64,000 nt of DNA from positions 49,262-113,261 of the forward strand of contig QIAN01000268.1 in assembly GCA_003225005.1 (NCBI GenBank), read 5' to 3'. The notes beneath the pieces were generated by a model. That model was not told the origin of the DNA. It ran no database searches and was given only the letters and a program-made list of their open reading frames with translations. Numbering within the stretch: the stretch's first letter is position 1; every line of letters starts with the position of its first letter. This DNA comes from Acidobacteriota bacterium. Lineage in GTDB: Bacteria; Acidobacteriota; Terriglobia; Terriglobales; Acidobacteriaceae. Position numbers and translations under genes: made by a program. Shown in pieces: positions 1-64,000 of the stretch.

Positions 1-1
1 A

Positions 2-667
2 TTTGCTCGCCGCTTCGCCACCTACAAACGCGCTCACCTGATTTTGTCCGACATCGAAAACCTGGCCTCCATGGTGAACGATCCCAAGCGTCCTGTTCAG
101 TTCGTTTTCGCTGGCAAGGCCCACCCCAAGGACGAGCCCGGCAAGCGGATGCTTCAGCAGATCGCCATGCTGATGCGCGATCCAAAGTTCTCCGACAAAT
201 TTGTCTTCATCGAGGACTACGACATCAACGTCGGCCGCCACTTCGTGCAAGGCGTCGACGTATGGCTGAACAATCCTCGCCGTCCTCTCGAAGCTTCTGG
301 CACCAGCGGCCAGAAAGTCGTTTTGAATGGAGGCCTCAATCTCTCCGTGCCCGACGGTTGGTGGGCCGAGGCCTACGACGGCATGAACGGATTCGCCATC
401 GGCACCGGCAGAACTCACTCCAATGCCGATGTTCACGACGCCCGCGACGGCGAAGATCTTCACCGCACCCTTCGCGAAGAAGTCATTCCCCTTTATTATG
501 AGCGCGACCGCGACGGCCTGCCCCGCGGCTGGATCAAGCGCATGAAGCGCACCATCCGCACTCTGGGCTGGCGCTTCAACGCCGATCGCATGGTCATGGA
601 TTACACCCTGAAATGCTACGTCCCCGCCGCAGGAGGCACCTCCAGCGACATGCGAGTCACCTGGTAA
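2..667 (+). CDS. glgP: alpha-glucan (glycogen) phosphorylase family protein, 3' part only (5' end outside window)
   Basis: Open frame from window start reads FARRFATYKRAHLILSDIENLAS...FVFAGKAHPKDEPGKRM...VWLNNPRRPLEASGTSGQKVVLNGGLNLSVPDGWW, typical of the phosphorylase C-terminal region. Confidence 0.88.
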   Translation, partial: FARRFATYKRAHLILSDIENLASMVNDPKRPVQFVFAGKAHPKDEPGKRMLQQIAMLMRDPKFSDKFVFIEDYDINVGRHFVQGVDVWLNNPRRPLEASGTSGQKVVLNGGLNLSVPDGWWAEAYDGMNGFAIGTGRTHSNADVHDARDGEDLHRTLREEVIPLYYERDRDGLPRGWIKRMKRTIRTLGWRFNADRMVMDYTLKCYVPAAGGTSSDMRVTW

Positions 668-705
668 AAACAAATGTGGGGCCAGCCGCCCCCCGGTTGT
701 CCAGT

Positions 706-728
706 CGAGCAAAGCTCGGCATTTTTTT
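706..728 (+). terminator. putative intrinsic terminator after phosphorylase
   Basis: CGAGC-AAA-GCTCG stem followed by GCATTTTTTT. Confidence 0.5.
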
Positions 729-760
729 GCCGGTTCGCTGAGCACTACGATTCGTATCAG

Positions 761-780
761 GGCACGCCTACAGGCGTGCC
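761..780. repeat. REP-like perfect hairpin GGCACGCC-TACA-GGCGTGCC
   Basis: 8-9 bp perfect inverted repeat in the intergenic region. Confidence 0.55.
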
Positions 781-1275
781 ATAACCACCCCCCGCAAGAA
801 GGATTTGCCCAGGGCTCAGTTTACTTCCGCACAAAACGAGACCGTCGGGGGGGAAATTATGAGCACCAGCGATGCTCTCGTCTGCGAACTTCGGCTCACC
901 GAGGGGGAAACGATCCTTAAAGACCAATCAAGGAGAGCACCCGTTCTTCGTAAGTGAGGCCTAGGTATTCCACGATGATCCGGAAGCCCCCGGCGCGAAG
1001 CGTCTGCCCGGACAGCGAGTCCCCTTTCCTTTCAACAACTTAACTCCATTTAATGCGCCATAGCGCCACTCAACCCGAATTCTGCTCATTTCGTTGGGTT
1101 ATGGATGCGTCATTACCTAGCCCTGCAATAACATAACCTCAGTTACTGACCCCAGAGCTATACGTGTATTTCAAGCCATGCCACGGGAAAGTCACAGGTT
1201 CAGGATCGCGGTAAATTGAGAGGGGCTTTAGCCCCGAGATGTTGAATTTGAGCTAACAAAGGCCAAAAGTCGAGA

Positions 1276-1303
1276 GCTAAATGCTAGGAGCTAAAAGCTA
1301 ACA
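1276..1303 (+). repeat. heptad tandem repeat GCTAAAT GCTAGGA GCTAAAA GCTAACA ending on the A of the start codon
   Basis: Four contiguous 7-bp units GCTARNN immediately before the 1303 ATG. Confidence 0.75.
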
Positions 1304-3591
1304 TGCGCAAGCCGATCAAGTACGTGGAAAAGGCAGTCACCGTCGTCGCCAAAGGCGCCTGGGTTGTCTTCGATCGTTTCAACCGGATCCAGCCCAACCC
1401 CTCGCCAACTCCCAAGTGGTCCGACAAGCCTCTGCTCAAGTCCTACGAAAAGTCCAAGCCACCGCTCGGCTGGCCGCGCTCCACGGATTCGCTGTGTCCG
1501 AAGTGTGTACCGGAAATCCGTCAGCAGATTCTCGATGGACACTTGCCTCACGAAGTTCTGATGAACGAAAAGGTCGGCGAGATTAAAGCCACCATCGTCG
1601 AGCGCGACGGCAAAATCCTCATGGTCAAGGACTGCCCCACGCACGGTCACTTCGAAGATGTGATGTCGATTGACCCTGAATTCTCGCGCCATCTCGAAGA
1701 CGTTTTCCCCGGTCGCGATATCAAGGCCCACAACGACGAGAAGCTGCACCATCACGGCTCCTCCACCGTGAAGTACGGACGCGGCTCCGTGCTCACCATC
1801 GATCTCACCAACCGCTGCAACATGATGTGCGATCCCTGTTTCATGGACGCGAACCAGGTCGGCTTCGTCCACGAGCTGACATGGCAAGAAATTAAGCAGA
1901 TGCTCGACAACGCCATCACCATCAAACCCCGCCGCCAGATGTCGGTCCAGTTCTCCGGCGGAGAGCCCACGTTGTCGCCCTACTTTTTGGACGCCGTCCG
2001 CTACGCCCGCAAAGTCGGATACAACTCCGTGCAGGCCGCGACCAACGGAATCGAATTCGCGAAGAGTTTTGAATTCGCCCAACAAGCCGCCGAAGCCGGC
2101 ATGCGCTACGCCTACCTGCAATTCGACGGAATCGGCAACGCCGCCAACGCCCATCGGATGGTGGGAAACTTGTTCGACGTAAAATTGAAAGCCATCGAAA
2201 ACCTTCACAACGCCGGAGTAGAAATCGTCCCTGTAGTCACGATCGTCAACGGCATCAACAACCAACAGGTCGGAAGAATTATCAAGTTCGCCTTAGACAA
2301 TCCCAAAAGAATTGGATTCCTGAGCTTCCAACCCGTAAGCTTCACCGGCCGCGACGAAGCTATAACCGACGACCGCCGTATAGCCCAACGGTACACGCTC
2401 TCTCATCTAGCCCACGACGTAAAAAATCAGACCGGCCTGGGCGAACCCAGCCGCGACTGGTTCCCCATCTCCTTCATGTCCACCTTCAGCGACTGGGCCG
2501 ATCTGATGCACGTAGAAGACAACAACAATGACTGGGGCCAACTAAGTTGCGGTTGTCATCCGAATTGTGGGACGGGGATGGCGATTATGATTGATAAGGA
2601 GACCAAGGAGGCAGTTCCGGTTACAGCTTTTCTTAAAGGAGATCAGCTGGCTAAGGATATTGCTAAGGTGAATGATGCGGCTCGAGGGAAGTTTCTGACG
2701 GTTTTTGGGATGGCTTTGTGTTTGATGAAGAACTACGATCCGTTTCAGTCGCCGACTCATTTCAAGTTGATGGATCTTTTGAAGAAGTTTGACAAGAACT
2801 TCAATGCGACCGGGAAGAACTATGGGAAGGTTGGTCCGGACCGGACTATTGATGATGTAATGAAGCGTCGCAACGACCGCTGGAACTTCCTGTTCATTGC
2901 GGGGATGTGGTTTCAGGATTTGTTCAACTATGATTTCCGGCGGACGGAGCAGTGCATTATTCCTTACGCCACGCAAGAAGGCGAGATTTCGTTCTGCGCC
3001 TACAACACGGGTGTGGGCTGGCGGAACATTATCGAGAAGATGCACATGACGGCCACGCTCACGAAGTGGTACGAAGAGCATGGGCGGCATGAAATCTTTG
3101 CCGGCGGCAAGAAAGTGAAGCTGGACGATGTGGCGCATTCGCTGCTGTTGCGTGACAACATCGTCACTACCGAGCTGCAACATGATCTCGACAAGTTGGG
3201 TATCGCGAAGAACGCTCGTGAAGAAAAGACGCGGGCGAGGGATCTGAAACAGAAACAGCAGGCTGCCGGTCAGGCCTCAGGCTCCGGGCTTCGGGCTTCA
3301 GAAGCGACTGACTCTGCGGTTCCGTCTTCCACGAGTGTGGCCAAGGGGCAGCATCGTGGGCCGCAGAAGCATGATGAGGCTTACAACGCGCGGATGGCGT
3401 CGCTATATCGCGAAGTTGTGTTGAAAGAGAAGCCGGTGGTGGCGGAGAACGGGTTCATCCCGCTCGGAGCGCTGCTGCAGGCTAAGGGAAACGGGAACGG
3501 GCACGGGCTCCCCCCTTTTGCAAGGGACGCGAAGGATGAGGCATCCTCGCAGGAGAAGGCGCAGGTTGCCGAGCCGGTCGCGGGAGATTAA
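1303..3591 (+). CDS. radical SAM protein, Tes/membrane-spanning-lipid-synthase-like
   Basis: CxxxCxxC motif (TNRCNMMCDPC), N-terminal SLCPKC...DCPTHGHF, GGEPTLSP, and C-terminal CGCHPNCG cysteine cluster. Confidence 0.85.
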   Translation: MRKPIKYVEKAVTVVAKGAWVVFDRFNRIQPNPSPTPKWSDKPLLKSYEKSKPPLGWPRSTDSLCPKCVPEIRQQILDGHLPHEVLMNEKVGEIKATIVERDGKILMVKDCPTHGHFEDVMSIDPEFSRHLEDVFPGRDIKAHNDEKLHHHGSSTVKYGRGSVLTIDLTNRCNMMCDPCFMDANQVGFVHELTWQEIKQMLDNAITIKPRRQMSVQFSGGEPTLSPYFLDAVRYARKVGYNSVQAATNGIEFAKSFEFAQQAAEAGMRYAYLQFDGIGNAANAHRMVGNLFDVKLKAIENLHNAGVEIVPVVTIVNGINNQQVGRIIKFALDNPKRIGFLSFQPVSFTGRDEAITDDRRIAQRYTLSHLAHDVKNQTGLGEPSRDWFPISFMSTFSDWADLMHVEDNNNDWGQLSCGCHPNCGTGMAIMIDKETKEAVPVTAFLKGDQLAKDIAKVNDAARGKFLTVFGMALCLMKNYDPFQSPTHFKLMDLLKKFDKNFNATGKNYGKVGPDRTIDDVMKRRNDRWNFLFIAGMWFQDLFNYDFRRTEQCIIPYATQEGEISFCAYNTGVGWRNIIEKMHMTATLTKWYEEHGRHEIFAGGKKVKLDDVAHSLLLRDNIVTTELQHDLDKLGIAKNAREEKTRARDLKQKQQAAGQASGSGLRASEATDSAVPSSTSVAKGQHRGPQKHDEAYNARMASLYREVVLKEKPVVAENGFIPLGALLQAKGNGNGHGLPPFARDAKDEASSQEKAQVAEPVAGD
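3274..3301 (+). repeat. heptad tandem repeat inside the radical SAM ORF (GCCTCAG GCTCCGG GCTTCGG GCTTCAG)
   Basis: Four contiguous 7-bp units encoding part of a low-complexity linker (QASGSGLRASEA). Confidence 0.7.
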
Positions 3592-3631
3592 GAGCAGCTT
3601 TCACGCTTCACCTATCAGCTATCAGGAAGGA

Positions 3632-3660
3632 CGGGCCGCCGCGAGGCGGCCCGAGTTTTT
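3632..3660 (+). terminator. intrinsic terminator after radical SAM gene
   Basis: CGGGCCGCC-GCGA-GGCGGCCCG perfect 9-bp stem, then AGTTTTT. Confidence 0.9.
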
Positions 3661-3789
3661 CTGATGCCGGCACTCTGGATTCCGACGCGTTGAAAACGAC
3701 GCGCGGACAGGTGGGCCAGCCCGCCATGTAGCGCAACTTCTCGATGCGCTTGCTTTCGCTGAAGACTACGAAAGTCATAAAAAACGACG

Positions 3790-4632
3790 CTGCCAGACGT
3801 GGTGGCGCATTCTGGCAAGGGGGGAGCGGCGCCGGCCGTTGATGCCAGCGGCAATATCTACCTCAACTCCGCGGACGGCAGTTTTAATGCAGACCAGGAT
3901 GGGAATAATTACGGAGACACGTTGCTGAAGTTGCAGCTTAACGGCAGCAGCTTTCAAGTCGTGGACTGGTTGACCCCTTACGATGAGGCCTGCATTGACC
4001 TCGACGATTTGGAACTTGGCTCCGCAGGCATTGCGTTGCTGCCAACGGACTCTACGAACGGCGCCAATCTGGCCATCGCCTTGAGTAAACAAGGCCGCCT
4101 CTTTCTGGTCAACACAGACAATCTCGGCAAGTTCAATGCCGGGGGAGACAACCAGATTAAGGAGGAATTTATGGTTGGGGCTTACACCTGCTCGGCCACG
4201 ACCACGGGCGCGGGCGCAGATGGTCCCAACTGGAACCGTCTGTATGGTACAGCGTCGTATTGGAATGGAAATGTCTATATGGGTGCATCGAATATGGCGC
4301 TGATGCAATACCAATTCCAGAATGGATTGCTGAACTCAACGCCGGTGGCAATGTCACCCACGACCTACGGCTATCGCGGGGCCAATACAGTTGTGTCCGC
4401 GAACGGAACTCAGAACACGATTGTTTGGGTCTACGAAAAAACGGCCACCGGCCTGGGGATATTGCACGCCTACGATGCTACGTCGGTTTCGACCGAGCTT
4501 TGGAACAGCGAGATGAACGTAACGCGCGACGCGCTGGGAGATGGCATCGGTTTTTCTACTCCGGTGGCTGTGAATGGTCGAGTGGTTACGACCTATGACA
4601 CCAGACTGGGGATTTTCGGATTGCTGCATTGA
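3790..4632 (+). pseudogene. N-terminally truncated PQQ/YVTN-type beta-propeller remnant
   Basis: Reads GGAFWQGG then shifts frame at a G6 run to AAPAVDASGNIYLNSADGSF...; C-terminal GFSTPVAVNGRVVTTYDTRLGIFGLLH resembles propeller C-termini. Confidence 0.6.
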
Positions 4633-4794
4633 TCGGATGAGATTCAACAGGGAAGTCGAAAGTCTGCGCGCCTATCTTTTTCGCGCATCTTGAAGTGCCT
4701 CGCCATCAGCGGTAGTATGACTTGCCGGCTGGAACCGGTCTCCGGGATCACTTTTTGCTGGAGTGGTTTTGGATCGTTCGAGCGAGGAAGTGGA

Positions 4795-5151
4795 ATGCCG
4801 CAAAACTACGTTCCCATCTTTATTTTTATGGCTTTCGTGGGTGTGCTGCTTCCACTCACGCTTCTGGCAGCCAAGCTGGTGCGACCGGACAACCCCAGCA
4901 AGTCGAAGCTGATGCCTTACGAGTGCGGTATCGATCCCATCGATAGCGCGCGGGGACGTTACACCGTCCGCTACTACATCGTGGCGATCCTGTTTGTGGT
5001 TTTCGACGTAGAGACCATCTTTCTATTTCCGTGGGCGGTGAAGTTCAAGGCGTTTGGGATCTTTGGCCTGGTCGAGATGCTGATCTTCCTCGGCATTCTG
5101 ATCGTGGGCTATATCTGGATTTGGAAGAAGGGCGCCCTCGAATGGGTTTAA
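4795..5151 (+). CDS. nuoA: NADH-quinone oxidoreductase subunit A
   Basis: MPQNYVPIFIFMAFVGVLLPL...PYECGIDPIDSARGRYTVRYYIVAILFVVFDVETIFLFPWAV. Confidence 0.95.
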   Translation: MPQNYVPIFIFMAFVGVLLPLTLLAAKLVRPDNPSKSKLMPYECGIDPIDSARGRYTVRYYIVAILFVVFDVETIFLFPWAVKFKAFGIFGLVEMLIFLGILIVGYIWIWKKGALEWV

Positions 5152-5477
5152 GTCCCGATCTCCAGATGGACAGCTCTCCGTCCGAAAGCTTCAGCGCGAG
5201 CCGCTGGACGCATGGCAACTTCCTTTTCCCCACTCGTCTCGTCGTAAGCCCGCAGCGTGTTACCCGGGTGAAGTCTCGGCTGTTCGGCAGCAATGAAGAG
5301 AGCATCGCCATGTCGAAAGTGGCATCGGTACATATTTCGACCGGCGTGTTCTGGTCGGAGATCCGAATCGAATCCAGCGGCGGAACCGATCCCATCACCA
5401 GCCAGGGCCACCGCAAAGCTGACGCACGGCGGATACGCGATCTGATCGAGACCTACCAGGCGCAATCCCGCGTGTAG
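5142..5477 (+). CDS. small conserved hypothetical, possible PH-like domain
   Basis: ATG overlaps nuoA stop region; TRLVVSPQRVTRVKSRLFGSNEESIAMSKVASVHISTGVFWSEIRIESSGG resembles bacterial PH-like segments. Confidence 0.55.
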   Translation: MGLSPDLQMDSSPSESFSASRWTHGNFLFPTRLVVSPQRVTRVKSRLFGSNEESIAMSKVASVHISTGVFWSEIRIESSGGTDPITSQGHRKADARRIRDLIETYQAQSRV

Positions 5478-5619
5478 AACCGGGATTGGACCTGGATCTG
5501 CGAGCTTAAGTTCGACACCATACCTTCACCGCTCTCGTTAATCAGAAATTCGTTCGCTGTTAACAGTTTTGTAGCAATCACAGTGTCTACTCCGCCTTTG
5601 CACTGAGAGGAGCACCACC

Positions 5620-7262
5620 GTGAGAAAACGCAGTATCGTGTTTGGATTCTCGCTTCTGTTGTCTGCTGCTGCCTTTGCGGTATCTGCGGAACGTCAGAAA
5701 GGCGGGGCAGAGAAAGAGGTTCGTCATGTTCTCCTGATCAGCGTCGATGGTCTGCACGCACTCGACGTCGCGAAATACGCTGCATCGCATCCTCATTCGG
5801 CTCTAGCAGAGCTTGCCAGCCACGGCGTCACTTATTCCGGCGCCAACACTCCGCAAAATTCCGACTCGTTTCCCGGACTTCTCGCTCTTTTGACGGGTGG
5901 CTCGCCGGTTACCTCCGGATTGCTTTACGACGTCAGCTACGACCGCACTATCTTCGACCCCACGAACACAACCTGCACCGGGACTGCGGGCAACATGATG
6001 GTTTTTGATGAGAGCATCGACAAGTACGACGCCCAGAACGTTTCTTTGAACGTGATCGATCCGGCCAAACTGCCTCGGCACCGCAACCCAAACGGCAACT
6101 GTGTAGCTTTGTGGCCTCACCAAGCGCTGCGGACGAATACGATCTTCGAAGTGGTTCGGGAGTCCGGTGGACACACCGCTTGGGAAGACAAGCATCTGCT
6201 TACGACCTGGTAAATGGGCCTTCCGGGTTCGGCGTCGAGGATCTTTACACTCCGGAAGTCACAGTCGAGGATCTTTACACTCCGGAAGTCACAAATGTCG
6301 GGGGACTTGACAATACCCATAGCGTGGTTTGCACCGTTCAGAATGATCAACTCAAGGTTCATGGCATCATCAATGAAATTCACGGTCTAAGACACGATGG
6401 CAAGCCTGGCCCCGGCGTTCCAGACGTCTTCGGTATGAACTTCCAGGCTGTGAGCGTCGGACAAAAGTTGGTCATCGACAACTATGACGGGACTTGTGTT
6501 GCCTACAAGGGCAGCCTGAACGGGCAACCGGGCGGCTACAAGGACGGCTCGGGCATACCAACCGCAGTTCTCGCTTACGCGCTGGATCAGACCGATGACG
6601 CCGTTGCGAGCCTGATCCAAGCCCTTAAGAATGAGAAGATCTACGACTCAACCTTGTTCATCGTTACCGCCAAGCACGGGCAGTCGCCCATCAATCCGGT
6701 CAAGACGAACAAGCCGGGTCACTTCGCCGACGTAGTTGCCTCTGTTCCTGATGGCAAGACAAACCTCGCGGCCATCGCCATCACCAGTGCTAATGCTTGC
6801 GCCACAAGCCCTTGCGGATTCGTGAATGACGATGACATCGCCCTCATCTGGCTTGCCGATCAGACCATGGGTCAGCAGGTCACGGACTACCTGAACACCA
6901 ACGCTCTTCCTCTATTTATCGATGAAGTAATGGGTGGAGACAAAATCATGCTCAGGTTCGGCGATCCGCCGAAGGACAGCCGTACACCCGATATCATCGT
7001 GCGTCCGAACTATGGCACGATCTATACAGGCTCGACGGCGAAAAATGCGGAGCACGGCGGCTACAACTACAGCGATACCAATGTCGACCTGCTCGTTTCG
7101 ATCCCTGGGCTGCAAGCGAAAACAATCAAGAGTCCGGTAACGACCGCGCAGGTGGCGCCGACCATCCTGCGGGCCTTGGGACTCGATCCCCAGGCTCTCA
7201 GGTCGGTTCGCGTGGAGAAGACTCACCCGCTGCCCGGCCTTGGGGTTGGCGAGAGTGAGTAA
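5620..7262 (+). pseudogene. alkaline phosphatase / type I phosphodiesterase family protein, frame disrupted near 6195
   Basis: Two overlapping frames (5620-6213, 6111-7262) join as ...HTAWEDKH|AYDLVNGPSGFGVEDLYTPEVT; a 1-nt deletion explains the shift. Confidence 0.75.
6234..6293 (+). repeat. perfect 30-bp tandem duplication
   Basis: GTCGAGGATCTTTACACTCCGGAAGTCACA present twice back to back, encoding VEDLYTPEVT x2. Confidence 0.97.
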
Positions 7263-7322
7263 TTGCGAAGTGCTTCAACGCCGTGGGATCAGCCTTGAGG
7301 CCTAGCATTGAAGTCGAGGACC

Positions 7323-7350
7323 GGCTGCTTAGTGCAGCCCGTCCTTTTAT
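7323..7350 (+). terminator. weak putative terminator/hairpin
   Basis: GGCTGC-TTAGT-GCAGCC then CGTCCTTTTAT. Confidence 0.4.
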
Positions 7351-7512
7351 GAGGGGCAATTTATTGTGGGCAAAGTACTTCGTGCAGTTTGTAGCTGCTG
7401 GATTTAAGACACCATCCTTTCACCTCTCTCGTTGACACAGTTTGCTCAAGCTGATAGAAGTTAACGTTCTTCTCGCGCACCTCAACGCCGGAGGTCTGCG
7501 CCGTCGACACTT

Positions 7513-8328
7513 ATGCCCGACGAAACCAAGCCGCCCGCTTCATCGCCCCCGGAAGCTGAGCCCAAGCCGACGGCGGATAAAACTGTTCCTCTGGGAGGAG
7601 TGAAGGCGACTACTTCCGGCTCGGTTCAGTCCGAAGCCAAGTCGGGAGAACCGGGCGGCGTGCCGCTGCCGGGAACGCCTCCAACACCAGATCCGGGGCT
7701 GGCGCCTCCACCGACTTCTCCGCCGCTAAAGGCGGGCAGCGCGCCCGCCGCTGCGGGAACACCCACTGCGGCTGCCGGGACTCCGGCAGCAAAACCTGCC
7801 GCGCCGGCGAAGCCCGCTGCTCCCGTGCCAACTGCCTGGAATTCGCCGATGGTGGCCAAGCTCAAGGCTCAGTTTGGTTCGGGCATGGAGGCGCTCACCT
7901 ATCTTGGCCAGAACTACATGACCGTGGACCGTTCTCTGATTCCGGAAATCTTGCAGGTTCTCCACAACGACGAGCAGTTCGATTACTGCGTGGACGTGAC
8001 TGCGGGGCACTATCCCCAACGGGAAAAGAAAGAATTTGATGTGATCTGGATACTTTATTCTTATGCTCGCAACGAACGAATCCGGGTGAAGACCCAGATC
8101 GGGGATGGCGAGAGTATTCCAAGCTCTGTTCCTATATGGCCGGCGGCGAACTGGCTGGAACGCGAAGTCTACGACATGTTTGGCATCAAGTTTGACGGAC
8201 ATCCAGACATGAAGCGGATTCTGCTGCCCGAGGGTTGGAAGGGGCATCCCCTGCGCAAGGACTACGGCATTTTGCAGCAGGACAACGAGTGGGTGCAGAT
8301 TAACCTGGGCATTGAAAGTGGACAATAA
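7513..8328 (+). CDS. nuoC: NADH-quinone oxidoreductase subunit C with long Pro/Ala-rich N-terminal extension
   Basis: C-terminal [39 protein letters not shown]; about 110 aa low-complexity N-terminus. Confidence 0.93.
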
Positions 8329-8400
8329 ACACTTGAGAGCTGTCGATGGCGGAAACTGATCTAGACAACTGACGAACCGGGCACTGAGTTAGAACGAGCA

Positions 8401-9555
8401 ATGACTGAGCCGACATCCTCCCTCTCGCATCTCGATGTGGAAGAGCGCGAGAAGCCGTTTCTTGACGCTAATGAACTCGTTATTAATATGGGGCCGCAAC
8501 ATCCGGCCACACACGGCGTTTTGCGTGTCATTTTGCGGCTTGATGGCGAGAAGGTTCTGGGGCTCGAATGTGTTATCGGGTACCTGCACCGAGGCGTGGA
8601 GAAGATTGCCGAGAACCGTACTTACGCGATGTTCAATCCCTACGTCGACCGCATGGATTACGTGGCCGCGGTCTCGAATGGGCTGGGATATTGTGAGGCG
8701 GTCGAAAAGCTGCTGGGCGTCGAAGCTCCGCCACGGGCCCAGCATGTTCGAGTAATCTTGACGGAGCTGAACCGCCTGACCAGTCATCAGCTCTGGCTGG
8801 GGACGCATGCGCTTGATATTGGCGCCATCACCCCGCTTTTCTACACCTTCCGTGATCGCGAAGAGATTCTGAAAATCTTCGAAAAATATTGCGGGGCGCG
8901 CCTCACCACGCATGCTTTCCGCATTGGCGGCCTGCAATATGAGACCTACGACGGTTTTGAGAAAGACGTAAAGAACTTCCTTACCTTTGTCGCTCCAAAA
9001 ATTGATGAGTACGAAGAACTGCTTACTACCAACCGCATCTGGGTGGAGCGCACGAAGGGTGTGGGTATCCTTTCCGGCCAGGATTGCATTGCGCTGGGCG
9101 TGACCGGCCCGGTGTTGCGGGCAAGCGGCGTGAAATGGGATCTGCGCAAGGCTCAGCCGTACGCCAACTATAAGAATTTCGACTTCGAGATTCCCGTCGG
9201 ACAGAATGGCGACACCTATGACCGGTATCTGGTGCGCATGGCTGAGATGCGGCAGTCGCTTCGCATCATCCAGCAGGCAGTAGATGCGCTGCCGGAAGGC
9301 CCCATTATGGCTAAGGTGCCGAAGGTGATGAAACCGCCGGTGGGCGAGGTTTACCACTCGATCGAAGCGCCCAAGGGCGAATTGGGATACTTCATTGTCA
9401 GCGATGGATCTACGCAGCCCTATCGCTTGCGCGTGCGGCCGCCCTCGTTCGTGAATCTCCAGGCCCTGGACAAGATGTGCCGCGGCCAGCTCGTGGCCGA
9501 CGTGATCGCGGTGATCGGTACGCTCGATATTGTTTTGGGCGAGGTCGACCGCTGA
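8401..9555 (+). CDS. nuoD: NADH-quinone oxidoreductase subunit D
   Basis: [45 protein letters not shown]... Confidence 0.97.
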
Positions 9556-10832
9556 TGCTTGACTACATCAAGTCGTACCTAACCAGCAATCTCACGCCCG
9601 GCTCCGCCGGAAACATGTTTTGGGCCTTCGTTTATATCGTTGTTATCTTCCTCGGCCTTTCCGTTGCAGTGATCGCAATGAACTGGCTGGAGCGCAAGAT
9701 TCTTGCTCACATGCAAGTCCGGCTTGGCCCCATGCGCGTTGGTCCACACGGATTGCTGCAGCCCATTGCTGACGCTATCAAGCTGCTGCTTAAAGAAGAC
9801 ATCATGCCGGCTGAGGCCGACGGCTTTGTCTTCTGGATGGCGCCCATATTTGTGGTGCTGGCGGCGTTCACCGTGTTCATCGTTGTGCCGTTCGGTCCCA
9901 CGCACGCTGTTACCGACATGAATATCGGGGTTCTCTTCATGCTCGGCGTATCGTCGTTGAGCGCCTTGGGGATCGTGATGGCGGGATGGGCCTCAAACTC
10001 GCACTATCCGCTGATTGGCGCGCTGCGCTCGAGCGCGCAGATGGTGTCCTACGAAATTGCCATGGGTATGGCGGTGATTTCGGCGGTGATGATGACCAGC
10101 TTGAACCAGCAGGGAACTGGGACTCTTAGCATGATTGGCATCGTGCAAGCGCAACAAGCACAGGGGATCTGGTTCATTTTCAAATTCTTTCCCCTAGGAC
10201 TGATCGCGTTCTTCATATTTGCAGTGGCCATGGTCGCGGAGACTAATCGCGCACCGTTCGATCTGCCGGAAGCGGAATCTGAGCTGACTGCTGGCTTTCA
10301 TACTGAGTATAGCGGATTCCGCTGGTCGCTATTTTTCCTGGCGGAATACTCGGCGATGATTGCGGTCTCGTCCATCGCTGTTACCCTATGGCTGGGCGGA
10401 TGGTTGCGGCCGTTTCCGAATCTTTTGACCGGCGCGAAATGGGATCTGTTTTTTTTCCTATTTCCCGGAATCACTTTTCTTTTTCTGGCAGGGATGTGCT
10501 TCTACAGCACGGTGCGGATGCCGAAGCACCCTCTTTTTCGAATTCAAACCATTGGCCTGGCTGGATTCGGCGTCGTCCTCGGTCTGATTGGCCTGATCTT
10601 GTTCATCCCCGCTGTGCGTGAGCGGGTGCAAGATATTTACTGGTTCTCGATGAAAGTTGCCGCATTCATGTACCTGTACATCTGGTATCGTGGCACGTTC
10701 CCGCGTTATCGCTTTGACCAGTTGATGAAAGTCGGGTGGAAGATCCTGCTGCCGATGGGGTTGGGCGTTCTTATCCTGACGGCAGGTGTGGGTCTGTGGC
10801 CGCTGATCCAACAAACCATATGGAACCGGTAG
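9555..10832 (+). CDS. nuoH: NADH-quinone oxidoreductase subunit H
   Basis: TGATG overlap with nuoD; NWLERKILAHMQVRLGPMRVGPHGLLQPIADAIKLLLKED...AETNRAPFDLPEAESELTAGFHTEYSG. Confidence 0.97.
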   Translation: MLDYIKSYLTSNLTPGSAGNMFWAFVYIVVIFLGLSVAVIAMNWLERKILAHMQVRLGPMRVGPHGLLQPIADAIKLLLKEDIMPAEADGFVFWMAPIFVVLAAFTVFIVVPFGPTHAVTDMNIGVLFMLGVSSLSALGIVMAGWASNSHYPLIGALRSSAQMVSYEIAMGMAVISAVMMTSLNQQGTGTLSMIGIVQAQQAQGIWFIFKFFPLGLIAFFIFAVAMVAETNRAPFDLPEAESELTAGFHTEYSGFRWSLFFLAEYSAMIAVSSIAVTLWLGGWLRPFPNLLTGAKWDLFFFLFPGITFLFLAGMCFYSTVRMPKHPLFRIQTIGLAGFGVVLGLIGLILFIPAVRERVQDIYWFSMKVAAFMYLYIWYRGTFPRYRFDQLMKVGWKILLPMGLGVLILTAGVGLWPLIQQTIWNR

Positions 10833-11329
10833 CGACACCGTTTTTCTTTTACCTGCTCGGTGGGCTCATGCTCATCGGGGGCGTGCTGGTAATCACGCGC
10901 AAGAATCCTGTGCATTCGGCGTTGGCACTGATTGTCACACTGCTGGCGCAGGCGTCCATTTACTTGATGCTCTACGCGCCGTTCGTTGCCGGAGTGCAGA
11001 TCATTCTTTACGCTGGCGGGATTATGGTGTTGTTCCTGTTCGTGATCATGCTGGTCAGCATTGAACGCAGTCAGAGGGAGCGCCAGTTCAACAAGCAGTG
11101 GGTGGTAGGCATGGTTGCCGCAACCGCGCTGGGCGGTTTGTTTATTGCTGTATATACAAAGGGGCGGGGAATTTTCCCCGAGCACGCGTTGCCCGCGGTG
11201 GAAGCGCAAAATACGCAAAATGTTGGGACGTTGCTCTACGGACAGTACATGTTCGCGTTCGAGATCGCCTCGTTATTGTTGCTGGTGGCGATTATTGGCG
11301 CGGTGGTGATGGCGAAGAAGAGGATCTGA
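10820..11329 (+). CDS. nuoJ: NADH-quinone oxidoreductase subunit J
   Basis: MEPVATPFFFYLLGGLMLIGGVLVITRKNPVHSALALIVTLLAQASIYLML...ILYAGGIMVLFLFVIML. Confidence 0.95.
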   Translation: MEPVATPFFFYLLGGLMLIGGVLVITRKNPVHSALALIVTLLAQASIYLMLYAPFVAGVQIILYAGGIMVLFLFVIMLVSIERSQRERQFNKQWVVGMVAATALGGLFIAVYTKGRGIFPEHALPAVEAQNTQNVGTLLYGQYMFAFEIASLLLLVAIIGAVVMAKKRI

Positions 11330-11334
11330 AGTAA

Positions 11335-11425
11335 AGCATTCAGCAGTCAGCCAGTAAAGTTGCATTGTACTTTGTGAGTGCCTAAGGACTGGAAGAGTTG
11401 AATGCTGACTGCTGAACGCTGAGTG
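11335..11425. repeat. inverted pair of heptad arrays between nuoJ and nuoK
   Basis: AGCATTCAGCAGTCAGC (11335-11351) is complementary with one mismatch to GCTGACTGCTGAACGCT (11404-11420); right arm 11398-11425 is four YTGANNG heptads. Confidence 0.85.
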
Positions 11426-11437
11426 CCAACGTTTGGT

Positions 11438-11755
11438 ATGGACGCGATGCTCCACATCTCGACTTTGCACTATCTGGTCTTGGGCGCGGCCCTGTTTTTG
11501 TTGGGCGTGATCGGTGTGCTCACTCGCCGGAACGTGGTTGTGGTGTTGATGTCGATTGAACTGATCCTCAATGCGGTAAACCTGAACCTGGTTGCTTTCT
11601 CGCGTTACTGGGGCGGTTTACACGGCCAGGTGTTCGCCATTTTTGTGATTACTGATGCGGCGGCCGAAGCGGCCGTTGGTCTCGGCATATTGATCGCCTT
11701 CTTCAGAAATAAGGAGACGGTTAATGTGGACGAAGTGAATTTGCTGAAGTGGTAA
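11438..11755 (+). CDS. nuoK: NADH-quinone oxidoreductase subunit K
   Basis: [50 protein letters not shown]; start at 11438 or 11447. Confidence 0.95.
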
Positions 11756-11760
11756 ATGAG

Positions 11761-11864
11761 CATTCAGCAGTCAGCACTCAACACTCAGCATTCAGCCATT
11801 TTGAATTTCGGCGGAGTGTTGATTCGCGGTTTGCTGGCTGGGACTGAGTGCTGAGTGCTGAATG
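11761..11864. repeat. inverted pair of heptad arrays between nuoK and nuoL; last unit supplies the nuoL ATG
   Basis: CATTCAG CAGTCAG CACTCAA CACTCAG CATTCAG (11761-11795) opposite CTGAGTG CTGAGTG CTGAATG (11844-11864). Confidence 0.9.
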
Positions 11865-13997
11865 CTATTTCTAGACCACATCTGGCTGATTCCGTTGCTG
11901 CCTGCCTTCGGCGCTATCGTCATGTTTTGTTTCGGACGGAAGCTGCAGAAGGCGACGGTGAGCGCGGTTTGCGCGGGCGCAATCGTCGTTGCGTTTCTTT
12001 TCGCTTGCGGTGCGGTCTGGCAGTACACGAACTGGGCCTCGACTCCGCAGAATTTTCATCGGCCCTATCAGACGGTTCTCTACACATGGCTCGGTACCGA
12101 CACCCGACATCTGACTTATGTGCTCGACGACGGCAAGAGCACAGCCCCGTTCCAAGCTGACGCAGGCTTCCTGCTGGACCCTCTTTCCAGCATCTGGCTG
12201 TTGTTCGTCACCGGCGTCGGCATGTTGATCCATATTTATTCCATTGGGTACATGGCGCATGAGGGCGGGTACTACCGATTCTTCGGATATCTCAACCTCT
12301 TCATGTTCTCGATGCTGACGCTGATCCTGGCCAACAATTACGTCTTGCTATTTGTTGGATGGGAGGGCGTGGGCCTTTGTTCTTATCTACTGATTGGTTT
12401 CTACTTTCATCGCACGTCGGCCAGCGACGCGGCCAACAAAGCCTTCATCGTGAACCGCATTGGCGACGCCGGATTCCTGCTGGGGATGTTTTTCATTGCC
12501 CGGTATTTTGGCTCGCTACAGTTTACAGAGGTTACTCGCCTGGCGCACAGCGGGCAATTCGCCATCGGCGATCCCCTCATCACTGCTGCGACGCTTCTGC
12601 TTTTTGTGGGCGCGTGCGGCAAGTCAGCGCAGTTGCCGCTCTACATCTGGCTGCCTGACGCCATGGAGGGACCGACGCCGGTGTCCGCGCTCATTCATGC
12701 CGCGACCATGGTTACGGCCGGCATTTACATGGTGGCGCGGTCGAACGCCCTGTTCGTGCTGGCGCCGACATCAATGGAAACGGTAGCAATCGTCGGAGCG
12801 CTGACTGCAATCTTCGCCGCCTCCATTGGCCTGGTGCAGAACGACATCAAACGCGTGCTGGCTTACTCCACGGTATCGCAGCTTGGCTATATGTTTCTCG
12901 CCTTGGGCGTGGGTGCATTCTCAGCAGGCGTGTTTCATGTCTTCACTCACGCGTTCTTCAAAGCCCTGCTCTTCCTTGGGGCCGGATCGGTGATTCATGC
13001 CATGAGTGGCGAGCAGGACATGCGCAACATGGGCGACCTGCATCGGCGCATTCCGGTTACACACTGGACCATGTTCATCGCCACGCTAGCCATCGCCGGC
13101 ATTCCACCCTTTGCGGGATTCTTTTCCAAAGATGAGATTCTGTGGCAGACCTGGACCTCTCAAGGCGGCGCATATCGCCTGCTCTGGGTAGTCGGGTACT
13201 TCACGGCGCTGATGACTGCCTTCTACATGTTTCGGCTGATGTATCTGAGCTTCCACGGCCGTCCCCGAATGAGCCATGAAGTGGAGCATCACATTCATGA
13301 GTCGCCTACTTCAATGACGGGTCCGCTGGTGGTACTTGCAGTCTGCTCGGTGTTCGCCGGTTTTCTGGGATGGCCGCACAGCCTGGGAGGGTCGGACCGC
13401 TTTGCCAAATTTCTGGAGCCAGTGTTCGCCCGCGAAGCTCAGGTTCTGACCGAACAAGACAGAGCCGCGCAGGTAGCGGCCGGGGAGAAAGAAGCAGAAC
13501 ACACCACCTCGACTGAATACCTGCTGATGTTCATGTCAGTAGCGGCGGGAGTGGTCGGCTGGGGAATGGCATGGAAGGCTTACCGCCACGCCGACAGGGG
13601 ATACGTCGAGCCCACCGCTGCCGCTCCGCTCGTATACAACACGTTGCTCAACAAGTATTACGTAGACGAGGGCTACGACTATGTCTTCACCGGCCGCCGC
13701 AAGATTGGCGACACAAGGCTGGGGGTGCTTGGCCTCGGCGAGGCTTCGGCCTGGTTTGATTCCAACATCGTAGACAGCTTGGTGAACGGTGCGGGCTGGA
13801 TCACGCGCCTTACAGCCACAATTTCCAGTTGGTGGGACAAGTGGGTCATCGACGGCGTCGGGGTCAACGGTCCGGCTATTTTTGCGCGTATGCTTTCGTA
13901 TCCGGCCCGCTTGTTCGAGTGGGGCCTGGTTCAGTGGTACGCGCTGGTCATGACCGCGGGGCTGGTCGGGTTCGTTTTCTATTACGTGTACCAGTGA
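11862..13997 (+). CDS. nuoL: NADH-quinone oxidoreductase subunit L
   Basis: WEGVGLCSYLLIGFYF...KSAQLPLYIWLPDAMEGPTPVSALIHAATMVTAGIYM. Confidence 0.97.
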   Translation: MLFLDHIWLIPLLPAFGAIVMFCFGRKLQKATVSAVCAGAIVVAFLFACGAVWQYTNWASTPQNFHRPYQTVLYTWLGTDTRHLTYVLDDGKSTAPFQADAGFLLDPLSSIWLLFVTGVGMLIHIYSIGYMAHEGGYYRFFGYLNLFMFSMLTLILANNYVLLFVGWEGVGLCSYLLIGFYFHRTSASDAANKAFIVNRIGDAGFLLGMFFIARYFGSLQFTEVTRLAHSGQFAIGDPLITAATLLLFVGACGKSAQLPLYIWLPDAMEGPTPVSALIHAATMVTAGIYMVARSNALFVLAPTSMETVAIVGALTAIFAASIGLVQNDIKRVLAYSTVSQLGYMFLALGVGAFSAGVFHVFTHAFFKALLFLGAGSVIHAMSGEQDMRNMGDLHRRIPVTHWTMFIATLAIAGIPPFAGFFSKDEILWQTWTSQGGAYRLLWVVGYFTALMTAFYMFRLMYLSFHGRPRMSHEVEHHIHESPTSMTGPLVVLAVCSVFAGFLGWPHSLGGSDRFAKFLEPVFAREAQVLTEQDRAAQVAAGEKEAEHTTSTEYLLMFMSVAAGVVGWGMAWKAYRHADRGYVEPTAAAPLVYNTLLNKYYVDEGYDYVFTGRRKIGDTRLGVLGLGEASAWFDSNIVDSLVNGAGWITRLTATISSWWDKWVIDGVGVNGPAIFARMLSYPARLFEWGLVQWYALVMTAGLVGFVFYYVYQ

Positions 13998-14004
13998 TGA
14001 ACGG

Positions 14005-14117
14005 CACTCAGCATTCAGCCAGTACGGGTCCTTGCCGACAAGCTTCACCGCGATGGGCTGAATGAATGCTGATATCTGAGTGCCGAATGCTGCGAACTGG
14101 CAACTGAGAACTGCTCT
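14005..14117. repeat. inverted heptad arrays between nuoL and nuoM; seven units abut the nuoM ATG
   Basis: CACTCAG CATTCAG (14005-14018) opposite CTGAATG (14058-14064) and CTGATAT CTGAGTG CCGAATG CTGCGAA CTGGCAA CTGAGAA CTGCTCT (14069-14117), then ATG at 14118. Confidence 0.88.
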
Positions 14118-15773
14118 ATGCAATCTCACATCCTCTCGATCATCCTGTTCACGCCGCTGGTAGGCGCGATTGTTCTCTTATTCGTTCCCAAGCAGAATGA
14201 AGACGCCGTCCGCTGGATTGCGAACGTCTTCGCCCTGGCCGGCTTTCTAGTTTCGCTGCCACTGGTGCCTTGGTTCTGGGAAAAGCGCTTCGAACCCGGT
14301 TTCAAGTTTATTGAGGGCGCGGCCAATAACTGGATTCCGTCCATCGGCGCGGGTTATGTCCTGGGCATTGATGGCATCTCTTTTCTGCTGATCATGCTCA
14401 CCACACTGTTGGGCTGGATCTCGATCCTTTCTTCCTGGACCGCAATCGAGAACCGAGTCAAGGAATATTACATCTGGTTCCTGATACTTCAGACCGGCAT
14501 GCTCGGCGTGTTTATGGCTTTAGACTTCTTCCTCTTCTTTGTATTCTGGGAAGCCATGCTGGTACCCATGTATCTCCTGATCGGAATATGGGGCGGCCCG
14601 CGCAAGCTCTATGCCGCGATTAAATTCTTTCTGTATACCTTGGCCGGGTCCGTGCTGATGCTGCTGGGCATCCTGTTCCTATACTTCCATCACCATGGCG
14701 AGACCAACGTTTATACCTTCAGCATTCGGGAGCTGTACAAGACCGCGCCGCACATTTATTTCGATCCCAACTATGGTCCTGGCATCGCGATATTGCTATT
14801 CTTTGCCTTCTTCTTCGCGTTTGCCATCAAGGTGCCGATGTTCCCGTTCCATACCTGGCTGCCGGACGCGCACGTGGAGGCTCCCACGGCAGGCTCCGTC
14901 ATTCTGGCAGGCGTTCTGCTGAAGATGGGAACATACGGCTTCATCCGTTTCTCGTTGCCGTTTTTCCCGGATGTGCTCACCCACACAAAAGTCCGCAGCT
15001 GGATGATTGTGCTTTCCATCATCGCGATCATCTACGGCGCTCTCGTGTCACTCATGCAGAAGGACATGAAGAAGCTGGTAGCCTATTCGTCAGTCAGCCA
15101 CCTAGGATTCTGCACCCTCGGAATTTTTGCGCTCACGCCGCTCGGATTAAGCGGATCAGTACTGCAGCAGATCAATCACGGCATCTCGACGGGCGCACTG
15201 TTCTTGATCGTCGGCATCCTCTACGAACGCCGTCACACGCGTGAGATTGCCGAATACGGCGGCATCTCGAATGTAATGCCGGTGTACGCCACCATAACCA
15301 TGATCATGTTCCTCTCTTCAATGGGTCTGCCGCTGCTCAACGGATTTGTCGGAGAGTTCACCATCCTGCAGGGCACATTCATGGAGAACTGGAAGTGGGG
15401 TGCGTGGGCGGTTCCTGGAGTCGTACTGGCGGCTGCGTATTTGTTGTGGCTTTATCAGCGCGTCTTCTTCGGACAGGTCACGAATCCGAAGAATGAAAAA
15501 CTGCATGACTTGACCCCGCGCGAAGTGCTGACCTTTGTGCCGCTGATCATCATGGCTTTCTGGATCGGGTTGTATCCGAAACCGTTTTTCGAGATTCTCG
15601 AACAGCCGGTAAATCAGCTAGTCCAGACGGTACGCCCTGACTATCCGCTGCCTCCGGGCGCGGTAAACGCGACGAATGAGCCTGCGGCGCTGACCGTTCC
15701 CGTAGCCGTGGCCGCGAATCCACCAACCGCTGTTCAAGCCCGACCTGCCGCGTCGGTGAAAGGGAAGAACTAG
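14118..15773 (+). CDS. nuoM: NADH-quinone oxidoreductase subunit M
   Basis: KVPMFPFHTWLPDAHVEAPTAGSVILAGVLLKMGTYGFIRFSLP. Confidence 0.97.
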   Translation: MQSHILSIILFTPLVGAIVLLFVPKQNEDAVRWIANVFALAGFLVSLPLVPWFWEKRFEPGFKFIEGAANNWIPSIGAGYVLGIDGISFLLIMLTTLLGWISILSSWTAIENRVKEYYIWFLILQTGMLGVFMALDFFLFFVFWEAMLVPMYLLIGIWGGPRKLYAAIKFFLYTLAGSVLMLLGILFLYFHHHGETNVYTFSIRELYKTAPHIYFDPNYGPGIAILLFFAFFFAFAIKVPMFPFHTWLPDAHVEAPTAGSVILAGVLLKMGTYGFIRFSLPFFPDVLTHTKVRSWMIVLSIIAIIYGALVSLMQKDMKKLVAYSSVSHLGFCTLGIFALTPLGLSGSVLQQINHGISTGALFLIVGILYERRHTREIAEYGGISNVMPVYATITMIMFLSSMGLPLLNGFVGEFTILQGTFMENWKWGAWAVPGVVLAAAYLLWLYQRVFFGQVTNPKNEKLHDLTPREVLTFVPLIIMAFWIGLYPKPFFEILEQPVNQLVQTVRPDYPLPPGAVNATNEPAALTVPVAVAANPPTAVQARPAASVKGKN

Positions 15774-17317
15774 TGGGAGTGCTTTCACAATTCACGTGGA
15801 CGGACTATCTGCTGGCTCTGCCCTTTACCCTGCTGACACTCTTTGCTCTTGGCCTCCTGCTGATTGATCTCATCCTGCCCGTCGAGGCCAAGTGGGCCAA
15901 CGCAGTTACGGCTTTCGTTGGAGTGTTGTTCTCTGCGGCGGGCGTATTCAAGATCCAGCTGTGGATGAGCGCAACCTCTAGCCAAGGTTCGCTGGGCTTC
16001 ATGCGCACCATGATCGTGGACCGCTTCGCCATCTATTTCTTCTATTTGTTCCTGGCGAGCACGGCCATCGCCATTCTCATCTCCGTGCGCTACATGGAGA
16101 TCGAGCACGAGCACCATGGCGAGTACTACGCCCTCATGTTGCTGTCCGTTGCGGGCATGATGGCCATGGCTGCCGGCTACGACATCGTGCTCATCTTCAT
16201 CGGGCTAGAGCTAATGGCGATTTCGACTTATGTGCTGGTCGGATTCCTGCGGCGCGACCGTCGATCGAACGAAGCAGCGCTGAAGTATCTGCTGTTGGGA
16301 GCGTTCTCTTCAGGAATCTTCGCCTATGGCTTGTCATTATTTTATGGCCTGACCGGCAGCACCAACCTCGGTATCATTGCGAGCCAACTTAGCAGGATCC
16401 TTGCGAAGGATCCGCATAACCCAATCGCGATCGTTGCACTACTCACCACGGCGACGGGCTTACTGTTTAAGATCGCCGCCGTGCCTTTCCATCAGTGGGC
16501 TCCGGACGCGTATGAAGGCGCGCCCACCAGCATTACCGGATTTATGTCGGTGGCTGTTAAAGCTGCAGGGTGGGCGATGCTGCTGCGCGTACTGCTCTGG
16601 GGACTCCTTCCCATGCGTTCGGTGTGGGTACCGCTCATCGTCTTCGTGGCCATCGCCACCATGACGGGGGCAAATTTTGCCGCTCTCACCCAGACCAACG
16701 TGAAGCGCCTGCTCGCGTATTCGTCGATCGCGCACGTCGGCTACATGCTACTGGGGCTGGTGGCTGGGTCTCCGACTGAACTGAGTCCAGATGGCATTAA
16801 GGGCATCCTGATTTACCTCCTCGTCTACACCTTCATGAACCTGGGCGCCTTCGGAGTCATTACCTCGCTGCGCCACCGCAATGTAATCGGCGACGAACTG
16901 GACGACATTAACGGCCTCTACCAGCGCGCACCTACGGAAGCTGTGCTCATGCTGATCTTCTTGCTTTCGCTGGCTGGTATTCCTCCGCTGGCAGGCTTCT
17001 GGGGAAAGTACTTCATCTTCCTGAGTCTGATCGAAACCGGCCATTATGTGTTGGCGTCGCTGGGCGTGCTGTATTCCGTCTTCGGACTCTACTATTATCT
17101 AAAAATAGCCAATGCCGTGTTCATGGGGAAGGCGGAAGAAAAAGAGCCGCTGCCAGTGAGCCTCGGCATGCGCGCTGCGCTGGGCCTCAGCGGCTTTGCT
17201 ACGCTCTACATCGGGGTCATGCCCGAACAATTTATTCGGCTGGTGAATTGGTCGTTGGGTTTGGCACAAAATCCCGCGGTGGCGCGATTAGTCCGTCAGG
17301 CGCGCTTGCTCCAATAA
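15773..17317 (+). CDS. nuoN: NADH-quinone oxidoreductase subunit N
   Basis: FKIAAVPFHQWAPDAYEGAPTSITGFMSVAVKAAGWAML; GTG start overlapping nuoM TAG. Confidence 0.95.
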   Translation: MGVLSQFTWTDYLLALPFTLLTLFALGLLLIDLILPVEAKWANAVTAFVGVLFSAAGVFKIQLWMSATSSQGSLGFMRTMIVDRFAIYFFYLFLASTAIAILISVRYMEIEHEHHGEYYALMLLSVAGMMAMAAGYDIVLIFIGLELMAISTYVLVGFLRRDRRSNEAALKYLLLGAFSSGIFAYGLSLFYGLTGSTNLGIIASQLSRILAKDPHNPIAIVALLTTATGLLFKIAAVPFHQWAPDAYEGAPTSITGFMSVAVKAAGWAMLLRVLLWGLLPMRSVWVPLIVFVAIATMTGANFAALTQTNVKRLLAYSSIAHVGYMLLGLVAGSPTELSPDGIKGILIYLLVYTFMNLGAFGVITSLRHRNVIGDELDDINGLYQRAPTEAVLMLIFLLSLAGIPPLAGFWGKYFIFLSLIETGHYVLASLGVLYSVFGLYYYLKIANAVFMGKAEEKEPLPVSLGMRAALGLSGFATLYIGVMPEQFIRLVNWSLGLAQNPAVARLVRQARLLQ

Positions 17318-17374
17318 CAGCAGAACCAAACCGCTAGAGTGAATTAGCAGGATTCCTCGTAGGGAAGCTAAACA

Positions 17375-17944
17375 GTGAATTTCCACATCCGGCAAGCCAT
17401 TCACTCGGACATCCCGCCCCTCAAAGTACTGATCGATTCCTCAGTTCGGGCCCTGCAGGCACAGGATTACTCTCCGGCACAGATGGAGAGTGCGCTCAAA
17501 ACGGTCTATGGCGTGGACAGTCAATTAATCGAGGATGGCACGTATTTCGTCGCTGAAGTCGTGAAAGACGAAGCCCCGCGGATGTCCGGGCAGTCTGGGC
17601 CGCTCATTGTGGGTTGCGGGGGATGGAGCAAGCGCAAGACGCTCTACGGTGGCGACCATTGGACTGGCCGACACGACGAACTACTCGATCTACGCCATGA
17701 CGCCGCGAGGATTCGGGCTTTCTTTGTTCATCCAAACTGGGCGCGTCGGGGAATCGGAAGCATGCTTCTCCAGGCCTGCGAAGAAGCTGCGAAAACCGCT
17801 GGCTTTACACGGCTGGAAATGGGAGCGACCTTGACTGGCGTCCCTTTCTACAGGGCCAAAGGTTACATTGCCTCGGAGCCTCTCGAGGTTCCGTTGGCCA
17901 ATGGCGAATCGCTCCCCATTGTGCGCATGACGAAAGAGGCGTAG
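17375..17944 (+). CDS. GNAT family N-acetyltransferase
   Basis: IRQAIHSDIPPLKVLIDSSV...RAFFVHPNWARRGIGSMLLQACEEAAKTAGFTRLEMGATLTGVPFYRAKGY. Confidence 0.88.
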   Translation: MNFHIRQAIHSDIPPLKVLIDSSVRALQAQDYSPAQMESALKTVYGVDSQLIEDGTYFVAEVVKDEAPRMSGQSGPLIVGCGGWSKRKTLYGGDHWTGRHDELLDLRHDAARIRAFFVHPNWARRGIGSMLLQACEEAAKTAGFTRLEMGATLTGVPFYRAKGYIASEPLEVPLANGESLPIVRMTKEA

Positions 17945-18004
17945 AAAGAGTTTGCAAGACCGAACTTGTCGGAACGATCTTGCAGCACTCGGACGCTGAT
18001 TCCA

Positions 18005-18250
18005 ATGCCCGGCTTAGACGAATTCGATAATCGCCGAGATCCAGATAAACGCGAGAGTATGTGGCTACAGCTTGCCCGGTACAGCCAGTTGGCTGTCATA
18101 TTTCCCGCGGCTACGGTTGTGGGCCTGCTCATTGGTGTGGGACTCGATCGCTGGCTGCACACCACATGGCTATACTTGGCGGGACTGATTGTGGGCATAG
18201 CCGCGGGGTTCGTCGAGTTGATCCGCTCTGTGGTGAAGAACGCGGACTGA
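18005..18250 (+). CDS. AtpZ/AtpI-like F0 accessory membrane protein
   Basis: Two predicted TM helices with RYSQLAVIFPAATVVGLLIGVGLDRWLHTTWLYLAGLIVGIAAGFVELIR; upstream of atpB. Confidence 0.75.
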   Translation: MPGLDEFDNRRDPDKRESMWLQLARYSQLAVIFPAATVVGLLIGVGLDRWLHTTWLYLAGLIVGIAAGFVELIRSVVKNAD

Positions 18251-18318
18251 AACGACAGTGCCATAGAGTTTCAGCCAGAGTCGCTGAGCGCCTACCGCGA
18301 TCCCAACAGATCTGCCCG

Positions 18319-18771
18319 ATGGAAGAAGGCCCCACTCAACTCGTAGCTTCGAAGAATGCCGAATCAGGCGCATCGGAAACTTTTTACGCGGGCGCTGTCG
18401 ACCGGATCCGCCGCTTCATGATTGCGCTTAGCCTTGTCTCAGTGGCAACTGTCGCATGGCGTTTGGACCTCCGCCATGCTTTGGGATTTGCGCTTGGATG
18501 CGCCATCGCATATCTCAACTTTCACTGGCTCAAGCGCGGCGTTAGCGGGCTGGCGGACCGGATTACTAAGGCTGGTAAACCGCAATCGGGTGCCGGCATC
18601 GTGGTTCGATTCCTGCTACGCTATGTTTTGATGGCCCTCGCGGCCTATGTTATATTGACTGTTTCGCCCGCGAGCCTGAATGGGCTTTTTGCGGGCTTGT
18701 TTTTGCCTGTTGGAGCCATCGCATGCGAAGCCGCATATGAAGCTTATGCAGCGTTGATCCGACGGGTTTAG
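18319..18771 (+). CDS. ATP synthase subunit I-like membrane protein
   Basis: About 150 aa, four hydrophobic segments, immediately upstream of atpB. Confidence 0.65.
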   Translation: MEEGPTQLVASKNAESGASETFYAGAVDRIRRFMIALSLVSVATVAWRLDLRHALGFALGCAIAYLNFHWLKRGVSGLADRITKAGKPQSGAGIVVRFLLRYVLMALAAYVILTVSPASLNGLFAGLFLPVGAIACEAAYEAYAALIRRV

Positions 18772-18830
18772 CGTTCAGTTGAGCGATCACGTAGCCCGCA
18801 GAGACTGCGTGATTACCGTTTGAACTCTTC

Positions 18831-19562
18831 ATGCCTGAACAACTCTGGGTTACCGCAATTCTCAATCGCCTGTTCGCCGCCCCGGTGACTGCTTTGCTGC
18901 GGGCAATTCACATGGAACCGCGGCACCCGCAGGCGCCCATTCCCAACACTTTCGCGATGGAAGTGCTGGTCTTCCTGTTCCTGCTCGCGTTGTTCTTAAT
19001 GCTACGTTCGCGCTTGTCAGTCGAAAGACCGGGAGCACTACAACATATCTTCGAAGGTGCACAGGGATTCATCCATCAGCAAAGCCAGGAGATCATCGGG
19101 CACCACAGCGAAGGCTACACACCGTTCCTCGCTACGCTGGGATTCTTTATCCTTTTCTGCAACTTGATTGGCCTGATCCCGGGCTTCGAATCGCCAACGG
19201 CACTCCCTATTGTTCCCCTTGGCTGTGCCCTGTGCGCGTTCTTTTATTATCACGTGCAGGGATTCAAACATTCAGGAGTGGCGTACCTTAAACACTTCGC
19301 GGGGCCGATGCCGATTTTGGCTCCGTTGATGATCCCCATCGAAATCGTGAGTCACCTGGCCCGGGCGTTATCACTTACTATTCGTCTCTTCGCCAACATG
19401 TTCGCCGGCGACATGGTGACTTGGGTTTTCTTTTCGCTGGTTCCAATCGGCATTCCCATCATATTCTTGGGGCTTCATATTGGTGTGTCGTTCCTGCAGA
19501 CATATATTTTTATTCTATTGACCACGGTTTATCTGGCCGGCGCAGTCGGCGAAGAGCACTGA
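18831..19562 (+). CDS. atpB: F0F1 ATP synthase subunit A
   Basis: LATLGFFILFCNLIGLIPGFESPT...PIEIVSHLARALSLTIRLFANMFAGDMV...YIFILLTTVYLAGAVGEEH. Confidence 0.95.
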   Translation: MPEQLWVTAILNRLFAAPVTALLRAIHMEPRHPQAPIPNTFAMEVLVFLFLLALFLMLRSRLSVERPGALQHIFEGAQGFIHQQSQEIIGHHSEGYTPFLATLGFFILFCNLIGLIPGFESPTALPIVPLGCALCAFFYYHVQGFKHSGVAYLKHFAGPMPILAPLMIPIEIVSHLARALSLTIRLFANMFAGDMVTWVFFSLVPIGIPIIFLGLHIGVSFLQTYIFILLTTVYLAGAVGEEH

Positions 19563-19565
19563 ATT

Positions 19566-19673
19566 CTAGTTTTGAGTTTCCGGTTCCTATGGCATTGCCG
19601 CGCACCATTTCGCGCACCTGAGTGGCGAGGTTGTGGCAAGGCGCTGAAACAGAAACTGGAAACTAGAAACGGC
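19566..19673. repeat. inverted heptad arrays between atpB and atpE
   Basis: CTAGTTT TGAGTTT CCGGTTC (19566-19586) opposite GAAACAG AAACTGG AAACTAG AAAC (19646-19670), both with 7-bp period. Confidence 0.75.
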
Positions 19674-19752
19674 CGTAAGCGTGAGGGCGTCTGTACGGGA
19701 TGACGTCAACCACCCACTGGCGGCAATTCATAAACACTAGGAGAGAAACACC

Positions 19753-20055
19753 ATGCGTAAATTGAGTTATCTGTTCCTGATTTTGTCCGCGTTTTGCTTT
19801 GCTGTGCCGGCGTTCGCACAGGGTGGCGAAGCTGGGGTAACCAACTGGGTAGCCATTACTGCCGGCTTCTCCATGGCCATTGCATCGGCCGGCTGTGGCA
19901 TTGCACAGGCCAAGGCTACGGCCGCTGCGGCTGAAGGTCTGGCCCGCAATCCGGCGGCCCGTCCGGGTATCCAGCTCGCCCTAATTTTGGGTCTGGCCCT
20001 GATCGAGTCGCTGGCCCTCTATACCCTGGTCATCATTTTCGCCAAGGTGAAGTAA
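19753..20055 (+). CDS. atpE: F0F1 ATP synthase subunit C
   Basis: ITAGFSMAIASAGCGIAQAKATAAAAEGLARNPAARPGIQLALILGLALIESLALYTLVIIF. Confidence 0.95.
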   Translation: MRKLSYLFLILSAFCFAVPAFAQGGEAGVTNWVAITAGFSMAIASAGCGIAQAKATAAAAEGLARNPAARPGIQLALILGLALIESLALYTLVIIFAKVK

Positions 20056-20084
20056 TCGCTGTTGGGGAAGAACTTCAAGTTGAA

Positions 20085-20117
20085 GCCTCTGCCGGCTCAA
20101 TCGGTAGGGGCCTTTTT
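20085..20117 (+). terminator. intrinsic terminator after atpE
   Basis: GCCTCTGCCG - GCTCAAT - CGGTAGGGGC stem (with G-T pairs) followed by CCTTTTT. Confidence 0.8.
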
Positions 20118-20170
20118 GTGGTTAGTGGTTGTGGGTAGTTGTTGTCAAGCCCTGAATCGGCCGAGGTAAC

Positions 20171-22789
20171 CTACCCCTTGCGCTGCCCGTCCCACTCTTG
20201 TCCCCTGGCCTGGGGAGCGCGATCCATCGCTTCCACCAGCAGCCGGCGTAAGCGGTAGCGGCTCTCCAAGTCGGTGCTGACGATCTCAAATCCTACTTCA
20301 TTCACTCGCGCTCTCCGTAGCAGCACATGGGCGCGGATCTTCGCCCGCATGCCCACAGGGATTTCCAGATTCGCCTCGCTACCAATTCGCAGGTTGTCTT
20401 CTTTGGTGCCCATGCCGCCGCCCAGGCTCAACTCGCGGATCAATATTCGCGATTTTCCCCAGGAACTCCCAATCGTCGCCGCCACGGTGCGCGAAAGCAC
20501 CATGCGTTCGTAGCGACGTTGCCTTACCCAGGGACACGCCGGAGCGAAATCCAGAGGCGCGATGGCCAATTCAGACGGTTCCAGCCCGCTATCGCTCAGA
20601 ATCTGTGTCCCGTAGCGCGGGTCGGTTTTCGATAGGGCCTGCGCCGCTGCGATACGCAACTCGCGATGATGCGCCCAGCCGAATCTCTTCTTAGATTCCA
20701 CAATTTCTCGTAGCAACGACACCGCTTCCGTGTCCCGCAACCGGCCTAGCGACTCGATCGCTTTGAGCTGCAGAAAAGGCGAGCGTGAGGCGGTCTCTCC
20801 CGGTCGTGCCATTGCCGCCAACGGGGGTGCGGCTGTCAGGTCACCGCTCATGCCGATCTCGTCCACCGCCTCCGGCAGGACAAGTGGATCTAAAATCTCC
20901 GCCAGCTCCAAGAGCGTGCGACCGCGGTCAGCCGCTGCTCCGAAAGCCGTTTGCCGGACCACGACATCGTGATAAAAACGATTCCATTCGGGCAGTCGGA
21001 CGGGCAGCAATTCAAGCAATGTGCCGACATCCAAACGGCTCAAAATTCCGACAACTCCTGAGGCCTGGCGCGCCTGACCGGTGCGCAGCACCTCCCGCAA
21101 TTGCAGGAGCGCGGGAGAACCGAGCTCCTTGACCAGTTCCACCATACGATCGCACTCGTCACGCCGCATGCAGCGGAAGAAACGATCTGCGATGTGTTCC
21201 ACGCCGGCCTGTGAAGTGCGGCGAAGTAAAGTCAGCAAGTCGGGTGGGATAGATTCCGAGCGTAAGGCATCTTCGATGAACTCCGGCAGACGGTTTTCAA
21301 CGCCTACGCGCGGGCGCAGGTCATTCACCAGCACTGGCCGGTCTTTTCCCACCCTTTCCATGCCCGTGCAAACTTCGTTTACCGCGGCGTAGTTCTTGGA
21401 CACACTGGCTTCCTGGCTGAGGCGGACGAAAGCGGCGCTGAGCAGACTTTGCAGTTCGGGATCTTTTTCCGCTGCTAGTTGTTCGCCAAGCTTGCGGATG
21501 GCCGCGCCCATCGTCTCCCCGCCCATCCGCGAATACAGATCCGCCAGCTGGCTCAGTCCGATGGCTGTCTTGCGGCGTGGCTCGAGCTCTTTAGCGCTTA
21601 GGCAGGCAAAATAGTTGTTGAGAATTGCGGTCGCTGTTTCTTTGTCATCCCGCTCCAGCAATACTTCAACGAACTGCCGCAGGTTGCGTGGAGGTACGCA
21701 GGGAGCTTCGTGCGACAGCAAAACACTCTTTTTGCCGGCTTCGGGCACTTCTGCCCAGAACATGCGGTCCAAAATGTCGGCGTGTGACTCGACCAGCATG
21801 CCGGCCTTGCTCATCTTGTCTTCCTGCAGGCGCAGAATCTGGCGCAGCGAGTCCATCTGCCGGCTCATGTGCTCCATCATCTGGTGCACGGCGTTGACTT
21901 TGATTTCGCCCTTCTGGTAGCGCTCCATGGCAAACCGGATCGCCATGTGCTCCGCCGCCTTCATAAGCAGGGGAGCATCGTTTTCGTCTTGAGTTGTCCT
22001 CGCTGCCAGGCTTCCCAGCAATTGCTGCAGGTTGAGCCGGATATTCGGATCGGTTTCTCCTACTTCTTTTTGCAGATCTTCGGGGCGAACGTTGGGATCG
22101 GTCTGGACTTGTCCGAACCGGGTCAGCAGCCTTATGGCCTGGATTACTTCGACCTCCTGAAGCGGCACCACAGATCCGCTCCAGTCCATGGCAGTCCCCG
22201 TTCCTGGTACCGGGCCGCCAGCTCCCCCAATCGGAAGGTTTGGAACGCTTCCCAGCGGCGCTCCGCCAGCTTGGCCTCCGCCCCCCGAACTGGCACCTTC
22301 GGCTGCAGCGATGAGCTGCAACAATTTTTGGGGATCATTCAACCACTGCTTGAACTCCGGTCCCAGGGTTTGCGCGGCGATCTGCGCGGCGATGCTAACG
22401 TCTCCCGTAAACGGATCGGCCGCCACAAATTTCACTTCGTTGATCTTGATGGTGCTTTTCTTGCTGCCGCCACTCAACGCTTCTTTGATTTGCTTGGAGA
22501 CGTCCTGGGCCTTGGAGCCGGCCACCGTAAAGGCGCGTACCAGACGGGTGAAATCCTCGATCGTAACCTCTTTCGAGAAGTGCAGGCTGGCTAGCCCTGC
22601 CGTAGTCAAGAGCTGGGCGAAACTCTTTTCGGCCTGTCCGGCTTCCAGCGGGATCCCATCCAGCAGCAGCTTGTTGTCGGAGACCCCGAGGAGAAACCCG
22701 CCCTCTCCCCCCTTGGGTAACCCTTGCTGCAATTCGCTCCAGGCGGTCTCGAACTGGCCTTCGGTGCGTTTGTGATCGAAACCATACAT
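20171..22789 (-). CDS. large HEAT-repeat-like protein with C-terminal PilZ-like segment
   Basis: Helical repeats (LLREIVESKKRFGWAHHRELRIAAAQALSK); C-terminus RILIRELSLGGGMGTKEDNLRIGSEANLEIPVGMRAKIRAHVLLRRARVNEVGFEIVS resembles PilZ. Confidence 0.6.
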   Translation of the reverse strand: MYGFDHKRTEGQFETAWSELQQGLPKGGEGGFLLGVSDNKLLLDGIPLEAGQAEKSFAQLLTTAGLASLHFSKEVTIEDFTRLVRAFTVAGSKAQDVSKQIKEALSGGSKKSTIKINEVKFVAADPFTGDVSIAAQIAAQTLGPEFKQWLNDPQKLLQLIAAAEGASSGGGGQAGGAPLGSVPNLPIGGAGGPVPGTGTAMDWSGSVVPLQEVEVIQAIRLLTRFGQVQTDPNVRPEDLQKEVGETDPNIRLNLQQLLGSLAARTTQDENDAPLLMKAAEHMAIRFAMERYQKGEIKVNAVHQMMEHMSRQMDSLRQILRLQEDKMSKAGMLVESHADILDRMFWAEVPEAGKKSVLLSHEAPCVPPRNLRQFVEVLLERDDKETATAILNNYFACLSAKELEPRRKTAIGLSQLADLYSRMGGETMGAAIRKLGEQLAAEKDPELQSLLSAAFVRLSQEASVSKNYAAVNEVCTGMERVGKDRPVLVNDLRPRVGVENRLPEFIEDALRSESIPPDLLTLLRRTSQAGVEHIADRFFRCMRRDECDRMVELVKELGSPALLQLREVLRTGQARQASGVVGILSRLDVGTLLELLPVRLPEWNRFYHDVVVRQTAFGAAADRGRTLLELAEILDPLVLPEAVDEIGMSGDLTAAPPLAAMARPGETASRSPFLQLKAIESLGRLRDTEAVSLLREIVESKKRFGWAHHRELRIAAAQALSKTDPRYGTQILSDSGLEPSELAIAPLDFAPACPWVRQRRYERMVLSRTVAATIGSSWGKSRILIRELSLGGGMGTKEDNLRIGSEANLEIPVGMRAKIRAHVLLRRARVNEVGFEIVSTDLESRYRLRRLLVEAMDRAPQARGQEWDGQRKG

Positions 22790-23126
22790 CCGCGCATACT
22801 TAATGAGGATGTTGAGGCTATGGACGAAGGCCCGAGCCGAGGCGGTCCGGCTTTCATGAGTTGTGCTGGTGGCAGCGATAAAAGCTCCTATAACCGCAGG
22901 CTCTGCAGTACAAGCTTAAAGCTGGAGATAAGACCTCGCACATTACGGAGGTAATAGAACGACCTGGCGCTTTTCTCGTGGCAGATCGGCCAAACTCGCG
23001 GAAACGGCAATCTCAGTGCTGCTGCGATCAGCCATTTCAACAGTCCATCGAGACACGTGAGGAAACGGCAGAATCGGCCTTTGCCCTGATCCTGGGATTG
23101 GCCGGTTCAGTAGCGAAAATGGTAAC

Positions 23127-24836
23127 GTGGATTCTCTGATTCCAGGGACTGACTTGCCTGGTTCAGCCGCAACTCCGATGACAGCCAGGAAAACCACCGG
23201 CCTGCGTGTCTGGATGAGACGCGTTCTCGAAGAGTGCGACCGCGCCGCCGCAGACTTTACCCCCGATCCTGTGCATGATCTGCGCGTTGCCCTGCGCCGT
23301 TGCCGATCTTTGGCTGACGGCATGATGGCAATGGACCCCGATCCCGAATGGGGGATGATGAAGAAGGCGGGCAGGCGCCTGTTCGGAAAACTTGGCGAAT
23401 TACGAGATGCGCACGTCATGATGGAGTGGGTGGAGAAGCTCAGCCGCTCGCACGATTCGGGAAAGGAGGTGAGCACAGGTTCGCCCAACCCTTGGGGGCA
23501 ATCGTATGGAGAATCATCTCAAGATGGAGATCCGAGGGACCCGGTCGCCCATGCTTTACTCGAGATTCTTGCGCGTCGTGAGAAGGAACAAACGCGCACT
23601 GCCCGTGTGGCTCTGGATGAATTCGACCGCAAACAGTGGCGCCAGTGGAGCAGGACTCTGCCTCGACGTGCTGCTCGTATCCGACCGGGGAGTCTCCTGT
23701 TCAAGCATCTGGCTCTCGAGCGCTGGATGCAGGCCCACGAGCTCCACCGGGCCGGGCTCCGCAACCGCTCACAGACGGCTTTCCACAGACTGCGCATCGG
23801 CATAAAGCGTTTTCGCTACACTGTCGAAAATTTTCTGCCCGAACTGCATCTGGCCTGGAGTCACGATCTGAAAGATTTGCAGGATTTGCTCGGCGAAGTG
23901 CATGACTTGGACGTGCTGTGGGCGACTGCGTCTTCCTGCCAGGTCTTTCCTGATGAGGAAGCTCGAGGTCGCTGGCATGCCAGAATCCTCGCCGAACGGA
24001 CGGCGCGGATCGATCTCTATCGGGAAAAGATGGTCGGTGCTCATGCTCTCTGGAACATTTGGCGCGCTGCGTTGCCACAAGGCCGTCAGATTCATACCAT
24101 CGCCACCAATCGCATGAAACTGTGGGCGAAGGTCCTTGATCCTGACTTCGAGCATTCACAGCGCGTCACGAGCTTCGCAATGCAACTACTCGAAGACTTG
24201 ACTGCGGCAGGGTGGCTGTCCACGACGGATGGAATTGACGCCCGCTCGACTCTGCTGGCCGCCGGACTGCTCCATGATGTCGGCAAGTCGAAGCAAAAAA
24301 GTGGACATCATAAGGCCTCCTTCAAGTGGATTCGCAACCACGATGCTCCGCTAGGCTGGAAAACTGAAGACCTGCGGCGTGCCGCCATTGTCGCCCGCTA
24401 TCACCGTGGCGCGTTGCCTACGGGAAGGCATAGGGCGCTGAGGGAGCTTCCTCCTCCCGAACAAAAACTGACGATTCAGTTGGCGGCGATTCTGCGCCTG
24501 GCGAATGCTCTGGACGCGGCCCATGACGGTCGCATTCGCCGTGTGCGGCTCGAAAATCATGTCCGCCACACTAACCGCAGAAACCCAATTCGTTCGGGGC
24601 AGGGTGAGCGAAATTCTTCGCATCCGGACTCCGGCTCCAAAGCGAAACAAGTGATCACCATCGCGGTCGAAGGATACGCTGCGTTTGGGCGAAATGCCCG
24701 AGCCATCGCTGCAGAGCGCCATTTGCTGGAAACGGTTCTACGCCGACCTGTTCTTGTTAGGCGGATGAGGAATTTGCCGTTGGGCAAGGGCAAACATCGG
24801 TCGGTCCCTGAGGTTTACGGCAAGTCGTCAAAATAG
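23127..24836 (+). CDS. CHAD domain fused to HD domain protein
   Basis: DPVHDLRVALRRCRSLADGM...ELRDAHVMMEW...FHRLRIGIKRFRYTVENFLPEL...LLAAGLLHDVGKSKQKSGHHKASFKWI. Confidence 0.8.
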   Translation: MDSLIPGTDLPGSAATPMTARKTTGLRVWMRRVLEECDRAAADFTPDPVHDLRVALRRCRSLADGMMAMDPDPEWGMMKKAGRRLFGKLGELRDAHVMMEWVEKLSRSHDSGKEVSTGSPNPWGQSYGESSQDGDPRDPVAHALLEILARREKEQTRTARVALDEFDRKQWRQWSRTLPRRAARIRPGSLLFKHLALERWMQAHELHRAGLRNRSQTAFHRLRIGIKRFRYTVENFLPELHLAWSHDLKDLQDLLGEVHDLDVLWATASSCQVFPDEEARGRWHARILAERTARIDLYREKMVGAHALWNIWRAALPQGRQIHTIATNRMKLWAKVLDPDFEHSQRVTSFAMQLLEDLTAAGWLSTTDGIDARSTLLAAGLLHDVGKSKQKSGHHKASFKWIRNHDAPLGWKTEDLRRAAIVARYHRGALPTGRHRALRELPPPEQKLTIQLAAILRLANALDAAHDGRIRRVRLENHVRHTNRRNPIRSGQGERNSSHPDSGSKAKQVITIAVEGYAAFGRNARAIAAERHLLETVLRRPVLVRRMRNLPLGKGKHRSVPEVYGKSSK

Positions 24837-25169
24837 TCGCGTGGTTTGGAGCGATCTCGCGGCTTTCCTTTCCACTTGTCAAAAATTCTGGCGACCTCAC
24901 TCCTTTTAGCCGAGAGAAACTTTGGCCACAGTTCTTTCTTGTCAGGAACCCGATATCCGAGTGGGTTGTTGAACGAGTTGTTAATCGCGATAGCGGTGTC
25001 GTCAGCTTCATTGAGCCCTGGCCAAGACTGCAAAACTTTTTTCACCTCAGCGCGTTCCAGCCCAAATAGTGCGCGGAACTCCAGTCCGGAAAGAACGGTC
25101 CATCAACGGCTGCTGTAAGCACTCCTGCAAGACGTCTAGCTCCGCCGCATTCAAATCGGTTATTGGCAT
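24815..25169 (-). pseudogene. small protein of unknown family, frame disrupted near 25070-25095
   Basis: MPITDLNAAELDVLQECLQQPLMDRSF in one frame continues as EFRALFGLERAEVKKVLQSWPGLNEADDTAIAINNSFNNPLGYRV in another (1-nt insertion or 2-nt deletion). Confidence 0.5.
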
Positions 25170-25308
25170 ACTCTTGCCCTGAGCTGACGTTCCTCGATGC
25201 CAGTGCGAAGTAGCACGAAAGGGTCGCATGCCTGGTCCAAGTGAGCGGCCCGAAGCTCCACAGTCACTTCCGTCAGCCGGCTTCGGGGGGATACAACGTA
25301 AACATCTC

Positions 25309-25860
25309 ATGACTCACGCCCAACTGGTCGAAAAAGCTGTCCACTGGCTTCGCCGCTATCGCTGCGGAGTGGTGCTCTCCGAACAGGCCTGCGCTAGCGG
25401 CGAGATGCCGGACGCCATTGGCTGGAAGCGCGCTTGTCACTCCGTACTCGTCGAGTGCAAGGTCACCCGTGCCGACTTTCTTGCCGACCGCGCCAAGTCC
25501 TGTCGTCAGAAGCCGGAACAGGGTGTGGGCAGCGAGCGCTTCTATCTGACCCCGGCATCTCTTATTCGCACCGATGAGTTGACTGCCGGTTGGGGATTGC
25601 TCGAATATCGCCGAGGCAGGATCCAGATGGTGCATGCCTCAGCCAAGAATCTCCGCACCCCAACCGGCTTTCGATACGAGATGAACCTATTGCTCGCCAG
25701 CCTGCGCCGCGTGGAACTGCGCATCCAACCTCAATGCATCACCGACTTCCTGAAATGGAAGAATCGCATGATGGAATACAACCGCGGCAGCCTTCCCGAA
25801 GGACTTAGCTCAGCTGAGGAAGAAGCTAACGTGTTCCTCGAACCGGACCTGACTTGTTAA
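25309..25860 (+). CDS. MmcB-like / PD-(D/E)XK-type protein
   Basis: EKAVHWLRRYRCGVVLSEQACASGEMPDAIGWKRACHSVLVECKVTRADFLADRAK. Confidence 0.65.
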   Translation: MTHAQLVEKAVHWLRRYRCGVVLSEQACASGEMPDAIGWKRACHSVLVECKVTRADFLADRAKSCRQKPEQGVGSERFYLTPASLIRTDELTAGWGLLEYRRGRIQMVHASAKNLRTPTGFRYEMNLLLASLRRVELRIQPQCITDFLKWKNRMMEYNRGSLPEGLSSAEEEANVFLEPDLTC

Positions 25861-25964
25861 GGGTGTGCATTGAGGACGCGAGTCTGGCTAGCCCGTGAAT
25901 GGGAGCGGCTGAAGTGCGATACCCCGAAGGCGAGAGCTACACCTAGAGCTAGAACCAAAAACAA

Positions 25965-25988
25965 GAACCGGGCTGGTTGGCCCGGTTC
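25965..25988. terminator. perfect 9-bp hairpin after MmcB-like gene, no T-tract
   Basis: GAACCGGGC-TGGTTG-GCCCGGTTC. Confidence 0.4.
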
Positions 25989-26393
25989 GTTGAGCGTCGG
26001 GTTGAGATGCGGTTACATCGCAGCTCGGCGCGGACTGGCGCTGTGACTTGCCACTGGTTGGATTAGGACCAGTCCGGTCACCCGGTACGGCCTCCTCGCG
26101 TCAGCCCAAACATCGACAGATCCGAGAAGCGCGGACACACAGACTGGAGAGAGTGCACGTAATGGTCCACTCGTTTATTCTAGAATAACTCAATGGGTTA
26201 TTTGTAAGTTGCTGTGGATAAAGCGTTTTATCTGTGTAGCGACATTCCATGGTCGCCAAGAAAACAGCTTGGGTCAGAGCAAACTCTTGCATAAGATGCA
26301 CAATATGCTGTGCACCACTCTCACCAAAGTGTGAACGCCCGTCTTACGAGATGAAGATGTCCTCTCGGCGAGAGAAAGACGTGCTAGAGCTGC

Positions 26394-26993
26394 CTACAGC
26401 TCTCGCCGCCCTTCCATCGCCTTCAGCATGGTGATCTCGTCGGTGTATTCGATGTCGCTGCCGACGGGGATGCCCATCGCGATGCGGGTGACTTTCACGC
26501 CCGCGCGCTTCAGTTGCTGCGAGAGATAGGTGGAGGTGGCTTCGCCTTCTACGGTGGGGTTGGTGGCGATGATGACTTCGTCCACGCTGCCCGCGTCGAC
26601 ACGAGTGATGAGGTTGGCGATGCGAAGTTGCTCAGGCCCAATACCATGCAGCGGCGAGATCGAGCCGTGAAGCACGTGGTATACGCCGTTAAAGTGCTTT
26701 GTCTTTTCGATGGCGGCGATGTTGGTAGGCTCTTCGACCACGCACACCAGGCTCTGATTGCGCGTGGCGCTGCTGCAATAGACGCACGGGTCAAGCTCCG
26801 TGATGTTGTTGCACACTGAGCACAGCCGCAAGTTGGCCTTGACGTCGCGGACGGCGGTGGCCAGGGCTTCCGCATCTTCGTCGCTCGATCTGAGGATGTA
26901 GAACGCCAGGCGCTGCGCGCTCTTGCTGCCGATGCCCGGCAGCTTCTTGAGTTCATCAATCAACCGGGACATCGGCTCAGGAAATCGAGACAT
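26394..26993 (-). CDS. recR: recombination mediator RecR
   Basis: [31 protein letters not shown]...[16 protein letters not shown]...[20 protein letters not shown]. Confidence 0.97.
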
Positions 26994-27116
26994 TCGTCAG
27001 TCCAGTTTCACTTCAATGGTCATTGTGAGCGGAGTGAAGACCATGCAGTCTGCTTGCAGCGGGAAAATGCAGAGCTCCTTCACTTTGTTCAGAATGATAA
27101 CAGTAAAGGGAGACAT

Positions 27117-27422
27117 CTAGAGTCCGCCGATGCCGAGCCCACCCAGCATGCCGCCGACGGTGGACTGCATCATCGTATCGATCTTGCGTGCGGCTTCGTT
27201 CACCGCGGCGAGAACCAAATCTTGTAGCATCTCGACATCGCCCGACTTCACCGCCTCCGGATCGATACGCAAGCTAAGGAGCTGCTTGCGGCCATCCATT
27301 TTGGCCGTGACCGTGCCGCCGCCCGACGATGCTTCGACTACCGTCTCCTGCATTTTCTTCTGCAGAGTGTCGTACTGCGCTTTGGCTTTCGACATCAAAT
27401 CTTGCAGATTGAATCCGCCCAT
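27117..27422 (-). CDS. ybaB: YbaB/EbfC family nucleoid-associated protein
   Basis: MGGFNLQDLMSKAKAQYDTLQKKMQETVVEASSGGGTVTAKMDGRKQLLSLRIDPEAV. Confidence 0.93.
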   Translation of the reverse strand: MGGFNLQDLMSKAKAQYDTLQKKMQETVVEASSGGGTVTAKMDGRKQLLSLRIDPEAVKSGDVEMLQDLVLAAVNEAARKIDTMMQSTVGGMLGGLGIGGL

Positions 27423-27429
27423 AGTGGCT

Positions 27430-29358
27430 TTACCGCTTCTCCTTGTAGTCAATCACCGTACGAATCTGCGCCCCGAATTTTTCCCGCATGCGCTGCACCA
27501 CGGGATCTTGTTCTGCCCGGCTGCGGCCTCCGCCATTGGAAGCCTTGCCGGACCGCGCTTTTGCGTCTGGTTGCGTTCCTACGCTGGTCGCGATCGCTGC
27601 GCCAGGGACTACCTTCAGCTTCACCGCCCGACCGAGAACTTCGCTGGCCGAAGCGATTGCCAGCCGTCTGGCCTCCGCACTCAGCGACATATCAATTACC
27701 GTTGCCGAAGCCTCGACGCTGATGACCAACTCGTTGCCCTCCAACGCCCATTCGCCAGCTTCGAGCATCAACATCAGCACGCGTTGATTGCCATTGGTAA
27801 GCGCCTGTAAGACAGCGGTCCGCAGGTTTTCCAATTGGGCCGATGTGGAAGACGAGTTGCGGCCAGCTGGCGCTGATTGCAGCTTCGCAGAGTCAGATTG
27901 TGGTTGCGGCGTGGACTGGGCTCGGAATTCAGTGGGGATTCGGGATTGGCTTTCGGGCTCGTCTTCAGCCATGTTTGCTGGGGCGGCAGCTCCCATGACA
28001 ACACGCGCTGTACTGGGAGCTGGAACCATGCGCGGCCCGCTTGCAGGTGCAGAGTCGGCCGAGAGTTCCGGCTTGGAACCGCTCTTGCGGGCAGAATCGG
28101 CAGCGAAGGGTGAAGCCTGTGCGGCACGATTGGGCGAGTTTGGTTCTGCGTGGCGAGTTACGGGCGCACCTGCGGCAGTATTCTTGATCGCCGCCGGCTG
28201 ACGTGAGGTTGCGTGTGACGGTGAAGCAGCCGCTTCGCTGAGCAACTGCTCAAGCGGGAGCAACCGTTGAGCGTGGGCCATCTTCAGCAAGCCCAGTTCA
28301 AGATGGAAGCGCTGCTCCCGCTTGTAACTTAGCTCGCCATGAGTGCGCAGCATGATCTGCAAATGGCGGGTCAGGTCTTCCTCGCTGAACGATTCAGCAA
28401 CGCGAGCAACCCGCTCACGTTCTTCGCCGGAAATTTGCAGCAGTCCAGACCCCTTACCTGCGATCTTGGCAACCGTGGCATTGCGCAGGAAGCGCACCAT
28501 TTGCCGAGCAAAATGAGTAGGACTGTGACCTTCGCTGATCAGATGATCCACTCGTCGCAGAATGTCTTCGCTCGCGCCGCTTGATACCGCCTGCATCACT
28601 TCTTCGAGAATGTGCGAGGGAGCAGCCCCCACCAGGTTGCGAACCGAATCGACCGTAAGCTTTCCGCTGGAAGAAGCAATGGCTTGGTCGAGAATCGAAA
28701 GCGCGTCACGCATGGATCCGTCGCCGGCCTCGGCCAGCAGAGCGAGAGCGTCATCGTCAGCCTCAATATTCTCGCGGTTGGTGAGGTCGCGCAGTTGGCC
28801 CACGATGTCGTCGAACTTCACGGCGCGAAAACTGAAGTGCTGGCAGCGCGAGCGAATGGTCTGGGGAATGTCCTCGGGTTGCGTGGTGGCCAGCATGAAA
28901 ACGATGTGATCAGGCGGCTCCTCTAGCGTTTTCAGCAGCGCGTTGAAGGCGGCATCGGTGATCTGATGAGCTTCGTCGAGGATGTAGACTTTGAAACGGT
29001 CGCGCGCCGGACGGTAGCGGGCGCCTTCGCGCAATTCGCGAATCTCGTCAATGCCGCGGTTGGTGGCTGCATCGATCTCGATTACATCGACGGAATTTCC
29101 GACGCGGATCTCAGTGCAGGATTCGCAGATGCCACAAGGCTCAGACACGGGCTTTTCAGAGGAGCGGCAGTTCAGCGCCATGGCCAGGATGCGCGCCACG
29201 GTCGTCTTGCCAATTCCGCGATGTCCGCTGAAGATGTAGCCATGAGCCGTTCGGCCTTGTTCGATGGCGTTCTGCAAAGTGCGGGTAACGTGCTCCTGGC
29301 CGATGACGTCGGAGAACTTTTGCGGCCGGTATTTACGTGCCAGGACGGTGTAGCTCAT
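27430..29358 (-). CDS. dnaX: DNA polymerase III subunits gamma/tau
   Basis: MSYTVLARKYRPQKFSDVIGQEHVTRTLQNAIEQGRTAHGYIFSGHRGIGKTTVARILAMALNC. Confidence 0.96.
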   Translation of the reverse strand: MSYTVLARKYRPQKFSDVIGQEHVTRTLQNAIEQGRTAHGYIFSGHRGIGKTTVARILAMALNCRSSEKPVSEPCGICESCTEIRVGNSVDVIEIDAATNRGIDEIRELREGARYRPARDRFKVYILDEAHQITDAAFNALLKTLEEPPDHIVFMLATTQPEDIPQTIRSRCQHFSFRAVKFDDIVGQLRDLTNRENIEADDDALALLAEAGDGSMRDALSILDQAIASSSGKLTVDSVRNLVGAAPSHILEEVMQAVSSGASEDILRRVDHLISEGHSPTHFARQMVRFLRNATVAKIAGKGSGLLQISGEERERVARVAESFSEEDLTRHLQIMLRTHGELSYKREQRFHLELGLLKMAHAQRLLPLEQLLSEAAASPSHATSRQPAAIKNTAAGAPVTRHAEPNSPNRAAQASPFAADSARKSGSKPELSADSAPASGPRMVPAPSTARVVMGAAAPANMAEDEPESQSRIPTEFRAQSTPQPQSDSAKLQSAPAGRNSSSTSAQLENLRTAVLQALTNGNQRVLMLMLEAGEWALEGNELVISVEASATVIDMSLSAEARRLAIASASEVLGRAVKLKVVPGAAIATSVGTQPDAKARSGKASNGGGRSRAEQDPVVQRMREKFGAQIRTVIDYKEKR

Positions 29359-29417
29359 GGGGAACGAAACCCTGATTATACGTGATAGTCTAGGGCGTCC
29401 ACAGGGCAGTGCGGGGG

Positions 29418-29470
29418 CAAAACCTTGAGTCGCAGAGGACGCGGGGGAACGCCGCAGGGGACGCCGAGAG
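29418..29470 (-). repeat. dispersed CTCTGCG-type repeat, copy 1, upstream of dnaX
   Basis: Minus strand CTCGGCGTCCCCTGCGGCGTTCCCCCGCGTCCTCTGCGACTCAAGGTTTT aligns to the copy at 32299-32348. Confidence 0.65.
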
Positions 29471-29624
29471 AATCGATTCAACCACTCAAAAACACCTACG
29501 GCATGCGTGACAGGCGATTACGAAGGTCTTGCTAAGCCGCCACCCACGCGATAGGCTAAAGCGTCGGAACTTATGGAGGGCAGTGGTCCGGCTTTAAGCC
29601 GATACCGCGCAAAGGAGCGTTCTC

Positions 29625-29981
29625 ATGCAACTAAAGCTTAATTCCCGGACCATTGATGGCATCTTTTCTGTGAATTGCAACGGGAGAATCGTGTTCGGAG
29701 AAGAATCATCTCTTCTGCGAGACCAGATCAAGAAAGCGATCGCTGAGCATAAGCGCATCGTGCTCAATCTGGGTGAGGTGAACTATATCGATTCTGGTGG
29801 GCTGGGCACGCTGGTGGCCCTGCACACGACCGCGCGCAACGCCGGAGGAACGATCAAGCTTGCCAATCTAACCGAACGCGTTGGTGATTTATTGCAGGTC
29901 ACCAAGCTGTTGACAGTTTTCGACGTGTACAATTCCGAGGCTGAAGCCTTGGACTCTTTCCGCAAGGGGGCGGCGGCTTAG
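29625..29981 (+). CDS. STAS domain anti-sigma factor antagonist
   Basis: RIVLNLGEVNYIDSGGLGTLVALHTTARNAGGTIKLANLTERVGDLLQVTKLLTVFDVYNSEAEAL. Confidence 0.9.
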   Translation: MQLKLNSRTIDGIFSVNCNGRIVFGEESSLLRDQIKKAIAEHKRIVLNLGEVNYIDSGGLGTLVALHTTARNAGGTIKLANLTERVGDLLQVTKLLTVFDVYNSEAEALDSFRKGAAA

Positions 29982-30030
29982 TCCGTCGCCGCGTGTGCGG
30001 CGTCCACTGCCGCACGCGGTCCGTTCTCGA

Positions 30031-30954
30031 ATGGCCTCACGCCTGGTTTTCCTTCTTGGGCTGCTAATCAGCGCCAGCGGTTTCGTCTCTCCCGCCGTGG
30101 CGCTGGCCATGGGGCTGGTATTCGGGCTGCTGTTTTCTCATCCCTACGACCGCGAAGCAAAAAAATACTCCAAGTTTCTTTTACAGGCCTCCGTAGTGGG
30201 ACTCGGCTTCGGCATGAACCTGCATGCGGTGATGCGGGCCGGTCGAAGCGGTTTTCTCTACACCGTCCTCGGGATTACCTTCGCGCTGGTCGCTGGGATG
30301 GTTCTCGGTACGCTGCTGGGCGTGCAGAAGACGCCCGCATTTCTAATTTCGACGGGGACCGCAATTTGCGGAGGCAGTGCCATTGCGGCGGTTGGACCGA
30401 TCGTGCAAGCGAGCGACGAAGAGATGGCGGTATCGCTGGGAACTGTATTCGTGTTGAACTCCGTGGCGCTACTGATCTTTCCTGCGATTGGAGCGGGGCT
30501 CAAACTCACGCAGACGCAGTTTGGACTGTGGGCTGCGCTGGCAATCCACGACACGAGCTCGGTAGTGGGCGCGGCTGCAAAGTACGGGGTGGAGGCGCTG
30601 GCGGTTGCGACCATAGTGAAGTTGGCGCGCGCGCTTTGGATCGTGCCGCTCTCAGTGGCAACCGCCATGGCACGCCGCGCGAAGGCCAAGATCCAGTGGC
30701 CGTGGTTCATCGGCTTGTTTTGCCTGGCTGCAGTCTGCAATACCTATCTTTCTGCAGGTGCGCCCGTCTATGGCGTACTAGTGAGAGTGGCGAAGGTCGG
30801 GCTGACCGCCACGCTCTATCTGATCGGCAGCGGCATTTCGGTGGCAACGCTGAAGGAAGTAGGACATCGTCCCTTGCTGCAGGGCATCCTTCTGTGGCTG
30901 CTGGTCTCGGTGGGATCGCTGTGGCTGATTCGGACGGGATGGATTGGGCTGTGA
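30031..30954 (+). CDS. YeiH family putative sulfate exporter
   Basis: SKFLLQASVVGLGFGMNLHAVMRAG...FLISTGTAICGGSAIAAVGPIVQASDEEMAVSLGTVFVLNSVALLIFPAIG. Confidence 0.9.
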   Translation: MASRLVFLLGLLISASGFVSPAVALAMGLVFGLLFSHPYDREAKKYSKFLLQASVVGLGFGMNLHAVMRAGRSGFLYTVLGITFALVAGMVLGTLLGVQKTPAFLISTGTAICGGSAIAAVGPIVQASDEEMAVSLGTVFVLNSVALLIFPAIGAGLKLTQTQFGLWAALAIHDTSSVVGAAAKYGVEALAVATIVKLARALWIVPLSVATAMARRAKAKIQWPWFIGLFCLAAVCNTYLSAGAPVYGVLVRVAKVGLTATLYLIGSGISVATLKEVGHRPLLQGILLWLLVSVGSLWLIRTGWIGL

Positions 30955-30963
30955 AAAAAATCA

Positions 30964-31310
30964 TGCGTTCCATTGTCAGAGAATCTCGTGAAAGCAACGC
31001 GGCAGGAATGCGCTTACGGATCGAAAAGACGATTCGGACAATTCCGCGTGGCAAAGTCTCGACCTACGGCGCCATAGCGCGGGCCGCGGGATATCCCGGA
31101 GCAGCTCGGCAGGTGGCTGCAGTTTTGAGGCGCTCTTTCGGGCTTCCCTGGCAGCGCGTGCTGGGAGCGGGTGGCGAGATTAAGTTGCGCGGCGATTCCG
31201 CCATCGAACAGCGATTGCGACTGGAGGCTGAGGGCGTGCGCTTCCGGGGGCGGCGCGTAGATATCAAACGGCATGAGATTAAGTTCGGGCGAGGGGGTCG
31301 ACCGAACTAG
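30964..31310 (+). CDS. alkyltransferase-like (ATL/MGMT family, no catalytic Cys)
   Basis: RIEKTIRTIPRGKVSTYGAIARAAGYPGAARQVAAVLRRSFGLPWQRVLGAGG; PWQR in place of the PCHR catalytic motif. Confidence 0.85.
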
Positions 31311-31805
31311 CGTTTCATTCCTTCAATGTCCTCCAATGTCCTCCCCACATCCTGGCCACTACGCTGCCGAGGACAGGACAACGACACAAAACAGCAAGAA
31401 CAGAACCTCAGTTCCCAGAGGCCAGAACCCATTTTTCCCGCGTGAACCGCAACCCTCCCAGAGCCGCGGCAATAAACCGGAGACACCCAGCGATCAGAAT
31501 CCCCTCAACCGGCCTTAGAGGCAGGGTGCACTCCACACTTCTTCCACACTTCTCCTCCTCCCTCCGCCACGCCGTTCCCAAATAAATTAGGAGAGCCTGC
31601 CAATAGTATAAGCAGCGACGTACGAGAACGATCCGAGCACCACGAAAATGGTCAGAATCCAAAGTGGGGTGATAAGGTGTCTGCGACTCCGGGAGTCAGA
31701 ATGGCAAGCACCAAGGTCAGCAACGTGCCAACGAAAAGTAGAGCCCAGCCGGCAAGAAGAATTCTTGCGAACCTACAGCGTCAACCTTCACGCGGCCATT
31801 CTACT

Positions 31806-31871
31806 GTCTGTCAGCCGGTTACCGGCTTGTTGACGCGCTGTTCTTCAGCCGCCAACGGCCAACGGCTAACG
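31806..31871. repeat. heptad repeat overlapping the stop codon of the 31866 gene
   Basis: GCCAACG GCCAACG GCTAACG (31851-31871), with CTGTCTG TCAGCCG GTTACCG to the left. Confidence 0.6.
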
Positions 31872-32267
31872 ACCGCTCTTGAATTGCTCGTCAATTTCCA
31901 CCTGATATCCCGCGACCAAGCGGTTAGTCTCGTTGGCCATGCCCACGACTGCCATCAGTTCTTTGAACATGGCGTCGGTCATACCTTTCTTTTGCGCGGC
32001 CGCGGTATGCGACGCAATGCAGTAGTCGCATTGATTGCTCACGCTCACCGCCACGTAGATCATTTCCTTGGTCAGCGGATCAAGCGCGCCCGGCACCATG
32101 ATCTGCTTGATGTCTTCCCAAGTTCGCTTCAGCGTAACCGGATCATGAGCAACTGCCTTCCAGAAGTTATTCACCCAATCCGTTTTGCGCGTAGCCATGA
32201 TGTCATCGTAGATCGCCCTGACTTCTGGGCTGGCATCCTTGTATTCGATGAGTCCGAAAGTTGCCAT
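31866..32267 (-). CDS. carboxymuconolactone decarboxylase / AhpD-like family protein
   Basis: KEMIYVAVSVSNQCDYCIASHTAAAQKKGMTDAMFKELMAVVGMANETNRL. Confidence 0.88.
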   Translation of the reverse strand: MATFGLIEYKDASPEVRAIYDDIMATRKTDWVNNFWKAVAHDPVTLKRTWEDIKQIMVPGALDPLTKEMIYVAVSVSNQCDYCIASHTAAAQKKGMTDAMFKELMAVVGMANETNRLVAGYQVEIDEQFKSGR

Positions 32268-32298
32268 GCTGCTCCAGTCTTTTACGAAAGATCAATAC

Positions 32299-32348
32299 AA
32301 AAACTTTATCGCAGAGCCCGCAGAGAACCCCCACAGAGGGCGCAGAGA
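32299..32348 (-). repeat. dispersed CTCTGCG-type repeat, copy 2, upstream of the AhpD-like gene
   Basis: Minus strand CTCTGCGCCCTCTGTGGGGGTTCTCTGCGGGCTCTGCGATAAAGTTTTT. Confidence 0.65.
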
Positions 32349-32443
32349 AAACAGTATGGGCATTGTGGGGTTCTCAGCGTTTTTTTTCGGATTTTCTAAG
32401 CGAGCTCTGCGACTCAGGACCTGTCTTCGTTTTCAACGAGCCG

Positions 32444-33307
32444 CTACTTCGGTAATTCTCCGCTCAGCAGTCTATCAAGACCCGCCGCCGGACAGCGCAC
32501 GCCTAGATAGAAATGGCCGAAGAGCGCATAAACCGCACTGACTTCGTCAAAGCGCATCTCATATATTAGCTTCTTAAATACTAGTGGATCGTCCGCGAAC
32601 AAATCGACGCCCCACTCCCAATCGTCGAATCCGATTGACCCGGTGATGATCTGCTTGACCTCTCCCGCATAGCGGCGGCCAATCAAGCCGTGCTCATTCA
32701 TCTGACGGGCGCGCTCTTCAATGGGGAGCTTGTACCAGTTCTTGTCCTCGCCGCGCCGCCGGTCCATCGGATAGAAGGAGATATAGCGATGCCGAGGAAT
32801 TTCAGGGAACAAGCGCGGGCGCATGGCTTCCCTGTGGCGCCCCAGTTTGCATTCGATTTCTGCTTTCCACTGGTCCGAGTGTGGTTCGATCCCTTGATCC
32901 GTCAGCTCTTTGTATATCTTGACCGTGGAGTCGTAAAGTCCCAGTTCGATGATGGACAGATAGGAACTCATGGGCTCGAGATAATCGCTGAGGCGCAGAT
33001 TGGCGAGCTTCAGTTCGGCCTGATTCAGATCAGCGAATGATTCGCGGAAGTGTACGAACATCAGGTCGCCCTTGTGTCCGATGAGCGAGTACAGGGCCGA
33101 CTGTCCGCCTGAATTCTGCTCCATGGCGGCGAGCAGCGAGGATGCTTCCTCGGCGATGGCCGCGCGTTCCGCTTCGGGCAGCACGCGCCACGCCGTTCGG
33201 CGGAAACGCATCATCTGGTGCAGGACGCTGTAGCCTTCCGTGGTGAGCGGGACGGGAGGGGTCTCCGCGGTCACGGTCTTGGAACGGATGGAGTGCGAGG
33301 CCGTCAT
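32444..33307 (-). CDS. chlorite dismutase family protein, probable coproheme decarboxylase (HemQ/ChdC type)
   Basis: YISFYPMDRRRGEDKNWYKLPIEERARQMNEHGLIGRRYAGEVKQIITGSIGFDDWEWGVDLFADDPLVFKKLIYEMRFDEVSA. Confidence 0.88.
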   Translation of the reverse strand: MTASHSIRSKTVTAETPPVPLTTEGYSVLHQMMRFRRTAWRVLPEAERAAIAEEASSLLAAMEQNSGGQSALYSLIGHKGDLMFVHFRESFADLNQAELKLANLRLSDYLEPMSSYLSIIELGLYDSTVKIYKELTDQGIEPHSDQWKAEIECKLGRHREAMRPRLFPEIPRHRYISFYPMDRRRGEDKNWYKLPIEERARQMNEHGLIGRRYAGEVKQIITGSIGFDDWEWGVDLFADDPLVFKKLIYEMRFDEVSAVYALFGHFYLGVRCPAAGLDRLLSGELPK

Positions 33308-33490
33308 GAATCCCTCTTGGACGCTTTCTCAGTTCTCAATTCCAGCCCACTATTGTACGCGGGAGAACGTGTACGCGGGAGAAGGTGAGGAAGCCATCCC
33401 GCAAGGAAGTCGATGCATTTTCTGGGCCAGAAGCGTCGTTCTTCGCTGTCTTCGCGATAAACCGTCCAAACGAGCGGCTTTCAGTTCAAT

Positions 33491-33643
33491 TCAGTCGGAT
33501 GTTTCCAGTTCAGAATTTACCAGAGCTTCCCAGTCAGCGTGCGTGAAACCCGACGCGGCCAACATTTCCTGCAGATGCGGTGCCCCGTGGAGAATCGGCA
33601 CCAGGTCCTTTTCCGCAATCATCGCGTCCTCTTCGTTTTTCAT
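33491..33643 (-). CDS. possible 50-aa small protein
   Basis: MKNEEDAMIAEKDLVPILHGAPHLQEMLAASGFTHADWEALVNSELETSD, in the interval between two CDSs; GCAGGA precedes the ATG. Confidence 0.35.
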   Translation of the reverse strand: MKNEEDAMIAEKDLVPILHGAPHLQEMLAASGFTHADWEALVNSELETSD

Positions 33644-33745
33644 TCCTGCGTTGGTAAAGTGAGGAATAGACCGTGGGGTTTGCCCGTCGTTCGCGAGCGA
33701 TTCGAGAGGAGAGTCGGAAGCGCATGATTCGCGAATCTCAGGGCC

Positions 33746-35941
33746 TTATCGATTGGCGGAAGCCTTATTTTCCAAATCAGGTTGGAAGCCGATTCGATCC
33801 AGAGCTGGCTTGATTTCTGCATTGGACATAAAGAGTTTCCAAATGAGACCAGACCGGTAATTCTCAATCATCACGACAATGGGAGCCTGATTAAGTCCCA
33901 TGTAGACGTCTTCGAACCAGTCTTCTGAAAGACTGAAGCCGTCGCGAAAGCCGTAAACCCCCCATAACTTTTCGCCAAGATCTCGATAGAAATATTTCAG
34001 GGCTTTCATTGATTCAATAGGAGTGTACGGAAACGAAGCGAGCGCCGCCGTGCAGGTGATCGTTCCATTGTCGTCTCGCGGGTACGCGCGCGCGCCAGCG
34101 GCATTGATGCCGGCGGAACGCCCCCACGAATTATCCCTATAGCCAACATACTTCCCGGGGTTGGCGACAGCGTAAGCGTGGCTGATCAGCGCAATGTTGC
34201 GATTGTTCTTGAAATAGTTTGTGTAAGCGTCTTTTTTGTCGCGAGGGTCGAAGCCGAGAAATGAGTAGTGGGTAAAAAAAAGCTCTTCTCCATTTCCCTC
34301 TCCGACATCGAGTTTGATGCTGTAATAGCTATTTCCATTGACGTAGTGATCGCCTTGGGTAGTTCGACTCCACCAGCGGCGATATTGGACCGCTCGCTCC
34401 GACTGTCCTGCCCAACCGGTGTAATACATCGTGGCCGGGATGGGATGAGTGGGCGATGCGATCGCGAGCAGATAAACGATCATCGTCTCATTCCATCCAA
34501 TCAGAGGATGATGTAAGTAAAAGCCATAATCTGGCGACCAGTGCCAGTACAGAAAGTTACTGTTGCTGTCGCCGCGGTACCAGTCCCATTCGACTGATCT
34601 CCACAGTGAAGTCATAGTTTTCTGGATCTCCTGCTCCGCGGCGGTATCCCGGGTGAAATACTGTCGAGCCGCTAGAAGTCCCTGCATGAGAAATGCTGTT
34701 TCGACGAGATCGCCGCCATTGTCGTATTTCCCGAAACGCGCAATTATTTTCCCTGTTCTGCCGTCTAGGAAATGCGGGAATACCCCATGGAATCGATCCG
34801 CCTTGGACAGAAAGCGAGTGATCTTCAGCATGCGCTCGACACCCTGCTCCCGGGTGATGAAGCCGCGCTCCAGGCCAACAAGCAGCGCCATGATTCCGTG
34901 GCCGGAAGCTCCCACCGCGACCAGGTTTTCATCGCCAGGCAAAATTTCAATTGCCATGCCAGCCATCGGGTGCGCCCCATCCCAGTAGTATCTAAAACAG
35001 GCTTCTTGAACCATGGTGAGGAGTTCCTCATCACTCAATGCGCGGGTGCCAGCCTGTACTTCCGCGGAGAGCGGTGACTCGTCGTAGTTCACATCTACGG
35101 CGCTAATCTTATAGAAGGAAGTCTTGCCGCTTTCACCGAGGAAGTCCTCGTAACGAGTGGTGCTCCCTTTCTGAATGGCGATTGGCGTGTATTTTTTCCC
35201 GTCGAAGGAGCGGTAAATCTTGTAATAACGTAAGCCAACCTCGTTGCTGGGAGTCCATGTCAAATCAATGTGCCTGTCATAGCCCTTCGCGTTGAGGCCA
35301 GTGGGTGCCGTGGGCCCGTTGCGGCTATCCGCGACGTCATCGCCAACCGTAATCTCATCGATATAAATCGTGTGGGGCTTCCCATCGTCCAGCCCCTGAA
35401 AGATCGTTATCCGTCCAAGACCGCGCGGATCGAACTGCGGCGCCCGTGTCTCCTTGACAGGGCCTACGAATGAATCGAATGGCAACTTTATTCTTGTCCA
35501 CGTGCGGGCGGGAAGCTTGTCCTGGCGACCGATCAGCCGGATGCCGGGCGTGCCTTCGTCATTCACGTCTTTCAAATAGATCAGGGGTGATTCATCTGCA
35601 GGAAGATCAGTTTCTGAATAGCACCAGAAAAACAATGAACTGCCTGAAAAGTCGGCGGTACCATACCGGGCCTTGACCTTCAGAGTCATGAGCCAGTCAC
35701 CGCCCGACTGCGAGCGCCACTTCAGGCGCAGAGAGTTGGGCGGACTAACATAATGAGTTTCATCAGAGGGAAATTTGCCATCGATAAGCTCCAGTTCACT
35801 GGGGGATACGAAGGAGCCCTCGCTGTAGTAGAAGGACCGGTAACTTAAGCTGTTTTCGAAAGCCGGACGATCCTGCACCCCATGCGCGAGAGTCGCGATG
35901 GATAACAAGAGGAAACCCAGCAGGAGTTCACGCGCTCGCAT
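33746..35941 (-). CDS. secreted glucoamylase-domain (GH144-like) protein with FN3-like module
   Basis: [43 protein letters not shown]...[40 protein letters not shown]-terminal signal peptide. Confidence 0.85.
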
Positions 35942-36330
35942 CGAGGGACCATGCTATTCGATCAAACTTTACGATGCAACGATTCGACACCGGAAAATAA
36001 GAGCAGCGATTCTGGTCCAGTGGCGCCGTCCGCGACGAATTGGGTTTTGGCGAAGCACTTTCTGCAAGTAAACATAAAGAAAGAACCTTGTCCCATAGCC
36101 CGCAAGAAGGTACACTTAAACCAATCTTCGCGTGAATCCCAAGACCTCAGATAGTCATGTCTGTATGCACATTTTCCGACTGCGTCGCGGTCTGGCATTC
36201 GTCTCGTTCTTCGTCGCGCCTGCTTGACCACGCCTTGCTCGACAACGTCCGAGACTGGGCACCCACTCCCACAGCGGAGGAAGCGCTACAGGCCCGGCGA
36301 GAACAATTACGTATCGAACGATCTTTTAAT

Positions 36331-38769
36331 ATGGGAACTCGAGGGTTAGGCCTTTCGCTGAGTTGTTTTTTATTCTTGCTCGCGCTTACCGGCGTTCTGC
36401 GCGCGGAAGCTGCTCCCTTTGACCTTCTTGGTCCCAAAGTGGAGGTACGAGTGCAACGATCGGGCGCGACTCTGCCCATTTCCGAGGTACCGAATCTCCA
36501 ACCTGGAGACCGGCTATGGGTGCATCCTGATTTGCCCGATAGCCAGTCAGTGCACTATGTGATGGTGGTTGCCTTTTTGCGCGGAGTCACGAACCCTCCG
36601 CCGGATTCCTGGTTTACCCACATCGACACGTGGGACAAATCGGTTCGCGAGGAGGGAGTCTTCGTCAAGGTGCCAGAGGAGGCAGAGCATGCTCTGATCT
36701 TGCTGGCGCCTGAAACGGGAGGAGCGTTCAGCACGATTCGCACTGCCGTCCGAGGCAAGCCAGGTGCGTTTGTTCGCGCCGCACAGGATCTGCAACAGGC
36801 AAGCCTGGAGCGCTCCCGTCTGGAGCAATATCTGGACGCGCTCCGCGAGATTCCTACCGGCGATCCAGAGCAGCTAAAGACCCGCACAACGCTACTCGCT
36901 CGCAGCCTGAATATCCGTCTCGACCAGCAATGCTTTGACAAGCCCAGCGCTCAGCAGCTGCCCTGCCTGACCCAGAATACGGATCAATTAGTGTTAGATG
37001 ACGCGCACAGCCAAACAGTGGTTGCCACGCTGACCTCGGGAGCGCCTACAGATTTACTCGCCCAGATCAGCTCCACTCCCACAGCGAGAAGCGGATATTA
37101 CAGTCCGTATATCGGGGCTGCGGTGGACGTGATACGCATTCTCAGCACAGCGCACACGGCGCAGTACCAGTACATTCCCGCACTGGCGCTGCCCACACAC
37201 GATCAACTCAATTTGCGTCTCAACAATCCGCCTTCGTTCCGCAATCCAAAGTCGGTATTGGTGATCGGGTTGCCCCCGGTTCGATCTACGCCTCTGCCGC
37301 CACTGCGAGCGGTTGATGCGACCCAAGTTTTATGTCTGAATAAGCCTTCGCTTGTCTTGACAGTCGAAGGAGCTCCGCTGGTCTTCGCAACCGAACTGGC
37401 GCATAACTTTGTTCTCCATGTGGAGTCTAAGTCAGTCATCGTCGATCTTCCTGCCAAAGCCGCGTCAGCCGAGGGTGGATTTATTGTTGACACAGCCGCG
37501 ATGCAATCGAAGGACATAGACGGCGAAATAATTGGGACCCTCCGCGGAACTTGGGGGTTCCGCTCCTTTGATGGTCCCCGCTTCCGCCTGCGGGCTTCGC
37601 GCCCCGGACCATGGGCACTAGCTTCAAAGGACGCCAGCGCGCTGATTGTCGGACGCGAGGACACTCTGCACCTGCAATCTGCGGGTGTGTGTTGCGTCAG
37701 TGAAGTGATCGTAAGGGATGAAACAGGCAAGACTCTTCCGGCTAACTGGAAGGTTTCGAAAAGTGACGAGCTCGAAGTCAAAGTTTCCTTGCAGAACGCG
37801 AGCATGGGCGCAATGAAAATGGCAGTGAAGAAGTTTGGAGTGCGCGAATCAGATGAGATTCCACTTCATAGCTACGCTGAAGCGGGCCGCTTGGATGGTT
37901 TCAGCATCCATGCGGGCGATGCGGAAGGTGTCCTCAGAGGAACCCGGCTCGACCAGGTCACTGGAATCGAATTCAGCGGGCTGCACTTTGATCCCGGGAA
38001 ACTTTCTCGCGCGAATCAAGAAGATGAATTGAAAGTTGTCACAAAGGAGTCGGCGGCTGCCGCCGCCTTAAGATCCGGAGATTCCGTCAGTCTTCACGTA
38101 AACCTTAAAGATGGCCGCGTTCTCGATCTGCAAAGCTCGGTCGGAGCCCCACGCCCAAGCATGAGCATTCTGAGCAAGAGCGCTCAACTGGATCCAGCCT
38201 CAACTCCGTCATTGATCCATCTCAGTAACCAGGATGAGCTGCCGCAGGACGCGCGTCTGAATTTCTTTCTCAAGACACAGGTGCCGGAGGCATTTCCTCC
38301 AACCGAAAAGGTCGAGGTCTCGACCGCGGACGAATCATTTCGCACGGTCCTGAGCGTCAAGGATGGCAATCTCACGTTGCAAGACTCGAAGACTGTCTTG
38401 GCGGTTCTCGATCCCATGAAGCTCCTGGGACCATCAGCCTTCGGACCACTGAAGTTTCGTCCCGTCACCGCCGACGGTATCGAAGGAGACTGGCAACCGT
38501 TAGCGAATCTGGTAAGGGTTCCTACGCTCAAGGAAGTCCGCTGTGTCCCGGCCCCTAATAATCAGTGTGCCCTCAGCGGCGACAAGCTTTTTCTTCTCGA
38601 TGCGGTAAGCACAGATCCGGATTTCACCAACTCGGTCCCCGTTCCGGAAGGTTTTGTGGAAGCCACGTTAACCATCCCTTGGCCAAAGGGCAACACCCTG
38701 TACATTAAATTGCGGGATGATCCCAGTGCCATCGATACTGCGACTGTTCCTTTGCTGAGCCCGCAGTAG
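36331..38769 (+). CDS. large secreted protein of unknown function
   Basis: ORF of about 812 aa with N-terminal hydrophobic signal (LGLSLSCFLFLLALTGVLRAEA); no family recognised. Confidence 0.7.
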   Translation: MGTRGLGLSLSCFLFLLALTGVLRAEAAPFDLLGPKVEVRVQRSGATLPISEVPNLQPGDRLWVHPDLPDSQSVHYVMVVAFLRGVTNPPPDSWFTHIDTWDKSVREEGVFVKVPEEAEHALILLAPETGGAFSTIRTAVRGKPGAFVRAAQDLQQASLERSRLEQYLDALREIPTGDPEQLKTRTTLLARSLNIRLDQQCFDKPSAQQLPCLTQNTDQLVLDDAHSQTVVATLTSGAPTDLLAQISSTPTARSGYYSPYIGAAVDVIRILSTAHTAQYQYIPALALPTHDQLNLRLNNPPSFRNPKSVLVIGLPPVRSTPLPPLRAVDATQVLCLNKPSLVLTVEGAPLVFATELAHNFVLHVESKSVIVDLPAKAASAEGGFIVDTAAMQSKDIDGEIIGTLRGTWGFRSFDGPRFRLRASRPGPWALASKDASALIVGREDTLHLQSAGVCCVSEVIVRDETGKTLPANWKVSKSDELEVKVSLQNASMGAMKMAVKKFGVRESDEIPLHSYAEAGRLDGFSIHAGDAEGVLRGTRLDQVTGIEFSGLHFDPGKLSRANQEDELKVVTKESAAAAALRSGDSVSLHVNLKDGRVLDLQSSVGAPRPSMSILSKSAQLDPASTPSLIHLSNQDELPQDARLNFFLKTQVPEAFPPTEKVEVSTADESFRTVLSVKDGNLTLQDSKTVLAVLDPMKLLGPSAFGPLKFRPVTADGIEGDWQPLANLVRVPTLKEVRCVPAPNNQCALSGDKLFLLDAVSTDPDFTNSVPVPEGFVEATLTIPWPKGNTLYIKLRDDPSAIDTATVPLLSPQ

Positions 38770-38929
38770 TAGAGTCATGATTTGCGCCGAGTGCGCCATC
38801 CTTTGAAGAAATGTAACAGGCGTACAAGGGGATGTGTCGAATCTTGGCGACCTGGATTCTCTTTGCACAAATTAAGCGGGAAAAGCGCAAACTCGATATT
38901 GCGTTCGCCAATTGCCAGTGTTGCGAAGT

Positions 38930-39174
38930 ATGCCCCCTTCTGTTACCCGCGCCCGCGTTTGCAAGACGAAGGGTCCAGCTTTCAGCGTGTTTTAGAAGAA
39001 GCCCGTCATCAGCTTGCTCGCCACTATCTCAACAACTCCGTCCTCGAATTGAATGAAGCTGCCTACCTCCTGGGATACGAGGACGGAAACTCCTTCGTTC
39101 GTGCTTTCCGCACTTGGGAGGGAGTCCCACCTGCCCGCTGGCGCGAAAACAATCGTCCAAGGGCAGCATCGTAA
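38930..39174 (+). pseudogene. AraC-family HTH C-terminal remnant
   Basis: EGSSFQRVLEEARHQLARHYLNNSVLELNEAAYLLGYEDGNSFVRAFRTWEGVPPARWR without an upstream AraC N-terminal region. Confidence 0.65.
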
Positions 39175-39192
39175 CCGGGCAGCAATTTGTAA

Positions 39193-40197
<1,005 letters not shown>

Positions 40198-40224
40198 GTC
40201 GGCAGGTCTCTCGGGAGAAGCAGC

Positions 40225-40387
40225 ATGCGAATCGGGATTCTCGGTTCCGGGTTGATGGGTGCAAAGCTTGGAACGATCTTCGCCCGAGCTGGACATGAAG
40301 TCGTGTTCAGCTACTCGCGGAGCAACCAAAACTCAAGCGGCTGGCGCGCGATGCTCAAGGCAACGCCCGCGCCGGCGTGGAGATGTC
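40225..40387 (+). pseudogene. N-terminal fragment of an F420/NADPH-dependent oxidoreductase-like Rossmann protein
   Basis: MRIGILGSGLMGAKLGTIFARAGHEVVFSYSRS, then frame shifts to KLKRLARDAQGNARAGVEM and stops at the SDR start. Confidence 0.65.
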
Positions 40388-41239
40388 ATGAGTAACAAGA
40401 AGATCTGGTTTATCACTGGAGCCAGCCGTGGCATGGGCGTCGATTTCGCCAAGGCCGCCCTGGCGGCGGGCCACGCGGTTGTGGCCTCGGGCCGGGACAA
40501 AGACGTCGTGTCCAAGGCCTTGGGTCACTCGAACGACCTGCTGGCCGTCAAGCTGGATGTCACCAGGCGCGCCGATGCCGAGGCGGCGGTGCGGGCCGCT
40601 GTCGACCGGTTCGGCCGCATTGACGTGCTGGTCAACAATGCCGCCAGCTTTTATGCCGGCTACTTCGAGGAGCTGACGCCGGAGCAGATCGAGCGGCAGT
40701 TGGCGACGAGCCTCATGGGCCCGATGAACGTCACCCGCACTGTCCTGCCGGTGATGCGCAAGCAGCGCTTGGGGCACATTATCTCGATCTCCTCGTCAGC
40801 GGGCCTCGTCGGCTTCGAGTTCTGTACCGCCTACGCCGCGTCGAAGTTCGGCCTTGAGGGCTGGATGGAGTCGCTGCACGCCGAGGTCGCGCCGTTCGGC
40901 ATCACCACTACCATCGTCAACCCAGGGTTCTTCCGCACGGAGCTCCTCACGGAGCAATCGACGAACTACGCCGAGCCGTCCATCGAGGACTACGACCAGC
41001 GCAGAGCGAAGCAGCTCGAGTTTTGGAAAGGCCAGAATGGCCAGCAGGCCGGCGACCCGGCGAAGCTCGCGCGAGCGCTCATCATCATTGCGAACCAGGA
41101 GCCACCGTCGCGCCGCTTTATCGCCGGTGCCGATGCCATTGCCACCGCGGAGCAGAAGGTCGCCGATCTGAAGGCGCAGATCGACGCTAACCGGGACCTC
41201 TCGACGTCGCTCGCTTTCGACCGAGCGCCCGCCGCATGA
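40388..41239 (+). CDS. SDR family oxidoreductase
   Basis: MSNKKIWFITGASRGMGVDFAKAALAAGHAVVASGRD...YAASKFGLEGWMESLHAEV. Confidence 0.94.
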   Translation: MSNKKIWFITGASRGMGVDFAKAALAAGHAVVASGRDKDVVSKALGHSNDLLAVKLDVTRRADAEAAVRAAVDRFGRIDVLVNNAASFYAGYFEELTPEQIERQLATSLMGPMNVTRTVLPVMRKQRLGHIISISSSAGLVGFEFCTAYAASKFGLEGWMESLHAEVAPFGITTTIVNPGFFRTELLTEQSTNYAEPSIEDYDQRRAKQLEFWKGQNGQQAGDPAKLARALIIIANQEPPSRRFIAGADAIATAEQKVADLKAQIDANRDLSTSLAFDRAPAA

Positions 41240-41332
41240 TCGATATTGATGGCGATGCGCGTACGGGCACTCCATCAGCGGCGGGATCATCGTGATCGCC
41301 AAAGCTAATGGCGGGGTTAAGATCTTGCCAGC

Positions 41333-41641
41333 GTGCGCGATATCCCGAAGAGCTGCAGCGCATGCCCGGCCGGTAAGCCAATCTGGTTCGTGTGGGATGA
41401 CGGCAAGCTGTACCTCTTGCCGGTGAGGGGGTCAGATACACAGTGGTACAAGAACGTTCTGAAGAACCTCTCAATTCGGATTGATGCTGGGGGTGCACAG
41501 AGTGAACTTAAGGTTGTTGCTGTCACTGACGCCACGCAGGTGAAGTCCGTGATCGAGAAACTCCGCGACAAGTACGGGGCAAACGACGTGAAGAAGTACT
41601 ATTCAAAGCTTGACGTTGCTGTTGTCGCTCAAGTGCGGTGA
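41333..41641 (+). CDS. DUF2255-like small protein
   Basis: GKPIWFVWDDGKLYLLPVRGSDTQWYKNVLKNLSIRIDAGG. Confidence 0.6.
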   Translation: MRDIPKSCSACPAGKPIWFVWDDGKLYLLPVRGSDTQWYKNVLKNLSIRIDAGGAQSELKVVAVTDATQVKSVIEKLRDKYGANDVKKYYSKLDVAVVAQVR

Positions 41642-41872
41642 TGGCGTCCCCTTTCCGCTATGGGTCATGCTCGCTGCCAAGCGATTACCGAGTCAATCCT
41701 GTGGCGTACTACGAAGGCTTGGCCGACCAACCATCCGGGATAGTCGCATCTGCCAGTGCACCGCGATCTCAAACCCGGAAAGGTCATGCTCAATGCCCGC
41801 CGACTTGCCCGGTGCCGTCCCGCGGAATAAACTTCGGGAACGTTGGTTACCCCACACCATCCCGCAGCCGCC

Positions 41873-44114
41873 ATGATCGGTCAAACGCTCGGCCGGTACC
41901 AGATCGTCGAATGCCTGGGCGAAGGTGGTATGGGCGTAGTGTTCCGCGCCAAGGATCCGCGACTCGAGCGCGACGTGGCGCTCAAGGTACTGAAGCAGGA
42001 CGCGCTTCACGACGAAGATTCGAAGCGTAGGTTCAGACTGGAAGCGCGCGCCTTTGCGCAACTGCTCCACCCCAACATCGCGACGCTGTTCAATTTCGAC
42101 TCGGACCGAGGTGTCGATTTCCTTGTGCTCGAGTTCGTGCCCGGCGAGTCGCTGGCCCACACGCTCATGAACCGCTCCCCGAGACCCGGGCCCGCGCCAT
42201 CGTACTGGATGTCACCGAGGGCCTCCAGTCAGCGCATGAGAAGGGCATTGTCCATCGCGACCTCAAGCCTGGGAATATCATCATCACGCCGCGCGGGCGC
42301 GCCAAGGTACTCGACTTCGGTCTCGCCCGCGTGACGCCGGGAACCGCGAGCCTCACGCAGTCGAACCCCATCAGCGGCCCGTCCGCCCTGGTCGGCACCG
42401 TGCCCTACATGTCCCCCGAGCAAGTGCGAGACGGCCGCGTGGACGCTAGTTCCGATCTCTACGCGCTTGGCGCGCTGCTGTTCGAGATGACGACGGGGAG
42501 GCGCCCATTCGCCTGCGACGATGTGCTCTCGCTTCTCTACCAGATTGCCCACGAGCCCGCGCCGCTCTTGCGGGTTGTGCGCCCGGGGCTCTCGGCTGAG
42601 CTCGACACAGTGGTGGCGCGCTGCCTCGAAAAGGCACCGCTGCGCCGCTTTTCAGATGCGGGCGCCCTGCTTCGCGCGCTGCGTGGTGATTCCTCAGACG
42701 ACGGTCGGGGATTGCCCACCCGAGCCTCGTCGTTTGCAGGCGGGGCCCCTGAGTCCGGTCCGGGTAGGGGCATTCAATCGCTGGTGATGCCGCCGTTCGA
42801 GAATCGCTCGGGCGACCCGACCCAGGAGTTCTTTGCCGACGGGATGACCGACGCGCTAATCGCCGACCTCGCGCAGATCGCGGCGCTGCGGGTCATCTCG
42901 CGCACTTCGGCAATGCGGTTCAAGGGGACCCATCCGCCATTGTCCAAACTCGCGCGGGACCTGCGTGTGGATGGCGTAGTCGAGGGCTCGGCGCTGCGGG
43001 TCGGCGACCGAGTGCGCATCACAGTGCAGTTGGTCGATGTGGCGGACCGGAGCTTGTGGGCGAAGAGTTACGAGCGCGGCCTTACTGACATCCTTGCCCT
43101 CCAGAGCGATGTCGCGCACGCGATCGCCGACGAGATTCGGATCCAAGTGACACCCGACGAACGAGCGCGACTGCGATCCAAGGGGGCGGTCAATCCCGCG
43201 GCGCACGTCGCCTATCTACAGGGATCGTTCCTGTGGAACCGGTTCACCGGCGAATCGGTGAAAGAGGCAATCCGGCGTTAGGAGGAGGCGCTGGCGATCG
43301 ATCCCAACTACGCGGCCGCCTACGCCGGTCTCGCCGATAGCTATATCATGCTCGCAAACCACCACATCCTCCCGCCGCGCGGGGGCTCTCACTCGATGAG
43401 TCGCTAGCCGAACTCCATACCTCCCTCGGTTGGATTCATCGTCTTTTCGACTGGGATTGGCCGGCCGCCGAGCGCAAGTCCCTGCGCGCGGTGCAACTCA
43501 ATCCCGGCTATGCGTTCGGACGAAGCCGACATGCGCTACTGCTATCGGGGATGGGGCGCCACGAGGAAGGCATTGCCGAGGCCCAGCGGGCGTACGAGCT
43601 CGATCCTCTGAATCCGCTCACCTACACTGTAGTGGGCGATACTCTTTTCTACGCGCGCCGCTTTGATCGCTCCCTAGCGTCATACCGGAAATGCCTCGAG
43701 CTGGACCCGACCTTTGGAGCGGCCCACACTGATCTTGCGCGCTCGCTGGAGCAAGTGGGGCGGGCAGACGAAGCGATCGAAGAGTTCGTGCGAGGGACCG
43801 CGGGACCTGATGGCTTGCCGCGGCCCTCGTCCGGACTGGCGATCCTCTACGCCCGCGCCGGGCGGCTGGACGAGGCTCGCGCCACCCTAGAAGAAGTGCA
43901 GGCGCTGGCACGGGAGCAGTTCGTCTCGCCCTACGGCATCGCTTCGTACTACGCAGTCATCGGGGACAATGACCGCGCGCTCGATTCGCTGAAGAAGGCG
44001 TACTCCGAGCGCGATGGAACGCTGGTGTGGCTCAAGGTGCACCCGCGGCTCGATGGGCTGCGAGGTGAGCCGCGCTTTCGCGACCTGCTTGGCCGCATGC
44101 GGCTTGATTCGTGA
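41873..44114 (+). pseudogene. Ser/Thr protein kinase-TPR protein with at least three lesions
   Basis: MIGQTLGRYQIVECLGEGGMGVVFRAKD | frame shift | HRDLKPGNIIITPRGRAKVLDFGLARV...[28 protein letters not shown] | frame shift | [26 protein letters not shown]...TPR-like repeats. Confidence 0.85.
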
Positions 44115-44302
44115 GCGGCAGCGGAAGATATTTGGCTTGGCGGGCCGGAAGTTAGGGTCGAGAAGCACTAGGACTTCTCGGTACCGATCGGAGCTGGCGA
44201 CCATTTGGACACTTCCGGATTGCCGACATGGTGGAGTCAGGAATTATCGCGATTGCCTTCAACAACCCACTTCAGAGGTGGTGTCTATGTGTTTTCAGGG
44301 CC

Positions 44303-44893
44303 TCATTGCCGACGCGAGTCTGGCGGCACGAGGTTGTTCGCGCGATAGTACACGACAAGCTGGCCGTAGTGCTCGCCGCTGTGCTCGATGGCGAACGTCC
44401 AGATGGAGGAGTTGTGGGCCATCCGGTTGCCGAAAAATTTCGTGGTTTTGTCCAGCCCCGCGTCGCCTTGCTGTTGAATCACTTTCGCTCCGTCCGCGAC
44501 GGCCTCTTGCACGAACTTGACGACGTCGGCCTTGGTCTTGAAAACGTCACGCGAAGGATTGTCGCCCTCGCCGAAGTCGGGCCCTACGTTTGATCCGGAA
44601 ATCCTACGTATCAGGACGAAATCCAGTGCGGCGGCATGCAGAAGATTCAGGGCAAAGGTGCGCTCGTCCTTCTGCACCTTGAAATCGTATTTGTCCTCCG
44701 GAAAATCCTGCGCCATGGCGATTAGTTTGTTGCCGATGTCGTTCCACCTGTCCAACATCTCATCGGAGCGAGCGCGCGCGGGACTTGGAGGTTGATTCTG
44801 CGTTTGGGCCTGACTGTGAAGACTCATTGCGGCGGCAGCCAGTAGCGTGAGCACAACCACCGCGAAGGAAGACCGCTTCGAAGACTGTTTCAT
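44303..44893 (-). CDS. secreted DinB family protein
   Basis: Signal peptide; EMLDRWNDIGNKLIAMAQDFPEDKYDFKVQKDERTFALNLLHAAALDF...EHSGEHYGQLVVYYRANNLVPPDS. Confidence 0.82.
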   Translation of the reverse strand: MKQSSKRSSFAVVVLTLLAAAAMSLHSQAQTQNQPPSPARARSDEMLDRWNDIGNKLIAMAQDFPEDKYDFKVQKDERTFALNLLHAAALDFVLIRRISGSNVGPDFGEGDNPSRDVFKTKADVVKFVQEAVADGAKVIQQQGDAGLDKTTKFFGNRMAHNSSIWTFAIEHSGEHYGQLVVYYRANNLVPPDSRRQ

Positions 44894-44947
44894 CGTAATT
44901 TCTCCTTGGGATTGAGTAGTAGATCGGTCCCCGAGTGAGCGTGAGCT

Positions 44948-46308
44948 TCAAGGCGACGTAAGGTCATTCCGGACGACCTGGCCGTCCTTCATCACAAATC
45001 GAACTCGCTCGAGCTCGGTAATATCGGCGATCGGATCTCCAGCAACGGCGACAAGATCAGCAAATTTCCCGGGCTCGATCGATCCGATGCGGTCCTGCCA
45101 GCCCAGCATTTCTGCTGCATTGACGGTGATCGCACGAATAACGTCGAGCGGCGGCATTCCGGCAGTACGCAGGTTAACCAAGGTCGCAGCGCTTGCTTGG
45201 CCGCGCGTCTTTCCAGGATAGAACCAGCACATATCCGATCCAGCCGCAGATTTCACCCCCGACTTCAAAACCCGCGGAACCAATTCGTCGTATTGCTTTT
45301 GAGCGCGCGCATCAGAGCTGGCATTGGAAGAGTGGAAAGCGGAAGACATCATTATGCTTGGCTCGGTGATCTTCATGAAAAAGCTGCCATACCAAGTGGG
45401 CGTCAGATCGAGGAAGATGCCTTTATCGCGCATCTGCATCAGTTGTTCGTCGGTTACTTTGTTGCCATGCTCGACAGAGTCAACGCCGGCTTCGATGGCG
45501 GTCTGAATGCTGACGGTATCGACGGCATGGGCGGCAATCTTGAGGTGCTCACGGTGTGCCTCTTCGACCATCGCCGTCAGTGCCGGGAGTGAGATGCCAT
45601 CGCCGACTGTAACCTTGATTATATCGACGTTATAGAAGACGTTTTGTAGCACCGCCTGCCGCGCTCGGTCAGGGGTATCTATGGAAAGAAATTCCTGTTC
45701 TATGATCGCCTGGGCAACGGCGGGATTCAGACTCTGAAGGTATGAATCCAACGCAATAACCTTACGTCCGGATGCCAGGAGTCTCGGGCCGGGAACGCGG
45801 CCGGCATTGATCGCGTCCCGCAGCGCGGCATCGCCGTCAATACCGGAGTGCCCGAGATTGCGAACCGTGGTAAAGCCACTCTCCAAATCTTCGCGCGCCA
45901 ATTGTGCGCCCTGCAACACGCGTTTCGTGGGCGACTCGACAACGGCCAGCAACAACCCCGGAGCAAACATTCCATGTAGTGGCGTCCGATTTCTGCTTCT
46001 GGGGGCACAATGATGTCGAGAAGCAGGTGCGTATGACTGTCAATCAGTCCGGGAAGCAAAGTCGCACTGCCCAGATCGATCGTCTTGACGCCCGGCGCAT
46101 GCGCTTGTACCTGCGTGGGAGAACCTACCTCCTTGATCTTGCCATTTTCAATGAGCACGGCTGCGGGCGAAAGCACCTGCCCGGTCCGGGGATCGAGCAT
46201 CCGGGCAGCCATTACCAGGGTCTGGACGTTGGGCGTTTGGGCGATGACGTGTCCAATTGAAAACAAGACGAAAAATGATGCGGCCAAGACCGTCCATAAC
46301 TTAGGCAT
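44948..46308 (-). pseudogene. secreted amidohydrolase (imidazolonepropionase-like) with frameshift near 45975-46010
   Basis: N-part ...GSATLLPGLIDSHTHLLLDIIVPPEAEIGRHYME; remainder in the other frame ...GFTTVRNLGHSGIDGDAALRDAINAGRVPGPRLLASG. Confidence 0.82.
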
Positions 46309-46375
46309 GCGACTCAGTCCTCCGTATCGTGCTCCCAGCGACTCTCCACGATGTCTACTACGTCTAACGTTTATT

Positions 46376-46390
46376 CTACTACAATAGACG
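46376..46390. promoter_or_regulatory. candidate BlaI-type half-operator upstream of the amidohydrolase
   Basis: CTACTACAATAGACG, matching CTACTACAATGTCCG upstream of the BlaI gene at 12 of 15 positions. Confidence 0.35.
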
Positions 46391-46509
46391 TGGACGCAAG
46401 CAAAAAGTCTCAGGGAGAACTCACTATGTGCGTGGGGGCACCGCCCTGGGCACCGCCTCGGGGGTCGAGTAAGGAAGCGTACGGCCTGTGTGTGGTGATT
46501 TCCCGAAAA

Positions 46510-47442
46510 TTACCGCTTCACAACAAAACAACAAGCGGTATGCGCTACGGTTCCAAAAACGCCCCAAAGTAGGACAGCGCCGAACATTACGGAGAGCAGC
46601 ATGCTCGCTGCGCGATACGTTGGTTGGGGCTGAGCGGCCAACCGGGCAAGGCGATGGCTTATAAAGGACGAGGCTGACGCCTGCAGCAACAGCCCCTTAT
46701 CTGGATTGGCAAGCTTTGCGAGTGCAGACACCAACTCTTCCCCGTGAGCGCTCTGAATCACAGACTCGTGGCAAGAGAGCTCTCGATAGAGCGCGAGGCG
46801 AGATCCGGTGATCCAGACAAGCGGATGGAACCACAGCACGCAAAGGCTCACTTCGTGAATCAGGCGTATTAAGTTGTCGCGCCTTCGCGCGTGGCTCAGT
46901 TCGTGGATGAGAACCGCGTTTAGTTCATGTTCGCTTAACAACCGATCAATTCCATGGGGAAGTGAAATATGAGGATGCAGAACCCCGTCTACCGCTGGAG
47001 CGTGCCAAGTCTCAGCGAACCTTACCGGGACGCCCTGGGCAACGAAACCCGGCCTCGACAGACGAGCACTCTGACCACCCGTGGCCCGCGTATCGCTACG
47101 CTCAGCGCGTATCCGCAAACACAGCCGTGTAAGCATCAGGGTTGCGCAAAGCAACCACACCACCGCAAGCATGGTAGCGGTCTGGCCTTGAGAGATGGTA
47201 TTCGCGAAGTCGCCGATGATGCCTAACGGTGTGGCCCACGAAAGATGGGACGACCAAAATTTGTCGAGAACTGCGCCCACGGGCAGAATGAAATTGAGCG
47301 AGGTCGCTACCCAGATCCAATACTTCGTAGTCGCGCTGCCACCGAGGATGGACGTCAGAGCCCAGGCGGCAAACCCGACGATCGAAGCATACAGGAGGTG
47401 AATGTCAAAATAATACAGCGCACGCGTGATGTGCTCATGCAT
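46510..47442 (-). CDS. M56 family (BlaR1/MecR1-like) membrane metallopeptidase, short form
   Basis: LNAVLIHELSHARRRDNLIRLIHEVSLCVLWFHPLVWITGSRLALYRELSCHESVIQ; about 310 aa, no penicillin-binding sensor domain. Confidence 0.85.
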   Translation of the reverse strand: MHEHITRALYYFDIHLLYASIVGFAAWALTSILGGSATTKYWIWVATSLNFILPVGAVLDKFWSSHLSWATPLGIIGDFANTISQGQTATMLAVVWLLCATLMLTRLCLRIRAERSDTRATGGQSARLSRPGFVAQGVPVRFAETWHAPAVDGVLHPHISLPHGIDRLLSEHELNAVLIHELSHARRRDNLIRLIHEVSLCVLWFHPLVWITGSRLALYRELSCHESVIQSAHGEELVSALAKLANPDKGLLLQASASSFISHRLARLAAQPQPTYRAASMLLSVMFGAVLLWGVFGTVAHTACCFVVKR

Positions 47443-47836
47443 GGCCTTTTCCTCCGCGGCTACGGCTGCTCTTGCTCATTGGCGCCGCGTTTTGAAGAGC
47501 TTTCAAGTCTTTCAGCGTGATGGTGCCCGTTTCGAGTAGATTCGAAACCAGTACGCGAGGGGATCCGCCGAATAAATCCAGAAGGTCTCGAACCAGCCCG
47601 CTTCGGTACTCGTTCTGGTCGATTGCGGGCTGGAATAGTTGCGCATTGCCAATTTTCTTCACTTTGCGCAGAGCGCCTTTCTGCTCAAGCCTATAGACGA
47701 ACGTCTGTACTGTTGTGTAAGCAACGCGCTCATCTTCGGGCAAGCTTTCTAGAATCTCGCGGACTGAACAGGTCCCCAGTTTCCAAAACTGCTCCAGGAT
47801 TCGTGTCTCGGCTTTTGAAAGACGGGCTTTATTCAT
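47435..47836 (-). CDS. BlaI/MecI/CopY family transcriptional repressor
   Basis: LSKAETRILEQFWKLGTCSVREILESLPEDERVAYTTVQTFVYRLEQKGALRKVKKIGNAQLFQPAI. Confidence 0.9.
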   Translation of the reverse strand: MNKARLSKAETRILEQFWKLGTCSVREILESLPEDERVAYTTVQTFVYRLEQKGALRKVKKIGNAQLFQPAIDQNEYRSGLVRDLLDLFGGSPRVLVSNLLETGTITLKDLKALQNAAPMSKSSRSRGGKGHA

Positions 47837-47860
47837 GTCTCCTATCCATTCTCGGCAATG

Positions 47861-47888
47861 CTACTACAATGTCCGTTTTAAGGACAAG
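47861..47888. promoter_or_regulatory. candidate BlaI operator region upstream of blaI-like gene
   Basis: CTACTACAATGTCCGT followed by the dyad TGTCC-GTTTTAA-GGACA. Confidence 0.4.
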
Positions 47889-48324
47889 CGGCCAATTCTC
47901 CTCAATTGTTTCAAGGCAAAACAAGATGGATCTTCACGCACCAGGCGAGTTTCGCAGGTGAAGACACGTATCGATAAACGCCCTGCTCGTCAGGAGATCG
48001 AAGTCTGAATCACGCTTTTCGCTGCGGTATGGGGGGCCGCTTCCAATGGCGAAAGCAAACGCAAACGTGCTGCGACGACCATCCTGAAGCTACCGCCGCG
48101 GTCTTCAGATCGTCGCAGGGATCGACCATGCCCTGGCTGTGCACAGTGTTGGCGAATCGAGCGCCAGATTCCCGCCGAGAAATTCATAGTTCACGGGACA
48201 TCTTGTAACCTGTGTATAACGGTTGCCAGGTTAGCATGCAGCGACTAGACACTAGAATTGTAACCTTTTGTTGTGGCTATTAATGGTTACAACAAGAGTT
48301 CCACCGGCAGCAAGCAGAGCTTCT

Positions 48325-49479
48325 ATGGCAATTCGAACTTTCCAATTACCTTATCCTGAAAGCGCGGTTCAGGATCTTCGTGAACGCCTCGCGCGCACGC
48401 GGTGGCCGGACATAATTCCGGGGTCAGGCTGGGATTACGGGGTAAGTCTCGACTACATGAAAGAGATTTGCCAATACTGGAAGGATGAGTTCGATTGGAA
48501 GCGGCAGATTGAGAAAATGTCCGCCTTTCACCACTATCGCTATGCGTCGCGAGGTGTAGGTATCCATTTCATCCACGAGCGCGGCAAAGGGCCGGCGCCA
48601 ATTCCACTGATTCTCACCCATGGCTGGCCTGGTTCCTTTCTGGAAATGCTGAAAGTAATTCCCATGTTGGCTGACCCCGCAAGCTGCGGCGCAAACTCAG
48701 CCGACGCATTTGATGTGATTGTTCCCTCTCTTCCAGGATACGGTTTCTCAGACCGCCCCACTGAATCTGGAGTAAACACATTTCGCATCGCCGACATATG
48801 GATGGAGCTCATGAAGGAGCTGGGCTACGAGCGGCTGGCAGCACAAGGAGGAGACTGGGGTGCGGATGTGACCACCCTTCTGGGGTTGCGCCATCCTGAG
48901 CGGGTCATTGGGATTCATCTTAACTCCATCCCACCGTATAAGCCGTATCTGGAGGCCGGCGCAGTCCTGTCTGAGGTCGAACAAGCGTTCCTAAATGAAG
49001 CGAGTCTCTGGTATGAAAAGAGCGGGGCGTACGACCATATTCAGAAAACCGCTCCACAAACGGTTGCTTACGGCCTAACTGATTCTCCGGCTGGACTGGC
49101 AGCTTGGATACTCGAAAAGTTCCGTGATTGGGGAGACTGTGACGGCGACATCGAACGCAGATTCACCAAGGATGAGCTGTTAAGCAACATAACACTCTAC
49201 TGGATGACGCAAACCATCCATTCCTCATGCCGGCTCTATTACGAGGATAACCGCACCCCTCTTCACTTCCAGAAAGGTGATTACGTCACAGTCCCGTGCG
49301 GGATTGCGCGTTTTCCGAAACGGGAAGGCGCGTTGCCTCCCAAGCGCTGGATCGAGCGCGGATACAATATCCAGCACTGGACGGAAATGTCCCGTGGGGG
49401 CCATTTCGCTGCGCTCGAAGAGCCGGAACTGTTGGTGGAGGATATCCGCTTGTTTTTCCGAGCTTTACGCTCTGATTGA
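48325..49479 (+). CDS. epoxide hydrolase family alpha/beta hydrolase
   Basis: FQLPYPESAVQDLRERLARTRWPDIIPGSGWDYGVSLDYMKEICQYWKDEFDW...LILTHGWPGSFLEMLKVIPML. Confidence 0.92.
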   Translation: MAIRTFQLPYPESAVQDLRERLARTRWPDIIPGSGWDYGVSLDYMKEICQYWKDEFDWKRQIEKMSAFHHYRYASRGVGIHFIHERGKGPAPIPLILTHGWPGSFLEMLKVIPMLADPASCGANSADAFDVIVPSLPGYGFSDRPTESGVNTFRIADIWMELMKELGYERLAAQGGDWGADVTTLLGLRHPERVIGIHLNSIPPYKPYLEAGAVLSEVEQAFLNEASLWYEKSGAYDHIQKTAPQTVAYGLTDSPAGLAAWILEKFRDWGDCDGDIERRFTKDELLSNITLYWMTQTIHSSCRLYYEDNRTPLHFQKGDYVTVPCGIARFPKREGALPPKRWIERGYNIQHWTEMSRGGHFAALEEPELLVEDIRLFFRALRSD

Positions 49480-49720
49480 GGACACACTTCTTATGGTCTG
49501 ATATGATCGGCGTTCCAGGCGTCATCCACGCTCCCGAAAAGCGGTTTCTGTACGCCCGTCCGGATGCGCCGCCGACTATTCGCCATCAGTTCGTAATCGG
49601 CCGATAGGATGCCCGCTATCCGCCGCTGCACGGCAAGGGAGGGAATCTACGGTTCACGCTGCGAGCGGGGGAGATACCAACTCGCCCGACTGAGATCACA
49701 GTTTCGGAGAACCTAAGATA

Positions 49721-50464
49721 ATGCAGACCAGCATTTTCTTGCAGGCCGCCCTGAATGGCGACCGAATTCACCCAGCAGCACCGCGTGCTCCGACTTCTAT
49801 CGCGGAAGCGGCTCGCGCGGCCGTGGATGCTGGCGCGCAATCGGTGCATGTTCATGCGTTCAACGATGCTGGTCGGGAGACTCTCGACGGCGCCGCTTGC
49901 TCTAAGGTTTTGCGCGCAATCCGAGCTCTCTGCCCTGAGACTCCGATTTCCTTAACAACCTCAGCGGCAATTGTGGGGGATCCAAGAAAGCGTTTCAGTA
50001 TCGTCGAGGCATGGGAGGAAATGCCTGACCTTGTTACCGGGAACCAGGGCGAAGCGGGAATTGTAGAGCTTTGTGAGTTGCTGCTATCCCGGGGCGTCGG
50101 TATCGAGGCTGGATTGCTGAGCATCGATGATGCGCGAGCTTTCGTGCTTTCCGGATTGGCAGGCCGGTGTCGCCGCGTGCTTATCGAGCCGCTTGACGCC
50201 GATCCTGACGCTGCTGTTCAGCACGCTGCCGAGATGGAAGACATTGTGGTGTCCGCGGGCATCACGCTGGAGCAGGTTCACCACGGTTACGGCATAGCGT
50301 GTTGGGCAGTCAATCGACGTGGCGTCGGTAGAGGGCATGGTATCCGTACGGGGTTAGAAGACATCACGCTGCTGCCTGACGGTAAGCAGGCACGGGACAA
50401 CGCTGATTTGGTCGCGGCGGCGGCGCGTTTGATCCGCGCACATGTACGGCATTCACTTTTGTGA
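49721..50464 (+). CDS. BKACE (DUF849) family 3-keto-5-aminohexanoate cleavage-type protein
   Basis: MQTSIFLQAALNGDRIHPAAPRAPTSIAEAARAAVDAGAQSVHVHAFNDAGRETLDG. Confidence 0.82.
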   Translation: MQTSIFLQAALNGDRIHPAAPRAPTSIAEAARAAVDAGAQSVHVHAFNDAGRETLDGAACSKVLRAIRALCPETPISLTTSAAIVGDPRKRFSIVEAWEEMPDLVTGNQGEAGIVELCELLLSRGVGIEAGLLSIDDARAFVLSGLAGRCRRVLIEPLDADPDAAVQHAAEMEDIVVSAGITLEQVHHGYGIACWAVNRRGVGRGHGIRTGLEDITLLPDGKQARDNADLVAAAARLIRAHVRHSLL

Positions 50465-50573
50465 GACCGCGTCCAGCTCCCTGACCACAGGATAACCTTG
50501 TCACCTTGACACTCTAGACCTTGACGATCAGCGGAGGTAATCCAACAATTCATTCAAAGCGAAAGGCCTTCTC

Positions 50574-51557
50574 ATGAATCGAAGCACGAAAACCCTGCAC
50601 ATGGCCGTCACAGCGTCCTCACTGCTCCTTGCGGTTGGAGCGTCAGGCTTTCTAACCGCCCCACGCACGGCCCGAGAGTTTCAGTTGCAAGCTGAATCGC
50701 CCCAGTTCTGGAACCTGGTGGATCACAACGCCAAGCTGAGCGTAGTGGGCACGGGTTTTGGATTTACCGAGGGACCGGTGTGGGATCAAGCGGGGTTCCT
50801 CTATGTGAGCGACGAAACCATTAACAAGATTTTCCGGCTACACCCCGATGGCAAAAAGGAGGAGGTGATTGCGCTGGGCGATCCCGACGGCAATACCTTC
50901 GACCGCCAGCATCGGCTGATTGACTGTGCCAGCGTGTTGCGCGCCATCATCGAAGTAACTCCCGACGGAAAATACAAAATCCTGGCGGATCGCTATGACG
51001 GCAAGAAACTTAATAGTCCCAACGATGTGGTCGTTGGCCCGGACAACGCTCTGTATTTCACGGATCCGACCCTCGATCTGGTGGCTGGAGAAAAGCAGGA
51101 AATCCCGTTCCAGGGCGTTTATCGCCTTGACGCCGAGGGCAACCTCCAGTTACTCACCAAAGACCTCACGCAGCCAAACGGTCTGGCTTTTTCGCCGGAC
51201 GGCAAGCACTTCTACGTCGACGACAGCAAACAAAGAAATATCCGTGTGTACGATGTTGCCGCTGACGGAACCCTCACCGACGGCCGCATCTTCGGCGAGG
51301 AGCCAGGGGGGAAGGGCGATGGCGTACCAGATGGAATGAAAGTGGATAAGAACGGCAACGTCTTTGTGACTGGGCCAAAGGGCATCTGGGTCTGGGACCC
51401 CGGAGGAAATCACCTCGGTACCATCCTCATGCCGGAGCAACCGGCAAATCTGAACTGGGGCGACAAGGAGTATCGCACGCTTTACATCACGGCCACCACG
51501 TCAGTCTATCGACTCGAAATGAAGACTCAGGGCTATGTGCCGTACCTTGAGCCCTGA
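50574..51557 (+). CDS. secreted SMP-30/gluconolactonase family protein
   Basis: GFGFTEGPVWDQAGFLYVSDETINKIFRLHPDGK...SPNDVVVGPDNALYFTDP...QPNGLAFSPDGKHFYVDDS. Confidence 0.93.
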   Translation: MNRSTKTLHMAVTASSLLLAVGASGFLTAPRTAREFQLQAESPQFWNLVDHNAKLSVVGTGFGFTEGPVWDQAGFLYVSDETINKIFRLHPDGKKEEVIALGDPDGNTFDRQHRLIDCASVLRAIIEVTPDGKYKILADRYDGKKLNSPNDVVVGPDNALYFTDPTLDLVAGEKQEIPFQGVYRLDAEGNLQLLTKDLTQPNGLAFSPDGKHFYVDDSKQRNIRVYDVAADGTLTDGRIFGEEPGGKGDGVPDGMKVDKNGNVFVTGPKGIWVWDPGGNHLGTILMPEQPANLNWGDKEYRTLYITATTSVYRLEMKTQGYVPYLEP

Positions 51558-51637
51558 AATAAGGGCGCTCAGATCTGCGTGCTGCCGCCGGTGAGAAGAG
51601 GATTCGGGAGCCGAGACAAGCCGGTAAGGAGGCGACT

Positions 51638-53800
51638 ATGGTGTCGCGCATCAAAGGTCGACAAGTTGGAGTCTGTAAAAGGATCGCTCTTTTTCTTTGG
51701 ACCGTAAGCTTCTGGACAACCAGCGCGGCGATCGCTCAGACGATCCTGGTCGACGCCGCGCCCTCGCACGTCGTCAATACTTTCAGTCCCGTCCGCTCTC
51801 TGGGCGCAGCCATTGATCGGCTGAGGACTGGAACGCCCGACCATTTGCTGACCGACCCGGTCCTCAAGGAGATCCTCGGCGCGGGATGGCAAACCGTAAC
51901 CTATCGCCAGAACACGGAGCTGATGGTCGAGGCGTGGCACTGGAACCCGCACGGCACCTGGAGTGACACGGAGAAGCAGCAGGGTTACTTTGTGGGCAGC
52001 GCGGAGCCAACCGCGGAGATGATCCGCCATTCGTGGGCGGCCCCGCTTCCACACCGCGGCTTCAGCCGGGGCGATGGAAACGGCTGGTCCCGGCTCACCG
52101 ACGGCGACCCGAAATCGTACTGGAAGAGCAATCCGTACCTCACGAAAGCCTTTACCGGAGAAGACGATTCGCTGCACCCACAGTGGGTGATGATCGATCT
52201 CGGTAGCAAAATCCCCGTCAATGCCATACGAATTGCCTGGGCCGAGCCCTACGCGAAACACTACTCAATCCAGTTCTGGACGGGCGAACTGGAACCCTTC
52301 TATGACGGCACCACCAAGGGTAGCTGGCAAACTTTCCCGTTGGGCGCCATCACCGAAGGCAAGGGCGGCACCGTCACGCTGAAGCTGGTTTCTTGGATGA
52401 TCCCCGTCAGATACCTCCGCATCTGGATGACGGAATCTTCCAACACCTGCGACAGTCATGATTCAGGCGAGCACGTTTCGACCGACAAGCGAAACTGCGT
52501 GGGCTACGCCATCAATGAACTCTATGTCGGGGCGCTCTCGGCCGATGGCCAGTTCAACGATTACGTCACTCATTTCCCCAGCCGCAATCAGACCGTGACG
52601 TGGCCATCCTCGGTTGACCCATGGCATGCCGCTTCCGATATGGACGAATCGCGAGGAGACCAGGTCGGATTCGATTTCTTTTTCAGCAGCGGGGTCACGC
52701 GCGGGCTTCCGACGATGGTTCCGATTGCGATGTTATATTCCACGCCAGAGGATGCGGCGAATGAGATTGCGTATCTGTACAAACGCCACTACGCGATCTC
52801 CTGGATCGAGATGGGAGAAGAGGCTGACGGGCAGCACATGCTGCCCGAAGACTACGGCGCGTTGTATCTGCAATTCGCCACCGCGATTCACCGGCTCGTT
52901 CCCGAGGCAAAGCTGGGCGGTCCACCCTTCGAAGGAACGTTTGATGATGTTGAAGTGTGGCCGGACGCGGCCGGGAGAGTCTCGTGGCTCGGACGGTTCG
53001 TCGACTACCTCAAAGCCCACGGCCGGCTGAACGATTTCACCTTTTTTTCTTTCGAGCATTATCCCTACCAAGACAAGCCCACCTACTCGTGGGCCGACCT
53101 ATACCCGGAGCCGGGATACGTCAGCCACATCGTTCAAGTCTGGAATGACAATGGCTTGCCACCGAATATTCCCTTCTTCATGACCGAGGGCAACATTGGG
53201 GGCGGAGCCGGGCCTTCGACCGTCAAGAGTGCATTATGGCTCGCCGACTATGTCGGTTCCATGATGACCGCCGGTGCCGGGGCCACCTATTTTTTTCACT
53301 ACATGCCTTATCCCGGCCACTTTAGCGGCTTTCTCCTGCTCGATGAAAAGTACAATGTGACGGGCTATCCTCCGCAATACTTGGCCACGCAGGTGATCAC
53401 TAAGGAGTGGGTCCAGCCCGTCGATGCTCCGCACAAACTCTTCAGGGCTTCGAGCGACGTGACCGACGCCGGCGGCACCTTGCTGGTCACGGCCTACGCC
53501 GTCCAGCGGCCCGACGGACAGTGGTCCGTGATGCTGGTCAACCGGGACCAGTACAACGATCACGCGGTGAAGCTAGTATTCAACGATCCGGAAACCAAGC
53601 GCGACCGCCATTTCTCCGGTCAGGTTGATCGCATTACTTTCGGATCCGCAGAATACCTGTGGCACCCCGAAGGAGAACGCGGCCACGCTGACCCCGACGG
53701 CCCGCCCTCAAAGTCGAGGGTCAGCGGCGGTGCAGAAACTCTCTATAAACTTCCGATGGCATCCGTCACGGTGCTGCGCGGCTCCATCGGAGACCAGTAA
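51638..53800 (+). CDS. secreted protein with F5/8 type C (discoidin)-like module and GH-like barrel
   Basis: SRLTDGDPKSYWKSNPYLTKAFTGEDDSLHPQWVMIDLGSKIPVNAIRIAWAEPYAKHYSIQFW; signal peptide. Confidence 0.65.
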   Translation: MVSRIKGRQVGVCKRIALFLWTVSFWTTSAAIAQTILVDAAPSHVVNTFSPVRSLGAAIDRLRTGTPDHLLTDPVLKEILGAGWQTVTYRQNTELMVEAWHWNPHGTWSDTEKQQGYFVGSAEPTAEMIRHSWAAPLPHRGFSRGDGNGWSRLTDGDPKSYWKSNPYLTKAFTGEDDSLHPQWVMIDLGSKIPVNAIRIAWAEPYAKHYSIQFWTGELEPFYDGTTKGSWQTFPLGAITEGKGGTVTLKLVSWMIPVRYLRIWMTESSNTCDSHDSGEHVSTDKRNCVGYAINELYVGALSADGQFNDYVTHFPSRNQTVTWPSSVDPWHAASDMDESRGDQVGFDFFFSSGVTRGLPTMVPIAMLYSTPEDAANEIAYLYKRHYAISWIEMGEEADGQHMLPEDYGALYLQFATAIHRLVPEAKLGGPPFEGTFDDVEVWPDAAGRVSWLGRFVDYLKAHGRLNDFTFFSFEHYPYQDKPTYSWADLYPEPGYVSHIVQVWNDNGLPPNIPFFMTEGNIGGGAGPSTVKSALWLADYVGSMMTAGAGATYFFHYMPYPGHFSGFLLLDEKYNVTGYPPQYLATQVITKEWVQPVDAPHKLFRASSDVTDAGGTLLVTAYAVQRPDGQWSVMLVNRDQYNDHAVKLVFNDPETKRDRHFSGQVDRITFGSAEYLWHPEGERGHADPDGPPSKSRVSGGAETLYKLPMASVTVLRGSIGDQ

Positions 53801-54032
53801 CAGAAATGGGCTCCTTGAAACCGAAAGCAACGGTCCTCGGGGCTGTAGGCGACTCTGCCATAACCGTGACTGCGGAAGAGTCGTCAGCCCCCTCGCGGGC
53901 AGCGCGAAGCCGAATGTCGTAGCGTAATCCCTCGATGAGAGAGTGAATCGTTCATGGACAACTCGCCCCTGCGCTATCATTGCTTTCTATCAGGCTTGCG
54001 TTCCACGACCGAAAGATCCGGAGGAGAATTCT

Positions 54033-54632
54033 ATGGCAATCAACACTCGACGCAACTTCTTTGTAAAGATCGCTGCCGTGGCGGCTCTCGTAACCGGCGC
54101 GCCGAAATTCTTTGCTCAGCAGACTCCTCCTGCCGGCGCACCCACGCCGGCTAAGACACCGGTGGGCGGACCTGGTGGAGATACGCCTCGTCGCCCCGGC
54201 GGCGGTAATCATACACACGATGGGATCTACTACTTCTCCGGCACAGGTTCCAATGACGGCTATCCCAAGGAAGATCACGTCCTCGTAACGGACCCCTTCG
54301 AAAAACACGTCACTCGCGCCATGGACGCGCTCAAGAAGTCGGTCGAGCGTGCGGGCTGCACGATGGACAGCATCATCCATCTCGAGGTTTTTCTCTGCCT
54401 GCCTCTAGCCGACGGTATCCCCACGCCCACCGGCAAGGCACGGTTCGAAGCTCATAAGGCGCAGTACGACGCGTTGAACAAGATCTACGGGACCTATTTC
54501 TCCCCAGGCAAAGCTCCGTCGCGCGCCTGCATGGCCCTCGAATGGATTCCTGGCGATTCGCTGATTGAAATCGTGGGGAGCGCAGTGGTCGTCACTCCGC
54601 CCACCGCGCCCACACCGCCTGCTGATAAATAA
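54033..54632 (+). CDS. RidA/YjgF family protein with Tat-like signal
   Basis: MAINTRRNFFVKIAAVAALVTGAPKFFA... then DGIYYFSGTGSND...VTRAMDALKKSVERAGCTMDSIIHLEVFL. Confidence 0.75.
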   Translation: MAINTRRNFFVKIAAVAALVTGAPKFFAQQTPPAGAPTPAKTPVGGPGGDTPRRPGGGNHTHDGIYYFSGTGSNDGYPKEDHVLVTDPFEKHVTRAMDALKKSVERAGCTMDSIIHLEVFLCLPLADGIPTPTGKARFEAHKAQYDALNKIYGTYFSPGKAPSRACMALEWIPGDSLIEIVGSAVVVTPPTAPTPPADK

Positions 54633-54646
54633 TTGCGCGAAAGATA

Positions 54647-56052
54647 TTGAAAAGGAAACTGCGCATGAATTTGAAGTTTGGTCGGAGTCGACGTTCATTT
54701 CTAGCCGCGCTCGGGGCCGCCAGCGGCAGCCTGTTCGCTCCGGCTGAGTTGAGCGCTGCGGGGATCTTTCGCAAGAAACCCAAGCCGTCCATGCCCTCCG
54801 TCGACGGCAGCCCCATCGTACCCGTCACTACGGGCCTCGGTTCTACCGGCGACATCTACGCCGAGCTTGGAATAACACCTCTCGTCAACATCAATGGCAC
54901 TGTCACCGTCATCGGAGGGTCGGTGATGGCGCCGGAGGTCATGGAGCTGATCCGGAGAGGCAACGAGCACTTCGTTCTGATCGACGATCTCGAGATCGCA
55001 GCTGGTAAGTTCATCGCGAAACTGTGTAACTCCCCCGCCGGCTATACCGCTCTGGTGACGGGTGGTGCAGCCGCGGCCATGGTCGTCGGCTACGCCGGCA
55101 TGATGACCGAAGACCTCGAGCCCCGCATGCACGACATTCCCGACGTGAGCAATTTTCCCAGGAACGAAGTCATCATCCAGAAGAGCCATCGATATCCGTT
55201 TGATCACCAGATCCGCCAGACCGGCGCGAAGCTGGTCGAAGTCGAGACCCGTGAAGAGATGATTGCTGCCATCAATTCGAAGACCGTCGCTATTCACTTC
55301 ACCAATATCCTGTCCGACAAGGGCAAGATCAGCGGCCCCGAGACGGTCGAAATCGCCAGGGCCCACAATATCTACACCTTCAATGATGCGGCAGCGGACG
55401 TGCCGCCGAAGGAGCGGCTCTGGGAGTATCCGGCAATCGGCTTCGACATGGTCACCTTCAGCGGCGGGAAGGATATCCGCGGACCACAGGCATCCGGCGT
55501 TTTGATCGGCAGGGAAGATCTGATCCGTTACTCCCTGCTGAACATGAGCCCGCAGGAAGATCGCATCGGCCGTTGCTGCGAGGTTGGCAAGGAGACCATT
55601 TTCGGCCTGCTCAAGGCGCTCGAGATCTTTGTCAATCAGGACTCCGACGCCATGCTGAGGGTGTACGACGAGCGCGCACAAATCATCAGCGATGCCGTGA
55701 AGAAGTTCGGAGTGACGGCGCGCCTCGGCAGTTCAACCCTCAAGCTCTCGGCAACGTGACGCCGCGTTACAGCTGGCAGATCGATCCGTCCAAGCTGAAC
55801 ATCACCGGGCCGGAAGTTATGCAGAAACTGGCCGACACCCGGCCAATGGGTATCGGCAGCATGGGCGTCGGTTCGAGCGGCATGCGGGGACGCAATCCGG
55901 ACGCGCCGGCCGGTGACAATCACGGCGGCCATCATGGCCATCCCAGCGACCCGAACAGCTTCGGTTTTGCTGTCTGGCAGCTCAAGGACGGCGAGGACAA
56001 GATGATCGCGGACCGCCTGGTCGAGATCTTTAGCGCAGCCCCGAAGGCCTAG
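54647..56052 (+). pseudogene. SelA/DgaE-like PLP-dependent enzyme with Tat-like signal, frameshift near 55723-55760
   Basis: GRSRRSFLAALGAASGSLFAP signal; FDMVTFSGGKDIRGPQASGVLIGRED PLP region; C-terminus continues in another frame QFNPQALGNVTPRYSWQIDPSKLNITGPEVMQKL. Confidence 0.8.
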
Positions 56053-56404
56053 TTCGGCTTGGCCAATACAACTGTGCTCGTCCGGCGCGTGCATAGCCTT
56101 CCCCAGATCATCAACCGAGAAATCCAAGAGATCTGGGATCATAAATGCGGCGCGCCTTCGTCAAAGCATCAGAATTCCGGGTTTCTATCCGCACAAGACT
56201 TCAGCTATGTCTGACCCTGTGGCAAGAAGCAATTTGGATAGAAGCGCAGATCCTCCTTTGCCATCGAAGTGGAATCCGATAAGCCCTACAGGTGCTTCGG
56301 AAGCCCTAACCTCCAGCAACCCGGCCAGAAAGGAGGCTGGAAATGCGATCCCGTACGCAGCAACGTCGAAAATTCGGACTAGACCTTCTCCTCTCTTCGG
56401 TCTA

Positions 56405-57082
56405 ATTGTTGAAGAACTCCACCAATACGGGAGCATGCGCCTTGGGCTTCAGCATATGCGTTTGCCCTTGGAGCGTTTGGCACCGCGCGTTCGGCAATGC
56501 GCTCGCGAGCGACCGGTTTCCGCGATGCATCCATTTAGGGCTTTTCTCACCGTCCATGACGAGTGCCGGTACCGACACGGATGCCCACCGGTCGGCCTTC
56601 AGCGGCTTGCCTCGCTGGTTGTCTCCTACTATCGCGCCGTCATAAAGCAAGGTATGCGCAATGGTTTTGAGCTTCGGCCACATAGGCATCAGCGGCATCA
56701 GCATGACAAAAAAGCGGGAAGGCCGACCGATTTCAGAAAGAGCTTGACCGCCTCGCCGCGCCGGTTTGCCGCGACCGCCCCGCCGATTCTGGCCCAATCG
56801 CGCTCTGTTGTGGAACGGCTGTCGTCAACTATGAACGGTGCCTCGTACAACGCCAGCTTCTTGATCCCGTTCAGGCGATTTGGCCGCCTCAAGCGCAAGA
56901 ACTGCGCCCGAGGAAATGCCCCAGAGAAATGCCGCACCGCCCGCTTCGCTCACTAGCGCGGCGATGTCTTCCACCTCACGCTCCACGGCATAGGGCGCCG
57001 TATCACCACTGCCGCCTCGACCCAGGAACGGTTCAACAACCGCGTCCAACATGTCAGACATGAAGTAACCGTTTGTTGACAA
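56405..57082 (-). pseudogene. alpha/beta hydrolase, disrupted in three frames
   Basis: DIAALVSEAGGAAFLWGISSGAVLALEAAKS | LNGIKKLALYEAPFIVDD | SVPALVMDGEKSPKWMHRGNRSLASALPNARCQTLQGQTHMLKPKAHAPVLVEFF. Confidence 0.8.
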
Positions 57083-57116
57083 CTTCGCAATTACGGATTA
57101 CTGTCCCGCCTGTCGA

Positions 57117-58505
57117 TTGGCCACGTGTGGGCACAGCGATTGTTCTCAAGGTTGGGGTGCGCGCGCGCGATTAACCGGTGGTCTGTGTGCCGCGCGGTTT
57201 TCGGATGAAAGGTACAAAATGACGGCGGGAGGAGGTGCAATTCCGAAAGCTCGTTGGGTTCGAATCCTCCCTGGCACCGTTCTGATTTATGTCCTCGCCT
57301 ACATGGACCGCATGAATATCAGCTTGGCGATGGCTGGGGGAATCAATAGAGATTTACATCTATCGATGACGCTGTCTGGCCTTGCCGCGGGAGTCTTCTT
57401 CATCGGATACATGCTCCTGCAGGTTCCGGCGGGTCATATCGCGGAACACCTAAGCGCCAAGAAATACGTCTTGTGGTCCATACTGGCCATGGGCATGGTT
57501 TCGTTTCTTACCGGGTTTGTGCAAAATGGCGTGCAGCTCATCGGGATGCGATTTCTTTTGGGCGTCGCTGAAGGCGGGATCTATCCTGCGCTGCTGATAG
57601 TCGTCAGCAATTGGTTTCCCAGTAAAGAAATTGGCCGCGCGAACGCTGTTTTTCTAGCCAGTCTACCTCTGTCCACAGTTCTTACCAATCCGATCTCGGG
57701 TTGGCTCGTATCCAGATATGACTGGCGTTGAATGTTCGTTGTGGAAGGTGGCCTGTCTATTTTGCTGGTCCTATTGTGGCTACCGATGATCAGCGATCGG
57801 CCTGGGCAAGCGAAATGGATATCTTTGGAAGAGAAGAACTACTTGGAAGAAACGTTGGAAGCCGAGCGTTTGGCCAGCGAACGCCGTTTCCAGCCCCAAG
57901 CCGGCGCCGATTGGTCTTACAAGCGTCTACTGCGGGACAAAAATCTTTGGCTGATGACATTCATTGTCATTTGCTACACCACCGGGCAGTATGGCTACTC
58001 TATTTGGCTCCCGACTCTGCTCTCGGGACTAACGCGAATGAGCTTAGGAAAGGTAGGCTGGCTGTCCTCTCTACCGTTTCTGGTTGCATTGGGCGGATTA
58101 TACGTTTTCGGCGCCTTGTCCGACAAACGCCGCAACCGTCGTCTCTGGACATCAGTTTCGTTGGCCAGTTTTTCATTCAGCCTGTTGCTAGCGACCTGGT
58201 TCACACGCTGGGCATGGTTTGCCTTTGCTTTGCTGGTGTTTACAGGATTTTTCTTAAAAGCCATGCAGAGCCCTTTCTGGGCCATGCCTGCGTTGCTTTT
58301 CCCACCGGGATTCTCGGGCGGAGCGCGCGGTTTTATCAATGCCGTCGGAAACCTAGGAGGCTTTGTTGGTCCACTTCTGGTCGGCTGGTCCGTGACTCTC
58401 ACTGGCAAAATGCAGTATGGCAGCTACTGTCTTGTTCTCGCCTTACTGGCGGGTGCGGGGATTACTCTGCTGCTGCCCACACTGACGACGGGGCGAGAGA
58501 ACTGA
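57117..58505 (+). pseudogene. MFS transporter (ACS/hexuronate-type) split by an in-frame TGA at 57729-57731
   Basis: ARWVRILPGTVLIYVLAYMDRMNISLAMAGG...SRYDWR*MFVVEGGLSILLVLLWLPMISDRPGQAKWIS; both halves in the same frame. Confidence 0.9.
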
Positions 58506-58509
58506 CACC

Positions 58510-60651
58510 TGTCCCGTTCTGGCATTTGCCCACGCCGGGCTTACCTACCAGCGGTGATTTCGGAACCTACTCTTTTAGCGCGCAACAGATTGCCAATGAG
58601 AATTTTTTCACGACTCGAGTGGATCATTCGATTGCAACGAAGGACGAACTTGCCGGCACTTACGTCTTCGACAACGCACCCTACACGCTCCCGGATGGGC
58701 TGAATATTACCTTGTAGGGGTATCTCGTGCGTCAAACCTTCGCTCTGGCAGAGACCCATGTTTTCAGCCCAAGCCTGCTGAACGCGTTCCACGTTGGATT
58801 CAATCGCGTGAGGACATATAACAATAAGGGAGTGAGCGCGATTAATCCGCTCGGCAAAGACAGTTCTCTCGCCTCGACTCCGGGAGAAAATGCAGCCCGG
58901 GTACAGGTACCGGGACTCGCTTCGCTTCCGGGCGGCGTCGGGGCAGTGGATTACTTTACCCATGGCTGGAATTCGTACCGGGCATACGATGACGCGTTTC
59001 CTACCCGAGGCGTTCACAGCTTCAAGTTTGAGCGGCTGCGGAATACATCCGATCCAATTCGACGGGATTTTCTGATGTTGCGGGAAACTGGTCTTTCAAT
59101 ACTTTTTCGGACTTCCTGACGAACAATCCTGCCCATTTTGATTCCGCTTTAATAATCCGCGTCACTACGCAACGTTCGCCAAACGATCTTCGGCACTTAC
59201 GTGCAAGACACCTGGAAAATACGACCAAATTTGAATCTGGATTTTGGTTTGCGCTACGAGATGGCGACCGTTCCTTCCGAGGTGCACGGGAAGTTCGTTT
59301 CCCTGCGGAACCTGACCGACACCCAACCGAGAGTCGGGAAGCAGGTCTTCGGCAACCCAACGTTGCGCAACTTTGAACCTCGGCTCGGTTTTGCGTGGTC
59401 TCCCTTCAGTGACTCGAAAACCGTGGTCCACGGCGGGGTTGGTCTTTTCGACGTACTACCGCTTCCCTATGTGGTTCAACTGTTACAAGTTCGGCCCGCC
59501 CCCTTCAACTCAATCGGAGGTCTAAATTCGGGACTCGCGGGGACGTTTTATACAGGCGCATATTCTCTGCTTACCCCCAACACCTTGGCCTCGACCTTTA
59601 TCCAACAGAATCCGAAGCGGAATTACGTAGCAACCTGGCACCTCAACGTGCAAAGGGAAGTCACTCCGAACTTCGCTTTCATTGTTGGGTGCGTTGGCTC
59701 GCGCGGTGTGCATCAGCAGTTCAAGGTTGACGATGCGGACATGACTCTGCCGACATTGACCTCGGCGGGCTACGTGTTCCCTTACTCTACAACTGGAACT
59801 CCGCCGCCCACTTTGAATCCCAACTTTAGTGCCATTGGCTCGCTGTGGTGGGACGGTCACTCGTCGTACGACGGACTCCAAGTGGGGGCGACCAAGAGGC
59901 TAAGCCGGGGCTTCCAATTTAAGGCATCCTACACCTAGTCGAAAACCATCGACGACAACTCGACCGGCGCTGGCGCCGATTCCTTCAACAATTCCTTCAG
60001 TAGTCTGCACTGGTATGACTTGCGGTTAAATAAGTCGCTCGCTGACTTCAACACGCCCCGCGTGCTGGTGGCAAGCATTACCTGGGACTTGCCGAACCCC
60101 AAGATGTCCTCGGTTGTCGGTGAGAAGGTGTTGGGCGGATGGGAGATGGGAGCCATTTTCACTGCGCATGACGGCCAACCTTTCAGCGAACTACTTTCCG
60201 GCGACGTGGTGGGACAAAATAGCAGCGATCCATTTTCATTCCCCGAACGTCTGACAGGCCCCGGGTGCAATACGCTGGTAAATCCCGGCAACAGAGACAA
60301 CTACGTAAAGACTCAGTGCTTTTCGGTGCCGACTGCTCCCACGCAAGCTTTTTACAACACGTATTGCAATCCTGCCACGCCGTTTCCAACATGCAGCAAT
60401 CTTCTGGGCAATGCGAGGCGCAATATCCTCGCCAGTCCAGGCTACAAGAATTTCGACTTCTCGCTCTACGAGAACACACGAATTACCGAGCGAGAGTGGA
60501 CACGCAATTCTGCGCCGAGTTTTTCAATGTGTTGAATCACCCGAACTTCCAAGGGCCGTTCGATACCAACACGATCGATCAACCGGGTGCGCTGCTACAC
60601 ACGATTGGGGATGCCCGCGACATTCAATTTGCGCTTAAAGTCATTTTCTAG
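58510..60651 (+). pseudogene. decayed TonB-dependent (Oar-like) receptor lacking its N-terminus
   Basis: Segments ALAETHVFSPSLLNAFHVGFNRVRT, IFGTYVQDTWKIRPNLNLDFGLRYEM, NYVATWHLNVQREVTPNFAFIVGCVGSRG, EFFNVLNHPNFQGPF, separated by stops (58715, 59936) and frame shifts. Confidence 0.88.
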
Positions 60652-60841
60652 AGCGGGGAGCAAAAGAGTCTGGTTGTCCTACAAGTCTTGACAACTAAGG
60701 GCGCAGAGCCGAACATGAACTTCAGGACACTGGGCGCATTTGTATCTTTAGGAGAACCGCCGGATGAGTCGCGAGTTACAAACTGCTGAGCGGCAGAGAT
60801 TGCGTAGGCACCGCGCCGGGATCTCTCGTAGAGTCTTTGAA

Positions 60842-61576
60842 ATGACTGACACACTCATTAAGGAACCCGTGGCCGTCGAAGATGTTTCCGGGCGCTACGC
60901 CGACAGGGTATACGAAGAGATACTCGGGCAGATCGTTGCTGGGGATTTTAAGATCGGCGACCGGCTGCCATCGGAGAATCAAATCAGTACGGAACACGAG
61001 GTCTCCCGTGCGGTAGTGCGCGAAGCGCTGGCCCGTCTCTATGCGGACGGCGTTACTGTAACTCGTCGCGGCGCTGGGACCTACGTACAGCGTCAACCTG
61101 GGCGCGAATTCCTACGATTGTCTCCTATCGGTGGCGTGGCTGATCTAATGCGCTGCTTTGAGTTCCGCATCGGGCTTGAGGGTGAAGCAGCATCACTGGC
61201 GGCGCAAAGAAGAACAGAAGAGCAGCTGGCGGCCATAGAAGAAGCTTTCGAGGAATTGAACCGCATCAATGCCACCGGCCAGGTCGGGATTCAAGAAGAC
61301 ATCCGCTTCCATGCGGCGATTGCCGCGGCGAGCCGCAATCAGCTATTTATTCAAACCTTGGAGGCCCTCGCAATTCACGTCGTGAATGGAATGAAGATTA
61401 CCCGAACTCTCTCCCTTACGCGCAGCAAAAAGCGGCTCGCACTGGTACAAGATGAGCACCGCCGCGTAGTGGAGGCCATTCGAGAATCCGACGTAGAACA
61501 TGCACGCGAGGCCATGCGAGCGCATATTTCCAACGCCAAAAATCGCGTGCTTGATGACAGCACGGAACCGTCCTGA
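60842..61576 (+). CDS. GntR family (FCD/FadR-like) transcriptional regulator
   Basis: VYEEILGQIVAGDFKIGDRLPSENQISTEHEVSRAVVREALARLYADGVTVTRRGAGTYV. Confidence 0.93.
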   Translation: MTDTLIKEPVAVEDVSGRYADRVYEEILGQIVAGDFKIGDRLPSENQISTEHEVSRAVVREALARLYADGVTVTRRGAGTYVQRQPGREFLRLSPIGGVADLMRCFEFRIGLEGEAASLAAQRRTEEQLAAIEEAFEELNRINATGQVGIQEDIRFHAAIAAASRNQLFIQTLEALAIHVVNGMKITRTLSLTRSKKRLALVQDEHRRVVEAIRESDVEHAREAMRAHISNAKNRVLDDSTEPS

Positions 61577-61637
61577 AGACTATCTTTGACCAACAATCCG
61601 GACACTCATCGGGCTTGTTACGTCTCCGATCAAAACG

Positions 61638-63383
61638 ATGACCAAAGCGCGCAAGACGCCTGAACAGCTGAGAAGCCATCGCTGGTATGGCGTGGACGAT
61701 CTGCGTTCTTTTGGCCATCGCTCACGAACGGCACAGATGGGCTACACGGCGTCCGATTATATGGGCAAGCCGGTGATTGCCATCGTCAACACCTGGAGCG
61801 AGATTAATCCTTGTCACTCGCACTTTAAAGAACGCGCCGAGGAAGTAAAGCGAGGCATCTGGCAGGCTGGCGGCTTTCCGGTGGAGATGCCTGTGATGAC
61901 ACTCTCCGAGCCCTTCCAAAAACCGACGACGATGTTGTACCGAAACTTCCTAGCCATGGAGGTGGAGGAAGTTTTGCGTTCCTATCCTTTCGATGGCGCT
62001 GTGCTGATGGGTGGGTGCGACAAAACAACGCCGGGGCTGCTCATGGGCGCGTTCAGCATGGACCTGCCGACGATTTACTTGCCGGCTGGACCAATGCTGC
62101 GCGGCAACTGGAACGGCCGCGTCCTCGGCAGTGGCACGGACACCTGGAAATACGCCGCGGAATTGAAGGCGGGGAAGATCACGAACATGGAATGGAAAAG
62201 CATCGAGACGGGCATCGCGCGATCAGCCGGCCATTGCATGACGATGGGTACGGCCTCGACGATGACCAGCGCGGCGGAAGCGCTCGGCCTAACGTTGCCG
62301 GGATTTTCGTCCATTCCGGCGGTGGACTCCCGCCATGCGCAGTATGCCTCGCTGACCGGTAAAAGGATCGTGGAAATGGTTTGGGAGGACCTGAAACCTT
62401 CCGACTTCCTCACCGACAAATCTTTCGACAACGCGATCACGACAGTGCTGGCTCTGGGTGGCTCGACCAATTCGATCGTCCATCTGATTGCCCTGGCGCG
62501 CCGCGCGGGGTTGACCTTGACGCTTGATCGCTTTGATGAACTGGCACGCCGCACGCCCGTACTGGCAAATATCCGCCCCGCCGGAGAATTCTTAATGGAG
62601 GATTTTTATTATGCGGGTGGGCTCTCGGCGTTGATGGCGGAACTAGAGGATCTGGTTGACACTACGCAAAGAACAGTAAACGGAATGTCCGTCGGAGAAA
62701 ATATCCGCGACGCGCAGATTTATAACGATGCAGTGATTCGCCGACGTTCAAATCCGTTGGTCGAACACGATGGGCTCGCAGTGTTGCGCGGAAATCTGGC
62801 CCCCGATGGAGCGGTCATTAAACCCCCGGCAATGGAATCGCACCTTAAATTGCACACCGGCCCCGCCATCGTATTCCGCGACTACAACGACATGGCGGCG
62901 CGGATCGATGACCCAAAACTTCCGGTTACTGCCGAGTCAGTCATCGTGCTGCAAAATGCAGGGCCGGTTGGCGCGCCCGGGATGCCGGAATGGGGCCAAT
63001 TACCAATTCCGGAGAAGCTCCTGAAAGCCGGAGTGCGCGACATGGTCCGTATCTCCGATGCGCGCATGAGTGGCACCAGCTACGGAGCCTGCGTGCTGCA
63101 TGTGTCGCCGGAATCTTTTGTGGGGGGACCGCTCGCACTGGTGCGCGATGGCGATTTAATCGAGCTCGACGTGGCCGCCCGCAGGCTGAGTCTTCTCGTT
63201 TCGGAAGAGGAATTAGCGCGGAGGAAGGCCGCGTGGACAGCGCCGAAGCCGAGATTTGCGCGCGGTTATGGCGTATTGAACCAGCTCCACGTGCTGCAAG
63301 CCGACAAAGGTTGCGATTTTGACTTTCTGGAAGAGCCGCCGCGGGAGCAAGCAGCGAGCACAGCAGACCCTGAAATCCACTAG
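61638..63383 (+). CDS. IlvD/Edd family dehydratase (sugar-acid dehydratase-like)
   Basis: [93 protein letters not shown]. Confidence 0.93.
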
Positions 63384-63434
63384 AGAGTTGCCCGCGGACC
63401 TATCCAAAGTGTCAAAGTAATGGCCGCGATCTTG

Positions 63435-64000
63435 CAAATGTGGGCCGGTGTGCGTCAGACCGCCAACATATCGGTATTGCGCACTGTCGTGGGTCTCAAT
63501 GCCCAGCCCACTATAGGTCCACAGTTGCCGCTTGCTGCGGAACCGGTGCGGGGTTTGCATCAGCGCAATCAATCTCGCCGCTCGAATCGGACCGATACAG
63601 GGAATCTGGCGCAGCAGTTTCGCAGCCTTATGTTTCCGGCTCTCGGCCAAAAACTCGGGTCGCACCTCGCGCCGCAAGGCCTGCAATCCATCCAGCTGTT
63701 GATAGAGCAGCTCCGCTCGGCGCCGCACCCCGGCTTGTGGAAGCTTGCTCAACCATTCTTCCCGATAGCGCGCGGCATAAACGCGGGTGCCAGCACAGGG
63801 AATGCCCCAGCCTCGATACACGGCCTTAAGCCGATTCATGACCCGGGTTAAATCCTTGCCGATGGTCTGATAACTCCGCCCCAACTCGCGCAGCGTCCGG
63901 AGTCCATTTTCTCCGTGGTAGACCGGTCGCAGCATTCCGCTGCGCAGCAACTCGGCCAGCTTGCGCGCATCCACTTTGTCACTCTTGCTGCCCTCCTTTA
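63435..64000 (-). mobile_element. IS110 family transposase, truncated at its C-terminus; continues beyond window end
   Basis: KVDARKLAELLRSGMLRPVYHGENGLRTLRELGRSYQTIGKDLTRVMNRLKAVYRGWGI...LLRQIPCIGPIRAARLIALMQTPHRFRSKRQLWTYSGLGIETHDSAQYRYVGG. Confidence 0.85.

Follow-up and report, generated by a model that had tools for sequence, protein, structure and literature searches.

A recurring gene pair for a predicted Tat-exported Rid protein and a DgaE-like PLP enzyme in Acidobacteriota and Bacteroidota

Introduction

Work on Rid proteins has treated them as guards that protect PLP enzymes from enamine damage in the cytoplasm or in organelles, and few other PLP enzymes are found in the periplasm. 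A survey of the Rid family makes no mention of the periplasm or of signal peptides (PMC4433059). The closest described counterpart of the PLP enzyme considered here is DgaE. Its H163A variant kept steady-state activity, accumulated a 293-nm intermediate and gave products that were explained by enamine release (DgaE paper); the authors suggest that His-163 prevents release of a cytotoxic enamine, and they mention RidA. That PLP-loaded, folded enzymes can be exported by the twin-arginine (Tat) route has a precedent in PvdN and PtaA, according to the passages on these enzymes in PMC6206403. Here we describe a Rid gene and a DgaE/SelA-like PLP-enzyme gene that lie side by side and both begin with twin-arginine signals. 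We are highly confident that this is a real, recurring gene pair whose products are exported.

Results

The gene pair and its surroundings

The window, by which we mean the whole stretch of 64,000 nt that was analyzed, comes from an Acidobacteriota genome of 7.9 Mb in 550 contigs. The features discussed are the following.

50574..51557, + strand: SMP-30/gluconolactonase-like protein with N-terminal hydrophobic signal (PF08450, 173 bits; G022 gene order)
51638..53800, + strand: secreted protein with F5/8-type carbohydrate-binding domain (PF22633/PF00754; G022 gene order)
54033..54632, + strand: Rid-family (PF01042) gene with twin-arginine signal (PF01042, 45.5 bits; catalytic residues; RutC/RidA fold)
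54033..54119, end approximate, + strand: Tat-like signal of the RidA-type protein, MAINTRRNFFVKIAAVAALVTGAPKFFAQ (RR in 26/27 aligned Rid proteins)
54665..55759, + strand: N-terminal portion of a DgaE/SelA-like PLP enzyme whose gene is frameshifted (TIGR01437, PF03841, PLP-lysine motif)
54665..54763, end approximate, + strand: Tat-like signal of the PLP enzyme, MNLKFGRSRRSFLAALGAASGSLFAPAELSAAG (RR conservation)
55722..56052, + strand: C-terminal remainder of this PLP enzyme, read in another frame (alignment to the stop codon of intact orthologues)
57219..58505, + strand: gene for an MFS transporter of the sugar-acid type, with a single in-frame stop (PF07690; TIGR00893, 132.7 bits, first part)

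The Rid reading frame starts with an ATG at 54033, just preceded by GGAGGAG, and ends at 54632. A gap of 32 bp separates it from the PLP-enzyme reading frame, which starts with an ATG at 54665; the whole gene extends to 56052 across two frames. Compared with three intact relatives, the window PLP gene is one nucleotide shorter around 55721–55725, and after the frame break its protein stays highly similar to intact orthologues up to their end. This places the lesion, with the reading frame ending at 55759, where the first-pass annotation had seen a frameshift (near 55723–55760). Either recent decay or a sequence error would fit. Intact relatives of the PLP gene, 83–87% identical, were found in three genomes of the same genus (G022, G009 and G006), and further ones in Terriglobus sp. 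nzgw68 and isolate ZG23-2. The paralogous Rid/PLP pairs elsewhere in the window genome have unbroken reading frames.

The lactonase-like and F5/8-domain genes lie upstream of the pair in the same direction, the identical four-gene order is found in G022, and the two genes probably belong to the same gene group. Downstream, the TIGR00893-like MFS gene carries its single in-frame stop near 57729–57731, the second lesion in this region after the frameshift of the nearby PLP gene, and remnants of a TonB-dependent/carboxypeptidase-like outer-membrane protein are spread over several frames at 58541–60651. An intact IlvD/EDD dehydratase gene (61638–63383; 975 bits against a curated cut-off of 882 for L-arabinonate dehydratase) adjoins a GntR/FCD regulator and is one more sugar-acid catabolism gene in the window.

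Family membership and fold

The Rid protein scores 45.5 bits against PF01042, above the gathering cut-off of 27.3, and stays below the curated subfamily cut-offs (TIGR00004, 36.4 of 106 bits; RutC TIGR03610, 40.5 of 169 bits). Its fold is of the RutC/RidA type. The broken PLP reading frame matches the DgaE family TIGR01437 over residues 64–353 with 138.8 bits, below the curated cut-off of 385.3, and PF03841 with 26.2 bits. The best TIGR01437 score in the window genome, 179.2 bits, and that of the intact Chitinophaga enzyme, 207.3 bits, are also below 385.3. Judged by these scores, the Tat-type PLP enzymes are DgaE homologues, yet outside the curated DgaE family.

A profile search of solved structures returned DgaE (7lc0) first, with an E-value of 8e-58 and 200 bits; Cap15 scored 180 bits. 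Similarly, the structure modelled for L093, a close orthologue (pLDDT 86.7), was nearest to DgaE 7lc0 (TM 0.86) and then to Cap15 8t7j (TM 0.85), the comparison with Cap15 being one of overall similarity. Coordinates, peptides and family matches thus agree with the adjacent RidA and SelA/DgaE-like genes of the first-pass annotation, and DgaE is the nearest fold both by profile and by model structure.

Recurrence of the pair

A scan of named genomes yielded 586 relatives of the PLP enzyme. The best 80 come mostly from Acidobacteriota and Bacteroidota, and also from Balneolota, Planctomycetota and a few metagenome-assembled genomes labelled otherwise. At the loci of these best 80, a Rid gene lies within 1.5 kb of 28 of the 74 PLP genes. 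As this list is biased towards the query, we added an even draw of 149 Acidobacteriota genomes, in which the PLP enzyme occurs at 35 places in 13 genomes. At least 16 of the 35 are separated from a Rid gene by less than 1 kb, where about 0.1 would be expected by chance assuming about two Rid genes per 4-Mb genome. Conversely, 10 of the best 11 Rid matches in this draw adjoin such a PLP-enzyme gene.

The window genome itself encodes four such PLP enzymes, each with an RR signal. On contig C293 a Tat-Rid gene lies 20 bp upstream of the PLP enzyme; on C51 the enzyme is accompanied by a protein that has a Sec-like N-terminus and matches the Rid domain three times; on C24 a secreted amidohydrolase is present and a Rid neighbor is absent. 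Of the 24 same-genus genomes searched, many have these same locus types. On a tree of the PLP enzymes the Rid-paired genes form three main separated groups, and the paired label requires 7 changes, against 15.5 with shuffled labels; well-supported branches force at least three. The pair is carried by isolates of Acidobacteriota and Bacteroidota, with Chitinophaga filiformis DSM 527, Ulvibacterium marinum and isolate KBS 146 as cultured carriers. Recurrence, which the first-pass annotation had set as a test of the pair, was thus found repeatedly, isolate genomes included, and we reject a one-off or an assembly accident.

Several variant arrangements were seen. Proteins of ∼410–440 aa with a Sec-like N-terminus lie beside the clade-C PLP enzyme at six loci (L015 8671–9984, L050, L054, L059, L075 and L078); the one at L015 has three Rid-domain matches. 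In three genomes of the same family a single Rid gene is flanked by two PLP genes (G074:C1:507847-510988, G096:C1:509392-512578 and G182:C1:827437-830551). At L016 9441–9836 a 131-aa fragment that lacks a signal is probably the remnant of another PLP-enzyme gene of the family.

Export signals

An RR precedes the catalytic domain in 115 of 116 PLP-enzyme relatives from several phyla and is invariant in the 17 PLP enzymes aligned within the genus. A simple home-made criterion (not SignalP), RR followed by a hydrophobic segment, is satisfied by 108 of the 116 relatives and by 97 of 743 other reading frames of the named loci, a control set that includes exported proteins and some reading frames that are not real genes. 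Both window proteins satisfy it. Among Rid proteins, 26 of the 27 aligned have the RR, the exception being cut by a contig end, and 27 of the 28 Rid genes near PLP genes at the loci of the best 80 relatives are Tat-like. TatC is encoded in all five genomes checked, namely the window genome and four named ones. These data suggest that Rid and the PLP enzyme are predicted Tat substrates, and the twin-arginine starts first noted in the window hold up in orthologues and paralogues alike.

Active-site residues

When the relatives are aligned with the solved DgaE sequence, all 116 of them have the PLP lysine, within an invariant FSGGK motif; this lysine corresponds to chain position 213 of DgaE, which the DgaE paper prints as Lys-217. 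The DgaE His 112 column holds His in 101 of 116 enzymes; this otherwise conserved His is lacking in the clade-C enzyme. The His-163 column holds His in 0 of 116, but it lies in a gapped loop and is approximate, with a His nearby in 14 of 116, and is therefore less certain than the lysine column. In the Rid proteins the catalytic Arg of the PxR motif and a later Glu are invariant in the 27 aligned relatives.

Given the enamine release reported for DgaE H163A, a missing His-163 would explain a Rid partner, and the reasoning of the DgaE paper would predict a natural His-less enzyme with a co-exported Rid. A strict rule that absence of His-163 entails a Rid neighbor was rejected, as clades D and E lack both.

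Gene neighborhoods

Clade B clusters contain a PQQ-propeller protein, cytochrome c, a secreted SMP-30 lactonase, a secreted RraA-like protein, an IclR regulator and an MFS transporter, together with NagB-like or KDG-kinase-like enzymes. The paralogous operon in the window genome has the order PQQ-like, Rid, PLP enzyme, KDG-kinase-like kinase, KDPG aldolase; G022 has the same order with an MFS gene inserted between the PLP enzyme and the kinase. The aldolase scores 195 bits against TIGR01182 (cut-off 156). The kinase reaches 150 bits against a curated cut-off of 440, so that its substrate is a guess by family. Neither has a signal-like N-terminus. A KDG-kinase-like gene was seen at 7 loci and a KDPG aldolase gene at 2. 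These neighbors are the strongest hint that the product may be of the KDG type, and those beside the paralogous pair would lend indirect support to glucosaminate as the substrate.

Bacteroidota clusters contain a secreted amidohydrolase, an RraA-like protein, an SBF carrier and often a second, lipoprotein-like Rid. The amidohydrolase (453 bits against PRK09237, curated cut-off 371) lies beside many PLP genes, above all in Bacteroidota.

The quinoprotein-like propellers at L014 9804–11423 and L059 12992–14626 score 544 and 548 of 650 bits with the ‘acido-empty quinoprotein’ model and lie just above the PQQ alcohol dehydrogenase cut-off. An upstream step in which glucosamine is oxidized with PQQ is retained as no more than a weak idea, because the score of the neighbor is near that model.

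Discussion

The sequences themselves show the pairing of the two genes and their neighbors, the RR signals, TatC, the catalytic residues and the lack of a His at the His-163 column; from these we infer the transport, the reaction, the substrate and the role of Rid as follows. The PLP enzyme would be a periplasmic β-eliminating ammonia-lyase acting on 2-amino-2-deoxy-aldonates, with Rid finishing its product; we put the probability of this reading at roughly 0.5. The DgaE-type lyase would take up PLP and fold in the cytoplasm before export by Tat, and its Rid-family partner would be exported likewise. In the periplasm the lyase would dehydrate a 2-amino-2-deoxy-aldonate that is not phosphorylated; the most likely candidate is D-glucosaminate or an epimer, which would arise from amino sugars outside the cytoplasm. 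Because the lyase has no counterpart of the DgaE proton donor His-163, we propose that its product leaves as an enamine/imine, which Rid would hydrolyze to a 2-keto-3-deoxy acid (KDG-like) and ammonia. The keto acid would then be imported by the MFS or SBF carrier, and at some loci the KDG-kinase-like kinase may phosphorylate it and KDPG aldolase split the product.

The extracytoplasmic ammonia-lyase and imine-clearing module suggested in the first-pass annotation is supported in part. Its core withstood each computational test applied, with recurrence, conserved signals, TatC and a DgaE fold in its favor. Against the lyase reading stand scores far under the curated DgaE cut-offs, the nearly equal similarity of the Cap15 fold, a link between His-163 and Rid that is not strict, the small number of aldolase and kinase loci, the low score of the kinase against curated cut-offs, and the broken window copy.

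More tentatively, the whole catabolic front end for amino-sugar acids might be extracytoplasmic in Acidobacteriota and Bacteroidota, nitrogen being removed before import. An exported, enamine-releasing lyase would work with a dedicated exported Rid (single, triple-domain or lipoprotein), only the deaminated 2-keto-3-deoxy acid would enter the cell, and KDG kinase and KDPG aldolase would finish the route. The lyase would then act first and phosphorylation come later, the reverse of the DgaE route.

We consider it unlikely that the enzyme is an exported ammonia-lyase for another amino substrate, or for substrates that differ between clades. Candidates would be amino acids resembling D-serine or D-threonine that the secreted amidohydrolase releases from their N-acyl forms. 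The amidohydrolase's score above the PRK09237 cut-off (453 against 371 bits) and its position beside many PLP genes favor this, as do the five clades within one genus, which suggest differing substrates. The KDG-kinase-like and KDPG-aldolase genes beside clade B argue against it. Clades A and B are also surrounded by lactonase, cytochrome c, sugar-acid-type MFS and NagB-like genes, which speak against it too.

It appears quite unlikely that the PLP enzyme is an exported oxidase or oxygenase of the type of Cap15 and PvdN, dependent on both O2 and PLP, which converts an amino acid or amino-sugar acid, itself exported, into an amide or into an imine that Rid hydrolyzes. Cap15 is the second-best fold match (8t7j, TM 0.85 against 0.86 for DgaE) and shows that O2-dependent chemistry is within the reach of this fold, Cap15 and PvdN both use O2, and PvdN is a Tat substrate (for PvdN, the passages on it in PMC6206403); the DgaE profile score is nevertheless the higher one (200 against 180 bits), and the KDG-kinase-like and KDPG-aldolase neighbors suit an elimination product.

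That Rid is a periplasmic stress chaperone or structural protein rather than an imine hydrolase is improbable: chlorinated E. coli RidA turns into a chaperone, as stated in PMC4284807, whereas the exported Rid proteins have invariant catalytic Arg and Glu and specifically adjoin one PLP-enzyme family. Finally, RR alone falls short of proof of a functional Tat signal, but cytoplasmic retention of the proteins is very unlikely given the RR with hydrophobic residues after it, seen across several phyla in 108 of the 116 sequences, Sec-like or lipoprotein-like N-termini on neighboring enzymes, and TatC.

If the preferred lyase reading is true, the enamine problem exists in the periplasm too and is solved there by a dedicated exported Rid, and an amino-sugar route would be defined for abundant soil Acidobacteriota and for Bacteroidota. 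The presence of the predicted exported pair in numerous bacteria from soil and sea suggests that amino-sugar acids are used by a periplasmic route not yet described. The pair also offers a clean way to tell a Rid role in product release from one in protection.

Comparison with known systems

No published description of an exported Rid/PLP pair was found in the open-access literature, mostly at the level of titles and abstracts; as the search covered open-access papers only, this is weak evidence of novelty. The pairing of DgaE and Rid families is not wholly new, since an intracellular case is described: chitin clusters of Natrarchaeobius hold a DgaE homologue and a Rid/RutC-family gene near a glucose dehydrogenase and an IclR regulator (PMC12343721). 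There, in the part of that paper dealing with these clusters, the route is intracellular and phosphorylating, RutC is treated as a repressor and export is not mentioned. The EF_0837-type amidohydrolase families (PRK09237, TIGR03583) place an amidohydrolase beside a DgaE-type enzyme, as in the Bacteroidota loci, whereas in the loci described here export signals are found on all four proteins, namely amidohydrolase, RraA-like protein, PLP enzyme and Rid.

PvdN and PtaA of pseudomonads resemble our proposal in that a PLP enzyme is exported by Tat, folded with its cofactor, but they belong to a different fold-type I family and tailor siderophore side chains, and the passages on them in PMC6206403 mention no Rid partner. 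Cap15 (PDB 8t7j), an O2- and PLP-dependent monooxygenase-decarboxylase, shares the fold and belongs to a DgaE-like family; it serves antibiotic biosynthesis in Streptomyces, and the matched chain has no export signal. With the RidA/RutC imine/enamine deaminases the window Rid has PF01042, the fold and the catalytic Arg and Glu in common; it differs in its twin-arginine signal, its pairing with one PLP-enzyme family and its scores under the TIGR00004 and RutC cut-offs.

DgaE itself shares the fold and the PLP lysine with the Tat-type enzyme and is its closest profile match; a KDG-type product is proposed as a further shared trait. The solved DgaE sequence has no export signal, its substrate is phosphorylated and His-163 is its proton donor, whereas the Tat-type enzyme has a signal, lacks His-163 and adjoins a Rid partner. 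Phosphorylation precedes the lyase in the DgaE route; in the route proposed here the kinase would follow it.
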